A DNA stretch of 64,000 nucleotides, taken from positions 3,082,001-3,146,000 of the forward strand of contig NZ_CP121446.1 of NCBI RefSeq assembly GCF_030643905.1. Direction: 5' to 3'. The translations under genes were made by a program, and so were the position numbers. Position 1 is the stretch's first letter. Every line of letters begins with the position of its first letter. The DNA comes from Flavobacterium sp. IMCC34852. GTDB lineage: Bacteria > Bacteroidota > Bacteroidia > Flavobacteriales > Flavobacteriaceae. Below the pieces are notes generated by a model that made no database searches, was not told the DNA's origin, and saw only the letters and a program-made list of their open reading frames with translations. This document shows, in pieces, positions 1 through 64,000 of this stretch.

Positions 1-1498
1 GATTCAATCTTACTTCTTCTCCTTTATCATTTAATAAAGTATCAGTAAGCGGATTGAAAGTCAAATCTCCTGAGATGGCTAAGGCTGCTACCATTTCCGG
101 TGACGTTACAAAAGCGTGGGTGTTTGGATTTCCGTCTGCACGTTTAGAGAAGTTTCTGTTGAACGAGTGAACGATGGTATTTTTTTCTCCCTTATCAGCT
201 CCGGTTCTGTCCCATTGTCCGATACATGGTCCGCAAGCATTGGTGAATACTTTGGTACCCATTTTTTCAAAAGTAGCGATGATTCCATCTCTTTCGATAG
301 TGTAACGGATTTGTTCCGAACCCGGATTGATTCCGAATTCTGCTTTTGGTGTTATACCGTGAGCTACTGCTTGTTCTACAATAGAAGCCGCGCGCGCCAT
401 ATCTTCATAAGACGAATTGGTACATGAACCGATTAATCCCCATTCTACTTTTAACGGCCAACCGTTGGCGATTGCTTCTTCTTTCATTTTAGAAACCGGC
501 GTTCCTCTGTCTGGCGTAAATGGTCCGTTGATGTGTGGTTCTAATTCAGAAAGATTAATTTCGATAACTTGATCAAAATACTGACTCGGGTTGGCATAAA
601 CTTCATCGTCTCCGGTTAAGTAAGATGCTACTTTGTCGGCTGCATCTACAATATCCTGACGATCAGTTGCCGCTAGATATCTTCTCATAGAATCATCGTA
701 ACCAAAAGTAGAAGTGGTAGCTCCGATTTCGGCACCCATATTACAAATGGTTCCTTTTCCGGTACAAGACATGTTTTTTGCACCTTCTCCGAAATACTCT
801 ACAATTGCTCCGGTTCCGCCTTTTACGGTAAGTATATCAGCTACTTTAAGGATTACATCTTTTGGAGCTGTCCAGCCATTTAATTTTCCGGTCAATTTTA
901 CGCCGATTAGTTTTGGAAATTTCAATTCCCATGACATGCCCGACATTACGTCTACAGCATCAGCGCCACCCACTCCGATGGCTAACATTCCTAATCCTCC
1001 GGCATTTACCGTGTGTGAATCGGTACCAATCATCATTCCGCCCGGGAAAGCATAATTTTCTAAAACGATTTGGTGGATAATCCCCGAACCCGGTTTCCAG
1101 AATCCGATACCGTATTTGTTAGACACTGAAGAAAGGAAATCGAATACTTCTTTTGATTGTGTATTGGCAACGGCTAAATCAGTTGTTGCGCCAACTTTGG
1201 CTTGAATTAAGTGGTCACAGTGCACGGTGGTTGGCACGGCTACTTTGCTTTTTCCGGCGTGCATAAATTGCAATAAAGCCATTTGTGCGGTTGCATCTTG
1301 ACAAGCTACTCTATCAGGAGCAAAATCAACATAATCTTTTCCGCGAGTGAACGATTGAGAAGGCATTCCTTCCCATAAATGCGAGTATAAAATCTTTTCA
1401 GATAAGGTAAGCGGACGACCAACTAACTCACGTGCTTTATCGACACGAGCAGCCATAGTGGCGTACACTTTTTCAATCATTTCAATATCAAAAGCCAT
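1..1498 (-). CDS. acn: Aconitate hydratase (aconitase), C-terminus cut off by window edge
   Basis: Interconverts citrate and isocitrate in the TCA cycle, using a 4Fe-4S cluster in the cytoplasm. About 499 N-terminal residues are present and read through the window edge; the mitochondrial-type family is about 755 residues. The three cluster cysteines are visible: C359 in SCTNSSYED, and C422 and C425 in ACGPCIGQW. These are almost the same positions as in mitochondrial aconitase (358, 421, 424). Other conserved stretches are [10 protein letters not shown] and [11 protein letters not shown]. The start is the ATG at 1496-1498. A -7 box TAAATTTG lies just upstream (1528-1535, minus strand), but no -33 TTG is seen at the usual distance. 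The swivelling C-terminal domain lies outside the window. Confidence 0.96.
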
Positions 1499-1664
1499 AA
1501 TAAATCTTGGTTAATTTGTTTGCAATGCAAATTTACGAAAACGTTATACTTCTGAAAAGATTTTAATAAAATAAGTTGGTTGAGAAGAATGATTTAAGAA
1601 ATCACAATTTTTGCTGACCGTTTTTTATCAAATACCTATTTTATGAGTCAAAAATTGACTATTC

Positions 1665-2792
1665 TTAATTTTTATCCCTTAAATTCATCATGGGCTTTTC
1701 ATAAAAACGGTATAAAAAATAACTCAAGATGATGGTTATTAAGATATAGGAACTTAAAAAAGCAACCAATTGAATAGTATTTTGGTCATCGATAATAATG
1801 TATTCTTTCATCAGGAGTAAAATTACGCTGTAGTGTAATAAATAAATAGAATAGGAAATCAAACTAATAAAAGTGACCGGAATTTGAAACCGGGATTTCT
1901 CTGTTTTCCATTCGGATAAAAAGGGCAAAAAACAGGCAACTGCAACTGATATTAATGGTAAATAAAACACATTCCACAACATAGGCGTGACTTCAATTAG
2001 CCAACCCAAAAATCCGATTCCGACAAATTGAAAAAAGAACAAAAGCATTCCAATAACAAAAAACAGCAATTTATTTTTTTGCCAAAGCGAAGTATAATTC
2101 AAATAAATCCAACTGCAAAAAACACCTATGAAAATGCTATCTAAACGATAAATCACGACGGCTTTCAGCGAAAGATTCCATTGGGTTAATGTGGTATTTT
2201 GGGTGGTGTAATGGTAATAAAATTTGGCAAAAAAGAAAACCATAATCAGCGTGATGACTGACCATAAGAAAAAACGCGACTTGTTTTTGGGTTTGATAAA
2301 ACTACCGATTATTAATAGAAAAAAAGGCAAAGTGATATAGGCAAATTCTTCAACAGACAAGCTCCAGGACTCGGGAAAGAAAGGCAACATTGTGGAGTTT
2401 AGGTTTTGGATGAAAAAGAAATATTTCCACCAAGACAACGCGGCATAGCCTACAAAAGAGGCGATTGCTAAATTAACCAACAAGATTAAAAAGTAATTGG
2501 GCAACGTACGAAACCATCTTCGCTTCAGGAAATAGAAAACAGTTTGTATGGAAAAGTCTTCTTTGAGATACAATTGGTATAAAATTTTACCAATCAGGAA
2601 ACCGCTGAGTACAAAGAAAATTTCGACACCAAAAAACCCTGACAAGACTAATAATTGGTGAAAAAGATTCTCCCTCTCGGGAATAATCCAGACGCAATGA
2701 CCGAACAATACCATTAAAATGGCTATGGCTCGCATTAGGTCGAGACCAAAGATTCTGTTTTGCAAGGATTGATTTTCCAATATTTTATTCAT
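1665..2792 (-). CDS. Acyltransferase 3 family membrane protein (OafA/YrhL-like)
   Basis: A 375-residue integral membrane protein with about ten hydrophobic segments. The N-terminus has the acyltransferase-3 pattern GLDLMRAIAILMVLFGHC, followed by GVEIFFVLSGFLIGK and then SWSLSVEEFAY. The family transfers acyl groups, often acetyl, from the cytoplasmic side to sugars of cell-surface polysaccharides or other exported compounds. The substrate cannot be told from the sequence, and there are no polysaccharide genes nearby. It sits between aconitase and the moxR gene on the same strand with 31 bases to moxR. It may be the last gene of the folding-factor/moxR transcript, since no terminator is evident between them. 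Confidence 0.85.
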   Translation of the reverse strand: MNKILENQSLQNRIFGLDLMRAIAILMVLFGHCVWIIPERENLFHQLLVLSGFFGVEIFFVLSGFLIGKILYQLYLKEDFSIQTVFYFLKRRWFRTLPNYFLILLVNLAIASFVGYAALSWWKYFFFIQNLNSTMLPFFPESWSLSVEEFAYITLPFFLLIIGSFIKPKNKSRFFLWSVITLIMVFFFAKFYYHYTTQNTTLTQWNLSLKAVVIYRLDSIFIGVFCSWIYLNYTSLWQKNKLLFFVIGMLLFFFQFVGIGFLGWLIEVTPMLWNVFYLPLISVAVACFLPFLSEWKTEKSRFQIPVTFISLISYSIYLLHYSVILLLMKEYIIIDDQNTIQLVAFLSSYILITIILSYFLYRFYEKPMMNLRDKN

Positions 2793-2823
2793 TTTTTAAA
2801 TGTAACAAAATATTGAAACCGAA

Positions 2824-3777
2824 TTACAACAATTTGTCGATAATCATTTCTTCGGTGATTCCTTCGGCGTCGGCTTTGTAGTTTTTGATGATTCTGTGAC
2901 GTAAAATTCCGGTCGCAACCGCTTTTACATCTTCGATATCAGGAGAGAATTTGCCATTAAATGCCGCATTGGCCTTGGCTGCCAAAATCAGGTTCTGTGA
3001 AGCTCTCGGACCTGCGCCCCAATCTAAATAATTATTGACATATTCGGAAGCTAAAGCACTTTTCGGACGCGTTTTACCTACTAAAGTTACAGCATATTCA
3101 ATCACGTTATCGGCTACGGGAACACGGCGTATTAAATGTTGAAAATCGATAATTTCCTGAGCGGTAAACAATGGATTGATTACCGGTTTGTCGTCGGAAG
3201 TGGTACTTTTTACCACTTGTACTTCTTCTTGGTATGACGGATAATCTAATTTTATGGCAAACATAAAACGGTCTAATTGCGCTTCAGGTAACGGGTAAGT
3301 TCCTTCTTGCTCAATTGGGTTTTGGGTAGCTAAAACGAAATAAGGCAAGGCTAATTTGTAGTTCTGACCGGCGATTGTTACGGAACGTTCCTGCATGGCT
3401 TCAAGCAATGCAGCCTGGGTTTTGGGTGGCGTTCTGTTGATCTCATCGGCCAAAATAATATTGGCGAAGATTGGTCCTTTGATGAATTTAAATTGACGGT
3501 TTTCATCTAAAATTTCACTACCTAAAATGTCCGAAGGCATCAAATCGGGTGTGAATTGAATGCGTTTAAAATCTAATCCTAATGCTTGTGAAATGGTATT
3601 GACCATTAGGGTTTTGGCCAAACCCGGAACACCCACCAGCAAGGCATGTCCGCCTGAGAAAATACTCAGTAAAATTTGGTCAACCACTTCGTCTTGGCCT
3701 ACAATTATCTTGGCGATTTCTTTTTTAAGTTCTAATCGTTTTTGAACTAAATTTTGAATGGCAGCAACATCAGACAT
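2824..3777 (-). CDS. MoxR-family AAA+ ATPase
   Basis: A 317-residue AAA+ ATPase. Walker A is GVPGLAKT (49-56) and Walker B is LADEIN (109-114). The MoxR signature TPPKTQAALLEAMQE follows, and then TQNPIEQEGTYPLPEAQLDRF (sensor/arginine-finger region). MoxR proteins act as chaperone-like ATPases that usually partner with von Willebrand factor A or DUF58 proteins to mature complexes; no such partner lies in this window. The gene follows the SurA-like operon on the same strand after a 61-base gap. That gap carries an AT-rich repeat (TTTGATATAAGAT, TTGATATTAGAT, ACTAGAT) directly before the ATG. The role is inferred from family only. Confidence 0.92.
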   Translation of the reverse strand: MSDVAAIQNLVQKRLELKKEIAKIIVGQDEVVDQILLSIFSGGHALLVGVPGLAKTLMVNTISQALGLDFKRIQFTPDLMPSDILGSEILDENRQFKFIKGPIFANIILADEINRTPPKTQAALLEAMQERSVTIAGQNYKLALPYFVLATQNPIEQEGTYPLPEAQLDRFMFAIKLDYPSYQEEVQVVKSTTSDDKPVINPLFTAQEIIDFQHLIRRVPVADNVIEYAVTLVGKTRPKSALASEYVNNYLDWGAGPRASQNLILAAKANAAFNGKFSPDIEDVKAVATGILRHRIIKNYKADAEGITEEMIIDKLL

Positions 3778-3838
3778 TTGATATAAGATTTTTGATATTA
3801 GATACTAGATTTAAACCGTACAATATACATTTTAACTC

Positions 3839-5245
3839 CTATTTTTTTAACCAATTATTGATAAACAAGCAATCTTGGTATTCTCCGTTAATTTTGATGT
3901 AAGTTTCTTTGATTTTTTCATCAGACCATTTACCGATGGCTTTGATTTGTTTTTCTTTTAGGGCCAAATCTTTGATTTTGATATAATCCTTACCGTAATC
4001 TGCTGTGTGTTCGTTAATTCTGTTGGTAACGGTGATGATTTTATATTTTTTTCCGGTTCTCGGATCGTCATCTAAGATAGGTGCTGTAATAGCATTGTCT
4101 TTTAAATTAGACACTTCACTATACAAACTCGGATCCATTTTGGTCAATTCGAAGTGCGTATCTTGGGTTTTAGGATTGATTAAAGTTCCGCCATTGGCTC
4201 TGGTTTCTTTTTCATCAGACATGGTTCTGGCCGCTTCCGCAAAAGTGATTTCGCCGCTTTCAATTTTATTTTTAATCGTAATGATTTTCTCTCTGGCCTC
4301 TTTCAAAGCTTGGTCAGAAACTTTAGGCATCATTAGAATGTGTCTCAACTCTACTTCCTGTCCTTTGATTTTTTCTACCATAATAATATGGTAACCGTAT
4401 TCGGTTTCAAACGGCTCTGAAATTTCTCCTTCACCTAAACTGAAGGCTACATCTTTGAACTCTTTTACGAATTGGGTTTTGCGGTTGATTTTATAAAAAC
4501 CTCCATTGGAGGCTGAACCCCTATCGTCTGAATAAATAACGGCTCGAGTTTTAAAACTGGAACCGGCCAAAACTTCGGCTTTGATTTCTTTTAATCGGTT
4601 GATGACTCTTTGTTTTTCTTCCTCGGTAATTTTTGGTGTGATTACGATTTGGGCTACTTCCATTTCAGCACCAAAAACCGGTAATTCGTCTTGTGGAATA
4701 GACTTAAAGAAATTGCGGGTTTCTTCGGGAGTAATTTCAACAGCATTTATGATTTTGTTTCTCATCTCCGTAGTTAACTTATTGGTCTTGATAATTTCAA
4801 ACAATTCACTTCTGAAATCCTCTTCGCTGTCTTTTTTGAAGTACTTGATTACGTTTTCCATCGAGCTTAATTGTTCAACCATATACGCAATTTGCTCGTT
4901 CATTTTTTCTTTTACCTCTTCATCTTTAATCACTATACTGTCTTGTATGGCTTGGTGTGCATATAATTTTTCTTCCAATAATTTGCCCAGCATTTGGCAA
5001 CGCGTAATATCTTTAACTGATTGTCCTTGACTGGATAATTCCAAAAAAGACTTATCAATATCCGAATCCAAAATAATATAATCGCCTACTGTGGCAATAA
5101 TTCCGTCTACTTTAACTTTTTGCGCGGTTTTGGTTTGGGGTTTGGTTTTTACAGAATCTTTAATAATCTCTTGGGCATTGGCGGTACCAACTGCAAAAAA
5201 GGCTGTAACAACAGCTACTATTAGTTGGCTATTTATAAATTTCAT
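3839..5245 (-). CDS. SurA-like periplasmic peptidyl-prolyl isomerase/chaperone
   Basis: A 468-residue exported folding factor. A signal peptide (MKFINSQLIVAVVTAFFAVGTANA) precedes a SurA N-terminal region (IIATVGDYIILDSDIDKSF) and two parvulin-type rotamase domains at about 195-290 and 298-400 (GFYKINRKTQFVKEFKDVAF, YGYHIIMVEK, ELRHILMMP). SurA proteins bring unfolded outer-membrane proteins across the periplasm. I chose the ATG at 5243-5245 rather than the longer frame from 5287, because it starts a clean signal peptide. It overlaps the stop of the upstream gene by 17 bases, which suggests translational coupling. Last of three consecutive folding-factor genes. Confidence 0.92.
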   Translation of the reverse strand: MKFINSQLIVAVVTAFFAVGTANAQEIIKDSVKTKPQTKTAQKVKVDGIIATVGDYIILDSDIDKSFLELSSQGQSVKDITRCQMLGKLLEEKLYAHQAIQDSIVIKDEEVKEKMNEQIAYMVEQLSSMENVIKYFKKDSEEDFRSELFEIIKTNKLTTEMRNKIINAVEITPEETRNFFKSIPQDELPVFGAEMEVAQIVITPKITEEEKQRVINRLKEIKAEVLAGSSFKTRAVIYSDDRGSASNGGFYKINRKTQFVKEFKDVAFSLGEGEISEPFETEYGYHIIMVEKIKGQEVELRHILMMPKVSDQALKEAREKIITIKNKIESGEITFAEAARTMSDEKETRANGGTLINPKTQDTHFELTKMDPSLYSEVSNLKDNAITAPILDDDPRTGKKYKIITVTNRINEHTADYGKDYIKIKDLALKEKQIKAIGKWSDEKIKETYIKINGEYQDCLFINNWLKK

Positions 5246-6077
5246 AATCTTTGTTTTTAATGGCATCATCGGTAATTTCTTTTTCAAATTTCTTTATCAA
5301 TTCTAATTTTCTTTTGTTCAATATAACTTCTTTGAGTGTGGGTTTGATATATTCAAACGGAGAGGTTTGATTTTTATCAATCACATTAATAATTTTTATC
5401 AAATAGACATCTTCATTGGATTGGATTTCGGCTTTCTTTCCCGGACGAATGAATTCATCTCGGTTCTCCGGATTAATGACCGGCAACTTTACATAAACTT
5501 GGCTCATATCGACCCAAACGCTGTCGTTCAGAGCAAAGCTTTTAAATTGAAGCGCATAGGTTTCCCAAAACTTTTTGTCTTTTTTATTGTAATCAAAGAA
5601 CTTACTTCTTATGGTTGCAAATCGCGGATTGTCTTTGGCCAAATTGATAAAACGCAATCTAACAAGCGTTCCGTTGGTTTTAAAATTCTCCTTATTTTCG
5701 TCGTAATACTTTTTTAACTCTTGTTGGGTTACCAAAGTATCTACGGTGTTTTTAACCACTTCTTCTATATACGCTTTGGTATATAAATCTATTTTGTATT
5801 GCTTAATTAAAGCGTTGTATTCTCCTTTTTTTTTGTCACTCAGATTTCTTTCAGCGGCTTCTATGAGCAATTTTTGGCTTGCCCAACGGTTGATGAAATC
5901 TCTAACCATCAAAACGCTATCTTCTTTTGAAGTTCCGGAGGGAACCAGCTTAGCAATATTGCTTTTGTACAAATAGCTTTTACCTACTCTGGCAATTGAT
6001 TCCGGTTTTTGTTCCGGCTTGAAATAGTTACAAGAACAAAATAAAACAATGACCAAAAGGAGGCTAAATCGTTTCAT
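5229..6077 (-). CDS. Parvulin/SurA-related lipoprotein without a clear isomerase domain
   Basis: A 282-residue lipoprotein. The signal ends in LFCSC, with C16 as the likely lipidated residue. The N-terminal part (SIARVGKSYLYKSNIAKLVP) and a long helical region (MVRDFINRWASQKLLIEAAERNL) resemble the chaperone core of SurA/PpiC proteins. I cannot find a complete rotamase signature (the HILI and GYHI blocks seen in its neighbours), so it may act only as a chaperone or assembly partner. It starts one base after the stop of the upstream double-parvulin gene and overlaps the next gene, so all three are surely co-transcribed. It is probably a periplasmic partner of the two isomerases (inference). 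Confidence 0.82.
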   Translation of the reverse strand: MKRFSLLLVIVLFCSCNYFKPEQKPESIARVGKSYLYKSNIAKLVPSGTSKEDSVLMVRDFINRWASQKLLIEAAERNLSDKKKGEYNALIKQYKIDLYTKAYIEEVVKNTVDTLVTQQELKKYYDENKENFKTNGTLVRLRFINLAKDNPRFATIRSKFFDYNKKDKKFWETYALQFKSFALNDSVWVDMSQVYVKLPVINPENRDEFIRPGKKAEIQSNEDVYLIKIINVIDKNQTSPFEYIKPTLKEVILNKRKLELIKKFEKEITDDAIKNKDYEIYK

Positions 6078-6078
6078 T

Positions 6079-8046
6079 TTAAGGATTCAACTGTTTTTTT
6101 ACTTTTTCAAAGACTTCTTTATTGACTTTTACAGTGAACTCTTGTTTTAAATCGTCAACCCATCTTTGCTCTAAATATTGTTGGTAGTCGTTTACTATTT
6201 TCCCTCGGCACTCGTCTAGTGTTTTGATGCTTTTGGGCATCACTTTATCCACTTTAGTCACAAAATAGTATTCGCCTTCTTTTACAATCTCTGAAATGCC
6301 AACTTCAAACCTAGTGCTTTTTGGCAAGGCATCATTTCCTTCTTCAAACACACCGCTGTTGCTCATTACGTTGACTACATTATTTATGTTTAGTTTTTCT
6401 TTAATGGCTTGTACTTCGGTGTTTTTCTTGAGCATATTTAATGCTTTTTTAATTTCTTCTATTTTGGTGGAAGAGAGAACAGTGGCTTCCACTCTGTTTT
6501 TCCACTGGTGTTCCGATTTGTGTTCATCGTAAAACTTTTGCAATCCAATCGAATCTGTTTTGGCTCTTTCCCAAATTTCTTTCTCCATCAAATCAAACAG
6601 TAACAAACCGTCTCGGTATTCTTCCATTACATTGGCAAACTCAGTAAACTCATTCTCCAAATTATCATCGTAATAGGCTGTTAATTGTGCTTCTAAGAAT
6701 TTCTCGTATAGAGCATCAACCAATTTGGCTAACGGTTTAACGGTCATTCCGGATTTTTGCTGTTTGTCTATAAATTCTAAAAATGTTTTTCCTTCAATTT
6801 TTTTAGCGTTGATGGTCAACAAAGGTGTTGTATATTCTTTGGCATTTTCCGGTTGCTTCCATTTGGATTCATAGAAGTCATCGGTAACCAATTTGGCCAA
6901 AATTGCATACTGCTTGTTATCTTTTTTATAGGTGTATTTTTTTCTTAATTTTTCATTTAATGAAGCTGTGATTTTTTTTGATCTATCATCTTTCCCTACT
7001 TTGGTTTCCAACTCATTCTTCATTTCATCCAAAGAACGCACCGGATGTTTTTGAATTAGTTTGACAATATGCCAACCAAATTGTGATTGAAAAGGTTGAG
7101 ATACTTCATTGGCTTGTTGCAAAGAAAAAGCAACATTTTCAAACTCTTCAGAACTCAATTGTCCGGAACCGAATTTATTCAACACACCACCTTTAGAAGA
7201 GGATGATTTATCTTCTGAAAACTGCTTGGCCAAATCCTCAAATTTTTCCCCTTGTTGGATTTTCTTGTAAATATCGTTGATAGTATTTTTGGCCTTATCT
7301 TGGTCAGTATCCTCCGGTTTGGGATTCAAAATCATGATATGCGCAACAGTTACTTCACCTCGGTTATTTCTAACGTCTTCTACTTTCAAAATATGATAGC
7401 CAAAGCGCGTTCTGATAATTTTTGACACCTTGCCTTTTGGCGTATTGTAGGCGGCATTTTCAAAAGCATACACCATTCTGAAAGCCGTGAAATACCCTAA
7501 ATCACCTTTGTTTTCTTTGGCAGAAGGATCTTCGGAAAACTGAATAGCTAAAGCCCCAAAATCTGCTCCTTCTATGGCTTTTCGGCTGATATCTTCAATT
7601 TTTTTATAGGCTTTGAGCGTGTCTTCAGGAGTTGCATTTTCATCCACCATAATCAAGATATGCGATGCTTTAACTTCTTTTTGCAAACGATTATAACCTT
7701 CTTGAACAAGCTCTTGAGTGATTTTGGTATCGTTAAAATAGTTTTTGGCCAATTGCGTTCGGTAAGATTTTAACTCGCTTTGGTATTTTGGATTGTCTTG
7801 TAAACCTAACTTATAGGCTTTGTTTACTTTTAGTTTGTAACCTACAAAAAGTTCTAAATATTGGTTCAAATCTTTTTGAGATTCATCTTTTACCAATTCT
7901 AGGTTTTTCTTGTAAACCCTCGAAAATTCATCGGTATAATAAGGCTTATCGTTTATGGTAAACAAAACTTCTTTTGAATTATTTTGCCCTATTCCGTCTA
8001 ATGACATTAAAAAGAACAATCCTAAAAAAAACTGTTTTAAACTCAT
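6079..8046 (-). CDS. Periplasmic double-parvulin peptidyl-prolyl isomerase
   Basis: A 655-residue exported protein. It has a signal peptide (MSLKQFFLGLFFLMSLDGIGQ) and two PpiC-type rotamase domains at about 125-225 (VKASHILIMVDE ... RTRFGYHILKVED) and 234-335 (VTVAHIMILNPKPED ... QSQFGWHIVKLIQ). A roughly 300-residue helical C-terminal region follows. A longer reading frame begins at 8166, but that codon falls inside the -33 box of a good promoter (8137-8166), so the ATG at 8044-8046 is the better start. First gene of the three-gene folding operon; expected to help outer-membrane protein biogenesis in the periplasm. Confidence 0.9.
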   Translation of the reverse strand: MSLKQFFLGLFFLMSLDGIGQNNSKEVLFTINDKPYYTDEFSRVYKKNLELVKDESQKDLNQYLELFVGYKLKVNKAYKLGLQDNPKYQSELKSYRTQLAKNYFNDTKITQELVQEGYNRLQKEVKASHILIMVDENATPEDTLKAYKKIEDISRKAIEGADFGALAIQFSEDPSAKENKGDLGYFTAFRMVYAFENAAYNTPKGKVSKIIRTRFGYHILKVEDVRNNRGEVTVAHIMILNPKPEDTDQDKAKNTINDIYKKIQQGEKFEDLAKQFSEDKSSSSKGGVLNKFGSGQLSSEEFENVAFSLQQANEVSQPFQSQFGWHIVKLIQKHPVRSLDEMKNELETKVGKDDRSKKITASLNEKLRKKYTYKKDNKQYAILAKLVTDDFYESKWKQPENAKEYTTPLLTINAKKIEGKTFLEFIDKQQKSGMTVKPLAKLVDALYEKFLEAQLTAYYDDNLENEFTEFANVMEEYRDGLLLFDLMEKEIWERAKTDSIGLQKFYDEHKSEHQWKNRVEATVLSSTKIEEIKKALNMLKKNTEVQAIKEKLNINNVVNVMSNSGVFEEGNDALPKSTRFEVGISEIVKEGEYYFVTKVDKVMPKSIKTLDECRGKIVNDYQQYLEQRWVDDLKQEFTVKVNKEVFEKVKKQLNP

Positions 8047-8136
8047 GTTTTTATAATTTCTATTAAAAAATTTACAATTTAATATTGGTTTTTTCAACAA
8101 ACCGAAAATGCTTTGGTTTATCGAGGTAACAATCAA

Positions 8137-8166
8137 CAAAAGTAACAATTCAATCACATTATACAA
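8137..8166 (-). promoter_or_regulatory. Bacteroidota-type promoter of the folding-factor operon
   Basis: On the minus strand TTG (8164-8166), a 19-base spacer, then TACTTTTG (8137-8144). This matches the Flavobacterium -33/-7 consensus (TTG, 17-23 bases, TAnnTTTG). Transcription should start near 8131, leaving a leader of about 85 bases before the ATG at 8046. Confidence 0.7.
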
Positions 8167-8272
8167 CTATAGAGCCTACTATTAACAAAAATTTATTAAC
8201 AGAAAAATCACCCCGTTTTCCATTAATCAAAACAGACTGCAAATACATAACCAAATAATGGGTAAATAATAG

Positions 8273-8280
8273 TATTTTTG
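8273..8280 (+). promoter_or_regulatory. Probable -7 box of the prfC promoter
   Basis: TATTTTTG fits TAnnTTTG and lies 20 bases before the prfC ATG. No TTG is present at the usual -33 distance, so this is supported by one box only. Confidence 0.4.
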
Positions 8281-8300
8281 CAGACCATTTATTAAAAATC

Positions 8301-9890
8301 ATGAGTTTTTTAAAAGAAATACAACGCCGCAGAACCTTTGGAATTATCTCGCATCCCGATGCCGGAAAGACTACACTTACTGAAAAGTTATTGCTTTTTG
8401 GAGGTGCGATTCAGGAAGCCGGAGCGGTAAAGAATAATAAAATCAAAAAAGGGGCTACATCCGATTTTATGGAGATTGAGCGTCAAAGAGGGATTTCGGT
8501 AGCGACCTCGGTTTTGGCCTTTAATTACAAAGACAAAAAAATCAATATTCTGGACACGCCCGGCCATAAGGATTTTGCCGAAGATACTTTTAGAACTTTG
8601 ACAGCAGTTGACAGTGTTATTGTAGTGATTGACGTTGCCAAAGGGGTTGAAGAACAGACCGAAAAATTAGTCGAAGTTTGCCGAATGAGAAGCATTCCAA
8701 TGATTGTGTTCATCAACAAACTAGACCGCGAAGGAAAAGATGCCTTTGATTTGATGGATGAAGTAGAGCAAAAATTAGGGCTAACCGTTACGCCTTTGAG
8801 TTTTCCTATCGGAATGGGTTATGATTTTCAAGGTATTTACAATATTTGGGAACAAAATATTAATCTTTTTAGCGGTGACAGTCGAAAAAACATTGAAGAC
8901 ACCATTGCCTTTTCCGACATTAACAGTCCGGAATTGGAAAAAATAATCGGTGAAAAACCGGCAGTAAAACTTAGAGACGAATTAGAATTAATCTCAGAAG
9001 TTTATCCTGCTTTTGACAGACAAAGTTATTTAGACGGCACTTTACAACCGGTATTTTTTGGCTCTGCTTTAAACAATTTCGGAGTAAGAGAATTATTGGA
9101 TTGTTTTGTTGAAATTGCTCCGACACCAAGACCAAAAGAATCAGAAACAAGATTGGTAAAACCGGAAGAAGAAAAGATGACGGGTTTTGTCTTTAAAATA
9201 CATGCCAATATGGATCCGAAACACCGTGACCGTTTGGCATTTGTTAAAATTGTTTCCGGAACGTTTGAAAGAAACAAGCCTTACACACACGTCCGATTGA
9301 ACAAAAATTTGAAATTCTCGAGTCCGAATGCCTTTTTTGCAGAAAAAAAGGAGATTGTTGATATTTCCTATCCAGGTGATATTGTGGGTTTACACGACAC
9401 CGGAAACTTCAAAATAGGCGACACTCTAACTGAAGGAGAATTGATGAGTTTTAAAGGAATTCCTAGTTTTTCTCCGGAGCATTTCCGATACATCAACAAT
9501 GCTGATCCTTTAAAGGCCAAACAACTCGACAAAGGAGTTGATCAATTAATGGATGAAGGTGTGGCGCAGTTATTTACATTAGAAATGAACAACCGTAAAG
9601 TGATTGGAACCGTTGGTGCGCTGCAATATGAAGTGATTCAATACCGTTTGGAGCATGAATATGGCGCCAAGTGTAGCTATGAAAATTTCCCGGTACACAA
9701 AGCTTGTTGGGTAAAACCGACCGACCCGAAAAGCGAAGAGTTCAAAGAGTTTAAAAGAATCAAACAAAAATTCTTGGCACATGATAAATATGGTCAATTG
9801 GTATTTTTGGCCGACTCAGAGTTTACCATTCAAATGACTCAAAGTAAATTTCCTAATGTTAAATTATACTTTACTTCGGAGTTTGATTAA
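8301..9890 (+). CDS. prfC: Peptide chain release factor 3
   Basis: A 529-residue translational GTPase that recycles release factors 1 and 2 from the ribosome after peptide release. G1 is ISHPDAGKTTLTEKL near residue 17, the switch region is RQRGISVATSV, G3 is LDTPGHKDFAEDT, and G4 is FINKLDREG. RF3-specific blocks KGVDQLMDEGVAQLF and VGALQYEVIQYRLEHEYGA follow. The length matches the family (about 528). It is the only plus-strand gene for some 20 kb on either side apart from its own promoter region, and it ends at a strong terminator shared with the convergent gene. Confidence 0.97.
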   Translation: MSFLKEIQRRRTFGIISHPDAGKTTLTEKLLLFGGAIQEAGAVKNNKIKKGATSDFMEIERQRGISVATSVLAFNYKDKKINILDTPGHKDFAEDTFRTLTAVDSVIVVIDVAKGVEEQTEKLVEVCRMRSIPMIVFINKLDREGKDAFDLMDEVEQKLGLTVTPLSFPIGMGYDFQGIYNIWEQNINLFSGDSRKNIEDTIAFSDINSPELEKIIGEKPAVKLRDELELISEVYPAFDRQSYLDGTLQPVFFGSALNNFGVRELLDCFVEIAPTPRPKESETRLVKPEEEKMTGFVFKIHANMDPKHRDRLAFVKIVSGTFERNKPYTHVRLNKNLKFSSPNAFFAEKKEIVDISYPGDIVGLHDTGNFKIGDTLTEGELMSFKGIPSFSPEHFRYINNADPLKAKQLDKGVDQLMDEGVAQLFTLEMNNRKVIGTVGALQYEVIQYRLEHEYGAKCSYENFPVHKACWVKPTDPKSEEFKEFKRIKQKFLAHDKYGQLVFLADSEFTIQMTQSKFPNVKLYFTSEFD

Positions 9891-9920
9891 TTGATTTAAG
9901 ATTAATTCTGGTTTAAATAT

Positions 9921-9961
9921 AAAAACACCCATTTATCAAGTATGAATAAGTGGGTGTTTTT
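9921..9961. terminator. Bidirectional terminator between prfC and the convergent small gene
   Basis: The arms AAAAACACCCA and TGGGTGTTTTT pair over 11 bases, with further A/T pairs inside. A-run and T-run flanks make it work on both strands. It lies 30 bases after the prfC stop and 28 bases after the stop of the minus-strand gene. Confidence 0.9.
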
Positions 9962-9989
9962 AGTTATTTTAAAAAACCTATAGGAAGAA

Positions 9990-10202
9990 TTATATTGTTC
10001 TTTTGGATTTCTTATAAGTATAAAAAACAAATAAAATTCCGACAATCAACAAGATTGTTAATTTACTGTCAATTGGGGCCGGTTGAGGATCATCACCTTC
10101 AAGACCGCCACCTCCATCGTCATCGCCGGGTTGGGCAAATGCCACAAAATCAAAGGCTAACAATAACAAGGTAACAAAATAAAATTTTAAACTATTTTTC
10201 AT
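9990..10202 (-). CDS. Small exported acidic Gly-rich protein with a C-terminal membrane segment
   Basis: About 70 residues from the ATG at 10200-10202; an upstream GTG at 10211 is also in frame but less likely. The order is a signal peptide (KFYFVTLLLLAFDFVAFAQ), a very acidic glycine-rich linker (PGDDDGGGGLEGDDPQPAP), a hydrophobic segment (LTILLIVGILFVFYTY), and a basic end KKSKRTI. The topology therefore suggests an inner-membrane protein with a short outside segment. It lies 44 bases downstream of the giant T9SS protein gene and is probably co-transcribed with it. Such tiny proteins are often seen beside T9SS cargo genes in flavobacteria, but I do not know a function. Confidence 0.7.
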   Translation of the reverse strand: MKNSLKFYFVTLLLLAFDFVAFAQPGDDDGGGGLEGDDPQPAPIDSKLTILLIVGILFVFYTYKKSKRTI

Positions 10203-10246
10203 AACAATCACTTATGTATTTTTATATTTTTTAAAGACAACCTTAC

Positions 10247-13200
10247 CTATCTTATTACTTTTTTAGTAACTACCAATCCATCTTGGGAAGTAATTTGAAT
10301 CAAAAGAACTTCATTCGCCTGTCCGGTTGTTATAGTAACTTGTGAACTATTAATTTCACTTTTCTCCAACAACATTCTTCCTCTAATGTCAAATACTTTT
10401 ACAGTAGACATAACCGTATTCCCGGTATTGATAACAAAATCATTAGTTTCGTTTTTGTATATAATCACTTGATTAGGATTGAATATTGGTGACCCAACTT
10501 CTAATGGCGATTGGTAAACAATTTCAAATCTATCTGCAAATGTTCCGGCATCAGAGGCAAAAGTATAAGCCGAAATATTTAAATTGTTATAAGTACCATT
10601 TAAATTGTCTTTGATAAATATATCTTGTGCGCCGGCGGTAAACAATCCGTCAACATGGTCAATTGCTAATGTATATGTTCCTGGATTTGTTACTTTAAAG
10701 TTTAAAGGAATTACATCAGTCGATTGGAATGGTAGAGCACGTCCTTGAATTACGTATTCTGTTGCACCTATTTTCGTATTTAAAGCTACAGCACCATCAT
10801 TAAAATACTTACTATCAAATTCATCTGCACCTTGAGTTGCATTGGTAAAATAACCCACAACCATTTGTGAAAACTCGTTAGTTGCACCGGTTAAATTCAA
10901 CCAAATTCTGTGGGCTTCATTGTTGGTGTTGTTTGTGCTTGGGTTGTTTCTGAAAAACTGGTCAGCATTATCGTCTGATCTTTGTCCGTTGTTAAACTCA
11001 ACAGAAGTTGCCGCTCCTTTAGCCTCAACGATAAAACCTTGTCCGGTTCTGATAATTCCTAACGGACTTTCGGTGTAAGCCTCTCCATTATCTCCAAAGG
11101 TACTTGAGGCAGTATTCCAAGTACAATAAGACGGACTAGCTGTATTATTTGTTTTTCTCCAGAAATAAATAGTAGACTCAATATTTGAGCTATTATCAGC
11201 TGCAAACTGAGCAATATCAATAGCTGATGGATATGGATTTCCTATCAGGTTAAATCTTTGTCCAACTGCCACATTATTTAGGGTGATTGTTTTTGTTCCG
11301 TTATTTGGTGTTCCTGTAAAATTACCTGTCCATGTTGTCGGGGCTGTCGGATGGTTGTATGGAAGACGTATTAAATAACCTATTCCTGTAGCAAATGGAA
11401 CACTATTGTTGTCTGTACCGTTTACACCAGAACCATTTAAACCTGTAACGTTAAATCCTACGCTATTGCTAAATAAATTTGTTGAAGTATTATAAGTATA
11501 AAAACGATTAGCAAAAGTAAATGGTGAGAAAGCATACAAACCTTGTCCTGAAACCGGTGATGACCACATTGTGTAATCTAAACGAATTAAAGGATTGCTG
11601 TTTCTTTTTACTATTGTTGAGCCTGAACCCGTGTTAGCTACGTCATTTACTTGTATTAAGTTAGCATTATTTTCAACAGTCAAAGTTCCATTGTTAACTA
11701 TTACATCTGTAATAGTTAAATCAAACAAAGGATTAATTTTTAAGGTTGTTCCAGAATTTAATGTTAAAGTGTTTATACTAACATTTGATGAAATCTCTGG
11801 ATAATTACTGGATGTGCTGATAGTTACATCTGACACAGAAGCCGGAACTATTCCACAAGACCAGTTCGCTGCATTTGTCCATGAAGTATTTACAGTGCCG
11901 GTCCATGTATTATTATTAGTTATTGTTACAACCCAACTTCCGCCAGATATTGTAAAAGAAGTGTTACAAGTATCATCTTTAGCATATCTTGTGTATGTGG
12001 TTGTAGTAGTTAATCCAGCCGGTGGGTCGTAACTTGCTGAATTAGATCCCGGAATATCATTCCCATTAGCTTGCCATTTATAGGTAATGGTCTCATCTCC
12101 TCCACTGGCAACAGTTGCATTACCAATAGAAGCAGGATCTCCATTATAACAAATTGTTTCTCCTGTTGTTAAAATAGCTCCGGAAGTAAAAGTTGCGTAT
12201 ACCGTTGCGGTAACTGCAGTTCTTGTTCCGGAAACACAACCGGTTGTAGTATTTCTGGCCTCAGCATAATAAATTGTTGTTGAAGAAATACTTGGGGTTG
12301 TATAAGTGGTAGAATTGCTTAATAGTAAAGTTCCTCCTGATGAAGCATCATACCAATCTACTGTTTCACCACCGCTAACATTAGCTGAAATATTTACGGT
12401 TCCTGTACTACATATTGCACCATTTGTTCCTAAAGGTGCATTTGGCAAAGCAATTACTGAAAGTGTGCCGTCAGTGTAAGTAATGTTATAATTGGAAGCA
12501 GTAAAAGTACCTCCCGTTGCTGATGATGGCGTTATTGCATATGTACCAACAGCAGCACCCGAAGCAGCACCTGAACTTGATAATGTTACACTTCCGATAG
12601 TTTCACTATTTTGTAATCCACTTGAAGTAAAAGCAGACGTTCCTAATGCATAAGTTGTTCCAAAACATTTTGAAGCATTATCTGCTGTAATGGTTAAAGG
12701 TGCAGCAGTTACCGTTAGTGTCCCGGAATTAGAGGTATAAGTTATAGAATAATTACTTGCTGTAAATGTACCACCGGTTGCGGCAGATGCAGTAATTGTT
12801 GAAGTGCTTCCTACTGCATCAGTCGAAGCTAAAGCTCCTGACCCGTAAGTCAAAGTTACGGTTCCTATACTCTCTCCGTTTTGCAATCCTACAGAACCGA
12901 ATGCTGTTGAACCTGTTATGGGTGTTGATTGAGTTGAACCATAAACTTTAGTTCCGTTATTAGCTGTAATGGTTAAAGAAGCCGGATTAACAGTAAGAGT
13001 ACCGTCATTATATGTAATAGTGTAATTACTAGCTGTAAAAGTACCGCCAGTAGCAAGTGAAGGAACAATATTATAAGAACCTACAGCAGCAGTTGCAATA
13101 GCTCCCGTACTGGCAATGGTTATGCTTCCTATTGTTTCACCATTTTGTAATCCTATTGATGAAAAAGCTGTTGAGCCTGATCCTACTGTATATGTTTGTC

Positions 13201-14446
13201 CGTAAGTTTTGCTTCCATTATTAGCCGTAATGCTTAAAGCTGCTGTTGTAATATCAGCAGTTAAACTTGGTTGCGACACAGTATAATTAGTGTTAGGAGC
13301 TGTGTAGCCTGTTACAGTAACGGGCTTACCGTTACCAACCGTTGCTGTATTAAAGTTAGCTGAAGGAGAACCAGTAACACTAAAGCTTTCTCCATTTTGC
13401 AATCCAACATAAGCTGCAGTTCCGCTTAGAGTAGTGGTTGTCAATCCATCATAAGTTTTATTGTCGGCAGTTATTCCTGTAATGGTTAAAGGTGCCGTAG
13501 TTACTGTTCCACTACAAGCAATTGTAATCCCCGTAACTCCACCTCCTCCAAAAGTAATGTTTTCGTTGTAAGTTCCCACTGCTGTTGTGCCTTTCAAACG
13601 AACCCAAACATTAGCACCTGATAAACTTCCTCCGGCTGCTGTTAAAGTTGCTGTTGCACCAAATCCTGACGTTGATGAAGTAGTGGATACTTCATAATTG
13701 GTTGACCCATTTACTGTAATCGTTGCAGTTGCTGGAATTAAACCCGCTCCATTAACTTGAAAAGTTTGTACTGGAGCAGAGCCGTAAGAATTCGATCCAA
13801 ATGCCAATGAAGTAGTAGCTGAACCAAGCACTGAACCGTTGAAAGTGAAGTCATTAATTGCGTAAGCTCTGGAAGCGGCACTACCATTAGTAGCATTAAA
13901 CCCGTAAAATCTGAAAGAAGTGGCTGCTGATAAATTTTGATAATTTGCACCGGACAAACTTATTGTAGTTCCGGCTGCATTAGGTGTCCCAACATTGGTA
14001 GTAAAATTATCCGAAGCGGCGTCTGACCTGAAAGCAAAAGAAGTAGGTGCTCTACTTCCCGAGGTTCCGGTGTAGACAAAACTGTTCATACTTACTTTGT
14101 AACCCGTTGAAGGCGTAATTGTGAAACTAAAATATTGTCCTGTATTTATGGTAGCACTTGTAGTCCAATCACCAACATTGTAAGTATTTGTTGATGTTAA
14201 TGCTGACAAAACGGCGGCATAACCAATTCCGCTCACAGTTATATTGGAATTCACTGTTTGTCCTGTAGTATATGGATTCGCAACGGCCGGATTGGTCCCT
14301 GTAATCGGATTGGTCCAAATACTGGTTTGTCCTATAGCATTTAAGCTTATTAAGAAAAAACAAACTAAGAAAAGAGACTTGTTTATTGGCTTTAAAAAAA
14401 CACTCGCTTTTTTACTTGAATTTGAATTAGGTAAAAATCTTTTCAT
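10247..14446 (-). CDS. Giant T9SS-secreted surface protein with YDG, MBG and Ig-like domains
   Basis: A 1399-residue cell-surface or secreted protein. In order: an extended signal region ending SLNAIGQ (about 40 residues); an N-terminal beta domain with TGTSGSRAPTSFAF; a YDG domain (about 320-400, ADNKTYDG); three MBG-type repeats (about 402-662), each with the form LTITANN.KTYG, GLQNGE.IG, ATGGTFTASNY.ITY; an Ig-like domain (about 665-755); a TWTGTVNTSWTNAANW segment; the WSSPV/NPYPSAI module (about 950-1310) that is also in two other proteins of this window; and a type A sorting domain (about 1325-1399, ending VVTKKVIR). The MBG repeats suggest a stalk or adhesin. A -7 box TAAGTTTG lies upstream at 14489-14496. 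Confidence 0.9.
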   Translation of the reverse strand: MKRFLPNSNSSKKASVFLKPINKSLFLVCFFLISLNAIGQTSIWTNPITGTNPAVANPYTTGQTVNSNITVSGIGYAAVLSALTSTNTYNVGDWTTSATINTGQYFSFTITPSTGYKVSMNSFVYTGTSGSRAPTSFAFRSDAASDNFTTNVGTPNAAGTTISLSGANYQNLSAATSFRFYGFNATNGSAASRAYAINDFTFNGSVLGSATTSLAFGSNSYGSAPVQTFQVNGAGLIPATATITVNGSTNYEVSTTSSTSGFGATATLTAAGGSLSGANVWVRLKGTTAVGTYNENITFGGGGVTGITIACSGTVTTAPLTITGITADNKTYDGLTTTTLSGTAAYVGLQNGESFSVTGSPSANFNTATVGNGKPVTVTGYTAPNTNYTVSQPSLTADITTAALSITANNGSKTYGQTYTVGSGSTAFSSIGLQNGETIGSITIASTGAIATAAVGSYNIVPSLATGGTFTASNYTITYNDGTLTVNPASLTITANNGTKVYGSTQSTPITGSTAFGSVGLQNGESIGTVTLTYGSGALASTDAVGSTSTITASAATGGTFTASNYSITYTSNSGTLTVTAAPLTITADNASKCFGTTYALGTSAFTSSGLQNSETIGSVTLSSSGAASGAAVGTYAITPSSATGGTFTASNYNITYTDGTLSVIALPNAPLGTNGAICSTGTVNISANVSGGETVDWYDASSGGTLLLSNSTTYTTPSISSTTIYYAEARNTTTGCVSGTRTAVTATVYATFTSGAILTTGETICYNGDPASIGNATVASGGDETITYKWQANGNDIPGSNSASYDPPAGLTTTTTYTRYAKDDTCNTSFTISGGSWVVTITNNNTWTGTVNTSWTNAANWSCGIVPASVSDVTISTSSNYPEISSNVSINTLTLNSGTTLKINPLFDLTITDVIVNNGTLTVENNANLIQVNDVANTGSGSTIVKRNSNPLIRLDYTMWSSPVSGQGLYAFSPFTFANRFYTYNTSTNLFSNSVGFNVTGLNGSGVNGTDNNSVPFATGIGYLIRLPYNHPTAPTTWTGNFTGTPNNGTKTITLNNVAVGQRFNLIGNPYPSAIDIAQFAADNSSNIESTIYFWRKTNNTASPSYCTWNTASSTFGDNGEAYTESPLGIIRTGQGFIVEAKGAATSVEFNNGQRSDDNADQFFRNNPSTNNTNNEAHRIWLNLTGATNEFSQMVVGYFTNATQGADEFDSKYFNDGAVALNTKIGATEYVIQGRALPFQSTDVIPLNFKVTNPGTYTLAIDHVDGLFTAGAQDIFIKDNLNGTYNNLNISAYTFASDAGTFADRFEIVYQSPLEVGSPIFNPNQVIIYKNETNDFVINTGNTVMSTVKVFDIRGRMLLEKSEINSSQVTITTGQANEVLLIQITSQDGLVVTKKVIR

Positions 14447-14904
14447 ATACTAAATTTTATTTTTTTAGACTTGAGGTTTATAGGTTTGCAAACTTACTAC
14501 TTTAAAAATGTTTAACGAAAAAAAAATTGTCAAACAACAAGAAAACATCGATAAATTAATGTAATTATTTTTTAAAAAATTAATTTATTCGATGAAATAC
14601 TTCTTCGGATAAATTTAACAATATAAAACCTAACAAAAATACTGTTTTTTACACAGTTAGCATTAACTTTAGAACAACAAATTGTATTTTTAATATTAAT
14701 GCTTAGGTTGTAAAACTACAAAAAAAACAATATGTAAGAAGTTATGATTTAATTATTTAGAACTAAATCGTTTTCGTGATATGCAATAGTAAGAAGAAAT
14801 TGAGCATAATTACATATTGACAAATATAGATTTTCAAAAACATCACCAAAAGCAAAACCCTCTCAATTGCTTAAGAGGGTTTATATTTAAAAAAAATATT
14901 TAAT
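14447..14904. other. AT-rich intergenic region without a gene
   Basis: About 458 bases, very AT-rich, with no credible open frame. It holds a -7 box for the giant surface protein at 14489-14496 (minus strand TAAGTTTG, no clear -33 partner) and the terminator of the DUF3467 gene at 14854-14884. Nothing else is evident in the middle. Confidence 0.7.
14854..14884 (-). terminator. Terminator of the DUF3467 gene
   Basis: On the minus strand AACCCTCT, a ten-base loop, AGAGGGTT and then Ts. It lies about 20 bases after the stop codon of the DUF3467 gene. Confidence 0.85.
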
Positions 14905-15216
14905 TTAGGCTTGACCGGCAGGACCAAAATTCAAAGGAATTGGAGGTTGCTCTGTATCCTTGATTTCGCCGTTAGCTAATTCAAATCGGTGGATGTTTTC
15001 ACCTAATGCTTTCAGAAATCTTTTAGCATGTTGCGGTGTTAACACAATTCTCGATTTTACTTTAGCCTTAGGCACGCCCGGCATGATGGTTACAAAGTCA
15101 ACTACAAATTCTGAAGCTGAATGGTTGATGATGGCCAAATTGGAATAGATTCCCTCGGCTGTTTTCTCATCCAACTCAATATTAATTTGACCTTGTTGCT
15201 GATTATTATCACTCAT
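14905..15216 (-). CDS. DUF3467 family protein
   Basis: A 103-residue soluble protein of the DUF3467 family, recognised by INIELDEKTAEGIYSNLAIINHSASEFVVDF and VKSRIVLTPQHAKRFLKALGENI. The biochemical function is unknown to me. In many Bacteroidota it sits directly after rpoC, as here. An rpoC terminator separates the two, so its transcription must come from read-through or from a promoter I could not find. Its 5' leader (AAAATCTAATATCAAATG at the ATG) closely resembles that of the moxR gene. Confidence 0.9.
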   Translation of the reverse strand: MSDNNQQQGQINIELDEKTAEGIYSNLAIINHSASEFVVDFVTIMPGVPKAKVKSRIVLTPQHAKRFLKALGENIHRFELANGEIKDTEQPPIPLNFGPAGQA

Positions 15217-15265
15217 TTGATATTAGATTTTAAATATTAGATATTAAATTTATACTCTTACTATT

Positions 15266-15305
15266 AAAAAAGCCACTAATTTAAGATTTAAAGTAGTGGC
15301 TTTTG
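15266..15305 (-). terminator. rpoBC operon terminator
   Basis: On the minus strand AAAAGCCACTA pairs with TAGTGGCTTTT (11 bp) around a 15-base loop, followed by a T-run. It lies 26 bases after the rpoC stop. Confidence 0.88.
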
Positions 15306-15330
15306 TTAAATTTAACTATTAATATGGCTA

Positions 15331-18300
15331 TTAATAGATGTATTCTTCTTTGTTGGCCATAATTTCATTGTAATCTTCTTTCGAACCTACAATAGTGTGA
15401 TCGTAATCTCTCATACCGGTACCGGCAGGAATTCTGTGCCCAACAATAACATTTTCTTTAAGACCTTCTAAGGTATCTACTTTACCGGCTACTGCGGCTT
15501 CGTTTAATACTTTTGTAGTCTCTTGGAACGATGCTGCCGAGATAAATGATTTGGTTTGTAACGATGCTCTCGTGATACCTTGAAGTACCGGAGTTGCTGT
15601 AGCGGTGATTACATCACGAGCCACAACTTGGTTTTTATCATTACGTTTTAACAATGAATTTTCATCTCTTAACTCACGTGGCGATACGATTTGACCCGGT
15701 TTTAACACCTCTGAATCTCCGGCATCCTCTACCACTTTCATTCCGTATAATTTATCGTTTTCTTCGATAAAGTCTGCGGTGTGTATTAGTTGCTCTTCCA
15801 AGAATAAAGTATCTCCCGGATCTTGCACTTGTACTTTACGCATCATTTGACGAATAACAACCTCAAAGTGTTTGTCATTGATTTTTACCCCTTGTAAACG
15901 GTAAACCTCTTGAATCTCATTAACCAAATACTGTTGAACAGCTGATGGCCCTTGAATTCTTAAGATATCATCCGGAGTAATTGCTCCGTCAGACAAAGGC
16001 ACACCCGCTTTTACGAAGTCATTTTCTTGAACCAAGATTTGACTTGATAATTTCACTAAGTATTTCTTCACCTCACCAAATTTAGATTCGATGATAATCT
16101 CACGGTTACCTCTTTTGATTTTTCCAAAAGAAACTACACCATCAATTTCAGAAACTACCGCAGGGTTTGAAGGATTACGAGCTTCTAACAACTCTGTAAT
16201 TCTTGGTAAACCTCCGGTGATATCGCCTGCTTTAGAAGAACGACGAGGAATTTTCACCAAGATTTTACCGGCTTTAATTTTTTCTCCGTCTTCTACCATA
16301 AGGTGAGCACCAACCGGTAAGTTGTAAGAACGGATTAACTCTCCGTCTTTACCGTAAACCAATAAGGTTGGGATTAATTTTTTATTTCTTCCCTCAGAAA
16401 TTACTTTTTCTTGGAAACCGGTTTGCTCATCAATCTCCACCTGGAACGATTGTCCTTGCTCTAAATCTTCATAAGCAATTTTTCCGGTAAATTCAGAAAC
16501 GATAACTCCGTTGTATGGATCCCATTTACAGATAGTAGCACCTTTTTCAACCACATCTCCATCTTTCACACTGATAACAGAACCATAAGGAATATTGTGC
16601 GTACTTAATAAGATTCCGGTTTTAACATCAACCAATTTCAATTCAGTAGAACGAGAAACTACAATATCTACTTTATTGCCTTCTGTATCTTCTCCAACAA
16701 CCGTTTTCAAATCTTCGATTTCCAATCTTCCTCCGAATCTTGCAACGATGCTTGATTCTTCTGAAACACCACCTGCAACACCACCAACGTGGAAAGTACG
16801 TAGTGTCAACTGTGTTCCCGGTTCTCCAATGGACTGAGCTGCGATTACTCCGACAGCTTCCCCTTTTTGAGTCATTTTCCCGGTGGCTAAGTTTCTTCCG
16901 TAACATTTAGCACAGATTCCTTTCTTAGCTTCACAAGTCAATGGCGAACGTACGTCAACTTTCTCTAATGGAGATTCTTCGATAGCTTTTACAATCGCCT
17001 CAGTGATTTGCTCTCCTGAGTGAACTAATATCTCGTTAGTCAACGGATTGATAACATCTTGTAACGCTACACGTCCTAAGATTCTCTCTCCTAAAGTTTC
17101 AACGATTTCTTCATTTTTCTTCAAAGCCGAAACTTCGATTCCTCTTAACGTACCACAATCTACTGAGTTTACAATTACGTCTTGAGAAACGTCATGTAAA
17201 CGACGAGTCAAGTAACCTGCATCGGCCGTTTTCAAAGCGGTATCCGCTAATCCTTTACGAGCACCGTGGGTAGAGATGAAGTATTCCAAAATCGAAAGTC
17301 CTTCTTTAAAGTTGGAAAGAATCGGGTTTTCGATAATTTCACCACCACCGGCTGTTGATTTTTTCGGTTTAGCCATCAAACCACGCATACCGGTTAACTG
17401 ACGAATCTGTTCTTTAGATCCACGTGCTCCGGAGTCAAGCATCATATATACCGAGTTGAAACCTTGTTGGTCTTCACGAATATTTTTCATGGCCAACTCA
17501 GTCAACAATGCATTCGTTGAAGTCCAAACATCAATTACTTGGTTGTAACGCTCGTTGTTGGTGATAAGACCCATGTTATAGTTCATGGTAATTCCGTCAA
17601 CTTGCTCACGAGCATCAGCGATTAATTCATCTTTTCTTTGCGGAATGATAATATCACCTAATGAGAATGACAATCCACCTTTGAAAGCGAATTTATACCC
17701 CATATCTTTCATGTTATCAAGGAAGGCAGCCGTTGTTGGAACATCCGTTACAGCAAGGATTTTTCCGATGATATCACGTAAAGATTTTTTAGTTAATACT
17801 TCATTGATATAACCTGCTGCTTGCGGTACTACTTCATTAAATAATACTCTACCGGCAGTAGTTTGGATAATTTTATAAACCAATTCTCCATTTTCATTGA
17901 AGTCTTTGGCTCTGATTTTTACACGAGCATTCAACTCTAATCTGCCTTCATTCAAAGCAATATTTACTTCTTCAGCAGAATAGAAAGTTAAGCCTTCCCC
18001 TAAAATAGGGTGTTCCGGTGTAGACAATCTTTCTTTGGTCATGTAGTACAGACCCAAAACCATGTCTTGAGAAGGAACCGTGATTGGAGCACCATTCGCC
18101 GGGTTTAAGATATTATGAGAAGCCAACATTAACAATTGAGCTTCCAAAATAGCTTCCGGTCCTAACGGTAAGTGAACCGCCATTTGGTCACCATCAAAAT
18201 CCGCGTTAAAAGCCGTACATACTAACGGGTGTAACTGGATTGCTTTTCCTTCAATTAATTTAGGTTGGAAAGCTTGGATACCTAATCTGTGTAACGTAGG

Positions 18301-19635
18301 AGCACGGTTTAGTAATACCGGGTGACCTTTGATTACATTTTCAAGGATATCCCAAACTACCGGCTCTTTTTTGTCGATGATTTTCTTAGCTGACTTAACC
18401 GTTTTAACGATTCCTCTTTCAATTAACTTACGAATAACGAATGGTTTGTACAATTCAGCCGCCATATCTTTTGGCAAACCACATTCGAACAATTTCATTT
18501 CCGGTCCAACAACAATTACCGAACGAGCAGAATAATCTACACGTTTTCCTAATAAGTTTTGACGGAAACGACCTTGTTTACCTTTCAATGAATCAGAAAG
18601 TGATTTCAATGGTCTGTTTGATTCTGTTTTAACCGCAGAAGCTTTACGTGTGTTGTCAAATAAGGAATCTACTGATTCTTGTAACATACGTTTTTCGTTT
18701 CTCAAGATTACTTCCGGAGCTTTGATTTCCATCAATCTTTTCAAACGGTTGTTACGGATGATAACTCTTCTGTACAAATCGTTCAAATCGGAAGTAGCAA
18801 AACGACCTCCATCAAGCGGCACCAACGGACGCAATTCTGGCGGAATCACCGGAATTACCTTCAAAATCATCCATTCCGGACGGTTTTCTCTGTTCAAGTT
18901 CGATTCGCGGAACGACTCTACTACTTGTAATCTTTTTAACGCTTCTGTTTTTCTTTGTTTAGACGTTTCGTTGTTAGCGCTGTGACGCAACTCGTATGAC
19001 AAGGCATCTAAGTCGGTACGAGCTAACAGGTCCATAATACATTCAGCACCCATTTTGGCGATGAATTTATTCGGATCATTGTCATCCAAATATTGGTTTT
19101 CCATCGGAAGCGTATCTAAAATATTTAGATATTCTTCTTCTGTTAAGAAGTCTAATCGGTTTAATGATTCTCCATCGGCATTTTGAGCAATACCAGCTTG
19201 GATTACTACGTATCTTTCGTAGTAAATAATCATATCTAATTTTTTAGACGGTAACCCTAGGATATAACCAATTTTGTTTGGTAAAGAACGGAAGTACCAA
19301 ATGTGAGCAATTGGCACTACTAAATTGATGTGACCAACTCTGTCTCTACGTACTTTTTTCTCGGTAACTTCTACACCACAACGGTCACAAACGATTCCTT
19401 TGTATCGGATTCTTTTGTATTTACCACAAGCACATTCGAAATCCTTTACAGGTCCGAAGATACGCTCACAGAAAAGACCGTCACGTTCCGGTTTGTGGGT
19501 TCTATAGTTGATAGTTTCCGGCTTCAAAACCTCACCTCTTGACTCAGCCAAGATGGATTCCGGAGAAGCTAGTCCTATCGAAATTCTGTCAAATCTTTTG
19601 ATAGTATTTTTAGTATCTTTATTTCTATTCATCAT
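15331..19635 (-). CDS. rpoC: DNA-directed RNA polymerase subunit beta'
   Basis: A 1434-residue RNA polymerase subunit carrying the catalytic Mg site. The N-terminal zinc ribbon has cysteines C68, C70, C83 and C86 (CACGKYK ... CDRCGVEV). The catalytic loop [14 protein letters not shown] is near residues 476-482. A second zinc site [16 protein letters not shown] lies in the C-terminal half, next to [17 protein letters not shown]. The gene follows rpoB after an 80-base gap that contains short tandem repeats and an 8-bp inverted repeat. Two ATGs lie in tandem (19633-19635 and 19630-19632), so the start is uncertain by one codon. Confidence 0.98.
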
Positions 19636-19653
19636 AGTCGTAACTTTTAAAGT

Positions 19654-19681
19654 GTTCAGTATTCAGTAGTCAGTGTTCAAA
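19654..19681. repeat. Seven-base tandem repeat in the rpoB-rpoC gap
   Basis: Four consecutive 7-base units: GTTCAGT, ATTCAGT, AGTCAGT, GTTCAAA. The last units also form one arm of an inverted repeat CAGTGTTC (19671-19678) with GAACACTG (19692-19699). No T-run follows, so it is not an obvious terminator. Confidence 0.7.
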
Positions 19682-19715
19682 TAATGTATCCGAACACTGC
19701 CACTGCCAACTATTT

Positions 19716-22700
19716 TTATTCTTCTAATCTGATGTCTAATCCAAGACCTTTCAATTCATGCATTAATACATTGAAAGATTCCGGTAATCCCGGTTCCGGC
19801 ATAGTTTCTCCCTTAACGATTGCTTCGTAAGTTTTAGCTCTACCGATTACGTCATCCGATTTAACAGTCAAAATTTCTCTAAGCGTGCTTGAGGCTCCAT
19901 AAGCTTCAAGTGCCCAAACCTCCATTTCTCCGAAACGCTGACCTCCGAACTGGGCTTTACCTCCCAATGGTTGTTGCGTAATCAATGAGTATGGACCTAT
20001 AGAACGTGCGTGCATTTTATCGTCTACCATGTGTCCTAATTTCAACATGTAGATTACTCCTACTGTTGCCGGTTGGTGGAAACGTTCTCCTGTTCCTCCA
20101 TCATACAAGTAAGTATGACCGAAACGCGGAATACCTGCTTCATCTGTCAATTCATTGATTTGGTCTAAAGTGGCTCCGTCAAAAATTGGAGTAGCAAATT
20201 TTCTACCCAAGTTCATTCCGGCCCAACCTAAAACGGTTTCATAAATCTGACCGATGTTCATACGAGATGGTACCCCTAGTGGATTCAATACGATATCTAC
20301 CGGTGTTCCGTCTTCTAAGAACGGCATGTCTTCATGACGAACGATACGAGCCACAATACCTTTGTTTCCGTGACGTCCCGCCATTTTATCACCCACTTTC
20401 AATTTACGTTTCTTAGCGATGTATACTTTCGCTAATTTCAAGATACCGGCTGGTAATTCGTCTCCAACAGTGATGGTAAATTTCTCTCTTCTTAAAGCAC
20501 CTTGTAAATCGTTTAATTTTATTTTATAGTTGTGAATTAAGTCGTTAACCAAACGGTTAGTTTCATCATCAGCAACCCATTGTCCTTTGGTTAAGTGAGC
20601 GAAATCTTCCACGGCATGTAACATTTTCTGAGTATACTTTTTACCTTTTGGTAAAACTTCTTCTCCTAAATCGTTCATGACACCTTGCGATGTTTTTCCG
20701 TTAACGATGTTGAATAATTTGTCAACCAATTTGTCTTTTAACTCTACAAATTTGGTTTCGAATTCCATTTCCAAAGACGTCAAATCGTCTTTATCTTTGG
20801 TACGTTTCTTTTTATCTTTTACCGCTCTCGCGAATAATTTTTTGTCTAAAACCACACCGTGTAAAGATGGAGAAGCTTTCAATGAAGCATCTTTTACATC
20901 TCCTGCTTTATCTCCGAAGATGGCTCTTAACAATTTCTCTTCCGGTGTAGGATCTGATTCTCCTTTTGGTGTAATTTTTCCGATTAGAATGTCGCCAGGT
21001 TTAACTTCGGCTCCAATTCTGATCATTCCGTTTTCATCTAAGTCTTTGGTAGCTTCTTCAGAAACGTTCGGGATATCATTAGTTAATTCTTCGTTACCTA
21101 ATTTGGTATCTCTAACTTCTAATGAATAATCATCCACGTGGATAGACGTGAAAATATCATCGCGAACTACCTTTTCAGAAATTACAATCGCATCCTCGAA
21201 GTTGTACCCTTTCCATGGCATAAAGGCCACTTTAAGGTTTCTTCCTAATGCTAATTCACCGTTTTGAGTGGCGTATCCTTCACAAAGTACTTGACCTAAT
21301 TTCACTCTGTCCCCTTTTCTTACGATAGGTTTTAGGTTGATGGATGTACTTTGGTTCGTTTTTCTGAATTTGATTAATTGGTATGTTTTTTCGTCCGGGT
21401 CGAAGCTTACCATTCTTTCTTCTTCTGTTCTGTCGTATTTAATGGTAATCATATTGGCATCAACGTACTCAACAGTACCATCGCCTTCTGCATTAATTAA
21501 TACTCTTGAATCAGAAGCTACTTGGCGCTCTAAACCGGTTCCAACAATTGGGGCTTCAGGACGTAATAATGGTACGGCCTGACGCATCATGTTGGATCCC
21601 ATCAACGCACGGTTCGCATCATCGTGTTCCAAGAACGGAATTAACGAAGCCGAAATCGAAGCAATTTGGTTCGGTGCAACGTCTGTATAGTGAATTTCTG
21701 TTGGATCAACAACCGGGAAATCACCTTCTTCACGGGCAATAACTTTATCGGCTGTAATCTTTCCGTTATCGTTCATGGCGATATTGGCCTGCGCAATCAT
21801 CTTTCCTTCTTCCTCTTCGGCGCTTAAATAAATAGGTTCTGAAGTCAAGTCAACGGTACCGTTTTTCACTTCGCGGTAAGGCGTTTCGATGAATCCCATT
21901 CCGTTTACTTTGGCATAAACTCCAAGTGAGGAAATCAAACCAATGTTTGGTCCTTCCGGCGTTTCAATCGGACACAATCTTCCGTAGTGCGTGTAGTGAA
22001 CGTCACGTACCTCGAAACCGGCTCTTTCTCTTGAAAGTCCACCCGGTCCAAGGGCAGATAATCTTCTTTTGTGGGTAATCTCAGCTAGTGGATTCGTTTG
22101 GTCCATGAATTGAGACAACTGGTTCGTACCAAAGAAAGAGTTGATTACCGACGACAATGTTTTAGCATTGATCAAATCGATTGGGGTAAATACCTCGTTA
22201 TCTCTAACGTTCATTCTTTCACGGATAGTACGTGCCATACGGGCTAAACCTACACCGAATTGTTGAGACAATTGCTCCCCAACGGTACGTACACGACGGT
22301 TTGACAAGTGATCAATATCATCAATCTCTGCTTTAGAGTTGATTAATTCGATTAAGTACTTCACAATCGTGATGATATCTTCTTTGGTCAAGACTTGCTT
22401 TTCCATTGGGATATCAAGGTTCAATTTTTTGTTCATTCTGTAACGACCAACTTCACCTAAGTTATAACGTTGGTCAGAGAAGAATAATTTATCTATGATG
22501 CCACGAGCAGTTTCTTCATCAGGCGGTTCTGCATTACGCAACTGACGGTAAATGTGCTCAACAGCTTCTTTTTCTGAGTTTGTTGGGTCTTTTTGTAACG
22601 TGTTGTGGATGATGGCATAATCACCTTGATTGGCATCTTCCTTGTGTAACAAAATAGATTTTACGTTAGAATCGATGATTTCTTCTACGTTATCTTTGTC

Positions 22701-23528
22701 GATAATAGTATCACGATCTAAGATAATTTCGTTACGTTCGATAGATACTACTTCTCCGGTATCCTCATCAACGAAATCTTCGTGCCAAGTGTTCAACACT
22801 CTCGCGGCTAATCTTCTTCCTACGTATTTCTTAAGACCGGTTTTTGAAACTTTGATTTCTTCTGCAAGGTCAAATATTTCAAGGATGTCCTTATCTCTTT
22901 CAAATCCGATAGCACGGAAAAGAGTGGTCACCGGTAATTTTTTCTTTCTATCGATATAAGCATACATTACGCTGTTGATATCGGTAGCAAATTCAATCCA
23001 TGACCCTTTGAAAGGAATAACTCTGGCAGAATACAACTTAGTTCCATTAGCATGGAAAGACTGACCAAAGAAAACGCCCGGAGAACGGTGTAACTGAGAA
23101 ACTACCACACGTTCGGCACCATTGATCACGAAAGTTCCGCTTGGTGTCATGTAGGGAATTGTTCCAAGATACACATCTTGTACAATCGTTTCAAAATCTT
23201 CGTGTTCCGGATCGGTACAGTATAGTTTTAGTCTGGCTTTTAAAGGCACACTATAAGTTAAACCTCTTTCGATACACTCTTGAATGGTGTAACGCGGTGG
23301 GTCAACAAAATAATCCAGGAATTCCAATACAAATTGGTTTCTTGTATCAGTAATTGGAAAGTTTTCCATGAAGGTGTTATATAACCCTTCGTTGCCTCTT
23401 TCATCAGATTTGGTTTCCAATTGGAAGAAATCTTTAAAAGATTTTACCTGAACATCCAGAAAATCGGGATATTGCGGTATGTTTTTAGTAGAGGCAAAAT
23501 TCAATCTTTCAGTCTGATTTGTTATCAT
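19716..23528 (-). CDS. rpoB: DNA-directed RNA polymerase subunit beta
   Basis: A 1270-residue core RNA polymerase subunit, also the target of rifampicin. Recognised by the rifampicin-region block [19 protein letters not shown] followed by [14 protein letters not shown], by [16 protein letters not shown], and by the C-terminal [18 protein letters not shown] that contacts beta'. The start [11 protein letters not shown] at 23526-23528 is preferred over an in-frame upstream ATG at 23579, which would add 17 residues ([17 protein letters not shown]) unlike the family. A large hairpin separates it from rplL. Confidence 0.98.
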
Positions 23529-23718
23529 CAATGGACAAAATTTTGATTTAAAAAAAGTAATTTTTGTGTGTAAGCACACGGTTTGATTCTACTTTTCCTT
23601 TATTTGATAACCAATACCTCTTAAAAATAAACCAGGAAAATTAGTTCGTTTTCTTCTTCGTATGGGTTAAAAGTTTTTCGTATTTGGTTTTATTTAAGAC
23701 AATAATTTTATTATACGA

Positions 23719-23762
23719 AAAATGGTTTAGGCCCTTGGACGCATTTATCCAAGGCCTAAACC
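23719..23762 (-). terminator. Large hairpin (partial terminator or attenuator) between rplL and rpoB
   Basis: On the minus strand GGTTTAGGCCTTGGA (23748-23762) pairs with TCCAAGGGCCTAAACC (23724-23739): 15 pairs with one bulged C and an eight-base loop, followed by ATTTTTCG. It lies 22 bases after the rplL stop. It probably reduces transcription into rpoBC relative to the ribosomal protein genes, as the rplL-rpoB attenuator does in other bacteria (inference). About 190 bases then separate it from rpoB. Confidence 0.75.
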
Positions 23763-23784
23763 TAGTTCTAAAACCGGTGTTGGA

Positions 23785-24156
23785 TTATTTTAACTCAACA
23801 ACAGCTCCAGCTTCTTCTAAAGATTTTTTCAAACCTTCAGCTTCTGCTTTAGATACTCCTTCTTTGATGTTTGCAGGTGCACCATCAACGATATCTTTTG
23901 CTTCTTTAAGACCTAAACCTGTAAGTTCTTTTACAGCTTTAACTACTGCTAATTTAGAAGCACCAGCATCTTTCAATACTACTGTGAATTCTGTTTGCTC
24001 TTCAGCAGCTCCGGCATCACCACCACCAGCAGCAACTACTACTGCTGCAGCAGCTGGTTCAATACCATACTCATCTTTTAATATTGTAGCTAAATCGTTA
24101 ACTTCTTTTACTGTTAGGTTAACTAATTGTTCTGCGAATTGTTTCAAATCTGCCAT
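23785..24156 (-). CDS. rplL: 50S ribosomal protein L7/L12
   Basis: A 123-residue stalk protein of the large subunit that recruits translational GTPases. It has an N-terminal dimerisation region ([22 protein letters not shown]), an Ala/Gly hinge ([20 protein letters not shown]), and the conserved globular domain ([20 protein letters not shown] ... [15 protein letters not shown]). The length is typical. It follows rplJ after 53 bases. Confidence 0.97.
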
Positions 24157-24209
24157 TTTTTCTATCGTTTAAAATGTTCTTTAATTATTATTTTTTTAGT
24201 CTGCTCTAA

Positions 24210-24710
24210 TTATTCTGCTGCCTCGCCTTTTTGTTCAGCATTGTTTAATAACGCTGAAATAATACGTTGCGCAGGAGATTGAAGTAATCCGATGATTTCT
24301 CCAATAACTTCTTCTTTAGATTTAAGAGATGCTAGGCTGTCTAACAAGTTATCTCCAATGTAGATTTCTTGGTTGATATAAGCACCTTTGAAAACAGGTT
24401 TATCTGATTTCTTTCTAAAATCTTTAATGATTTTTGCCGGAGCATTGGCGATGTCTGCAATAAAAATGGAAGAATTTCCTTTTAATACAGAAGCTAAATC
24501 ACCGTAATCATTTGCGGAAGCTTCCATTGCTTTTTCAAGCAAAGTATTTTTTACTACTTCTAATTTGATACCTGCTTTGAAACAAGCTCTTCTTAGATTT
24601 GAAGTAGTTTCTGCATCTAACCCAGAGGTGTCAGCAATATATACAATATTACTTTCCGCCAACTTTGCAGTTAAATCTTCTATCGCGATTGATTTTTCTT
24701 CTCTTGTCAT
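24210..24710 (-). CDS. rplJ: 50S ribosomal protein L10
   Basis: A 166-residue protein that anchors L7/L12 dimers at the base of the ribosomal stalk. Recognised by VYIADTSGLDAETTSNLRRACFKAGIKLEVVKNTLLEKA, and by a C-terminal helical tail for L12 binding (GLLQSPAQRIISALLNNAEQK). It starts 23 bases after rplA. In other bacteria L10-L12 represses its own leader; no long leader exists here, so any such control would have to act elsewhere. Confidence 0.96.
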   Translation of the reverse strand: MTREEKSIAIEDLTAKLAESNIVYIADTSGLDAETTSNLRRACFKAGIKLEVVKNTLLEKAMEASANDYGDLASVLKGNSSIFIADIANAPAKIIKDFRKKSDKPVFKGAYINQEIYIGDNLLDSLASLKSKEEVIGEIIGLLQSPAQRIISALLNNAEQKGEAAE

Positions 24711-24733
24711 AATAAAATTTGTTTAACTACCAA

Positions 24734-25423
24734 TTATACAGCTTTAGGATCTAAAGCGATAGCAGGACTCATAGTACTTGACAAGTGAATTGACTTGATG
24801 TAAGTACCTTTTGCTGCAGTTGGTTTTAATTTAAGTAATGTTTGAATGATCTCGTGAGCGTTGTCTACAATCTTATCCGCTTCGAAAGAAATTCTTCCGA
24901 TACCGGCGTGAACGATTCCAGTTTTATCCACTTTAAAGTCGATTTTACCCGCTTTTACTTCAGCAACAGCTTTACCAATTTCCATAGTAACTGTTCCCGT
25001 TTTTGGGTTTGGCATTAAACCTCTTGGACCTAATACACGTCCTAATGGTCCTAATTTACCCATGATAGCCGGCATAGTGATGATTACATCAACATCTGTC
25101 CAACCATCTTTAATTTTTTGAAGGTAATCGTCTAATCCTACGAAATCAGCTCCGGCAGCTTTTGCTTCAGCTTCTTTGTCCGGAGTAACTAAAGCCAAAA
25201 CTTTAGTGTCTTTACCGGTTCCGTGAGGAAGAGTCACAACACCTCTTACCATTTGGTTTGCTTTTCTTGGATCTACTCCTAAACGAACAGCAATGTCTAC
25301 AGACTCATCAAATTTTGCAGAAGCAACATTCTTCAATAAAGACGAAGCGTCTTTTAATGAATACAATTTGTTTTTCTCAATCTTTGCAGCAGCCTCTTTT
25401 TGTTTTTTTGTCAATTTTGCCAT
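24734..25423 (-). CDS. rplA: 50S ribosomal protein L1
   Basis: A 229-residue rRNA-binding protein of the L1 stalk, which helps release deacylated tRNA from the E site. Typical blocks are [51 protein letters not shown], and [18 protein letters not shown]. Only three bases separate it from the rplK stop, so the two are translationally linked. L1 is the classical repressor of the rplKA pair. Confidence 0.97.
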
Positions 25424-25426
25424 GTC

Positions 25427-25873
25427 TTACGCTTGTTTTAGCGGAGAATCTCCAGTTACAGTTAATCCCATTGATCTAGCTGTTCCAGCAACCATGCTCA
25501 TAGCAGATTCGATAGTGAATGCATTTAAATCAGGCATCTTGTCTTCGGCAATCGTTTTGATTTGGTCCCAGCTTACGCTACCCACTTTACGACGATTTGG
25601 CTCTCCAGAACCGGATTTTAATTTGGCAGCATCCAATAATTGAATTGCAGCAGGCGGAGTTTTCACGACAAAATCAAACGATTTGTCTTTGTACACGGTA
25701 ATTTGTACCGGTAACACTTTGCCGGGTTGATCTTGAGTTCTCGCATTGAATTGCTTACAGAACTCCATGATATTAACTCCAGCAGCTCCCAAAGCAGGTC
25801 CAACCGGTGGCGACGGGTTCGCAGCACCTCCCTTAACTTGTAGTTTAACTACTTTACTAATTTCTTTAGCCAT
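25427..25873 (-). CDS. rplK: 50S ribosomal protein L11
   Basis: A 148-residue protein of the GTPase-associated centre of the large subunit. Recognised by [34 protein letters not shown] (N-terminal domain with the proline-rich linker region) and by [21 protein letters not shown] and [11 protein letters not shown] (rRNA-binding C-terminal domain). It lies 67 bases after nusG in the order secE-nusG-rplK-rplA that is common in bacteria. Confidence 0.97.
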
Positions 25874-25940
25874 TGTTTAAAAATTTTACATCTCTCAATT
25901 GGAAGCGATTGATGCGGTTATAATATATATGTAACAAAAA

Positions 25941-26492
25941 TTATACTTTTTCAACTTGCATAAAGCTCAATTCTAATGGAGTTTTTCTTCCGAAAATTTT
26001 CACCATCACTTCCAGCTTACGCTTTTCTTCATTGATTTTATCAATAGTTCCGTTGAAACCATTGAAAGGACCATCAATAACCTTGATTGTTTCACCTATA
26101 CTGAAAGGAATGCTTTGGGTATCAGTATTGACAGCCAATTCATCGACTTTTCCAAGCATTCTGTTAACTTCTGACATTCTTAAAGGCACCGGATCTCCTC
26201 CTTTAACTTCACCCAAAAAACCAATCACACCGGTAATCGATTTAATGATGTGTGGAATTTCACCAACCAAATTAGCTTCAATCATGACATAACCAGGAAA
26301 ATATACCTTATCCTTAGCTATCTTTTTCCCATCTCTAACTTGCACCACTTTTTCAGTCGGAACAAGCACTTGAGAGATATAATCTGACATGCCAAGTCTG
26401 TTAATTTCAGTTTCGATATAAGCTTTTACCTTATTCTCTTGACCGCTAACAGCCCTAACGACATACCATTTTTTTACATTAATATCAGCCAT
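25941..26492 (-). CDS. nusG: Transcription termination/antitermination factor NusG
   Basis: A 183-residue elongation factor that binds RNA polymerase through its NGN domain (KWYVVRAVSGQENKVKAYIE ... FPGYVMIEANL) and other factors such as ribosomal protein S10 or Rho through a C-terminal KOW domain (GETIKVIDGPFNGFNGTIDKINEEKRKLEVMVKIFGRKTPLEL, read as the usual KOW block). The length matches the family. It begins 10 bases after secE, so the two are one transcript. Confidence 0.97.
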   Translation of the reverse strand: MADINVKKWYVVRAVSGQENKVKAYIETEINRLGMSDYISQVLVPTEKVVQVRDGKKIAKDKVYFPGYVMIEANLVGEIPHIIKSITGVIGFLGEVKGGDPVPLRMSEVNRMLGKVDELAVNTDTQSIPFSIGETIKVIDGPFNGFNGTIDKINEEKRKLEVMVKIFGRKTPLELSFMQVEKV

Positions 26493-26502
26493 TATAGAAT
26501 AA

Positions 26503-26700
26503 TTAAGGTTTTAACCATTTAAAGAAACCGGCAATTACTTTTGCACAAGCTTCATCAACACCCCAAGTTGCCAAAGCAAAAACAATTGAAAATACAGCCA
26601 CTACAATAGTGAATTTTTGAACCTCAGCCCATTCCGGCCAAGTAACATTTGTTTTCAATTCTTCAAATGCCTCTGATATATAGTTAACAATTTTTGTCAT
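26503..26700 (-). CDS. secE: Preprotein translocase subunit SecE
   Basis: A short 65-residue SecE of the single-spanning type. The amphipathic N-terminal part (YISEAFEELKTNVTWPEWAEVQKFT) contains the conserved WP motif and is followed by one membrane segment (IVVAVFSIVFALATWGVDEA). It stabilises SecY in the SecYEG protein-export channel. It lies 17 bases downstream of the tRNA-Trp gene and directly before nusG, the usual arrangement. Confidence 0.95.
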   Translation of the reverse strand: MTKIVNYISEAFEELKTNVTWPEWAEVQKFTIVVAVFSIVFALATWGVDEACAKVIAGFFKWLKP

Positions 26701-26717
26701 TGTAAATTATTTTTTTG

Positions 26718-26788
26718 CACGGGCGGAGGGATTCGAACCCCCATCAACGGTTTTGGAGACCGCTATTCTACCCTTGAACTACGCCCGT
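26718..26788 (-). tRNA. tRNA-Trp (anticodon CCA)
   Basis: A full cloverleaf on the minus strand. The acceptor ACGGGCG pairs with CGCCCGT, with G as discriminator base. The anticodon loop is CTCCAAA, and the T arm is GGGGGTTCGAATCCCTC-like. CCA is not encoded. It sits between the tuf terminator and secE, as in many bacteria. Confidence 0.96.
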
Positions 26789-26793
26789 TTATT

Positions 26794-26827
26794 AAAAACC
26801 AGTGTCGTTCTAAAAAACGACACTGGT
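26794..26827 (-). terminator. tuf terminator
   Basis: On the minus strand ACCAGTGTCGTT pairs perfectly with AACGACACTGGT (12 bp, six-base loop), followed by TTTTTAAT. It lies 19 bases after the tuf stop and only six bases before the 5' end of tRNA-Trp. The tRNA-Trp/secE/nusG/ribosomal protein genes then depend on read-through or on a promoter I could not see. Confidence 0.9.
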
Positions 26828-26846
26828 AATTTATTTAATTTGATAA

Positions 26847-28034
26847 TTAGTCTTCGATTGAAGTAACCTGACCAGCACCAACTGTTCTACCACCTTCACG
26901 GATAGCGAAACGCAAACCTACGTTTAATGCAATTGGGCTTAACAAAGCAACATCAATAGTTAAGTTATCACCTGGCATTACCATCTCTACACCAGCTGGT
27001 AAAGAAATAACTCCTGTTACGTCAGTAGTACGTACGTAGAACTGTGGACGGTAGTTATTGTGGAATGGAGTGTGACGACCACCTTCTTCTTTTTTCAAGA
27101 TATAAACCTCTGCTTTAAATTTAGCGTGTGGTTTTACAGAACCTGGTTTACAAATAACCATACCTCTTTTGATATCAGCTTTATCGATACCTCTTAACAA
27201 AAGACCTACGTTATCTCCAGCTTCACCTCTATCAAGGATTTTACGGAACATCTCAACTCCAGTGATTGTAGAAGTCAATTTGTCAGCTCCCATACCGATG
27301 ATTTCAACAGGATCTCCAGTATTAGCAACTCCAGTTTCGATACGACCTGTAGCAACAGTTCCACGACCTGTAATTGTAAATACGTCCTCAACCGGCATCA
27401 AGAATGGTTTTGCGTTGTCACGTACCGGCTCTTCAATCCAGTTATCAACAGCTTCCATCAATTCGATGATTTTTGGTACCCAATTTGGATCATTGTTCAA
27501 TCCACCTAAAGCAGAACCTTGAACTACAGGACCATTATCTCCGTCGTATTCGTAGAAAGACAATAAGTCTCTGATTTCCATTTCTACTAATTCTAATAAT
27601 TCCGCGTCATCAACCATATCCACTTTGTTCATGAATACAACGATTCTAGGAATACCAACCTGACGTCCTAAAAGGATGTGCTCACGAGTTTGTGGCATTG
27701 GTCCGTCTGTTGCAGCAACTACTAAAATAGCACCGTCCATTTGAGCAGCACCAGTAACCATGTTCTTAACGTAATCCGCGTGACCTGGACAGTCAACGTG
27801 TGCGTAGTGACGGTTAGCAGTTTCGTACTCAACGTGTGAAGTATTGATAGTAATACCTCTTTCTTTTTCTTCCGGAGCGTTATCAATTTGGTCAAATGAT
27901 TTCGCTTGACAATAACCAGCATCAGACAATACTTTAGTGATAGCTGCAGTTAAAGTAGTCTTTCCGTGATCTACGTGTCCGATAGTACCTATATTTAAGT
28001 GTGGTTTCGAACGATTAAAATTTTCTTTTGCCAT
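26847..28034 (-). CDS. tuf: Elongation factor Tu
   Basis: A 395-residue translational GTPase that delivers aminoacyl-tRNA to the ribosome. G1 is GHVDHGKT (19-26), switch I contains [15 protein letters not shown]3 is [13 protein letters not shown]4 is NKVDMVD, and domain 3 has [24 protein letters not shown]. It is the last gene of the tRNA-Thr/Tyr/Thr/tuf unit. No promoter is seen in the 55 bases between the last tRNA and the start, so it should be made from the tRNA promoter at 28601-28630. Confidence 0.98.
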
Positions 28035-28089
28035 TTTACTTAATTTTTAATCTTAGTTTATATATTAGTGTTCAAATTTTACAATTTTG

Positions 28090-28161
28090 AGCCAACTACG
28101 GGAATTGAACCCGTGACCTCTTCCTTACCAAGGAAGCACTCTACCCCTGAGCTAAGTCGGC
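28090..28161 (-). tRNA. tRNA-Thr (anticodon GGT)
   Basis: Minus-strand cloverleaf. The acceptor GCCGACT pairs with AGTTGGC, and the discriminator is T. The anticodon arm is CTTCC, TTGGTAA, GGAAG, and the T arm contains GGGTTCAATTCCC. It lies directly upstream of tuf, at the position of thrT in the enterobacterial thrU-tyrU-glyT-thrT-tufB cluster. Confidence 0.95.
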
Positions 28162-28269
28162 TTGTGCCTAGTCCAGAAGTTAGACCTCAGAATTCAGAAA
28201 CTTCCAAACCCTTATCTCTAAATTCTAACCATTTTGGATCATCAACACACGGTTGAATTTCCGGTTTTG

Positions 28270-28355
28270 GATTAACGCCTTTTAGGCGATGATCCTGATA
28301 AGGCGTTGCCTTATCCAAGCTTTAAAACGAATTTACTCGAAAGTAAACTTTCGGA
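28270..28355. repeat. Cluster of three small hairpins in the tRNA-Tyr/tRNA-Thr spacer
   Basis: Three perfect inverted repeats within about 80 bases: CGCCT-TTT-AGGCG (28276-28288), GATAAGGC-GTT-GCCTTATC (28297-28315) and CGAAAG-TAAA-CTTTCG (28338-28353). None has a T-run, so they look like processing or stabilising elements, or remains of a repeat. They occupy the 215-base spacer where related clusters carry a tRNA-Gly. Confidence 0.6.
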
Positions 28356-28376
28356 TAAATCCTTGTTTAAATCTTG

Positions 28377-28458
28377 TGGGGAGAGCAGGATTCGAACCTG
28401 CGAAGATGTAATCAGCGGATTTACAGTCCGCCCTCGTTGGCCGCTTGAGTATCTCCCC
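28377..28458 (-). tRNA. tRNA-Tyr (anticodon GTA)
   Basis: Minus strand, 82 bases with a long variable arm as expected for class II tRNA-Tyr. The acceptor GGGGAGA pairs with TCTCCCC, with discriminator A. The anticodon loop is CTGTAAA and the T arm contains CAGGTTCGAATCCTG. Confidence 0.95.
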
Positions 28459-28491
28459 TAACCTTTTTATTTTCAATACTATAAAGAACAG

Positions 28492-28565
28492 AGCCGATGG
28501 AGGGACTCGAACCCACGACCTGCTGATTACAAATCAGCTGCTCTAGCCAACTGAGCTACACCGGC
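28492..28565 (-). tRNA. tRNA-Thr (anticodon TGT)
   Basis: Minus strand. The acceptor GCCGGTG pairs with CATCGGC, and the discriminator is T. The anticodon arm is GCTGA, TTTGTAA, TCAGC, and the T arm contains GTGGGTTCGAGTCCC. First tRNA of the cluster, directly downstream of the promoter embedded at the hpf terminator. Confidence 0.95.
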
Positions 28566-28572
28566 AAACAAT

Positions 28573-28599
28573 AAAAAAGTCCGCTATTTCTAACGGACT
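28573..28599 (-). terminator. hpf terminator
   Basis: On the minus strand AGTCCG, a ten-base loop, CGGACT, then TTTTTT. It ends the xerC-hpf transcript about 55 bases after the hpf stop. It touches the -7 box of the tRNA promoter, see 28601-28630. Confidence 0.8.
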
Positions 28600-28600
28600 G

Positions 28601-28630
28601 CAAATGTATGGATTTTATCTTTTAATCAAA
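28601..28630 (-). promoter_or_regulatory. Promoter of the tRNA-Thr/Tyr/Thr-tuf transcript
   Basis: On the minus strand TTTG (28627-28630), an 18-base spacer, then TACATTTG (28601-28608), a full match to the Flavobacterium consensus. The predicted start, near 28595, falls inside the first arm of the hpf terminator, so the new RNA could not form that hairpin. Confidence 0.75.
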
Positions 28631-28653
28631 ACATTTTTATAAAAAAATTTATC

Positions 28654-28956
28654 TTATATATGTGTTCTAATTTTTTCCTTTCTTTTTACCAATAATCTTT
28701 CTAAAGATTCTGATGATAACTCTACTGCTTCCTCAAATGTTTTGCATTGTTTCTTTACCATAAAATCATCTCCCGGAACGTGAATTTTTACTTCTACTAC
28801 TTTATTTTCTTTCTCACTAGTATTATCAACCTTTAAAAAAACATCTGACGAAACTACTTTGTCGTAGAATTTTTCCAGTTTACCTAATCTTTCATTGATG
28901 AAATCAACCAGCTTTCTGTCGACAGTGAAATTTACTGCATGAACATTTACCTTCAT
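28654..28956 (-). CDS. hpf: Ribosome hibernation-promoting factor (short HPF/YfiA type)
   Basis: A 100-residue protein of the HPF/RaiA family: VNVHAVNFTVDRKLVDFINERLGKLEKFYDKVV, then VVEVKIHVPGDDFMVKKQCKTFEEAVELSSESLERLLVKRKEK, the usual beta-alpha-beta-alpha fold with a basic C-terminus. It binds the decoding region of the small subunit in starved cells and inactivates ribosomes. It lacks the long-HPF C-terminal dimerisation domain. It follows xerC after 32 bases, forming an rpsU-xerC-hpf neighbourhood. Confidence 0.92.
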   Translation of the reverse strand: MKVNVHAVNFTVDRKLVDFINERLGKLEKFYDKVVSSDVFLKVDNTSEKENKVVEVKIHVPGDDFMVKKQCKTFEEAVELSSESLERLLVKRKEKIRTHI

Positions 28957-28988
28957 AATTAAATTTTTATTGATTAAACATTGTAGAA

Positions 28989-29885
28989 TTATTTTTTGTT
29001 TCTCGGATGAGCACTACCGTAAACCTTTTTAAGTTCCGCTAAACTGCTGTGAGTGTAGACTTGGGTAGAGGCCAAACTTGAATGCCCTAATAATTCTTTA
29101 ACCGAATTAATATCCGCCCCATTATTAAGAAGATGTGTCGCAAACGTATGTCTTAATATATGCGGACTTTTTTTCACCTTCTCGGAGACATTACTAAAGT
29201 AATAATTTATTAAACGATAAACAAACGAATCGTTCAATTTAACGCCTTTTAACAGTAGAAAAAAATACTCTCCATCTACAATCCTTTGTAAACCTGACCT
29301 TTCGCTTGTATATAATTTTATTTGATTTTCAACTATGGGCAAAATCGGTATAATCCTTTCCTTATTTCTTTTCCCTAAAACTTTTAAAGTACCGTTTGAC
29401 AAATCAACATTGTGACACCTCAGATTAATCAACTCCGCTCTACGAATTCCGGTGGTGTAAAACAAATCAACAATCAACTTATCACGAATACCTTCAAAAT
29501 CATCCGTATAAGTAATCTGGTTTAAAACCAAATCCAATTCTTTTTCCGAAAATGGAATTTGCAACTTTTTAGGTGCCTTTAAGGCTTTGTGCTTCAAAAG
29601 CGGACTCGCTTCAATTTGCTTTGTTTTGAGCAAAAACTTGTAAAACGATTTTAAGGATGAAATTTTTCGGTTAATGGAAGCATTGGAAATCCCGTCATCA
29701 GAAAGCGAAACAATCCAAGCACGAATTTGAGAATAATTGACCTTCATCAAATCATTGTCCTCAAAAGCTTCAGACAAAAAAGATTCAAAAAATCCAACAT
29801 CATTTAAATAAGCCGTCACGGTGTGCAAAGAATACTTCTTCTCCAACAACAAATAATCCCGAAACTTATCTTTACTATTTTCCAT
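28989..29885 (-). CDS. xerC: Tyrosine recombinase XerC-like
   Basis: A 298-residue site-specific recombinase that, with XerD, resolves chromosome dimers at dif. It has an N-terminal SAM-like core-binding domain (to about 90) and a catalytic domain with the complete set R148 (TTGIRRAEL), K172 (LGKRNKER), H242 and R245 ([12 protein letters not shown]), H268 (GHSS) and nucleophile Y277 (QVYTH). It is a housekeeping gene rather than an integrase: there are no phage or cassette genes near. Its ATG follows the T-run of the rpsU terminator immediately; the likely promoter lies inside that terminator (29903-29910). Co-transcribed with hpf. Confidence 0.93.
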
Positions 29886-29932
29886 AAAAAAACCGCGAGT
29901 ACCAAAGTTAACAAACTTTAATCACTCGCGGT
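29886..29932 (-). terminator. rpsU terminator
   Basis: On the minus strand ACCGCGAGT (29924-29932) pairs with ACTCGCGGT (29892-29900), with an inner weak stem (AAAGT/ACTTT) in the loop. TTTTTT follows and then directly the xerC ATG. Confidence 0.88.
29903..29910 (-). promoter_or_regulatory. Probable xerC -7 box inside the rpsU terminator loop
   Basis: TAACTTTG on the minus strand matches TAnnTTTG. Transcription would start near 29897, in the second arm of the terminator, giving a leader of about 12 bases. No TTG is found at the -33 distance, so one box only. Confidence 0.45.
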
Positions 29933-29954
29933 AATATCTTTAGGTAGAATTTAA

Positions 29955-30149
29955 CTATCCTTCCAAACTGTCTCTCAATGTTTGAATGTAAGCTGCTTTT
30001 TGAATTTGCGCTCTTCTCACTACTGATGGCTTAGTAAACGCCTGACGCGCTCTAAGTTGTCTTACAGTTCCGGTTTTATCAAATTTTCTCTTGTAGCGCT
30101 TTAATGCTCTATCAATGTTTTCTCCGTCTTTAATGGGTATAATCAACAT
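29955..30149 (-). CDS. rpsU: 30S ribosomal protein bS21
   Basis: A 64-residue basic ribosomal protein (MLIIPIKDGENIDRALKRYKRKFDKTGTVRQLRARQAFTK, the typical S21 start). In Flavobacteriia S21 helps hide the anti-Shine-Dalgarno end of 16S rRNA, which is why most of their genes lack Shine-Dalgarno sequences. This gene is the exception: a perfect AGGAGGTG lies before its ATG (30158-30165). That fits published work on Flavobacterium johnsoniae, where ribosomes lacking S21 are proposed to translate rpsU preferentially. It is a single-gene unit with its own -7 box (30181-30188) and terminator. Confidence 0.96.
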   Translation of the reverse strand: MLIIPIKDGENIDRALKRYKRKFDKTGTVRQLRARQAFTKPSVVRRAQIQKAAYIQTLRDSLEG

Positions 30150-30157
30150 AATTTAGA

Positions 30158-30165
30158 CACCTCCT
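30158..30165 (-). promoter_or_regulatory. Perfect Shine-Dalgarno sequence of rpsU
   Basis: AGGAGGTG on the minus strand, with the AGGAGG core ten bases before the ATG. I saw no comparable sequence before the other genes of the window whose starts I inspected. It is the likely target of S21 autoregulation. Confidence 0.9.
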
Positions 30166-30180
30166 CTCATTTAGTGGGTG

Positions 30181-30188
30181 CAAAAGTA
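30181..30188 (-). promoter_or_regulatory. Probable -7 box of the rpsU promoter
   Basis: TACTTTTG on the minus strand matches TAnnTTTG and lies 31 bases before the ATG, just upstream of the Shine-Dalgarno sequence. No TTG at the usual -33 spacing. Confidence 0.45.
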
Positions 30189-30267
30189 ACAATAATTTTG
30201 AATTATAACCCGAATTTTTTTTATTTTTTGAACTGGCGAAGCAATTATAAAAGGTACATTGTTTTTT

Positions 30268-30328
30268 GGGCGTTCCCTTCGGGCCGCGCTTTCCGCAGTA
30301 CACGGTACTTGCTCCAATCGCTAACGCA
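30268..30328. repeat. Dispersed intergenic repeat, copy 1
   Basis: Begins GGGCGTT and ends TAACGCA, so the ends are partly inverted. Inside is a 30-base core (30292-30321) that is identical to the copy at 62989-63050. Looks like a REP-type palindromic element of flavobacterial intergenic DNA. An 80-codon reading frame across it (30130-30372) is not a gene. Confidence 0.8.
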
Positions 30329-30349
30329 GTTGTAAGAAAGAAAGAAATA

Positions 30350-30392
30350 AAAAGAAAAAAGGGATAAGTCACACAAAAAACTTATCCCTTTT
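30350..30392 (-). terminator. Terminator of the DUF2851 to acyl-CoA dehydrogenase operon
   Basis: AAAAGGGATAAGT (30357-30369) pairs perfectly with ACTTATCCCTTTT (30380-30392), 13 bp with a ten-base loop. On the minus strand it is followed by T-rich sequence. The same arms occur in the terminator at 35728-35763. Confidence 0.88.
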
Positions 30393-30413
30393 CACTTATT
30401 CCTTTTGCCTCTA

Positions 30414-31583
30414 TTATTTCACCGCAGGCTGATAACTTTGTTTATCAATAATCATCTTCGACAAAATCTCTCTCAAAATTTCTGAAGTTCCTCCGCCAAT
30501 CGGTCCTAAACGACTGTCTCTTAACAATCGAGCCAATGGATATTCTTCCATATAACCATAACCGCCTAACATTTGTAAACAACTGTAAATCACTTCATCA
30601 GCCACTTTAGTCGATTTTAATTTGGCCATCGTAGCTTCTTTTACCACATATTCTCCTTTATCTAATCGGGCTACCGCAGCATAATTGAAAATTTTACAGT
30701 GTTCAACTTCCGTAGCGTTGTCTACCATAGCATGACGCAAAGCTTGGAATTTGTTAATGGCTTTCCCGAAAGCTTCTCGTTGCGACATATATTCTAAAGT
30801 ATATTCAATAGCATATTCCGCTCGAGCATGAGCATTAATCGCCATGATCAAACGCTCTAAAGCAAAGTGCTGCATAATATAAGGAAAACCTTTTCCTTCT
30901 TCACCCATTAAGTTGGTTACCGGGATTTCCACATTATCAAACGAAATCTCCGCTGTATCCGAAGCTCTCCAACCCAATTTATCCAACTTAGTAGCCGCTA
31001 TTCCTTTGGTATTGGTATCTACCAAAAACATACTGATGCCTTTGTTTCCAAGTTCCGGACTGGTTTTCGCAGCCACTACATAATAATCTGCATAAACTCC
31101 GTTAGTAATAAAAGTTTTAGAACCATTAATAATATACTTATCGCCATTTTTGACTGCAGTGGTTCGCATACCGGCTACATCGCTACCGCCAAATGGTTCA
31201 GTTAAACATAAGGCTCCAATTTTATCCCCGGAAATACTGGGCGCTAAATAGTCTTGTTTGATTCTTTCATCTCCTTCGGCATTCAAATGAGTCATCGCTA
31301 AATAAGCGTGTGCCCACATGGCAGCCGCAAAACCGGAAGATTTAATTTTTTGCAATTCTTCCAAAAACACAACGGTGTAAAACAAATCTAAATTCATTCC
31401 TCCGTATGCTTCAGGATAAGCCAATCCGAAAAAGCCCATTTCACCAAACTTCTTCCAAATAAAGCGTTCAATTGTACCCGTCTTTTCCCATTTTTCAATG
31501 TGTGGCACTACTTCTTTTTGCAAAAAATCTTGTAAACTCTTTCTAAATAGTTCGTGTTCTTCAGTAAAATAAGTTGAATTCAT
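30414..31583 (-). CDS. Acyl-CoA dehydrogenase family protein
   Basis: A 389-residue FAD-dependent dehydrogenase that would oxidise an acyl-CoA to the trans-2-enoyl-CoA. It has the family blocks GALCLTEPFGGSDVAGM, KTFITNGVYADYYVV, REAFGKAINKFQALRH and QMLGGYGYMEEYPLARLLRDSR. The usual catalytic glutamate of medium- and short-chain enzymes, just before the GT of the C-terminal loop, is a glycine here (GPIGGGTSEI). The sequence instead resembles long-chain acyl-CoA dehydrogenases, whose base lies in a mid-protein helix; a candidate is the glutamate in ARAEYAIEYTLEY. Last gene of a four-gene operon, 30 bases after the helix-hairpin-helix gene. Substrate unknown. Confidence 0.93.
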   Translation of the reverse strand: MNSTYFTEEHELFRKSLQDFLQKEVVPHIEKWEKTGTIERFIWKKFGEMGFFGLAYPEAYGGMNLDLFYTVVFLEELQKIKSSGFAAAMWAHAYLAMTHLNAEGDERIKQDYLAPSISGDKIGALCLTEPFGGSDVAGMRTTAVKNGDKYIINGSKTFITNGVYADYYVVAAKTSPELGNKGISMFLVDTNTKGIAATKLDKLGWRASDTAEISFDNVEIPVTNLMGEEGKGFPYIMQHFALERLIMAINAHARAEYAIEYTLEYMSQREAFGKAINKFQALRHAMVDNATEVEHCKIFNYAAVARLDKGEYVVKEATMAKLKSTKVADEVIYSCLQMLGGYGYMEEYPLARLLRDSRLGPIGGGTSEILREILSKMIIDKQSYQPAVK

Positions 31584-31613
31584 ATCAATAAGGCTACTTT
31601 TTAAGCTATTTTT

Positions 31614-32495
31614 TTAGAATTCCAAATATAAGGCAATTATTTTTATTTTATCGACAGGAAATCCTTTAATTTTTGACAAATCCTCAATTTTTATATCGCC
31701 ATTCATCGAGCGATAGATGACGATTTCTTTGGCTAAAGGATATTTAAAAAAAGGAAATTGCGCCAAGTCTTTGACACTGGCTTGGTTAATGTTTATTTTC
31801 TTAATATTCGGTGTTGATTGTACCGCAAAATATTGATTTAATTCTTTAATCAATTCCGGTGATAAACCCCAAACATCATTCATTTGTTCCATTGATACAA
31901 AAGCGCCGAACTTCTTTTTTTGTTCCAAAATTCGGTCCGAAATTTTATCGCCAATTCCGTAAACTCTCATCAAATCTTCTTTGGTTGCTTGATTGATGTC
32001 TTTAATAGTAATTTTTTCAGATTTTCGATATGCAGTTTTAGCTAAGGCCGAAGGGTATTCTTTTTTATGATTAACCCAATCCGGAAATTTGAAATAGGGA
32101 GAAATCTCCTCTAGCAAGGAATCCGAAATTTGAGTTACCGCTTGAAACTCTGCCGCCGAATTGACAAACTTATTTTGCTTTCGATAAGCCAATAATCGGT
32201 CTATTTCCGCTACAGACATACCAAGTTTGTAGCCTTTGAAATCGGTAATAAAATTAGGGTTAAACGGATAAATCTTGGGTTTGTAATTTTTACTTTGCAG
32301 TTTGAGACTGTCAATCAAACTTTGATTAGCCAACCAATTTGCTTGTTCTTTATCATTGGTTTCCATAGCTTCGAAATCAGCAAACAAATAAAAGCCTTGA
32401 AAAACAACAATAACCACAAAAAGCAAAATAATTCCGATTCGTTGGCTTTTCGAATAACTTAAAATCGATTTTAATATGGAATTGCCTTGCACCAT
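31614..32495 (-). CDS. Helix-hairpin-helix (ComEA-like) DNA-binding membrane protein
   Basis: A 293-residue protein with one N-terminal membrane segment (IGIILLFVVIVVFQGFYLF) and then several helix-hairpin-helix repeats. Examples are DINQATKEDLMRVYGIGDKISDRILEQKKKFGAFVSMEQMNDVWGL (split here only for reading) and ININQASVKDLAQFPFFKYPLAKEIV. ComEA proteins bind incoming DNA during natural transformation; whether this one does is unknown. It starts three bases after the PspC gene, in a tight operon. The periplasmic or cytoplasmic side of the domain cannot be settled from the sequence. Confidence 0.85.
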   Translation of the reverse strand: MVQGNSILKSILSYSKSQRIGIILLFVVIVVFQGFYLFADFEAMETNDKEQANWLANQSLIDSLKLQSKNYKPKIYPFNPNFITDFKGYKLGMSVAEIDRLLAYRKQNKFVNSAAEFQAVTQISDSLLEEISPYFKFPDWVNHKKEYPSALAKTAYRKSEKITIKDINQATKEDLMRVYGIGDKISDRILEQKKKFGAFVSMEQMNDVWGLSPELIKELNQYFAVQSTPNIKKININQASVKDLAQFPFFKYPLAKEIVIYRSMNGDIKIEDLSKIKGFPVDKIKIIALYLEF

Positions 32496-32498
32496 AGG

Positions 32499-32726
32499 CT
32501 ACAAATCAAACACTGAAGTTCTTTTACCCCGAATCAAATCTTTCAATTTAATCCAAAAAGCCAAAGTCAAATACACGCCAAATCCTAATCCGGCAGTGAC
32601 AAAAGTGATGTAAATAAAAAATAAACGTACGTTCGAAGCCCGCATTCCCAGTTTATCAGCCAAACGAGATGAAACGTGAAAACCGTGTTTTTCGAAGAAA
32701 TATTTTAGTTGGATTACGGGTGACAT
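32499..32726 (-). CDS. PspC domain membrane protein
   Basis: A 75-residue protein with the PspC-like pattern: an amphipathic start (FFEKHGFHVSSRLADKLGMRASNVRLFFIYITFVT) leading into a membrane region with GLGFGVYLTLAFWIKLKDL. PspC domains are known from the phage-shock envelope stress response, but in Bacteroidota small PspC proteins stand alone and their role is unclear. It sits four bases after DUF2851 and three before the helix-hairpin-helix gene. Confidence 0.85.
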   Translation of the reverse strand: MSPVIQLKYFFEKHGFHVSSRLADKLGMRASNVRLFFIYITFVTAGLGFGVYLTLAFWIKLKDLIRGKRTSVFDL

Positions 32727-32730
32727 TTGT

Positions 32731-33999
32731 TTAATTTTTTAAAAGTTGAATTCCAATGGCGCACTGTAAACACTTACTGTGATTGCAATAACTGTTTTTC
32801 AATTGCAAAAGCGATTGCGTTTCAAAAGCATTCTTTGATTTCACTCCAAAATTAGAAAACTTTTCAATGATAATATTCTTTTCGGGCGCTATAGTTTCCA
32901 TTAACTGCAAAAGCGATTCTGAAATTTCTTTGCCTTGACTTTTGGCGTAAGCAAATTGAAACGGCACAATGGTATTAATCACCAACAAATCGATAAAAGA
33001 TTTGGAGAATTGCTTTTTCTTTCTCGGACTTTCTTTCTCAAACTGATAATGGTTTTCCCAATAGGAAGAAACGCCAACGTTAAAAAGCTTGTAAAAATCA
33101 GCTAAGGAATGCGTGCTTATTATTTTGGAAAACAAATTTTGCTGTTTGTGGTATAACATGGCCAATTGTGCCAAGCGAATCGTCGGGAAATTATCGGGTC
33201 GGTGTTTGAAAAACTGAACCGGTTCAATAAAAACTTTTTTTAAACGATGTTTCTGCGTCATATAGATTGAACGATTTTGCAAATCTTTAGTATAAAAATC
33301 TTCCGCTTCCACAGGTAGTAAATCGGCTTTGCCAAACAATAACGCTTCTAAGTTTTCAACTTCAAAACCCTCTTTTCTGATGATGGAAAACGGAATTGAC
33401 TTCGCCATTTTTAAAAAGATTTCGCCATTGGTATTCAGACCGAAATTTTTAGCCAATCTGTAAAACAAAACCGCTTCCCAATCGTTATCAGTTTCCTGTA
33501 AAAGTACTTCTATCGGAGTGGCTTTTGCTTCTAAACGTTCGAAGAACAATCGCTCTTGCCAATTTTTAAACATCAATTGATCAACCTTAGCGATTTGGTT
33601 TTCACAATAAATCCAAGATTTTGGTGTGGTCAATGATAAATACTGATTCAAAACACCACTGGCCACATACGTTTTGAGTTCCAAAGTCGGAATCTCCGAA
33701 TTGTCCTTTCTGAAAATCGGCGTGTCATGTTCCCAAACCACATGCAGGATTACATTATCATAATGAGGATCATTTTCGTGCTGGTGCAAATACCAATCCG
33801 AAGACTTCAAATGAATTTCGACATTGCCTGCCCATTTTTGGTTACCAATAATAATTTGTGCATTGAAAAAATCGGGACCGGATTGCCTCAAATATTGTCC
33901 GGAATTAAGAATGGTTAGCTCATCTCCTGAAACCGTCGTTAGGTTGGAAAAGTCAAACTTCTTATATTGCCAGACATAATGAAGAAAATCTTCTTTCAC
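32731..33999 (-). CDS. DUF2851 family protein
   Basis: A 422-residue cytoplasmic protein of the DUF2851 family. The N-terminal region has a conserved acidic/histidine set (SGPDFFNAQIIIG, NVEIHLKSSDWYLHQHE, DPHYDNVILHVVWEHD) that resembles a nuclease-type core; this is suggestive but unproven. The extreme C-terminus has a cysteine cluster (CNHSKCLQC) that could bind zinc. First gene of the four-gene operon. Divergent from the PNGase F-type gene across 56 bases. Confidence 0.88.
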   Translation of the reverse strand: MKEDFLHYVWQYKKFDFSNLTTVSGDELTILNSGQYLRQSGPDFFNAQIIIGNQKWAGNVEIHLKSSDWYLHQHENDPHYDNVILHVVWEHDTPIFRKDNSEIPTLELKTYVASGVLNQYLSLTTPKSWIYCENQIAKVDQLMFKNWQERLFFERLEAKATPIEVLLQETDNDWEAVLFYRLAKNFGLNTNGEIFLKMAKSIPFSIIRKEGFEVENLEALLFGKADLLPVEAEDFYTKDLQNRSIYMTQKHRLKKVFIEPVQFFKHRPDNFPTIRLAQLAMLYHKQQNLFSKIISTHSLADFYKLFNVGVSSYWENHYQFEKESPRKKKQFSKSFIDLLVINTIVPFQFAYAKSQGKEISESLLQLMETIAPEKNIIIEKFSNFGVKSKNAFETQSLLQLKNSYCNHSKCLQCAIGIQLLKN

Positions 34000-34055
34000 G
34001 GTATTAATTTTTAACTAAAGTAAGAAAATTACTTTTATAATAAAAATATTTTGTA

Positions 34056-35705
34056 ATGAAAAAATTACTTTTTGCTCTTTTGTTGTCCATCTCAGGAAAT
34101 AGCTTTGCCCAAAACTATAAAATTACTTACCTGAAAAGTTCGAACGGAAGCTTGTTAGAAAACCAAGATGCGGTTTGGGTTTTTACCAATACTAACCAAA
34201 CTTTATTGAGTTCAGAAAACATCAACAATCAAAAAGCAACCTTTCCTTTTGAACAAACCAATATCGACAGAAAAAGCAATTCTTTTTATCAAACGGCGAC
34301 CTTAAACCAATCGGAAGTCATTGCGATGAAAGACAGCATTTCATTGGCGAAGCAAACCTTTGAATACTTAAATGATACCAAAAAAATCTTGGGCTACGAT
34401 TGTAAAAAAGCGAAAACCATTGTCAACTCCAACACCATTGAATTTTGGTATACAGATGCGTTAAAAGTCAAAGGTTCGCCGGTAGTTTTAGGTCAAAATT
34501 TGGGTTTGGTTCTCGAAATGGTGCGCAACGGCAACTTTGTGATTGCAGCTACTAAAGTGGAAAAGATAAAATCATTTCCGATAATTGAATTGCCTAAAAA
34601 GTCTGTTGACGGATTAACTTATAAAGATTTACTTTGGAAAAGCCGTTTCACCACAATCAACGTTTTCAAAGACCAAATCATCAACTTTTCCGACGCCTCA
34701 AAATCTAATGATTCTATTTTGCGCTTTGCCAATGGAACAATAGCCGTTCGAAAAGTTAAATTTCCTGAGATAAAAATTGGGAGCCAAATTTTTGTCGATG
34801 TAACTGAGCAATCTAACGGCGATGCTTATGACCGAACCGGTTCGTTTTTTATGATTCCAACCGATAAAGAACTGTCGTTTTTAAATGGATTGCAAAATGG
34901 CGCCAAAACCTTACCAATTTACACCAATGGTAACGGTAAAGAATACCAAGGTGTTGTAACCACTGAAAACTATAATCCTATAGTGGAATTGATGCGTTTC
35001 TTTACGCCTTTTGGAGTGAAACAATACAACTATCTTGAGTTGAAAAACAAAACTTGGGCAGACAATGTATTGTATCGTCAGGACATTTCAGACTTGCGCA
35101 GTTTATTAAGCGGCCAAGAAGTTTGGCTCGGGATTAATATTGGGAATTATGACAAAGGCGGTCATAAAGTTTCGGCGAATATTACCATTCATACCGAAGA
35201 GGAAAGTAAAATTAAACCAACACAAATTGTGCCTTTGTTTTGTACCAATAACATCATGGAAATGGCCGGTCAGGAATATGGCACGATGTTCAATAATGAC
35301 AAAGGTTTGGAAGTTACCTTTACATTAGACCAACCCATGAAGAATTGTAAACTGCGTTATATCACAACAGGTCATGGCGGTTGGGAAAATGGAGATGAAT
35401 TTGTACCCAAAAAAAATTCGATTTATTTAGACGGTGCAGCAACTTTCAGCTTTACGCCTTGGCGACAAGATTGTGGTTCGTATCGCTTGTCGAATCCGGC
35501 TTCCGGGAATTTTCCGAATGGATTGTCTTCTTCGGATTACAGCCGATCGAATTGGTGCCCGGGAACGGTGACCAATCCTGTCTTTATTGACTTAGGCGAT
35601 TTAGCAGCCGGAACACATACGATACAAATTAAAATCCCGCAAGGTTTACCTGAAGGCGGAAGCTTTAGTGCTTGGAATATTTCGGGCGCTTTGATTGGGG
35701 AATAA
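34056..35705 (+). CDS. Secreted GLPGLI-type and PNGase F-type fusion protein
   Basis: A 549-residue exported protein. After a signal peptide (MKKLLFALLLSISGNSFAQ) comes a GLPGLI-family domain (about 20-180, GSPVVLGQNLGLVLEM), then a two-part region resembling peptide-N-glycosidase F (about 190-549). Conserved PNGase F landmarks are D259 (AYDRTGSFF), E448 (GHGGWENGDEF) and RSNWCPG (497-503). PNGase F cuts asparagine-linked glycans from glycoproteins. By my alignment the third active-site acid (E118 of the Elizabethkingia enzyme) is an asparagine or is displaced (VWLGINIGNYDKGG). No T9SS sorting domain; probably periplasmic. Activity on glycans is inferred. A solitary gene with its own terminator. 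Confidence 0.85.
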   Translation: MKKLLFALLLSISGNSFAQNYKITYLKSSNGSLLENQDAVWVFTNTNQTLLSSENINNQKATFPFEQTNIDRKSNSFYQTATLNQSEVIAMKDSISLAKQTFEYLNDTKKILGYDCKKAKTIVNSNTIEFWYTDALKVKGSPVVLGQNLGLVLEMVRNGNFVIAATKVEKIKSFPIIELPKKSVDGLTYKDLLWKSRFTTINVFKDQIINFSDASKSNDSILRFANGTIAVRKVKFPEIKIGSQIFVDVTEQSNGDAYDRTGSFFMIPTDKELSFLNGLQNGAKTLPIYTNGNGKEYQGVVTTENYNPIVELMRFFTPFGVKQYNYLELKNKTWADNVLYRQDISDLRSLLSGQEVWLGINIGNYDKGGHKVSANITIHTEEESKIKPTQIVPLFCTNNIMEMAGQEYGTMFNNDKGLEVTFTLDQPMKNCKLRYITTGHGGWENGDEFVPKKNSIYLDGAATFSFTPWRQDCGSYRLSNPASGNFPNGLSSSDYSRSNWCPGTVTNPVFIDLGDLAAGTHTIQIKIPQGLPEGGSFSAWNISGALIGE

Positions 35706-35708
35706 TTT

Positions 35709-35763
35709 AAGAGAAAAGGGATAAGAGAAAAGGGATAAGAATTTCTAATCCCTTATCCCTTTT
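35709..35763. terminator. Bidirectional terminator with tandem repeat before it
   Basis: AAAAGGGATAAG (35728-35739) pairs with CTTATCCCTTTT (35752-35763). Just upstream, a 14-base unit AAGAGAAAAGGGAT is repeated twice (35709-35736). The arms are the same sequence as in the terminator at 30357-30392. It serves the plus-strand PNGase F-type gene and perhaps the convergent cystathionine synthase gene. Confidence 0.85.
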
Positions 35764-35764
35764 G

Positions 35765-35825
35765 CCATTGCGCCGTCTGGCCCGTTCGCTAAAAATGTCC
35801 ACTGGACATTTTATTAACGCTCCGT
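35765..35825. repeat. Intergenic palindromic element
   Basis: Contains a perfect inverted repeat AAAATGTCC-ACT-GGACATTTT (35792-35812) flanked by GCGCCGTCTGGCCCG and TTAACGCTCCG. Directly follows the terminator and precedes the stop of the cystathionine synthase gene. It may be a distant relative of the repeat at 30268-30328, whose position next to an identical terminator arm is similar. Confidence 0.55.
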
Positions 35826-35826
35826 C

Positions 35827-37188
35827 CTATTTTATCGAACTGATAATATCGTGTTTCGTAATAATATGATGCTTTCCATTTCCTAAATCTACCAACACGG
35901 CTTGGTTGTCTTTGTTGATGAGTTTGGAAATTTCCTCTATTGGCGCATTAGCGTTTACAATTGGATAAGGTTTGCCCATAATTTCACGGATTGGTTTATC
36001 GGCTATGTTTTTGTCTTCTACGTAGCTTCGGAACAAATCGGTTTCGTCTATGCTTCCTACAAATCCTGTGGTATCGATTACCGGGATTTGAGAGATGTTG
36101 TATTTTTTCAAACGTTCGATAGCATGTGATACTAATTCTTCGGTGCGTACGATTACCAATGGCTTGTCTTTGTGGTCTTTGATCACGTCTTCCGCTTTGG
36201 TGATTTCTTCGTCTAAGAAACCTCTTTCGCGCATCCAATCGTCGTTGAACATTTTCCCTACGTAACGACTACCGCTGTCGTGGAATAAAACTACCACTAC
36301 ATCGTCTTTGGTGAAATGTTCTTTTAACTGGTGTAATCCTTTGACACAAGCACCGGCAGAATTCCCCACAAAAATCCCTTCTTCTAAAGCAATCTTTCTG
36401 GTATAAACTGCAGCATCTTTATCGGTTACTTTGGTGAAACCATCAATTACCGAGAAGTCTACGTTTTGGGGTAAGATATCTTCCCCGATACCTTCGGTGA
36501 TATAAGAATAGATTTCGTTTTCGTCGAAGATTCCGGTTTCGTGGTACTTTTTGAAGACCGAACCGTAAGTATCGATGCCCCAAACTTTGATATTAGGATT
36601 TTTTTCTTTTAAATATTTTCCGATACCGGAAATAGTTCCGCCCGTTCCTACTCCAACCACAAAGTGTGTTACTTTTCCATCGGTTTGTTCCCAAATTTCG
36701 GGTCCGGTTTGTTGGTAATGGGCTAAAGCATTGCTTGGATTATCGTATTGGTTTACGTACCAAGAGTTGGGGATTTCAGTACTTAATCTTTTGGAAACCG
36801 AGTAATACGAACGCGGATCAGTTGGTTCTACATCGGTTGGACAAACGATTACTTTGGCACCAACAGCGCGCAGGATATCCATTTTTTCTTTGGATTGTTT
36901 GTCGGTGATGACAAAAATACATTTGTATCCTTTTACGATAGCGGCTAAAGCTAATCCCATTCCGGTGTTTCCTGAAGTTCCTTCGATAATGGTTCCGCCC
37001 GGTTTTAGTCTTCCGTCGGCTTCAGCGTCTTCTACCATTTTGAGTGCCATTCGGTCTTTGGTAGAATTGCCGGGATTGAAGGTCTCTACTTTGGCCAAAA
37101 CCAAGGCATCAATACCTTCAACCACTTTATTTAATTTCACTAAAGGCGTGTTACCGATAGTGCCTAATATGTTTTCTGCGTAGTTCAT
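35827..37188 (-). CDS. Cystathionine beta-synthase/cysteine synthase-type PLP enzyme with CBS domains
   Basis: A 453-residue enzyme of the fold-type II PLP family. The PLP lysine is K44 in NPGNSTKDR, the substrate loop is EGTSGNTGMGLA, and the phosphate loop is GVGTGGTISG. The catalytic part (about 1-325) is followed by two CBS domains (about 335-453), the order found in cystathionine beta-synthase. It should make cystathionine from serine and homocysteine, or cysteine from activated serine; the sequence alone does not decide. The start MNYAENILGT at 37186-37188 is preferred over the frame from 37242, whose extra 18 residues are hydrophobic and unlike the family. Single gene; no SAM-domain extension. 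Confidence 0.92.
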   Translation of the reverse strand: MNYAENILGTIGNTPLVKLNKVVEGIDALVLAKVETFNPGNSTKDRMALKMVEDAEADGRLKPGGTIIEGTSGNTGMGLALAAIVKGYKCIFVITDKQSKEKMDILRAVGAKVIVCPTDVEPTDPRSYYSVSKRLSTEIPNSWYVNQYDNPSNALAHYQQTGPEIWEQTDGKVTHFVVGVGTGGTISGIGKYLKEKNPNIKVWGIDTYGSVFKKYHETGIFDENEIYSYITEGIGEDILPQNVDFSVIDGFTKVTDKDAAVYTRKIALEEGIFVGNSAGACVKGLHQLKEHFTKDDVVVVLFHDSGSRYVGKMFNDDWMRERGFLDEEITKAEDVIKDHKDKPLVIVRTEELVSHAIERLKKYNISQIPVIDTTGFVGSIDETDLFRSYVEDKNIADKPIREIMGKPYPIVNANAPIEEISKLINKDNQAVLVDLGNGKHHIITKHDIISSIK

Positions 37189-37333
37189 TTTATAAGAGAA
37201 TAGAATATAGAGTAAAGAAAAAAGGTTTCTAATTATTAGCAAATGTAGTGCTATTTCAAATGTTTACAAAAATTCAAATGGTTTATCGTTTAACCCTGAC
37301 TGGAGAAGTTACCTCGTAACTCGTAAGGCAGGA

Positions 37334-37369
37334 ATTGCAATAACTGATAAAGACCGAGCCATTCGTTCC
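37334..37369. repeat. Intergenic repeat, copy 1 of a second family
   Basis: ATTGCAA followed by a 26-base block (37344-37369, containing GATAAAG and CCATTCG) that matches 22 of 26 bases of 49311-49336. The block ends on the stop codon of the porin-like gene. Confidence 0.6.
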
Positions 37370-39342
37370 TACTGGAAAAAATTCCATACTAAACCAAAAC
37401 GAATCATGAAGTCGCGGTAAGGATAATTGGGTGCGTTGTAGAACGTATTGCCGGTCATTTTAGAATTTAAATGTTCTAATTTGAAGAAGATTCTCGTTTG
37501 GCGTATTCTGGCATTGACAAAGAAATCGACCATTGGAAACTCACCTATTTCTCGGGTATTTTGTACAAAAGCTTCAGCGGTTACGGGGTTGTAATCGTTG
37601 GCGTAGTATTTTGTGAAATAGTTGAGTGTGAAACCGGTTTGAAGGAACAAGGCTTTTTTGAAGAAATAATCCGTGTAATACAAAGTATTTCGGCTTACGA
37701 TTTGCGGTACGTTGAGGATGTCGTCTTCTTGGTCGACTTGTTGGTACAAAATGGTATTATCGAGTGCTAATTTCCACCACTTGAATTCGCGGCTGACTTT
37801 TACGGATAAGTAATTGATGGTTTTGTTGTATTGTTTTGGGGAAATCAATTGTTGTTGCGCTTCGGTAGAATCATCGCTGAAATAGAGATGGTCATTGAGT
37901 GAACTCACTTGTACAGAAGCATCCAACCATTGGGTTTTGGCGGTAACTTCAAGGTTGTTTATCTTTTCATTTTTGAAATTGTTGTACCAATTGTATGCCA
38001 CGAAACTGCTTTGGTACAAGTTGAAAATATGATCGGGAATTTTGTTCAGCATTTGGTATTGGAACAAAAACTCATTTTTATCGTTGAGTTTGTAGGTCAG
38101 TTGGGCATCAAAATTAGACAGCGACTGATTAGAGATGGAATTAGAGTATAGAAAAGTTCCGTTCCATTTGTTTTTACGGTATTGATATTGGCCCCCGACG
38201 GTGTTGATTTCGTCATTGATGGAGCTTGGTACCGCTCCTGAAGGCAAAATTAGAATGCGGTTGTAATAGTAATTGTATCTGAAATCCTCGGCGAAGAATT
38301 GGAATTTTCCGAGTAATGCATTTTCGTAAACCGCGCCTACTTTGTTGTACATTCGGTTGTAACGGGTTTTGTCGTTGACACCCGAGGAGACGAAGGCGTC
38401 TCCAAAACGATAGACTTGTGTTTGTTCTTCTCCGACAGTTGAAACTACTGTTTTTTGGTTGTATTCAAAGAATTTGTTTTCGTAATTGAATTGGTGTGTC
38501 AGATAGAGATTGTTGTTTCCGGCTTTCGAATTGATTCTGAAATTGTGGTCAAAGAAGATTCGCTTTGCCTTCATAAAAGTTTTGGCATCTCTTAGGTAGA
38601 CTTCCAATCGGGCTCTGTTTTGAAAAGCTGTTTCTTCGCCTTCAAAATCTTCTAAAGTTGTAATACCTCCGTTTTCACCGTTGAGAAAATCTTGTCCGGT
38701 AAAATGTAGGTTGAGATAATATCTTTTGTTTAAGGTATTATAACTTGAAGTAAATCGGAAGTTTCCGGTGCTTGACAACTGGTTGATGTATTTCCCCAAA
38801 GAACGCAATCCTTTGAAGGCAACCGACATATTGAACCGTTCAGAAGTATTGACTGAGATTAGCGCATCTACATTTTGGCCTTGTTCCATTACGGTTTTAA
38901 AATACAATTCGGTTATAGGGGTTGCAACAGAATAATACTTTATGTCATCGGGCTTCATGTAATTGAAATGTTTACCTGAGAAACCAATTTCAGGGAAAGC
39001 GGAGAATTTTTTATAACCATAATCCAAGACAGTATAGGTTTGTCCTTCATTGGCAAAAGGTAAGAGCCCAAAAATATCTTTTCGAAGATAATTGTATTCG
39101 TATTCCTTTTTGATGGTTAATGAGGTATCTACGTAAGTGGTGTCTTTTTGAAGCGATATGATTCTATAATAGTCATATGGTGCTTTCTTGGCTGTTTTAG
39201 AATCAACAGAATCAGTTTTGGCTTCATTTCTTTGGGTAGGCGTAAATTTTTTATCGAGTTTACTGACCTTTTCGCTTCTTCTTTCTTGGGAAGATACGGG
39301 TTGTAATGAAAGTAAAAAAAGTATAAATAAAAGATATCTCAT
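37369..39342 (-). CDS. Putative outer-membrane porin
   Basis: A 657-residue exported protein from the ATG at 39340-39342; a frame from 39393 adds 17 residues ahead of an obvious signal peptide (MRYLLFILFLLSLQPVSSQ). The body is rich in alternating aromatic and polar strands (SFVAYNWYNNFKNEKINNLEV, TLYYTDYFFKKALFLQTGFTLNYF) and ends in an aromatic residue pattern (MIRFGLVWNFFQ), as in beta-barrel outer-membrane proteins. It matches the 'putative porin' family common in flavobacteria. The N-terminus has a charged, disordered linker (KVSKLDKKFTPTQRNEAKTD). What it transports is unknown. A -7 box TATTTTTG lies at 39360-39367. Confidence 0.82.
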   Translation of the reverse strand: MRYLLFILFLLSLQPVSSQERRSEKVSKLDKKFTPTQRNEAKTDSVDSKTAKKAPYDYYRIISLQKDTTYVDTSLTIKKEYEYNYLRKDIFGLLPFANEGQTYTVLDYGYKKFSAFPEIGFSGKHFNYMKPDDIKYYSVATPITELYFKTVMEQGQNVDALISVNTSERFNMSVAFKGLRSLGKYINQLSSTGNFRFTSSYNTLNKRYYLNLHFTGQDFLNGENGGITTLEDFEGEETAFQNRARLEVYLRDAKTFMKAKRIFFDHNFRINSKAGNNNLYLTHQFNYENKFFEYNQKTVVSTVGEEQTQVYRFGDAFVSSGVNDKTRYNRMYNKVGAVYENALLGKFQFFAEDFRYNYYYNRILILPSGAVPSSINDEINTVGGQYQYRKNKWNGTFLYSNSISNQSLSNFDAQLTYKLNDKNEFLFQYQMLNKIPDHIFNLYQSSFVAYNWYNNFKNEKINNLEVTAKTQWLDASVQVSSLNDHLYFSDDSTEAQQQLISPKQYNKTINYLSVKVSREFKWWKLALDNTILYQQVDQEDDILNVPQIVSRNTLYYTDYFFKKALFLQTGFTLNYFTKYYANDYNPVTAEAFVQNTREIGEFPMVDFFVNARIRQTRIFFKLEHLNSKMTGNTFYNAPNYPYRDFMIRFGLVWNFFQ

Positions 39343-39393
39343 CTGAATGATTTTCGGGACAAAAATACACAAAACAATTTGTAATAAAATCAT

Positions 39394-39424
39394 AAAAAAA
39401 CCATCCTGTTGTATAGGATGGTTT
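39394..39424 (-). terminator. Terminator of the subtilase gene
   Basis: On the minus strand AAACCATCCT, a seven-base loop, AGGATGGTTT, then TTTT. It lies 25 bases after the stop. Confidence 0.88.
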
Positions 39425-39448
39425 AATTTATAATGCCAAAGTAAAAGT

Positions 39449-41353
39449 TTACTCTTTAATAAACTTTTTAGTGGTTACTATGTTATCGGATTTGAACGTA
39501 ACAAAGTAAACTCCGGAAGCTAAAGAAGACACGTCAATTGCACCTACAGAAGCCGAATTAGCTCTGTTAAATACTTCTTTTCCGGTTATTTCTCTAATGG
39601 ATATTTCCTGGATACCGGCTAAACTTTGACTGGCAAAATTCAGCACATTTGAAGCCGGATTAGGATAAACCATAATTTGATTCTCTGTTGCAGCAAATTG
39701 GTTGTTATTCAATGTAATATCATTCAAAGAAGAGACAATCAAAGAATACTTTTGAGGAGCATTTGATAAGGTTCCTTTGTGACTAACGGTAATTGTGTAA
39801 ACACCATTAGGATTATCCACCTGAACTTTTTCAAAATTATCTCTGAAGTTATCTGCATTTCTAACAGCACCATCATAGGGAACTGCCGGATTTAATGTCC
39901 ATGGAAAATAAGTTTCAGTTCCATTGGAAACTCTTAAATCCAAATCGTTTACCAAGTAAGAGGTTGTAGGATCAATAGCGTTTGTTGTATTGGCAGCAGC
40001 AGCCGGATCAGCCCAAGATATAGAAGCCATCAATGGATTTGTTCCTGAAGAAGCTACATTAAGGGTATAGCTTTGTCCGTTAGTTAGTTCAAGTTCATAA
40101 ATAACTGCATTTTGCTGTTGGTGTTTTAAAATGACCGTAGCAGCTGCTTCCGCATTTACCAATCCCCAACCATATTCATAATCCGGACCGTCATAAGAAC
40201 CGGCTTCATCTGCAGTATGCATCATTAAACCTTTTAGGGTTGCAGCTCTCATATAGTTAGCAAATAATGATTCGTAATATTGTTGTAACAATAATGAAAC
40301 TCCTGAAATTCCCGGCGATGCCATAGAAGTTCCTTGCATTACACTATTGGCTGTGTCAGAAGTGGCAACAGTAGATCTAACAGACACCCCTTTGGTAACG
40401 ATTTCAGGCTTAATTCTTCCGTCATCTGTTGGACCCCAACTACTAAAAGAAGACATAACCACACTGCTTGGATCAGAATAAGTTAAAACTTGGTTTACGG
40501 CTCCAACAGTGATAACATTTTTGGCATTATGCATTCCTCTAATCAAGTTGTAACCGAATTTTTCAGTCAGATATGGACCAATTATCGGATCGTTATAATC
40601 GCTTCTGTCATTTCCGGCAGAAGTAACTGCTAAATAATAAGGAGCTGCATAAGTAACTTGATCCAACTGTCTTGCTCTGGAGTCGTAAGCCCCAAAATTC
40701 CAAGGAGTAGTTTGAGAAGCGCCAATAAAGTAAGAATGGTTAGAAACCAACATACCGTTAGCGGCTTGGTCAGCCATTTCTGCGTAATCATTATTCCAAT
40801 CGAATGAAAAAGCACTAGCATTGAAGGCTAGTCCTCTTAGGTTGGCAGTTATTCCTTGTGCTACAATAGTACCGGTAACATGAGTTGCGTGATCTTCAAA
40901 AGCGGAACCGTCAAGACTAACCACTTTACTATTTGGAAATTCAACATGGGTATTTCTGGCAGAACCACCATCCCATACATAAGCATACATACCTTGTCCT
41001 TGTATATTTAGTCCCAAACTTCCACCTGAATACATACGATCAGTACGAGCGGTACGAGCAGCATTAAAATTTGAAGTAGTGTAATAAATCACTTCTGAAT
41101 TATTGATTACATCATAAATCTCTTTTTTAACGCCGTCAATATACAAAACCCTTTTGGCTTCCGGATGAGATAACAAATAAGAATCAATTCTCTCTTTACG
41201 TTGCAGATATTCATAACTAAATGTCTGAGACAATTGGTTCAAAGTGGCTACATCAGTTTGTTTAATAATGTCCTGTCTTTGAGAAAAAGATTGCGAATAA
41301 CTGATGTTAAAAGTAATCATCAATAAAAAAGCAATTTTTATAATATTTTTCAT
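39449..41353 (-). CDS. T9SS-secreted S8 family (subtilisin-like) peptidase
   Basis: A 634-residue secreted protease. A signal peptide (IIKIAFLLMITFNISYS) and a pro-region precede the catalytic domain with D128 (YVWDGG), H155 (DHATHVTGT), the oxyanion N248 (SAGNDR) and S343 (GTSMASPG), so the triad is complete. A jelly-roll-like domain (about 410-545) and a type A sorting domain (about 555-634, MVYPNPASNVLNFAS ... GVYFVTFKSDNIVTTKKFIKE) follow. It should cut proteins outside the cell. It lies directly downstream of the SusC/SusD operon; its promoter sits in that operon's terminator (41393-41422). Confidence 0.95.
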   Translation of the reverse strand: MKNIIKIAFLLMITFNISYSQSFSQRQDIIKQTDVATLNQLSQTFSYEYLQRKERIDSYLLSHPEAKRVLYIDGVKKEIYDVINNSEVIYYTTSNFNAARTARTDRMYSGGSLGLNIQGQGMYAYVWDGGSARNTHVEFPNSKVVSLDGSAFEDHATHVTGTIVAQGITANLRGLAFNASAFSFDWNNDYAEMADQAANGMLVSNHSYFIGASQTTPWNFGAYDSRARQLDQVTYAAPYYLAVTSAGNDRSDYNDPIIGPYLTEKFGYNLIRGMHNAKNVITVGAVNQVLTYSDPSSVVMSSFSSWGPTDDGRIKPEIVTKGVSVRSTVATSDTANSVMQGTSMASPGISGVSLLLQQYYESLFANYMRAATLKGLMMHTADEAGSYDGPDYEYGWGLVNAEAAATVILKHQQQNAVIYELELTNGQSYTLNVASSGTNPLMASISWADPAAAANTTNAIDPTTSYLVNDLDLRVSNGTETYFPWTLNPAVPYDGAVRNADNFRDNFEKVQVDNPNGVYTITVSHKGTLSNAPQKYSLIVSSLNDITLNNNQFAATENQIMVYPNPASNVLNFASQSLAGIQEISIREITGKEVFNRANSASVGAIDVSSLASGVYFVTFKSDNIVTTKKFIKE

Positions 41354-41380
41354 AGCTTTTGGTAATATATTTTATAAATC

Positions 41381-41411
41381 AAAAAATCCTAACAAAGTTA
41401 GGATTTTTTTT
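41381..41411 (-). terminator. Terminator of the SusCD operon
   Basis: On the minus strand AAAAAATCCTAAC pairs with GTTAGGATTTTTT (13 bp, three-base loop). It lies 27 bases after the stop of the operon's third gene. Confidence 0.9.
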
Positions 41412-41422
41412 TAAATATTCAA
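41393..41422 (-). promoter_or_regulatory. Promoter of the subtilase gene, overlapping the Sus terminator
   Basis: On the minus strand TTG (41420-41422), a 19-base spacer, then TAACTTTG (41393-41400). The -7 box straddles the loop of the terminator hairpin, and the start near 41387 is in its second arm, leaving a leader of about 34 bases. Confidence 0.75.
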
Positions 41423-41437
41423 TTTAATGATATCGGA

Positions 41438-42253
41438 TTAAATACCAGTAAACACTTCTTGTTTGTTTCCATAAGAACCTACACCAGGAATATAGTAATT
41501 TACATATACTGTCATGGTTCTTGTACAAGGGTTGAAAGAAGATACTTGAGAAGCATCGGTTGACATTCTAGCCCAGATGTAACCATTGTATTGAGCCACA
41601 AAATAACCGGTATTTTGTTCTGCAAATGTCACAATAAATGAGTCATTGTAAGACAACACAAAGTTTGGTGCAGAAGCATTATCTTCCCAGAAGTCATTTA
41701 TCTGAATAGTGTTTGCAGAAGGACCTACAGCAACTGCATGAGTTGAAGTTCCTAACCACCATGTAGTAGCATCAAAATCTCCAACAAATGCGCTGATATC
41801 ACAAGATAAGCTAACATTAACTGTATAAGTATTATTGAATACTGCACTTTCCAAAGAAGAAGAAGATAATTTAAAATTAACCACTTTTCCGGTTTGAACA
41901 GCACCATCCTCTAGGAATCTTACTTTGAATTGACCTGTTGTTTCACCATCTACTAATTCATCAGTACCATTGATAATTGTAAAATCTACACCTTCAACAG
42001 CAGTTGAAGTTTCAGTATCAACAACCATAGTAACAGTATTGGTTCCGCTTACCGCTTTAACAACACCGTAATCGATGTCAATCTCTGTAAAACCAGTACC
42101 TGAAAAAACAAAAACGTCTTTTGAAACACCGTTATGGAAATTTAACAAAGCATCACCTTTGTACACTCTTTCGCCTTTGTCATCATCCGTACAACTTGTA
42201 AAAGCTGCCGCCGAAAAAAGGGCTACTAAACTTAATAATTTAATTTTTTTCAT
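41438..42253 (-). CDS. Surface or periplasmic lipoprotein of the SusCD operon, Calx-beta-like
   Basis: A 271-residue lipoprotein; the signal ends AFTSC with C21 lipidated, followed by the acidic TDDDKGE that often marks surface-exposed lipoproteins in Bacteroidota. The N-terminal half has a Calx-beta-like pattern (TSTAVEGVDFTIINGT ... FKVRFLEDGAVQTGKVVNFKL); the C-terminal half is unrecognised and rich in aromatic residues (WARMSTDAS, TVYVNYYIPGVGSYG). It follows susD after 11 bases, a place usually taken by an accessory binding lipoprotein of the transporter. Ligand unknown. Confidence 0.8.
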   Translation of the reverse strand: MKKIKLLSLVALFSAAAFTSCTDDDKGERVYKGDALLNFHNGVSKDVFVFSGTGFTEIDIDYGVVKAVSGTNTVTMVVDTETSTAVEGVDFTIINGTDELVDGETTGQFKVRFLEDGAVQTGKVVNFKLSSSSLESAVFNNTYTVNVSLSCDISAFVGDFDATTWWLGTSTHAVAVGPSANTIQINDFWEDNASAPNFVLSYNDSFIVTFAEQNTGYFVAQYNGYIWARMSTDASQVSSFNPCTRTMTVYVNYYIPGVGSYGNKQEVFTGI

Positions 42254-42264
42254 AGTTTCTTTTT

Positions 42265-43803
42265 TTAATTATATCCTGGATTTTGTTGAATAGTAGGATT
42301 ACCGGCTAACTCGTCTTGAGGAATTGGTAAGGTAAATCTATAATCAGTATTTGAAATCGTTGTAGGCAATGTTAAGATTAAATCGTCAGTAATATTTCTG
42401 TCGATACTCTTATCTGCTAAAACTCCTAAACGTTTGATATCAACATATCTGAATCCTTCAAAACAAAACTCTTTTCTTCTTTCTTTCAAGATATCTGCCC
42501 AAGCTTGTTGTTGGTCAGCGTAAGAAGGTAATGGTTGAGCAGCTAATCTGTTTCTGGCATCACGAATATTTTTGATGTAACCAGCCGCAATTCCTAATTG
42601 GTTTTCAGCAACAGCACACTCAGCTAGGATAAAATACATTTCAGACAATCTGAAAATTTTGATATCATTTCTCAATGGTTGAGTTGGTTTTCCAGGATAT
42701 TTATCAATTACCAAAACATCTGAAGTGTTGTAAGCAGGATTAGTTAAATAACCTGTATCAATTAAAGATGTTGGATCAACAAAAGCAAGTCCACGGATAT
42801 CTCCACTAACTTCACGCAATTCATTAAATAAATTTCTACCCATATCTAGGAAAGCTCCACCGGTAGCAGAAGTAGTGTTGAAAAAGAAATTCCCAGCAAT
42901 ATTACCCCAACCACCACCAGAAGGTCTTGAAAGCGCAAATAAAACTTCACCTTGGCTTAAATCTGCCCAAATTCTTCTATATGGGTTACTCGTTGTATTT
43001 TCATTGTAGAAATTAGCCGCAACATAAGGTGTTGCCGGAGTCAATGTCAACCCAGAAGTATCAAGTACTGCTTGCGCATACTGCTTAGCTAAAGTATAGT
43101 TTTTTCTGTACAAATACATTCTTGCTCTTAAAGCATTGATCATGTTTTTAGAAGCATACTTGTAAGCCGAAGCACCTGAACGGTCAACTAAATTAGTATC
43201 AGCAAAAGCTAAATCACTTTCGATTAAAGCAAAAACTTCACCATTAGTAGATCTTGGCAATTTTTCATCAATAGCAGGAACATAGTCAAATAACATTACT
43301 CCCAAGGCACTATCATCTGATAAATCAGTTGAGAAATAAGTCAATAATTGGAAATAAGAGTAAGCTCTGATAGCTCTTGCTTCAGCAATGATAGAGTTGT
43401 ATTCTGCTGTTTCATCAACAACATCATTTACTACAGGAGTAACAAGAGCAGCAGCTTCAATCAATCTGTTTGCTCTGTTGATTACGGTGTAATGACCAAT
43501 CCATAAACCTGATACATAACCTGTACTTTGGTTTAGGTTAAAACGGTGTAATTGTAATTCTTGACCTCCATTATTTGGCCCAATACCACACTCATCTGTA
43601 AAAGAAGCAGAAAGCATGATTTCATTAGTATTCCCTAAGCTCGAGTAAACCGAACCGTTAAGGAATTGAGAAAGGTCGCTTACGGTTCTAAAAGTAATAT
43701 TATTACCTAATTCACCGTCTTGAACAATATCCGTAGCATCATTACAAGATGATACCGAGAATATTAAACCCAAAATTATTATTAAACTCTTTATACTTTT
43801 CAT
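42265..43803 (-). CDS. RagB/SusD family nutrient-binding outer-membrane lipoprotein
   Basis: A 512-residue SusD-like lipoprotein, lipidated at C20 (FSVSSC). Typical features are the TPR-rich body (SIIAEARAIRAYSYFQLLTYF, KNMINALRARMYLYRKNYTLAKQYAQAVL), the C-terminal FCFEGFRYVDIKR block and the end LPIPQDELAGNPTIQQNPGYN. It forms the lid of a SusC channel and catches substrate at the cell surface. It starts 20 bases after susC. The substrate class is not fixed by sequence; no glycan enzymes are near, while a secreted protease is, so peptides are the better guess. Confidence 0.95.
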   Translation of the reverse strand: MKSIKSLIIILGLIFSVSSCNDATDIVQDGELGNNITFRTVSDLSQFLNGSVYSSLGNTNEIMLSASFTDECGIGPNNGGQELQLHRFNLNQSTGYVSGLWIGHYTVINRANRLIEAAALVTPVVNDVVDETAEYNSIIAEARAIRAYSYFQLLTYFSTDLSDDSALGVMLFDYVPAIDEKLPRSTNGEVFALIESDLAFADTNLVDRSGASAYKYASKNMINALRARMYLYRKNYTLAKQYAQAVLDTSGLTLTPATPYVAANFYNENTTSNPYRRIWADLSQGEVLFALSRPSGGGWGNIAGNFFFNTTSATGGAFLDMGRNLFNELREVSGDIRGLAFVDPTSLIDTGYLTNPAYNTSDVLVIDKYPGKPTQPLRNDIKIFRLSEMYFILAECAVAENQLGIAAGYIKNIRDARNRLAAQPLPSYADQQQAWADILKERRKEFCFEGFRYVDIKRLGVLADKSIDRNITDDLILTLPTTISNTDYRFTLPIPQDELAGNPTIQQNPGYN

Positions 43804-43823
43804 AAAATTATGTTTTATTTAAA

Positions 43824-46800
43824 TTAAAATCTGATGCTTGCTCCAAAAGAAACAGTCTTTGGATTAGGGAAAGCAGTAACACTTAACGTTTGTGTGTTTT
43901 CAGGGTCAAAACCTCTCCATTTTGTCCAAGTGTATAAATTCTCAGCTTGAGCATACAAACGTAAACTTTGAATAAATGTTCCTTTCAAGAAGTTTGAAGG
44001 GAAATTATAACCAAAAGTTAAGTTTTTAAATCTCAAGAAAGAAGAGTCATACAAGAATCTGTCTGTTGCAGTTGAACCATAAGTTGAACCATTTGTAGCA
44101 TTCAAAGCAGGGAAATTAGTTGGATTTTGTGCAGTCCATGCGTTTAACATATCAGAAGAAACGTTATCGTCTCCAATGAAATCAACGTTGTAAGCCCATG
44201 CTAATTGGTTATCAACTCTCCATACATCTTTTGTCCAAGAGAACAAAGTATTTAAGAAGAATCCTTTGTAAGTAGCATTGAATCCAAAACCACCTTGATA
44301 AACCGGTACTGAACTTTTTCCGGTTAATCTACGATCAGCAACTAAATCTGGATTTTCTGTAACGTTACCATCAGCGTCTAAGAATAATAAATTACCATTC
44401 GCTTGATTAACTCCAACATAAGGAATTAAATTCCATTGGTAAGCCATGTCACCAACTTGATTAACTAAAGCATTACCAGATTGGTCAGTAACTGTCAATG
44501 AAGTAATTTCATTTTTGTTGTAAGCCATGTTGGCGAAAAGCTGTAAATCTAACGGTTTGTTTTTGAATACGTTGTATTTTAATTGCAACTCAACACCAGT
44601 ATTTCTTAAACCACCATTGTTACCATTTTGAGAGTAGATACTGGTAGCAGCCGAACGGTTAATGTCGCTATAAAGTTTCTCCGTTTGTTTTCTGTACACA
44701 TCGATATTACCTTCAATTCTGTTGTTCAACATAATGAAGTCAAGACCAATGTTAGCTTGAGAAATTTCTTCCCATCTTAAGTCAGTGTTTGCAATGTTAG
44801 AAACAAAGATTCCAGGATCATTGTTGTATCCAGCACCAGTAGCATTTAAATCTCTTACGATACTAGTTCCCAACAATAATGGGTTTGTTCCATAACCCGG
44901 TGCCAAAATGTTTTGGTTACCTTGTGTTCCGTAAGAAGCACGTAATTTCAACATAGAGAAAATAGAACCTTCCATAAATTTCTCTTTGTCAAGATTCCAT
45001 CTTCCTGATAATGACCAGAAAGTACCCCATTTGTAATCATCAACAAAACGGTAAGTAGCATCTCTTCTGATTACTGCAGCAAAACCATATTTGTCATTGT
45101 AATCATAATCTAAAGTAGCAAAATAAGACAAAGTACCTGCATCAATTTTATTAGCAGAAACAGTTGAAATATAAGAGTTAGGAGTTGCAGGGTTGAAAGC
45201 AATGTAACCTGTACCAGCTCCAGGAGCATAAGTCAATGGGTTCAAACCGTTTTGAGTTTGAGAAGTACCTCTAAAGTGAGCTTTCATGTACTCCATGTAA
45301 ATATTAGCATCAATTCTGTGTTTCTCTTTGATTTTTTTAGAGTAACCTAAACTAACGATATTTGTAAAAGTAAAATCTTTTGAACTAGAAGTTCTTTCAA
45401 AACCTCCAAACTCTTCAGCTCTACTTTCTCTAACAGCGATCGCTAAATATGACCATGGAGCTCTTGCGAAAACTCTATCTCCTTGTTTAAAATCGATACC
45501 GAATTTATTTGACAAAGTTAAGTCGTTAGTCAATTTGTATGATGCTGAAATGTTTGCCAATACGGCACTTTCGTCAGCCCAACTTGGTAAACTGTTTTCT
45601 TTTAAGATATCTTCCAATACGTAAGTATCGTTTGGACCTGAGAAGTCAGTTCCGATAGCATCGTATAAATCTTGACCTGTAGCAAATTGATTTGCCGCAA
45701 CATAAGGCAATCCCATTACACTACCATGAAGTGGATTTTGGATAGTATTATTGTTCACACCATCATTGGTCTCTTGGTTTAACTCATTTCTTCTAGAGTA
45801 AGCCAAAGACAATTGAGAGTTATAAGTAAATTTCCCGTTTTTAGATTTACCATTCAAGTTATTTCTGAAAGTAAATCTTTGGAAATCTGTAGTAGGTACC
45901 ATTCCTCCTTGTTTGAAATATCCAAAAGAAGAATAAGTAGAGATATTTTCACCACCAAAAGTCAATCCTAAATTGTGTTGTTGCGTAACATCAACTCCAA
46001 AGAATTCGTCTCTCCAGTTGGTATTAACAGCATAATCAGCAATTTGTTGATCTGTTAATGTAGCTCCAAGACCGGTATTTTTATTTTTCTCAATAGTCAA
46101 AACTTGTCTTGAGTTTGACATATTGTATTTGTTTTTAGGAAGGATGTTAACTCCGTTGACAACATCATAGGTTATTTTAAGAGCCGAACCGTATTTACCT
46201 TGTTTTGTAGTAATTACCAAAACACCATTCGCACCTCTGTTTCCGTAGATAGATGTTGCAGCAGCATCTCTCAAAATAGATACTGTTTCAATATCATTTT
46301 GGTTAAGACTTCTGAATTGGTTACCATTAGTTGGTACACCATCAATTACGATAAGCGGATCAGTAGACGCATTCAAAGAAGAAGCTCCTCTAATCAATAA
46401 ATCAATCTTAGCAGAACCCGGTGAACCCGAAGATGACAAGATTGAAGCTCCCGGTGCTGTTCCTTGTAATGAATTCAAGAAAGACGCATTCGGTCTGTTT
46501 TCAATTACTTCAGCAGTAACAGTTGTTAAAGCAGAAGTGGTAGTTGCTTTTGTTCTGGCACGGTTGTAACCCTCAGAAACAATCACAACTTCTGTTAAAC
46601 TTACCCCTTCGGATAAAGTAACATTGTAATTGTTGGCCGCAGTTACATTAATTGACTGCGAATTGTAACCTGTGAAGGAAATTACTAAAACATCACCCGG
46701 TTTTGCTTTGATAGAGAATTTACCATCAAAATCAGTTTGGGTACTGTTTTTTGTCCCTTTTACAATAATATTCGCACTAGGAAGTGGTCCAGTAGCATCT

Positions 46801-46895
46801 GAAACAACTCCAGTTACAGTTTTCTCTTGTGCAAACGAGAACTGCATTGTAAACGCCAATAAAAGCGTAAAAATCCATTTGAACTTCGATCTCAT
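43824..46895 (-). CDS. SusC/RagA family TonB-linked outer-membrane transporter
   Basis: A 1023-residue TonB-dependent transporter. A signal peptide (WIFTLLLAFTMQFSFAQ) is followed by a carboxypeptidase-like regulatory domain (about 26-105, GVVSDATGPLPSANIIVKGT), the plug domain with the SusC signature (LIRGASSLNASTDPLIVIDG, then DAAATSIYGNRGANGVLVITT), and a 22-strand barrel ending in GASIRF. It imports a bulky nutrient held by the SusD partner. First gene of the operon; a promoter with one imperfect box lies at 46924-46955. Confidence 0.96.
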   Translation of the reverse strand: MRSKFKWIFTLLLAFTMQFSFAQEKTVTGVVSDATGPLPSANIIVKGTKNSTQTDFDGKFSIKAKPGDVLVISFTGYNSQSINVTAANNYNVTLSEGVSLTEVVIVSEGYNRARTKATTTSALTTVTAEVIENRPNASFLNSLQGTAPGASILSSSGSPGSAKIDLLIRGASSLNASTDPLIVIDGVPTNGNQFRSLNQNDIETVSILRDAAATSIYGNRGANGVLVITTKQGKYGSALKITYDVVNGVNILPKNKYNMSNSRQVLTIEKNKNTGLGATLTDQQIADYAVNTNWRDEFFGVDVTQQHNLGLTFGGENISTYSSFGYFKQGGMVPTTDFQRFTFRNNLNGKSKNGKFTYNSQLSLAYSRRNELNQETNDGVNNNTIQNPLHGSVMGLPYVAANQFATGQDLYDAIGTDFSGPNDTYVLEDILKENSLPSWADESAVLANISASYKLTNDLTLSNKFGIDFKQGDRVFARAPWSYLAIAVRESRAEEFGGFERTSSSKDFTFTNIVSLGYSKKIKEKHRIDANIYMEYMKAHFRGTSQTQNGLNPLTYAPGAGTGYIAFNPATPNSYISTVSANKIDAGTLSYFATLDYDYNDKYGFAAVIRRDATYRFVDDYKWGTFWSLSGRWNLDKEKFMEGSIFSMLKLRASYGTQGNQNILAPGYGTNPLLLGTSIVRDLNATGAGYNNDPGIFVSNIANTDLRWEEISQANIGLDFIMLNNRIEGNIDVYRKQTEKLYSDINRSAATSIYSQNGNNGGLRNTGVELQLKYNVFKNKPLDLQLFANMAYNKNEITSLTVTDQSGNALVNQVGDMAYQWNLIPYVGVNQANGNLLFLDADGNVTENPDLVADRRLTGKSSVPVYQGGFGFNATYKGFFLNTLFSWTKDVWRVDNQLAWAYNVDFIGDDNVSSDMLNAWTAQNPTNFPALNATNGSTYGSTATDRFLYDSSFLRFKNLTFGYNFPSNFLKGTFIQSLRLYAQAENLYTWTKWRGFDPENTQTLSVTAFPNPKTVSFGASIRF

Positions 46896-46923
46896 ATTAA
46901 TTTTATTTGAGTTAGTTATTTTG

Positions 46924-46955
46924 CAAACTTCTTAATTATTTCTTAATTAACCAAA
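46924..46955 (-). promoter_or_regulatory. Probable promoter of the SusCD operon
   Basis: On the minus strand TTTG (46952-46955), a 20-base spacer, then GAAGTTTG (46924-46931), which differs from TAnnTTTG at the first base. The predicted start leaves about 20 bases before the susC ATG. No anti-sigma/sigma pair lies next to it. Confidence 0.5.
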
Positions 46956-47082
46956 TATTAACCACTATTTATAAAATTGCACAAGTGTTAAATATTTGGG
47001 TGAAATTTATAACTAATTGTAATAATGATACGAATACTTAATTTGGTTGCGTCAATTTTAATATTTTTATAAAAAAAATCTA

Positions 47083-47685
47083 ATGTTAAGAAATAAGTTC
47101 ACCGATTTTAGTTTTGAATGCGGCACAGATGAAGCCGGGAGAGGTTGTTTGGCCGGCCCGGTCACTGCAGCCGCCGTAATCTTACCACCTGATTTTAAAT
47201 TGGAATTACTTAATGACTCCAAACAGCTTTCTGAAAAAATTAGAGAAAAATTAAAACCTCTGATTGAAGCACATGCAGTAAGTTTTAGCGTTACGCATCT
47301 TGATCATAAAGTGGTAGATGAAATTAATGTCTTGAACGCTTCAATCAGAGCCATGCAAGAATCGATACTTAAACTAAATCCTTTACCTAATTATATTATA
47401 GTAGACGGAAACCGATTCAAACCTGTAAACGACATCCCCTTCTCTACCATTATAAAAGGAGACAGTAAATATTTGAGTATTGCTGCCGCTTCTGTATTAG
47501 CCAAAACTTATCGAGATGAATATATGGACACTATACATGAAGAGTTCCCGATGTACAATTGGAAGAAAAACAAAGGCTACCCGACCCTTGAACACAGAGA
47601 AGCCATAAGAAAATATGGCGTAAGTAAATACCACCGAGTATCTTTCCGATTATTACCGGAACAACTAAAATTAGATTTTGATTAA
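47083..47685 (+). CDS. rnhB: Ribonuclease HII
   Basis: A 200-residue enzyme that cuts the RNA strand of RNA/DNA hybrids and single ribonucleotides in DNA. The active-site acids are visible: D16 and E17 in GTDEAGRG, D108 in YIIVDGN, and the acidic pair region around D127 ([18 protein letters not shown]) with a downstream DEYMD. The length is normal. It converges with lipB and their stop codons overlap by three bases, so there is no room for a terminator between them. Confidence 0.96.
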
Positions 47686-48398
47686 AAATCAACAAGTGAA
47701 GCATTCTTTATAAACTCTGCTTCAAAAAGCATTTGAAAATGCTTGACGATTTTCGACTTCACTTCTTCCTCGTCTATGGTCTTCCCTAATTCGACATGGA
47801 GTGAAGTAACGGCTTTACCTTTTATACCACAAGGAATGATATTGTCAAAATAACCCAAATTAGCATTGACATTTAAAGCAAAACCATGCATGGTTACCCA
47901 TCGGCTGGCGCGGACACCCATGGCGCAAATTTTTCGAGCAAAGGGAGTACCAACATCTAACCACACTCCTGTTTCGCCTTCACTTCTTGCACCTATTATA
48001 TTATACTCTGCTAATGTAAGGATAATCACTTCCTCAAGGAAGCGTAAATATTTATGAATATCGGTAAAGAAATTTTCTAAATCTAATATAGGATACCCTA
48101 CAATTTGACCCGGACCGTGATAAGTGATGTCACCGCCACGATTAATTTTGTAAAAAGTAGCTCCTTTAGCCTCTAGCTGTTTTTCAGAAAGTAGTAGATT
48201 TGACATATCACCGCTTTTCCCCAAAGTGTAAACATGCGGATGCTCAACAAACAAGAAATAATTTGGGGTAACCAATTCAGGCTTGGCTCTTTTCAACAAT
48301 TTGATCTCTACAATTTCTTTGAAAAGCGTTTCCTGATAATCCCAAGTTGCCTTGTAATCTTTGTTGCCTAAATCTTGTAGTTGGATTTTTTTATTCAT
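47682..48398 (-). CDS. lipB: Octanoyltransferase LipB
   Basis: A 238-residue enzyme that moves octanoate from acyl carrier protein to lipoyl domains, the first step of lipoic acid synthesis. Key features are [17 protein letters not shown] (87-103), the catalytic lysine K156 ([10 protein letters not shown]) and the acyl-accepting cysteine C190 ([14 protein letters not shown]). Its ATG overlaps the stop of the upstream lipoprotein gene (TAATG), so the two are translationally coupled. LipA is not in the window. Confidence 0.96.
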
Positions 48399-49240
48399 TA
48401 CTCAAATTCAATTTCAATATCCAATAGCTTTGGCTTTTTCATGTAGTCTTCAAAAAGATAATCAACAGTTACCGTTTTTTTATCTTCGCTCAAAACCGCA
48501 TTGGGAATGGAAACCTTTTTTACAGGCTTGGCAAAAGTATAAACCACTTTGTAACTTGATTTTCCCAACAACTCTTTCATGGCCTCTGCCATCTGATCCA
48601 ATTCTTGGCTTTCGCTTTCCGCTGTGGTTGTAGAAATCTCTTCTTCAACTTGTTTTTCAATCTCTTTTGACTCAAGTTCGGAAACTATTTTTTTGAATGT
48701 TTTACCATCGTAAAAATAAGTGGTTGAAGAACTTTCCTGCGCCTCAGGTTTTGCTGCATCAGTCATTCCTTTATTAGGAGCAATTCCGGATTCTTTGAGT
48801 GTCTTTACCGGAGAAGTCATGTCTTTTAACTCTTCAATACTTTTGAAATTAGAGAAAAGCGAATACGACATCTGCTTGGCATCTTCATTCATTAAAATCC
48901 TAATCCCAAAGTTTTCCATTTTTCTGAATCGTTCCTGCTCTTCAGGGGAAAGCTTGGCTATACTGTCTTGCTTATCGGCAAATAATTCCTTAAACATAAA
49001 AGTACTGTCAATCATCTTCTTTTCGGCAGCTTCAGCATTGCCTTTTCTTTTTTTTCTTTTAGACTTACTGTCATCAGATGCGCCGAAATCACCACCTCCC
49101 ATTTCCATTAATGGAGACGCGTCCATTTCGTAATTGAACTTACCCGAACCGTCTTCGTTGACCAATAAAGTTTCTGTTATCTTACAGCTTTGTAAACAAA
49201 GGACCGTCACAACAAGACATAAAAGTTTGAAATACTTCAT
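48398..49240 (-). CDS. Lipoprotein of unknown function
   Basis: A 280-residue lipoprotein with lipobox LQSC (C19) and a charged, helix-rich body. A basic stretch (DSKSKRKKRKGNAEAAEKK) occurs near residue 60, and long acidic helices (SELESKEIEKQVEEEISTTTAESESQE) lie in the second half. I recognise no catalytic motif. The N-terminal VNEDGSGKFNYEMDASPLMEMGG recalls lipoproteins widespread in flavobacteria. It is coupled to lipB by overlapping start and stop codons, though there is no evident functional link. A -7 box TATCTTTG lies at 49255-49262. Confidence 0.75.
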   Translation of the reverse strand: MKYFKLLCLVVTVLCLQSCKITETLLVNEDGSGKFNYEMDASPLMEMGGGDFGASDDSKSKRKKRKGNAEAAEKKMIDSTFMFKELFADKQDSIAKLSPEEQERFRKMENFGIRILMNEDAKQMSYSLFSNFKSIEELKDMTSPVKTLKESGIAPNKGMTDAAKPEAQESSSTTYFYDGKTFKKIVSELESKEIEKQVEEEISTTTAESESQELDQMAEAMKELLGKSSYKVVYTFAKPVKKVSIPNAVLSEDKKTVTVDYLFEDYMKKPKLLDIEIEFE

Positions 49241-49286
49241 AAAATTAATTTTGCCAAAGATACAAATGATTTACCAATTAGCCCCG

Positions 49287-49336
49287 ATTGCAAAGCGGGA
49301 AAACGGTCTGCCGATAAAGCCCGAACCATTCGCTCC
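49287..49336. repeat. Intergenic repeat, copy 2 of the second family
   Basis: ATTGCAA (49287-49293) followed at 49311-49336 by the block containing GATAAAG and CCATTCG, matching 37344-37369 in 22 of 26 bases. It lies between divergent genes, just upstream of the lysS promoter. Confidence 0.6.
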
Positions 49337-49365
49337 AAAAATAAAACACTTTGCCACTTTGCTGC

Positions 49366-49396
49366 TTTGAAACTTTACCACTTATCTATATCTTTG
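49366..49396 (+). promoter_or_regulatory. Promoter of lysS
   Basis: TTTG (49366-49369), a 19-base spacer, then TATCTTTG (49389-49396): a full Bacteroidota consensus. The expected start near 49402 leaves about 16 bases before the ATG. Confidence 0.8.
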
Positions 49397-49417
49397 CACG
49401 CTTAAATACAATATGAT

Positions 49418-51109
49418 ATGCAACTTTCGGAACAAGAAATCATCAGAAGAGAAAAACTTAACGCCTTGCGCGAATTAGGTATCAACCCTTATCCGGCGAA
49501 TTTATTTCCCGTTGACCATACGTCAAAGCAGGTTAAGGAAAACTTCGAAGAAGGAAAGAAGGTGGTTTTGGCCGGTCGTATAATGAGTGACAGAGATATG
49601 GGAAAAGCTTCCTTTGTAGAGTTGCAAGACAGTGAAGGAAGAATTCAATTGTATTTTAACCGCGACATGCTTTGTCCGGGTGAAGACAAAACTTTATACA
49701 CGCAAGTTTTCAGAAAATTGACCGACTTGGGCGATTTTATTGGTGTTGAAGGCGAATTGTTTTTGACTAAAGTTGGGGAAAAATCAGTAAGAGTAGACAA
49801 ATTCACTTTCTTGAGCAAAACGTTGCGTCCGTTACCGCTTCCGAAAGTAGATGAAGAAGGTAAAATTCACGACGCTTTTAACGATGCTGAATTGCGTTAC
49901 CGAATGCGTTATGTGGATTTGGTGGTTAACCCTCAAGTCAAAGAAGTATTTATCAAAAGAACTAAATTGTTCACGGCGATGCGTAACTTTTTTAACGCAG
50001 CCGGTTATATGGAAGTAGAAACTCCGGTATTGCAATCTATTGCCGGTGGTGCTGCAGCACGTCCGTTTATTACGCACCACAATAGTTTAGACATTCCTCT
50101 ATACATGAGAATTGCCAACGAATTGTATTTGAAGAGATTAATCGTAGGTGGTTTTGATGGCGTGTATGAATTCTCCAAAAACTTCAGAAATGAAGGCATG
50201 GACCGAACGCACAATCCGGAATTTACCGCTATGGAAATTTATGTTTCCTATAAAGATTACAATTGGATGATGGAATTTGCCGAAAACTTATTGGAATATT
50301 GCGCTATAGAAGTTAACGGCACAACCGAAGCTACCTTTGGTGAACACAAAGTCAATTTCAAAGCACCTTATGCCAGAGTTACGATGACCGATGCCATTAA
50401 ACAATTTACAGGTTTTGATATTTCGGGTAAAAGTGAAGCGGAAATTTTTGCGGCAGCCAGAGGAATGGGCATCGAAGTAGATGAAACCATGGGGAAAGGC
50501 AAATTAATCGATGAGATTTTCGGGGCCAAATGTGAAGGCAATTTTATCCAACCCACTTTCATCACCGATTATCCAAAAGAAATGTCACCGCTTTGCAAAG
50601 AACACCGAGACAATCCGGAATTAACGGAAAGATTTGAATTGATGGTTTGCGGAAAAGAAATCGCCAACGCCTATTCGGAATTAAACGATCCTATTGACCA
50701 ACGAGAGCGTTTTGAAGCCCAGTTGAAATTAGCCGAACGCGGTGACGATGAAGCTACTCAGTTTATAGACAACGACTTTTTAAGAGCGTTAGAATATGGT
50801 ATGCCACCAACTTCAGGAATGGGAATTGGAATGGACCGACTAATCATGTTTTTAACCAACAATGCTTCCATACAAGAAGTATTATTCTTCCCGCAAATGC
50901 GCCCCGAGAAAAAACAATTGGATTTGACTGAAGATGAAAAATTAATCATCGGTTTGCTAAAAAAAGAAAACAGCCAAGCTTTGGCACAATTAAAAGAGCA
51001 ATCCCAATTGAGCGGTAAAAAATGGGATGCTGCAATGAAAGGTCTAGCCAAACACGGGTTAACTAAAGTCGTTGTAGACGGCGATAACAAAACCGTGGTT
51101 TTGAACTAA
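49418..51109 (+). CDS. lysS: Lysyl-tRNA synthetase, class II
   Basis: A 563-residue class II synthetase that charges tRNA-Lys. It has an N-terminal OB-fold anticodon domain (about 55-150, VVLAGRIMSDRDMGKASFVELQD), motif 1 near FFNAAGYMEVETPVLQ, motif 2 as FSKNFRNEGMDRTHNPEFTAMEIY (read as FRNEG...ExT), and motif 3 as GMGIGMDRLIMFLTN. The body is about 60 residues longer than E. coli LysS, because of a C-terminal extension from about residue 505 (QLDLTEDEKLIIGLLKKEN ... NKTVVLN) that looks like a small helical domain and is common in Bacteroidota. Confidence 0.97.
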   Translation: MQLSEQEIIRREKLNALRELGINPYPANLFPVDHTSKQVKENFEEGKKVVLAGRIMSDRDMGKASFVELQDSEGRIQLYFNRDMLCPGEDKTLYTQVFRKLTDLGDFIGVEGELFLTKVGEKSVRVDKFTFLSKTLRPLPLPKVDEEGKIHDAFNDAELRYRMRYVDLVVNPQVKEVFIKRTKLFTAMRNFFNAAGYMEVETPVLQSIAGGAAARPFITHHNSLDIPLYMRIANELYLKRLIVGGFDGVYEFSKNFRNEGMDRTHNPEFTAMEIYVSYKDYNWMMEFAENLLEYCAIEVNGTTEATFGEHKVNFKAPYARVTMTDAIKQFTGFDISGKSEAEIFAAARGMGIEVDETMGKGKLIDEIFGAKCEGNFIQPTFITDYPKEMSPLCKEHRDNPELTERFELMVCGKEIANAYSELNDPIDQRERFEAQLKLAERGDDEATQFIDNDFLRALEYGMPPTSGMGIGMDRLIMFLTNNASIQEVLFFPQMRPEKKQLDLTEDEKLIIGLLKKENSQALAQLKEQSQLSGKKWDAAMKGLAKHGLTKVVVDGDNKTVVLN

Positions 51110-51112
51110 TAC

Positions 51113-51140
51113 AAAAGGAACTCAATTGAGTTCCTTTTTT
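51113..51140 (+). terminator. lysS terminator
   Basis: A perfect palindrome AAAAGGAACTCAA/TTGAGTTCCTTTT followed by more Ts, four bases after the lysS stop. Confidence 0.92.
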
Positions 51141-51213
51141 TATAAAACCTGTCGCTCTTTAAACCTTTTTTAAACCTCGTAGTCCTATCGGCATAACTTT
51201 AAAAAATCAAAAA

Positions 51214-51651
51214 ATGAAGAAAGTATTTTTAGCCTTATTGTTGTTGGTTGGGATAACCGCTTTGGCACAAGAAAAAAAAGGAAAAAGAATGGATGGGGAA
51301 AAATTGACTACAGAACAAAAAGTTGATTTTCAAGTCAAAAAAATGACCAAGGACTTGAACTTAAACGAAACCCAAGCTAAAGAAGTTCGCACGATAGTGA
51401 CCAAAGAAGTTGAGAAAAGAGAAGCCAAAAAAGCCGAGATGGATAAAAAAAAGGAGCAAGCGAGAGCCGAAAGATTAGCGCAAGCAAAAGAAAACCAAGC
51501 TGCTTTAGAGGCTGATATGAAAAAAATCCTTACTCCGGATCAATTTGCCAAATGGGAAAAAAGCCGTGAGGAAAAGAAAGCGAAAGTAAAAGAAAGAATG
51601 AAGGAACAAAGAGGTAAAGGAAAATTAGAGCCCATTAATGAGGATAAATAA
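51214..51651 (+). CDS. Small exported, highly charged helical protein (Spy/CpxP-like)
   Basis: A 145-residue protein: a signal peptide (MKKVFLALLLLVGITALAQ), then an almost entirely helical, lysine/glutamate-rich body. It contains LNLNETQAKEVRTIVTKEVEKRE and a C-terminal ILTPDQFAKWEKSRE, a pattern seen in Spy/CpxP-type periplasmic chaperones and in related small flavobacterial proteins. The assignment is by pattern only. A TAACTTTA box lies before it, one base off the -7 consensus. It pairs with the similar small gene that follows. Confidence 0.65.
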   Translation: MKKVFLALLLLVGITALAQEKKGKRMDGEKLTTEQKVDFQVKKMTKDLNLNETQAKEVRTIVTKEVEKREAKKAEMDKKKEQARAERLAQAKENQAALEADMKKILTPDQFAKWEKSREEKKAKVKERMKEQRGKGKLEPINEDK

Positions 51652-51659
51652 AAATAAAT

Positions 51660-51690
51660 TTTGAGATTACATCAAAATAAATTAGTTTTG
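51660..51690 (+). promoter_or_regulatory. Promoter of the second small exported-protein gene
   Basis: TTTG (51660-51663), a 19-base spacer, TAGTTTTG (51683-51690). The start would be near 51696, about 24 bases before the ATG. The two neighbouring small genes therefore have separate promoters. Confidence 0.75.
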
Positions 51691-51719
51691 GAGTCATTAT
51701 CCTTCTAAAAAACTAAAAA

Positions 51720-52049
51720 ATGAAAAAATTAATTGCTGCTTTAACATTAATGTTGGCATTTTCAATAAATGCAAATGCACAAGACAAAAAAGAATTGACC
51801 GCCTCTGAAAAAGGGAAAAAAGATGCTGTTGAATTAACCCAATTCTTGGGATTAAGCGCAACTCAAAGTGATGATTTTTACAGATTGTTTGAATTAAAAC
51901 ACAAAACTCTAGAAGACAAAACTTTAACTGCTGAGAGAAAAGCGGAATTGAACAGAGTGATAGAAGCCAAAATCAGAGCTTCTTTAGATGGTGTACAAAT
52001 GGAAAAATTAGATAAAAATCCTGACTTACTGAAGAAGTTACTTAACTAA
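51720..52049 (+). CDS. Small exported helical protein
   Basis: A 109-residue protein with a signal peptide (MKKLIAALTLMLAFSINANAQ) and a helical, charged body (DAVELTQFLGLSATQSDDFYRLFELKHKTLED). Its ELTQFLGLSATQSDDF segment echoes LNLNETQAKEV of the preceding protein, so the two may be distant relatives of the same family. Function unknown. It has its own consensus promoter and ends at a bidirectional terminator shared with hemL. Confidence 0.65.
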   Translation: MKKLIAALTLMLAFSINANAQDKKELTASEKGKKDAVELTQFLGLSATQSDDFYRLFELKHKTLEDKTLTAERKAELNRVIEAKIRASLDGVQMEKLDKNPDLLKKLLN

Positions 52050-52067
52050 TTAAGATTATATAGAAAT

Positions 52068-52102
52068 AAAAAAAGTCCTTTCTAAGCGAAAGGACTTTTT
52101 TT
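52068..52102. terminator. Bidirectional terminator between the small gene and hemL
   Basis: AAAAAAAGTCCTTT pairs with AAAGGACTTTTTTT around a seven-base loop; A- and T-runs on both sides suit both directions. Confidence 0.92.
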
Positions 52103-52105
52103 ATT

Positions 52106-53392
52106 TTACAATGTTTTAGCCACTTTATCTATCGCCTTGACAGTAAAATCTAAATCCTCATAGGTCAAAGCATCGGTAATAAACCATGTTTCATAAGCTG
52201 ATGGCGCAATATAAACGCCTTCATTCAACAAACCGTGGAAGAATTTCTTAAATGTATCGTTATCGCCGTTTTTAGCGGTTTGAAAATCAACCACCGGATT
52301 GGCATCAAAATGAACTGAAATCATCGAACCTACTCTATTGATGGTGAAAACAATATTATTATCTCTTAGAACTTTGTCAATTCCTTTGTGCAAATACAAG
52401 GTTTTCTCTTCTAATCTTTTGAAAATATCCGCGTCATTGTTCAACGCTTCCAACATTGCCAATCCGGCAGCCATTGCCAAGGGATTTCCTGACAAAGTTC
52501 CGGCTTGGTAAACCGGACCTAATGGTGCTAAATAATTCATAATTTCGTTACGCGCTGCAAACGCACCAACGGGCAATCCGCCGCCAATTACTTTTCCGAA
52601 GCAGGCAATATCAGCCGTCACTCCATATAATTCTTGTGCTCCGCCTTTGGCCAAGCGAAAACCGGTCATTACTTCGTCAAAAATCAACAAAGCACCATTG
52701 GCATCACAAACTTCCCGAAGCGATTGCAGAAAACCTTCTTTTGGCGGTACACAACCCATATTTCCGGCAACGGGTTCTATGATAATGGCGGCAATTTCGT
52801 TTTTGTTGGCTTCGAATAAAGCCTTCACATTTTCTATGTCATTGTAATTGGCCAACAAAGTATCTTTGGCCGTTCCTTGAGTTACCCCGGGACTGTTGGG
52901 TACGCCAAAAGTACTCAATCCGCTACCGGCTGCGATTAAGAACGAATCCGAATGACCATGATAACAACCTGAAAATTTGATGATTTTATCTCTTTTGGTA
53001 TAACCTCTGGCCAAGCGAATAGCACTCATACAAGCTTCTGTTCCTGAATTCACAAAACGAATTTTGTCAATATTAGGCACCATTGAAATGGCCAATTTCG
53101 CGATTTTTGTCTCTAATTCCGTTGGCATACCAAAGGAAGTTCCTTTTTGGGCTTTTTCAATTACGGCATCCACTACCGGTTGATAAGCATGCCCCAAAAT
53201 CATTGGCCCCCAAGAATTGATATAATCAATCAATCGGTTGTCGTCTTCGTCATAGAGGTAAGCACCCTTGGCGCTTTTGGCAAAAAGGGGTGTTCCGCCA
53301 ACTCCTTTAAATGCTCTTACCGGAGAATTTACACCGCCGGGTATTACTTTTTCAGCTTCAGCAAACAACTGACTGCTTCTTTGATAAATCAT
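52106..53392 (-). CDS. hemL: Glutamate-1-semialdehyde 2,1-aminomutase
   Basis: A 428-residue PLP enzyme that turns glutamate-1-semialdehyde into 5-aminolevulinate, an early step of haem synthesis by the C5 route. The PLP lysine is K267 in [16 protein letters not shown] (E. coli K265). Other blocks are [28 protein letters not shown] and [10 protein letters not shown]. The length fits the family. It is the last gene of a three-gene operon, 24 bases after the glucosaminidase gene, with which it has no known link. Confidence 0.97.
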
Positions 53393-53416
53393 GTTTTAGG
53401 TAATTTTATTTTGAAT

Positions 53417-54319
53417 CTACTTAACGATTATCGTTTGTCCTAAAGACAATGAATTATCCGTTAAATTATTTTTCCGTTTTAATTCTTCTATCGAAATGTT
53501 GAACTTTTTAGACAGTGAATATAGTGTATCTCCTTTGACAACGGTATATTTTTCAACGCCTTCAGTATAGACAATCTCTTTTTTGGCAATAACAACCGGC
53601 ACATAGTCTTTCCCCAAAACTTCGGCATCGTATTTTGCCAATTGGTAACGTTCAATCAATCCGATTAATTTTTCAGGGTATTTTGGGTCGGTTGCATAAC
53701 CGGCTGCTTTTAAACCGTAAGCCCAACTTTTATAATCATCTTTCCCGAACTGAAAAAGCTCGGCATATCTTGGTCGACTCGTTAAAAAATAAGAATGGTC
53801 TCGAAAAGAACCACTCGGATTGTCATATTTTCTAAAACATTCGTTTTCTTCATCATCAGTATAACGAATACTGGGTCCGGTCCATTCTTTGTGACATTTA
53901 ATTCCGAAATGGTTGTTCGCTTGCATACTCAGCGGACCTGTTCCGGCACCGGATTCTAAAATAGCTTGACCCAAAGTTATACTGGCCGGAATTCCGGTTT
54001 TGATCATATTTTCTTTGGCCAAACTTTTGTATTTTTCGATATAGGCCAAAACCATTTCGGTAGTAACCTTAACTCGGGTTGTGGCTTCTAAAATCTCACT
54101 TGATGAGGCATTGTTTTGCGTTGAAGAAGTGGTAGTTGCTTGCACAACTCCTTCAGGCTTTTTGGACTGATTGGGTCTTAAAATGGGCTTTTTGACTCTT
54201 TGTGCAACGGGAGCTGTTGTTTTTCTGGGATCGGGCTGAGATGTTCTGACTACAGATTGGTTAGAACCACAAGAAGCCACAAAAATCATAAGCAGCAATA
54301 AAAAAAGTTTCTTAATCAT
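53417..54319 (-). CDS. Glucosaminidase domain lipoprotein with C-terminal LysM
   Basis: A 300-residue lipoprotein (lipobox VASC, C17) with a low-complexity linker, a GH73-type N-acetylglucosaminidase domain (about 85-235), and one LysM domain (about 255-300, YTVVKGDTLYSLSKKFNISIEELKRKN). The GH73 part has ITLGQAILESGAGTGPL, which holds the conserved glutamate, then NNHFGIKCHKEW and FRKYDNPSGSFRDHSYFL. It cuts peptidoglycan glycan strands; the LysM domain binds peptidoglycan. Its start overlaps the end of the upstream gene by eight bases. It probably helps cell separation or wall remodelling (inference). Confidence 0.93.
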   Translation of the reverse strand: MIKKLFLLLLMIFVASCGSNQSVVRTSQPDPRKTTAPVAQRVKKPILRPNQSKKPEGVVQATTTSSTQNNASSSEILEATTRVKVTTEMVLAYIEKYKSLAKENMIKTGIPASITLGQAILESGAGTGPLSMQANNHFGIKCHKEWTGPSIRYTDDEENECFRKYDNPSGSFRDHSYFLTSRPRYAELFQFGKDDYKSWAYGLKAAGYATDPKYPEKLIGLIERYQLAKYDAEVLGKDYVPVVIAKKEIVYTEGVEKYTVVKGDTLYSLSKKFNISIEELKRKNNLTDNSLSLGQTIIVK

Positions 54320-55214
54320 AGGTATTTATTTCGATTTGGTTTTTCTGTTTTAACAATTGGTTCATTCCTGCAATTCCTTGTAATCCGCCGGTATGAATTA
54401 ACAATATCTTGGAATCCCTCGGAAACCACTCTTTTTTAATCAAATCAAAAACACCATAAACCATTTTTCCGGTATAAATCGGGTCTAAAGGAATTTGGTA
54501 TTTTTGATAAAAATCATTTATAAAATAAACTAATTCAGGCGTCACTTTGGCATAACCGCCAAAATGATATTCGGTCACTAATTCCCAATTTTGATTATGA
54601 ACAAATTTACAAATATCTTCTTTTAAAAAATCGCCTTTCAAAGCAGGAAATCCTAAAACTTGTTGACTATGTTTTGAACAATTAATAACACCCGAAATCG
54701 TACCGCCGGTTCCTATAGCACAGCAGATATAATCAAAGCTTTCATCCGCTTTGGTTAAAATTTCTTCACAACCTTTTATGGCTAAATCATTGGTTCCTCC
54801 TTCGGGTAAGCGATAAAAATCACCAAATTTTTCCTCCAGTATCTTGCTGAAATCAGCGCTGTTTTTGTCGCGATAGACAGTTCTTGAAACAAACTCAAAA
54901 ACCATTCCGAAGTCTTGTGCTTTTTGTAAAGTAGGGTTTTCTGCAATCTTATCCCATAATTCTTCTCCTCTGATGACACCAATAGTTCGGAAACCGTTTT
55001 CTTTTCCGGCAGCGGCAACGGCTAAGATATGATTGGAAAAAGCACCTCCAAAGGTTAGTAAAGTATTTTTGTTTTCTTTTTTGGCTTGCGCCAAATTGTA
55101 TTTCAGTTTTCTGTATTTATTTCCGGAAATATAGGGATGCAACAAATCTTCACGCTTGATATAGAGCGTGATATCAGAATTTTCGATTTCGATTTTTTGA
55201 TTAATGCTATCCAA
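54312..55214 (-). CDS. PLP-dependent deaminase, ACC deaminase/D-cysteine desulfhydrase family
   Basis: A 300-residue fold-type II PLP enzyme. The Schiff-base lysine is K33 in YISGNKYRKLKYNL; the substrate loop is TFGGAFSNHILA and the phosphate loop is AIGTGGTISG. The family includes 1-aminocyclopropane-1-carboxylate deaminase and D-cysteine desulfhydrase; the sequence does not separate them with certainty, and a D-cysteine or related D-amino acid substrate is more usual in Bacteroidota. First gene of the operon with the glucosaminidase and hemL. A -7 box TACCTTTG lies at 55229-55236. Confidence 0.88.
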   Translation of the reverse strand: MDSINQKIEIENSDITLYIKREDLLHPYISGNKYRKLKYNLAQAKKENKNTLLTFGGAFSNHILAVAAAGKENGFRTIGVIRGEELWDKIAENPTLQKAQDFGMVFEFVSRTVYRDKNSADFSKILEEKFGDFYRLPEGGTNDLAIKGCEEILTKADESFDYICCAIGTGGTISGVINCSKHSQQVLGFPALKGDFLKEDICKFVHNQNWELVTEYHFGGYAKVTPELVYFINDFYQKYQIPLDPIYTGKMVYGVFDLIKKEWFPRDSKILLIHTGGLQGIAGMNQLLKQKNQIEINTYD

Positions 55215-55258
55215 AAAAAAGCTTTTGGCAAAGGTACGAAACGCTACAGTCTTGGGAT

Positions 55259-55285
55259 AAAAAAAGCGATTTAAAAATCGCTTTT
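55259..55285 (-). terminator. Terminator of the 598-residue T9SS protein gene
   Basis: On the minus strand AAAAGCGATTT pairs with AAATCGCTTTT and a run of Ts follows, ten bases after the stop. Confidence 0.88.
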
Positions 55286-55294
55286 GAGTGTTTC

Positions 55295-57091
55295 TTAATG
55301 GTTAGAAACTATTATTTTCTGTGCCATTTTCCTATTGTCATTGGTTACAACCTCAACTAAATAAACAGCTTCTGCCATACCACTGGTGGAAAATTCATAG
55401 CTGTTTCGCACTCCCAATCTTTGTTTGTCAAAAATTTGCTTTCCGGCAATATCAAAAAGCTTAACAGACTTTAAGTCTAATGAATTGGGATTAGAAACAG
55501 TAAGCGTTTGCGAAGTATTATTTTGAAAAATAACCAAATCCGATTTTATATTATCCTGACTGTCTAAATTGGAGTCTTTAAAAGTAATTTCGAAGCGATT
55601 ATTATAAACTCCTGTCGATAAAACCACTTCATAGGTGCTGTTTTTGATGTCATGATAGCTATTGTCTTGGGCATCATACATGAATATTGATTGCGATTCA
55701 TCGAAATTTACAACCATAGAAGCGTCAAATTTAAAAGTGGCGTTATCTGTGGCTTTTATTCCAACCGGAATTCTCTTTTCAATATCAAAACTCAAACCTT
55801 GGATAACATATTTATCATTATCTAAAAAGAAATAAACATCATTTGGAATGGCATCTTCAACCGGTGATTTGGCATCAATCCCCCTGTCAATTCCGTCAGT
55901 GGCTGTTGGCAGTAAAACCAGTGCAATTTGTCTGGTAAATTGGTTATTCATTATGGTATTGAGACGAATTTGAGCTACTTGATTTGCTGCAGGATTTTGA
56001 GTAGATTGAGTTTGATTATTGGCATTTCTTTCAAATTCAGAATAAAGGTCGGATTCTTTGTAAAACGCTCTATGAGTGTTTTTCAAGGTCACTGCAACCG
56101 GACTTCCGCTAGCTTTACCTTTCACCATAAAACCTTGACCGATAGGCGCATATTTTCTTTGAATTGACAATCCTGATGAAGCTCCAACAGTATTTATAGT
56201 TCCGTCAATGTTAAAAGAATCAAACGTGGCCGGTACATAAACACCGTATTCTGTTGGGCTGGTACTGATAGGCGCATAAGTTCCATATCCACCACGATAT
56301 GCCAATAACAAATGAGAATTAACCGTTTTATCGTGTTCCCAATAGTAAGCAATTCCGGTACAATCGGTATTACTCGGATCTAACAAAAAAGCATTCACAT
56401 GTAATGCTGATGGGTATGGATTACCGGTTAACGTTAAATTATCTGTGACAACATTTACAGTGATATTGCCATCATTAGGTTTTCCTCTAAAATCATAACG
56501 TTGCGCTCCACCGGGGTTATTGACCGCTGTTTCGCCTACGTTTGTAGCATCTGTTCCGCTGGTTCCTTTCATGGTAAAACCTTGTCCGGCTTCAATATCA
56601 GTATTGGCAGCAGAATGAATCCATTCTGAATAATCGGCTCCGGCTAAAAATCTCCAAATCCAATAACTAGCTATAGAAAGAGAACCATTGGCTGAAACGC
56701 CATCATAAGTAGCTGAGTCAATTGTGGCCGGTGTACTGTTTAAAACCGTCGTAGGAATATTTAACATTGTGATTCCGAAATTTTCATTTCCGGCTGCTGT
56801 TGAGGCATTACCAACTGGAGAGCACCAATAATTGTAATCATAATTGTCTGAAGTTCCTTCTTGAAAAACTGACAAAACACCCTCGCCTCTATTGGTTGAG
56901 ACTCCTGCTGTTCCTTGCAAAAGCTGACCTTCGTTTCTTAAAAAAAGATTACCGTTATTCTGAAGATTTACATCTTGAGTAACATAAACATATTGCTCTT
57001 TAACAAAAACATAGCTATTCGGGCTAACATAAAGTTGTGCCAAAGCAGTTGAACAAACCAATAAAATGGTCACAAATATTAACTTCTTCAT
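55295..57091 (-). CDS. T9SS-secreted surface protein
   Basis: A 598-residue protein with a signal peptide (MKKLIFVTILLVCSTALAQ), no recognised catalytic domain, and a type A sorting domain (about 515-598, DIAGKQIFDKQRLG, ending MAQKIIVSNH). Most of it is the same module seen in the two larger T9SS proteins of the window: NYWCSPVGN near 84, NPYPSALHVNAFL near 220, GQGFMVKG, and VIQGLSFDIEKRIPVGIKA near 435. It is thus a minimal form, consisting almost only of that module. Localisation at the cell surface follows from the sorting domain; the function of the module is unknown. Confidence 0.9.
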   Translation of the reverse strand: MKKLIFVTILLVCSTALAQLYVSPNSYVFVKEQYVYVTQDVNLQNNGNLFLRNEGQLLQGTAGVSTNRGEGVLSVFQEGTSDNYDYNYWCSPVGNASTAAGNENFGITMLNIPTTVLNSTPATIDSATYDGVSANGSLSIASYWIWRFLAGADYSEWIHSAANTDIEAGQGFTMKGTSGTDATNVGETAVNNPGGAQRYDFRGKPNDGNITVNVVTDNLTLTGNPYPSALHVNAFLLDPSNTDCTGIAYYWEHDKTVNSHLLLAYRGGYGTYAPISTSPTEYGVYVPATFDSFNIDGTINTVGASSGLSIQRKYAPIGQGFMVKGKASGSPVAVTLKNTHRAFYKESDLYSEFERNANNQTQSTQNPAANQVAQIRLNTIMNNQFTRQIALVLLPTATDGIDRGIDAKSPVEDAIPNDVYFFLDNDKYVIQGLSFDIEKRIPVGIKATDNATFKFDASMVVNFDESQSIFMYDAQDNSYHDIKNSTYEVVLSTGVYNNRFEITFKDSNLDSQDNIKSDLVIFQNNTSQTLTVSNPNSLDLKSVKLFDIAGKQIFDKQRLGVRNSYEFSTSGMAEAVYLVEVVTNDNRKMAQKIIVSNH

Positions 57092-57426
57092 AATATCATT
57101 ATCTTAAATACTCAACTAAATAAGTTTTAACAGCCATAAAGATATAACTTTTTTTTAAAAAACACTGAATGCCAAGAATATACAGACCTCTTATGACAAA
57201 AAAAACTACAACCCACAAACCGTCTATGATTTGAAAAGATTTTAAAAACTAAGTTATTGCCATATCACTATTGCTTTTTTTATATATTATTATTTAAATC
57301 ATCCGGAATTATCACAATTAGTTTGTTAATTTCTTAGATTTTTATGGCTTTTTAAAGACTATTTAGAAATAATTATTATTTTGCACTATATTAAAATTAC
57401 TGCAATTTATTATTCATTACCGTTAA
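57092..57426. other. AT-rich divergent intergenic region
   Basis: About 335 bases between two divergent T9SS genes, very AT-rich and without a credible gene. It must hold both promoters, but I find no full consensus; TTATTTTG at 57377-57384 is a weak -7 candidate for the plus-strand gene. Nothing else is evident. Confidence 0.6.
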
Positions 57427-60400
57427 ATGACAAATAATTATCCCTCTATAAATTTAAATCCTCGCCTCAGGAAAGCATTAGCTGCCTTGTCATGTTTGTT
57501 TATTTTATTAATTTCTAATACTATACAAGCTCAAGGAACCAGTTGTTCAAATGCAACTGCTTTAACAATTAATGGAAGTTGCGTGTCAGGAGTTACTATT
57601 GGTGACACAACACAAGACTCACCTAATATAGGGACTTGTCCCGGCACTTTCGCAAGAGAAGGATGGTTTACTTTTACTGTTTCAAGTGGACCTCAAAACA
57701 TAACCATAACTGCCGATGCAAACAATAGAAATCTTTTTTTACAATTAATTTCTTCGACCTCATCTTGTACCGGTTTATCTCAAATTAATTGTGCAAACGC
57801 AACCAATTCGAACGGCGCACAAATTGAAAGTATAAATCAAACTTTAGGCAATGGAATTTATTACATAAAAGTAGTAAATGTTGGTTCGAGCAATATGGTT
57901 TTAAATAGCATATGTGTAACGGCAACATCACCTTGTACAGCTCCGGCAGCTCAAGCTTCGGGATTTACTTTGGGCACAGTCACTTCAACTACGGTTCCGG
58001 CAACCTTTTCGGGTACTGCGAATGGTTTTTTAGTCATACGTTCTTTGACAAATACACCACCATCCCAACCTATTGACGGTACAATTTATTCGGCTGCTAA
58101 CATTGCTACATTAGGCTCTGGTTTGACATTTATCCAATCTGGTGCATCAACAACAATTACCGACACCGGACTTACAGGAAATACACAGTATTATTATTTT
58201 ATTTATGCCTATAACAATACATCCTGTACAGGTGGACCGGTTTACAACGCTTCAGGGGCTTTGACCGGTAATGCTGTTACTTGTCCGGCCATACCAAACT
58301 CCGTAGCCACCGCCGGTATAACTTCGAGTGGATTTACTTTGAATTGGGCAGCTCCAACTGGCGGTTCGGCAAATGCCATTACTTATTCGGTACAAGTCAC
58401 CACTGATGCAGGTTACACCACTAATATTTCCGGCTCTCCTTTTTCAATATCGGCACCAACAGTTACTTTAAGCTTAACCGGATTGAACGCCTCAACAATT
58501 TATTATTATAGAATTCTTGCCAGTAATGGATGTAATAGTGCTTATGTAACCGGGAATGTTACCACTAGCGCAGGCAATCCATGCTCCAATGCAACAACAC
58601 TAAACTGTGGAACAACCAACCTTGCTGGAACTACTGTTGGAAGTACAAATTACACCCATAATACCGGTTGTACCATGAGTAATTATGGCAAATGGTATAC
58701 TTTTATTGGAGATGGAAATATGAACACTATTTCAGTAACCACCACTAACTTTGATGCCGAGATGTCAATATCAAGTGGAACTTGTGGGGCTTTAACAAAT
58801 ATTACTTGTGAAGATAGTGCCATCAACGGTACGGAAACATACAGCTTTACAGCTACAGTTGGAGTTACTTATTATGTTTACGTTTCCTATTGGTTATCTG
58901 GAGATACAACTACAGGAACGTTTACGATTTCCAGAACTTGTACAACGCCTTTTGACCCTTGTGCTTCTATTCCGAATATTAGTACTTGTGGATCAACTAC
59001 AAATACAACTATTGCAGCTGGAATTGGAGCCTATGGTACTTCATCATGTGGCTGGACAACTTCGGGACAAGAACAAATATATACATTCACCCCAACAATA
59101 ACCGGTAATTATTCTATTTCTCAAACCAGTTCATTTGCTTATATAGATTACCAATTCAAACCGGCGTCTTCAGGCTGTAACAGTTCGGGCTGGACTTGTA
59201 TTGATGACATTTCAGGCACTGCAAACAGCCCTTATTTCAGTTTAACTGCCGGAATACAATACTATCTTTTGTTGGACCCCGAAAGTTCAGCAGGCGGAAA
59301 TGTTAGCTTTGTTCTGAACTGTCCGCTAACACCTCCAACCAATGATAATTGCAGCGGAGCAATTTCTTTAACGGTTAACCCTTCAACCACTTGTACGACT
59401 AACACCTCAGGGACTACTTTGGGTGCTTCACAATCTCAAGCCGGTTGTATCGGCACTGCTGATGATGATGTTTGGTACAGTTTTGTAGCGATAACAAATT
59501 CTCATACCGTAACTGCAACACCCACTGGCTTATCTGACACGGTAATACAAGCCTTTAGCGGAAATTGTGGTTCATTAGTAAGTTTGGGTTGCGTTGACGA
59601 CACAATCTCTTCAAATGAATCAACCGTTCTAACCGGATTGACTATTGGAAACACCTACTTTGTTAGAGTGTATAGCTACAGCAGTAGTTCAGGTCAAGGT
59701 ACTTTTAATATTTGTGTAACCTCAAATATTCCCTGTACCGGTGGTTCAGGAGCCGGAGGAGCAAGTGATAACTGTCCGGTTATAGTTGCAGGTGGTATAG
59801 GAATGAGCGGCGCCGACCCTAATCCGATTAACGCCTGTATTTCTTCCACTTGCGTTGATTTAGAAGCTACTTATTTGCAATTAAATCAAACCACCAATTA
59901 TACTGTTCAGCCTATTACTTACAATCCACCATACCAATTTAGTTGTTTGCAAAACTCTGTTAGTATCAATGTGGATGATGTTTGGTCTCCAACTGTTTCA
60001 CTGCCTTTTAATTTCTGTTTTTATGGCACCAATTACAGCCAATGTTTAATAGGTTCAAACGGAACAATCACTTTTGACCTCACGAATAATACACCCGGTG
60101 GTTATAGTGGATGGTCATTTGCCAACAATCTTCCGAACAACACCTTGTTTTTGAATACTATTTTTGGAGTATACCATGATATTGATCCAAGTAAAGGTGG
60201 TGAAGTGGGCTGGGAATTAATCACCTTAACTTCAGGTTGTAGAGCATTAGTAGCTTCATGGAATGATATCCCGATGTTCTCTTCCAGTTGTAATGCCCAA
60301 TTGTATACCGGAATGATTGTATTGTATGAAAACACTAATATCATTGAAGTCTACATTGAAGAAAAAAATGTTTGCGCCACTTGGAACAGCGGAAATGCCA

Positions 60401-62445
60401 TAGTAGGTATTCAAAACGCAACAGGAACGCAAGCTGTGGTGGCACCAAACAGAAACGGACTAGACACGAACTGGACAACTACCAATGAGGCGTGGAGATT
60501 TACGCCATCCGGAACATCAATTGCCTCCGTAAAATGGTACCAAGGTTCAGGAACGAGCGGAACGGTTGTGGGTACAAGCAATACTTTAAACATTTGTCCA
60601 ACCACAACCACCACCTACACAGCAGAAGTAACTTATACGCTTTGTGGCGGATCTACTTTAAAAATAACCGATGAAACTACGGTAACCGTTGGCGCCAGTA
60701 AAGTATGGAACGGCTCAGTAGACAACGATTGGAACAAACCAAACAATTGGACTCCCAACACTGCCATCCCCAATAGCGCTGACTGTGTAATTATCCCTAT
60801 TACAGCAAATAATCCTGTCATTTCAGGAACTAATTATAGTGCTTTAGCCGGTACGTTATCTATTCAAAATGGCGCTACTTTAACTATAAATTCAAACAAC
60901 AGCCTTACCGTTACCGATTGGGTAAATGTAGCCGCAACAGGAACATTTACAATCAATAATAGTGCAAGTTTGGTCCAAATCAATAATGTTACCAATACCG
61001 GAAATATCATCTACAAGCGAGATGCTACCATCAGAAGTTTGGATTATGTCTATTGGTCATCACCTGTAGCCAATTATAGTTTAAGTAGCATTGCTGCTCC
61101 GCTATCCTTTTGGGCCATGTACAAATGGAACACCACTGTGGCCAACACCAATGGAGGACAAGGCAATTGGGAAAGCGCTGCAGGTGACACTATGATTGCC
61201 GGAAAAGGATATATAGCCAGTGGTCCAAGCACTTTCAGCTCCACAGTAGCGGCAACTTTAAACGGCAGTTTTACAGGCGTACCTAATAACGGAAATATTA
61301 CTATCCCAATAGCCCGCGGAAGTGACACCAATACAGCGCTTCACTATGGAACCAATGGTGCAGAAATCACCAATTACAGCGACAACTGGAATTTGTTAGG
61401 CAACCCATATCCTTCAGCCATTAGAGCCAGCCAATTTTTATTTGACAACAACACCAAAATTATGGGGAATGTCAAATTGTGGACACACGGCACTTTACCG
61501 GCCATCATAGCCAGTCCGTTTTACAATACTTTTATTTATAACTACAGCCCCGGAGATTATTTGACTTATAACTTTACAGGTACCAGTTGTTGTCCGGCAG
61601 CAGGAGCTGATTTGTTTATTGGCTCAGGTCAAGGCTTTTTTGTGCAAATGGTTGACGGTCCGGCCGCAACAGACAACATAACTTTCACCAATAGCTTAAG
61701 AAGCAATACCTACAGTAACAGTACTTTCTACCGATTGTCAAACTCTAATGTTTCTAATAGTATTAATGTTGAAAATTTGGAAAGAAACAGAATTTGGCTC
61801 GACATCATTGACAGCAATAACAATTCCGACAGAACTTTGTTCGGATACATTGAAGGTGCGACTATGGGTAACGACAGTTTCTTTGATTGCATCACGCAAA
61901 ACACAGGCGGAACCGCCATTTATTCCTTATTGGACAATGCCAAATTTTCCATTCAAGGAAGAGCTTTACCTTTTGATGTTAATGACGAAGTGCCAATCGG
62001 CGTTAATATCCCAAGCTCTGGAAATTACTCTATTGCCCTAGCCGCTATTGACGGTCTTCTAAACAATCAAAACATTTACCTAAAAGATAATTTATTAAAT
62101 ATTACCCACGATTTGAAAGTAAGTCCATACCAATTCACCTCAACCAACGGCATGATACACGACCGCTTTGAAGTAGTTTACCGTAACAATGCTTTAGACA
62201 ATTCTGAGTTTTCAAGTAACAACCAAGTAAACGTTATTGTAAAGGATGAAGTTACAGTGAGCTCCAATAGTCTTCAAATGGAATCCATAATCGTCTACAA
62301 TGTTTTAGGCCAAAAACTAGATAGTTATTTTAACATCAACACTAATTTCTTTACGCTTTCTAATCTTAGAAAAAATAACGCCGGTCTTTTATTGAAAATA
62401 AAATTACAAACCGGAGAAACCGTAATCCGAAAAGTGATTTATTAA
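57427..62445 (+). CDS. Giant T9SS-secreted multidomain protein with PPC, FN3 and nidogen-like domains
   Basis: A 1672-residue surface protein. In order: signal region ending TIQAQ (about 36); prepeptidase C-terminal (PPC)-like domain (37-165); two fibronectin III-like domains (about 168-383, with GLTGNTQYYYFIYAYNN and GLNASTIYYYRILASNG); PPC-like domains at about 384-508, 509-637 and 638-770, each with a WY.F and a GTF.I pattern; a nidogen-like region (about 778-1030, PFNFCFYGTNYSQCLIGSNGTITF); the WSSPV/NPYPSAI module (about 1205-1590); and a sorting domain (to 1672, ending VIRKVIY). Cysteines are frequent, unusual for the neighbourhood. No enzyme domain is visible; an adhesive or structural role is likely. 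Confidence 0.9.
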   Translation: MTNNYPSINLNPRLRKALAALSCLFILLISNTIQAQGTSCSNATALTINGSCVSGVTIGDTTQDSPNIGTCPGTFAREGWFTFTVSSGPQNITITADANNRNLFLQLISSTSSCTGLSQINCANATNSNGAQIESINQTLGNGIYYIKVVNVGSSNMVLNSICVTATSPCTAPAAQASGFTLGTVTSTTVPATFSGTANGFLVIRSLTNTPPSQPIDGTIYSAANIATLGSGLTFIQSGASTTITDTGLTGNTQYYYFIYAYNNTSCTGGPVYNASGALTGNAVTCPAIPNSVATAGITSSGFTLNWAAPTGGSANAITYSVQVTTDAGYTTNISGSPFSISAPTVTLSLTGLNASTIYYYRILASNGCNSAYVTGNVTTSAGNPCSNATTLNCGTTNLAGTTVGSTNYTHNTGCTMSNYGKWYTFIGDGNMNTISVTTTNFDAEMSISSGTCGALTNITCEDSAINGTETYSFTATVGVTYYVYVSYWLSGDTTTGTFTISRTCTTPFDPCASIPNISTCGSTTNTTIAAGIGAYGTSSCGWTTSGQEQIYTFTPTITGNYSISQTSSFAYIDYQFKPASSGCNSSGWTCIDDISGTANSPYFSLTAGIQYYLLLDPESSAGGNVSFVLNCPLTPPTNDNCSGAISLTVNPSTTCTTNTSGTTLGASQSQAGCIGTADDDVWYSFVAITNSHTVTATPTGLSDTVIQAFSGNCGSLVSLGCVDDTISSNESTVLTGLTIGNTYFVRVYSYSSSSGQGTFNICVTSNIPCTGGSGAGGASDNCPVIVAGGIGMSGADPNPINACISSTCVDLEATYLQLNQTTNYTVQPITYNPPYQFSCLQNSVSINVDDVWSPTVSLPFNFCFYGTNYSQCLIGSNGTITFDLTNNTPGGYSGWSFANNLPNNTLFLNTIFGVYHDIDPSKGGEVGWELITLTSGCRALVASWNDIPMFSSSCNAQLYTGMIVLYENTNIIEVYIEEKNVCATWNSGNAIVGIQNATGTQAVVAPNRNGLDTNWTTTNEAWRFTPSGTSIASVKWYQGSGTSGTVVGTSNTLNICPTTTTTYTAEVTYTLCGGSTLKITDETTVTVGASKVWNGSVDNDWNKPNNWTPNTAIPNSADCVIIPITANNPVISGTNYSALAGTLSIQNGATLTINSNNSLTVTDWVNVAATGTFTINNSASLVQINNVTNTGNIIYKRDATIRSLDYVYWSSPVANYSLSSIAAPLSFWAMYKWNTTVANTNGGQGNWESAAGDTMIAGKGYIASGPSTFSSTVAATLNGSFTGVPNNGNITIPIARGSDTNTALHYGTNGAEITNYSDNWNLLGNPYPSAIRASQFLFDNNTKIMGNVKLWTHGTLPAIIASPFYNTFIYNYSPGDYLTYNFTGTSCCPAAGADLFIGSGQGFFVQMVDGPAATDNITFTNSLRSNTYSNSTFYRLSNSNVSNSINVENLERNRIWLDIIDSNNNSDRTLFGYIEGATMGNDSFFDCITQNTGGTAIYSLLDNAKFSIQGRALPFDVNDEVPIGVNIPSSGNYSIALAAIDGLLNNQNIYLKDNLLNITHDLKVSPYQFTSTNGMIHDRFEVVYRNNALDNSEFSSNNQVNVIVKDEVTVSSNSLQMESIIVYNVLGQKLDSYFNINTNFFTLSNLRKNNAGLLLKIKLQTGETVIRKVIY

Positions 62446-62772
62446 TTAAAGATATTTTAAAAACATCCCAAAAGACCTTTGCTTTAAATAGTGAAGGTCT
62501 TTTTCATTGGCATAGGCTTCTTGCTCAAATGAAATTTTACGATAAGCCAAATTTCTATCTTGGCACTTCAACCATCGCACCAAAAACTCTATGCCATACC
62601 AAATAAAAAAAGGCAAAATCAACAACTCCAATTGCTGGCGCAAATGAATTTTTTCGTGATTAATCAAAACCGAATCACTTTTATTTTGATTAGATTTCAA
62701 AACCACAAACGGAAATACAGTCAATCCTCTGTAGCCTTTCGGAATTAAATATTTCGAAACGATTAGTATCAT
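62446..62772 (-). CDS. Small membrane protein with HExxH motif
   Basis: A 108-residue protein with a zincin-like NHEKIHLRQQLELL segment (HEKIH) followed by one membrane segment (LLILPFFIWYGIEFLV) and a second acidic helix (ISFEQEAYANEKD). The layout recalls the short zinc-peptidase-like proteins of Bacteroidota related to the M56/BlaR1 core, but it lacks the regulatory parts, and activity is unproven. Its stop codon directly abuts the stop of the giant T9SS gene. Divergent from the DUF5522 gene by 28 bases. Confidence 0.7.
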   Translation of the reverse strand: MILIVSKYLIPKGYRGLTVFPFVVLKSNQNKSDSVLINHEKIHLRQQLELLILPFFIWYGIEFLVRWLKCQDRNLAYRKISFEQEAYANEKDLHYLKQRSFGMFLKYL

Positions 62773-62800
62773 TACTGATAAAGTCTTTAAATTTGTGCCT

Positions 62801-62983
62801 ATGAACGAGCAAAATAATGAAAATAAATTAATCGAAGGCGAAGATTATTACTTAACGCCCGAAGGTTACCGATGTTTCACCGAAAAATACCACTTAAAAC
62901 GCGGCTATTGCTGCCGAAGCGGTTGCCGTCACTGTCCGTACGGATTCGATAAAAAAACAGGCACTATTAAACCAAAAAAATAA
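62801..62983 (+). CDS. DUF5522 family small cysteine-rich protein
   Basis: About 60 residues from the ATG at 62801; a GTG at 62795 is in frame but lies within a -7 box (TAAATTTG, 62788-62795). The core EGEDYYLTPEGYRCFTEKYHLKRGYCCRSGCRHCPYGF has five cysteines (C, CC, C..HC) that likely bind a metal ion. The family is small, widespread in Bacteroidota, and of unknown function. If the -7 box is real, transcription would start within a few bases of the ATG, so a very short leader or a leaderless message is possible. Confidence 0.8.
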   Translation: MNEQNNENKLIEGEDYYLTPEGYRCFTEKYHLKRGYCCRSGCRHCPYGFDKKTGTIKPKK

Positions 62984-62988
62984 AATTA

Positions 62989-63050
62989 GGGCGTTACCAC
63001 AAGGGTCGGGCTTTCCGCAGTACACGGTACTTGCTCCAATCCCTAACGCA
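62989..63050. repeat. Dispersed intergenic repeat, copy 2
   Basis: Begins GGGCGTT, ends TAACGCA, and carries the same 30-base core (63011-63040) as the copy at 30268-30328. Lies between the DUF5522 gene and hutU. Confidence 0.8.
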
Positions 63051-63071
63051 ACAGCTTAGAACCAAAGATAA

Positions 63072-63103
63072 AAACTCAGAAACATAGAAACTCAGCAACT
63101 AAA
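63072..63103. repeat. Eight-base tandem repeat before hutU
   Basis: Four consecutive 8-base units: AAACTCAG, AAACATAG, AAACTCAG, CAACTAAA. It ends three bases before the hutU ATG. Confidence 0.65.
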
Positions 63104-63106
63104 AAC

Positions 63107-64000
63107 ATGACTTTCCAACAACAAATACTTCAAGGAATCCCAACGGTTTTACCACAACCCAAACCCTACGAACCCGAAATCAATCACGCGCCCAAACGCA
63201 AAGAAATATTATCCGAAGACGAGAAAAAATTAGCGCTCAAAAATGCTCTACGCTATTTCGAACCGCAACACCACGCTACTCTAATTCCCGAATTCAAAGC
63301 CGAACTGGAAACCTACGGTCGCATCTACATGTATCGCCTTCGCCCGGATTATAAAATGTACGCTCGTCCAATTTCGGACTATCCCGGAAAATGTGAACAG
63401 GCTAAAGCCATCATGCTCATGATTCAAAACAATTTGGATTACGCCGTGGCCCAACATCCGCATGAATTAATTACCTACGGAGGAAACGGAGCTGTATTCC
63501 AAAACTGGGCGCAGTATCTTTTGACCATGAAATATTTGGCCGAAATGACCGAAGAACAAACTTTAGTCATGTATTCCGGACACCCAATGGGCTTATTTCC
63601 ATCGCATCCCGAAGCGCCAAGAGTGGTCGTAACTAACGGTATGGTTATCCCCAACTACTCCAAACCGGACGATTGGGAAAAAATGAACGCACTCGGCGTT
63701 TCTCAATACGGGCAAATGACCGCCGGAAGTTATATGTACATCGGTCCGCAAGGTATTGTTCATGGAACAACCATTACAGTACTAAACGGATTCAGAAAAA
63801 TAAAAAAATCTCCTAAAGGCGGTTTATTCGTAACCTCTGGTTTAGGCGGAATGTCAGGAGCACAACCTAAAGCCGGAAACATTGCAGGTTGCGTAACCGT
63901 TTGTGCCGAAGTCAATCCAAAAATTACCCACATACGCCATACTCAAGGTTGGATTAATGAAGTTATAGATAACATCGATGCGTTAGTCCCAAGAGTCAAA
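63107..64000 (+). CDS. hutU: Urocanate hydratase, C-terminus cut off by window edge
   Basis: The first 298 residues of urocanate hydratase (urocanase), which converts urocanate to imidazolone propionate with tightly bound NAD in histidine breakdown. Recognised by LITYGGNGAVFQNWAQYLLTM, VMYSGHPMGLFPSH, GPQGIVHGTTITVLN and the nucleotide-binding TSGLGGMSGAQPKAGNIAGC. The frame is open to the window edge. The leader contains a dispersed repeat and an 8-base tandem repeat. Other hut genes may lie beyond the edge; none are upstream. Confidence 0.96.
   Translation, partial: MTFQQQILQGIPTVLPQPKPYEPEINHAPKRKEILSEDEKKLALKNALRYFEPQHHATLIPEFKAELETYGRIYMYRLRPDYKMYARPISDYPGKCEQAKAIMLMIQNNLDYAVAQHPHELITYGGNGAVFQNWAQYLLTMKYLAEMTEEQTLVMYSGHPMGLFPSHPEAPRVVVTNGMVIPNYSKPDDWEKMNALGVSQYGQMTAGSYMYIGPQGIVHGTTITVLNGFRKIKKSPKGGLFVTSGLGGMSGAQPKAGNIAGCVTVCAEVNPKITHIRHTQGWINEVIDNIDALVPRVK

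Follow-up and report, generated by a model that had tools for sequence, protein, structure and literature searches.

The rpsU gene in the window, by which we mean the whole 64,000-nucleotide stretch of DNA analyzed (positions 3,082,001–3,146,000 of a 3.17-Mb single-contig genome), very probably carries an autoregulation element for bS21 of the kind known in Flavobacterium johnsoniae. An extended Shine-Dalgarno (SD) sequence precedes the gene, matches the organism's own 16S rRNA, is unique in the genome and is conserved in relatives, and the three proteins of the presumed 16S-tail pocket, bS21, bS18 and bS6, are all present. In the whole genome rpsU is the single bS21 copy found, and the closest named bS21, that of Flavobacterium silvisoli, is 100% identical to its product. 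The gene and its SD are located as follows:

29955–30149, minus strand: rpsU, ribosomal protein bS21, 64 amino acids, Tyr54 kept (Pfam PF01165)
30157–30168, minus strand: extended SD GAGAGGAGGTGT, forming 12 bp with the genome's own 16S tail (RNAduplex)

The sequence GAGAGGAGGTGT sits 7 nt 5′ of the rpsU ATG. The genome possesses three 16S genes, all of which end in GGAACACCTCCTTTCT, and therefore the rpsU complement amounts to 12 consecutive pairs, one of them G-U, with the tail AACACCUCCUUUCU (−21.3 kcal/mol, RNAduplex), exceeding the AGGAGGTG core (30158–30165, minus strand). The first-pass annotation, which had noted a perfect SD consisting of AGGAGGTG before rpsU, was right and had understated its case, the complement GAGAGGAGGTGT being longer. 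The energy is also below the −13 kcal/mol threshold used in PMC9976891, calculated there with free_scan and here with RNAduplex.

That annotation had further stated that no similar sequence precedes the other starts inspected and had proposed a genome-wide search for AGGAGG as a check. We scanned the complete genome with the pattern AGGAGG-N3-12-ATG (ATG starts only, GTG and TTG starts being left out of the scoring) and obtained 59 sites versus 104 for the reversed pattern, a difference which fits SD avoidance. The rpsU site ranks first of the 59 by energy; the runner-up (−17.7 kcal/mol) lies within another gene. A stop-to-stop frame of at least 100 codons contains 55 of the sites, the remaining four being rpsU, a tRNA-Asn gene, and two sites which precede ORFs of just 25 codons (L004, −16.4 kcal/mol) and 18 codons (L024, −11.1 kcal/mol). 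Two in-frame sites (−10.3 and −10.2 kcal/mol) come closest to where a gene might start, but both have in-frame ATGs upstream, and in both the motif codes for Gly-Gly. By our reading rpsU is thus the only census site located at a gene start, the other 58 not being convincing. As a gene start L004 was set aside, being an intergenic AGGAGG site with a 25-codon ORF after it, a very small ORF still being possible there; the site gave no Rfam match and no tRNA match, and its words GTCATTCCGAG...GGAATCTC resemble what is presumably a dispersed repeat.

Other samples of the genome were scored as well. In 211 ORF starts drawn from 304 kb (first ATG of frames of at least 120 aa, taken independently of annotation; rpsU is too short for inclusion) the strongest value was −9.0 kcal/mol, and none was at or below −10 versus one in a mock window placed farther upstream. 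Not one of 40,000 random 22-mers from 304 kb of the genome reached −16 (best −15.5). The census and the sampled starts together bear out the statement that no comparable SD precedes other starts, for the ATG starts covered. Within the 64-kb window AGGAGG was observed seven times, below the 15.1 expected. No depletion before ATG was seen for GGAGGT (128 versus 109 reversed) or GAGGTGT (30 versus 23 reversed), these being pattern counts outside the sets scored by energy. Two scans which tolerated mismatches, both left out of the gene ranking, showed no enrichment: 803 versus 797 reversed with an AUCACC-type tail (the genome's own is AACACC), and 89 versus 92 reversed in the second.

McNutt et al. 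(2023, PMC9976891) demonstrated autoregulation of bS21 in F. johnsoniae by ribosomes which lack this protein, and proposed that it is widespread in Bacteroidota. There, bS21-less ribosomes translate rpsU better, with faster initiation, and the long SD is required; an rpsU′-gfp fusion rises 3- to >4-fold upon bS21 loss or mutation. SDs are otherwise rare in that organism, and across 200 Flavobacteriales a genome most often has a single gene with an SD of this kind, approximately 80% of Flavobacteriales satisfying the rpsU criteria of the same study. In such a scheme bS21, bS18 and bS6 would hold the 16S tail in the complete 30S subunit, preventing it from pairing with SDs, while in bS21-less subunits the tail would be free to bind the 12-bp SD of the rpsU mRNA; these subunits would then synthesize bS21 until none of the pool lacks it. 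Tail capture and feedback of this kind in the present species is the natural reading by analogy with F. johnsoniae.

The components of the pocket can be recognized by homology. The rpsU product was compared with the S21 chain of PDB 7jil, which we take to be the F. johnsoniae ribosome: 59 of 63 aligned residues are identical and Tyr54 is kept, the Bacteroidia bS21 C-terminus that includes this residue being present. The best matches of bS18 and bS6 are likewise 7jil chains, nearly full length in a whole-chain comparison, and by eye no SD is evident in the stretch directly before rpsR. As in the anti-SD sequestration of Bacteroidia (Jha et al. 2021, as described in later papers), the 16S rRNA has the canonical CCUCC core and all three proteins are present, structural likeness being judged here by sequence matches to PDB 7jil. 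Three further entries (PDB 9oyv, 9ozz and 9p0e) have bS18 and bS6 sequences as in 7jil, are listed without its bS21, and may be bS21-less ribosomes from more recent work.

Elsewhere high initiation is usually achieved by means of a strong SD, and one might accordingly suppose that at rpsU it merely secures a high rate of translation, feedback being absent. We consider this very unlikely. A strong SD placed on F. johnsoniae tuf resulted in somewhat lower output in the wild type, and in higher output when bS21 was lost or altered (PMC9976891). Furthermore, the neighbouring tuf gene is without an SD (−0.5 kcal/mol), and AGGAGG before ATG is rarer in this genome than its reversed control, as the above counts demonstrate. 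The interpretation of the locus as a built-in bS21 sensor, put forward in the first-pass annotation, is supported because it matches the published F. johnsoniae genetics and biochemistry, and both the SD and the fact that it is unique are confirmed; by the same token the interpretation is not new, being already in print (McNutt et al. 2023, PMC9976891).

For comparison we assembled rpsU loci from relatives, the type of each bS21 being that of the closer of two reference proteins. Type-1 loci number 110: 79 whose leader could be read (80 were found, the majority titled Flavobacterium) and 31 from the same family (30 of them from other genera). L087, whose contig begins inside rpsU, was dropped before the counts, and L144–L148, which are type-2 copies, were dropped from the type-1 counts. 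Upstream of the gene in the window we predict:

30181–30188, minus strand: TACTTTTG, predicted sigma-A −7 element of the rpsU promoter (motif conserved in relatives)
30150–30176, minus strand: predicted 27-nt rpsU leader (start site placed from the −7 element, with its G at −5)

The Flavobacterium sigma-A −7 consensus is TAHHTTTG, with its G at −5 (PMC6847099). The putative element TACTTTTG lies 31 nt before the rpsU ATG, and TAnnTTTG is found no more than 60 nt from the ATG in all 110 related leaders, the stricter TAHHTTTG in 102 of them. Upstream of rpsU, the acyl-CoA dehydrogenase gene is followed by a 15-pair terminator-like hairpin (30356–30393, minus strand), which fits with rpsU having its own promoter. 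The resemblance to F. johnsoniae rpsU, as PMC9976891 presents it, extends to the same genus, a near-identical bS21, an extended SD at a single standout gene, a short leader and the rarity of SDs elsewhere. The species differs, and rpsU is transcribed alone there with a leader of 25 nt as opposed to the 27 nt predicted here from sequence.

Downstream of rpsU the following features were identified:

29892–29932, minus strand: predicted intrinsic-terminator hairpin in the rpsU–xerC interval (folding)
29886–29891, minus strand: T-run, six T, leading straight into the xerC start codon
28989–29885, minus strand: gene for a xerC-like tyrosine recombinase, without an SD (best NCBIfam TIGR02224, below its cut-off)
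28654–28956, minus strand: hpf, HPF/YfiA-family ribosome hibernation factor, without an SD

A simple terminator scan missed this structure, the probable reason being its length and its interruptions; it was found by folding. Requiring a single hairpin of −6 kcal/mol or better with at least six T in eight, at most 170 nt after rpsU, a hairpin plus T-run follows the gene in 109 of the 110 loci, and random windows drawn from these loci contain one in only 31 of 220 cases; with a cut-off of −10 kcal/mol or better the corresponding figures are 109/110 and 17/220. Most likely, rpsU would form a one-gene transcript which ends before xerC.

The first-pass annotation had proposed that ribosome state could affect the whole neighbourhood, so that the SD of rpsU would control a block consisting of rpsU, xerC and hpf. 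The gene order is indeed conserved, xerC having been found in 110/110 and hpf in 107/110 type-1 loci. Control of the block is nevertheless hardly credible. A hairpin and T-run separate rpsU from xerC, here and in nearly all of the relatives; no SD is present at xerC (−2.9 kcal/mol) or hpf (+1.6 kcal/mol); rpsU of F. johnsoniae is stated to be monocistronic (PMC9976891); and a candidate separate promoter for xerC occurs after rpsU in 72 of 79 loci, mostly of Flavobacterium. Because a terminator-like hairpin follows rpsU and the two downstream genes are without SDs, the SD circuit should end at rpsU, and this part of the annotation was not upheld.

The candidate promoter is situated within the hairpin itself:

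29903–29910, minus strand: TAACTTTG, −7-like element, candidate xerC-hpf promoter (fits TAHHTTTG; putative function)

Within 75 nt after rpsU, TAHHTTTG occurs on the sense strand in the 72 of 79 loci just mentioned and on the antisense strand in 16/79, these loci being related and not independent; shuffles lead one to expect 9.6 in the case of TAnnTTTG, and the count in random windows from these loci was 108/1580. Of 80 sequences (the window included), 67 have the looser TAnnTTTG within the hairpin, and the combination of motif and hairpin recurs in 16 of 20 stem-start classes, some of which are shifted versions of one another. In the second set of loci, 30 of which are from other genera, TAHHTTTG follows rpsU in just 5/31, and it is for this reason a genus-level feature at best. 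If TAACTTTG works, transcription of xerC would begin near 29898, giving an mRNA leader of approximately 13 nt which holds the 3′ arm of the hairpin alone, so that terminator and candidate promoter would share one sequence. The hairpin and the candidate xerC promoter are described here; the main text of PMC9976891 mentions neither xerC nor hpf.

The SD of rpsU is conserved throughout the loci assembled. Computed with the tail AACACCUCCUUUCU, as were the SD energies at all other loci, it ranges from −22.4 to −17.5 kcal/mol and lies below −13 in 110/110 type-1 loci; 20 further type-1 loci all gave −17.5 or −17.6, bringing the total with a strong SD to 130 of 130 readable loci. Other genera supply 50 of these (30 + 20), conservation within the genus being partly a reflection of shared descent. 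When 11 leaders were aligned as a sample, the SD core and the −7 element proved to be the most constant parts, though individual SD bases differ among relatives, as does the remainder of the leader; the distance from the end of GGAGG to the ATG is 10 nt in 91/110 loci. A loose pattern does pick up short SD-like words (59 sites), but the notion that the rpsU match is due to chance or is a by-product of composition can be dismissed, since the site is first genome-wide, no random 22-mer of 40,000 came near it, and the strong SD persists in every one of the relatives' loci though the leader varies.

Wherever the search located a 16S tail in the 149 same-family genomes (95 places, 62 genomes), it read GGCTGGAACACCTCCTTTCT. 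The pattern was unmatched in the other 87, some of which are drafts perhaps without rRNA and others single-contig genomes (e.g. G054, G062, G134 and G142), so that in the latter a tail outside the search pattern is possible. We also considered covariation of the SD with 16S position 1532–1533 (leaders have GGTGTC in Flavobacterium, and other genera have GGTGAT or GGTTAA). It is not supported, because the tail is identical at the 95 places in these 62 of 149 genomes.

By manual count, 65 of the 149 same-family genomes possess two or three bS21 matches. A single bS21 was found in 26/26 genomes of the genus sample, this genome included, and in the same order outside of the family three genomes have two matches, three have none and the others have one. 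The type-2 set comprises 59 copies among the matches listed (L193–L242 and L263–L271) in 58 genomes, namely 53 of the 65 multi-copy genomes and five with a single match; the extra copies of the other 12 multi-copy genomes fell outside the matches listed. Since type was assigned by the closer reference, the most divergent type-2 copies may not be one clade. All 59 of these listed copies are without an SD below −13 kcal/mol (best −9.8, next −5.5), as calculated with the 16S tail of Flavobacterium (observed in 62 of the 149 genomes). GGAGG and the variant core TGAGA are absent from the last 22 nt in 59/59, and Tyr54 is kept in 59/59 of the same matches listed. The type-1 partner rpsU had an SD in 20 out of the 20 cases fetched. 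According to the flanks fetched around the 59 copies, a sigma-70 gene precedes 32 of them, and 43 face a gene of the DUF2797 family; none of these flanks contained xerC. In five genomes of the family (L231, L238, L240, L266 and L271) a type-2-like bS21 occurs alone, with no SD-bearing rpsU, as if the circuit had been lost; the 16S-tail pattern was unmatched in this set, and contigs may be missing from drafts.

It is conceivable, though we regard it as somewhat doubtful, that in these relatives (not in the present genome) the second bS21 escapes the circuit. Type 2 keeps Tyr54 and so should still cover the anti-SD; a rise in bS21-2 would fill the bS21-less ribosomes, thereby silencing rpsU-1, and the cell could in this way change the type of its ribosomal bS21 by means of a gene which often adjoins a sigma-70 gene. 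In the part of the literature searched, we found no description of a second bS21 in Bacteroidota that is without an SD: Bacteroidota are not among the taxa to which the available text of PMC9976891 ascribes extra bS21, nor was such a gene found in the available portion of PMC3353972.

Phages also encode Bacteroidota-like bS21 proteins, mostly with Tyr54 (54 of 61; PMC9723584). Among 41 viral bS21 loci which we collected (L273–L313; one without a start) 40 were readable, and none of these 40 has an SD below −13 kcal/mol, the best being −11.7 with the Flavobacterium tail, and many of the viral genes on those contigs keep a Tyr54-like residue. This survey adds little to published work.

The rpsU locus adds a further species, together with its own 16S tail, to one of the few clear cases of specialized ribosomes in bacteria, and it indicates where the limit of the circuit should lie, before xerC and hpf. 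Lineages of the family with two bS21 genes, or with an SD-less one alone, should differ in the way in which the supply of bS21 is controlled, and would as such constitute a natural test.
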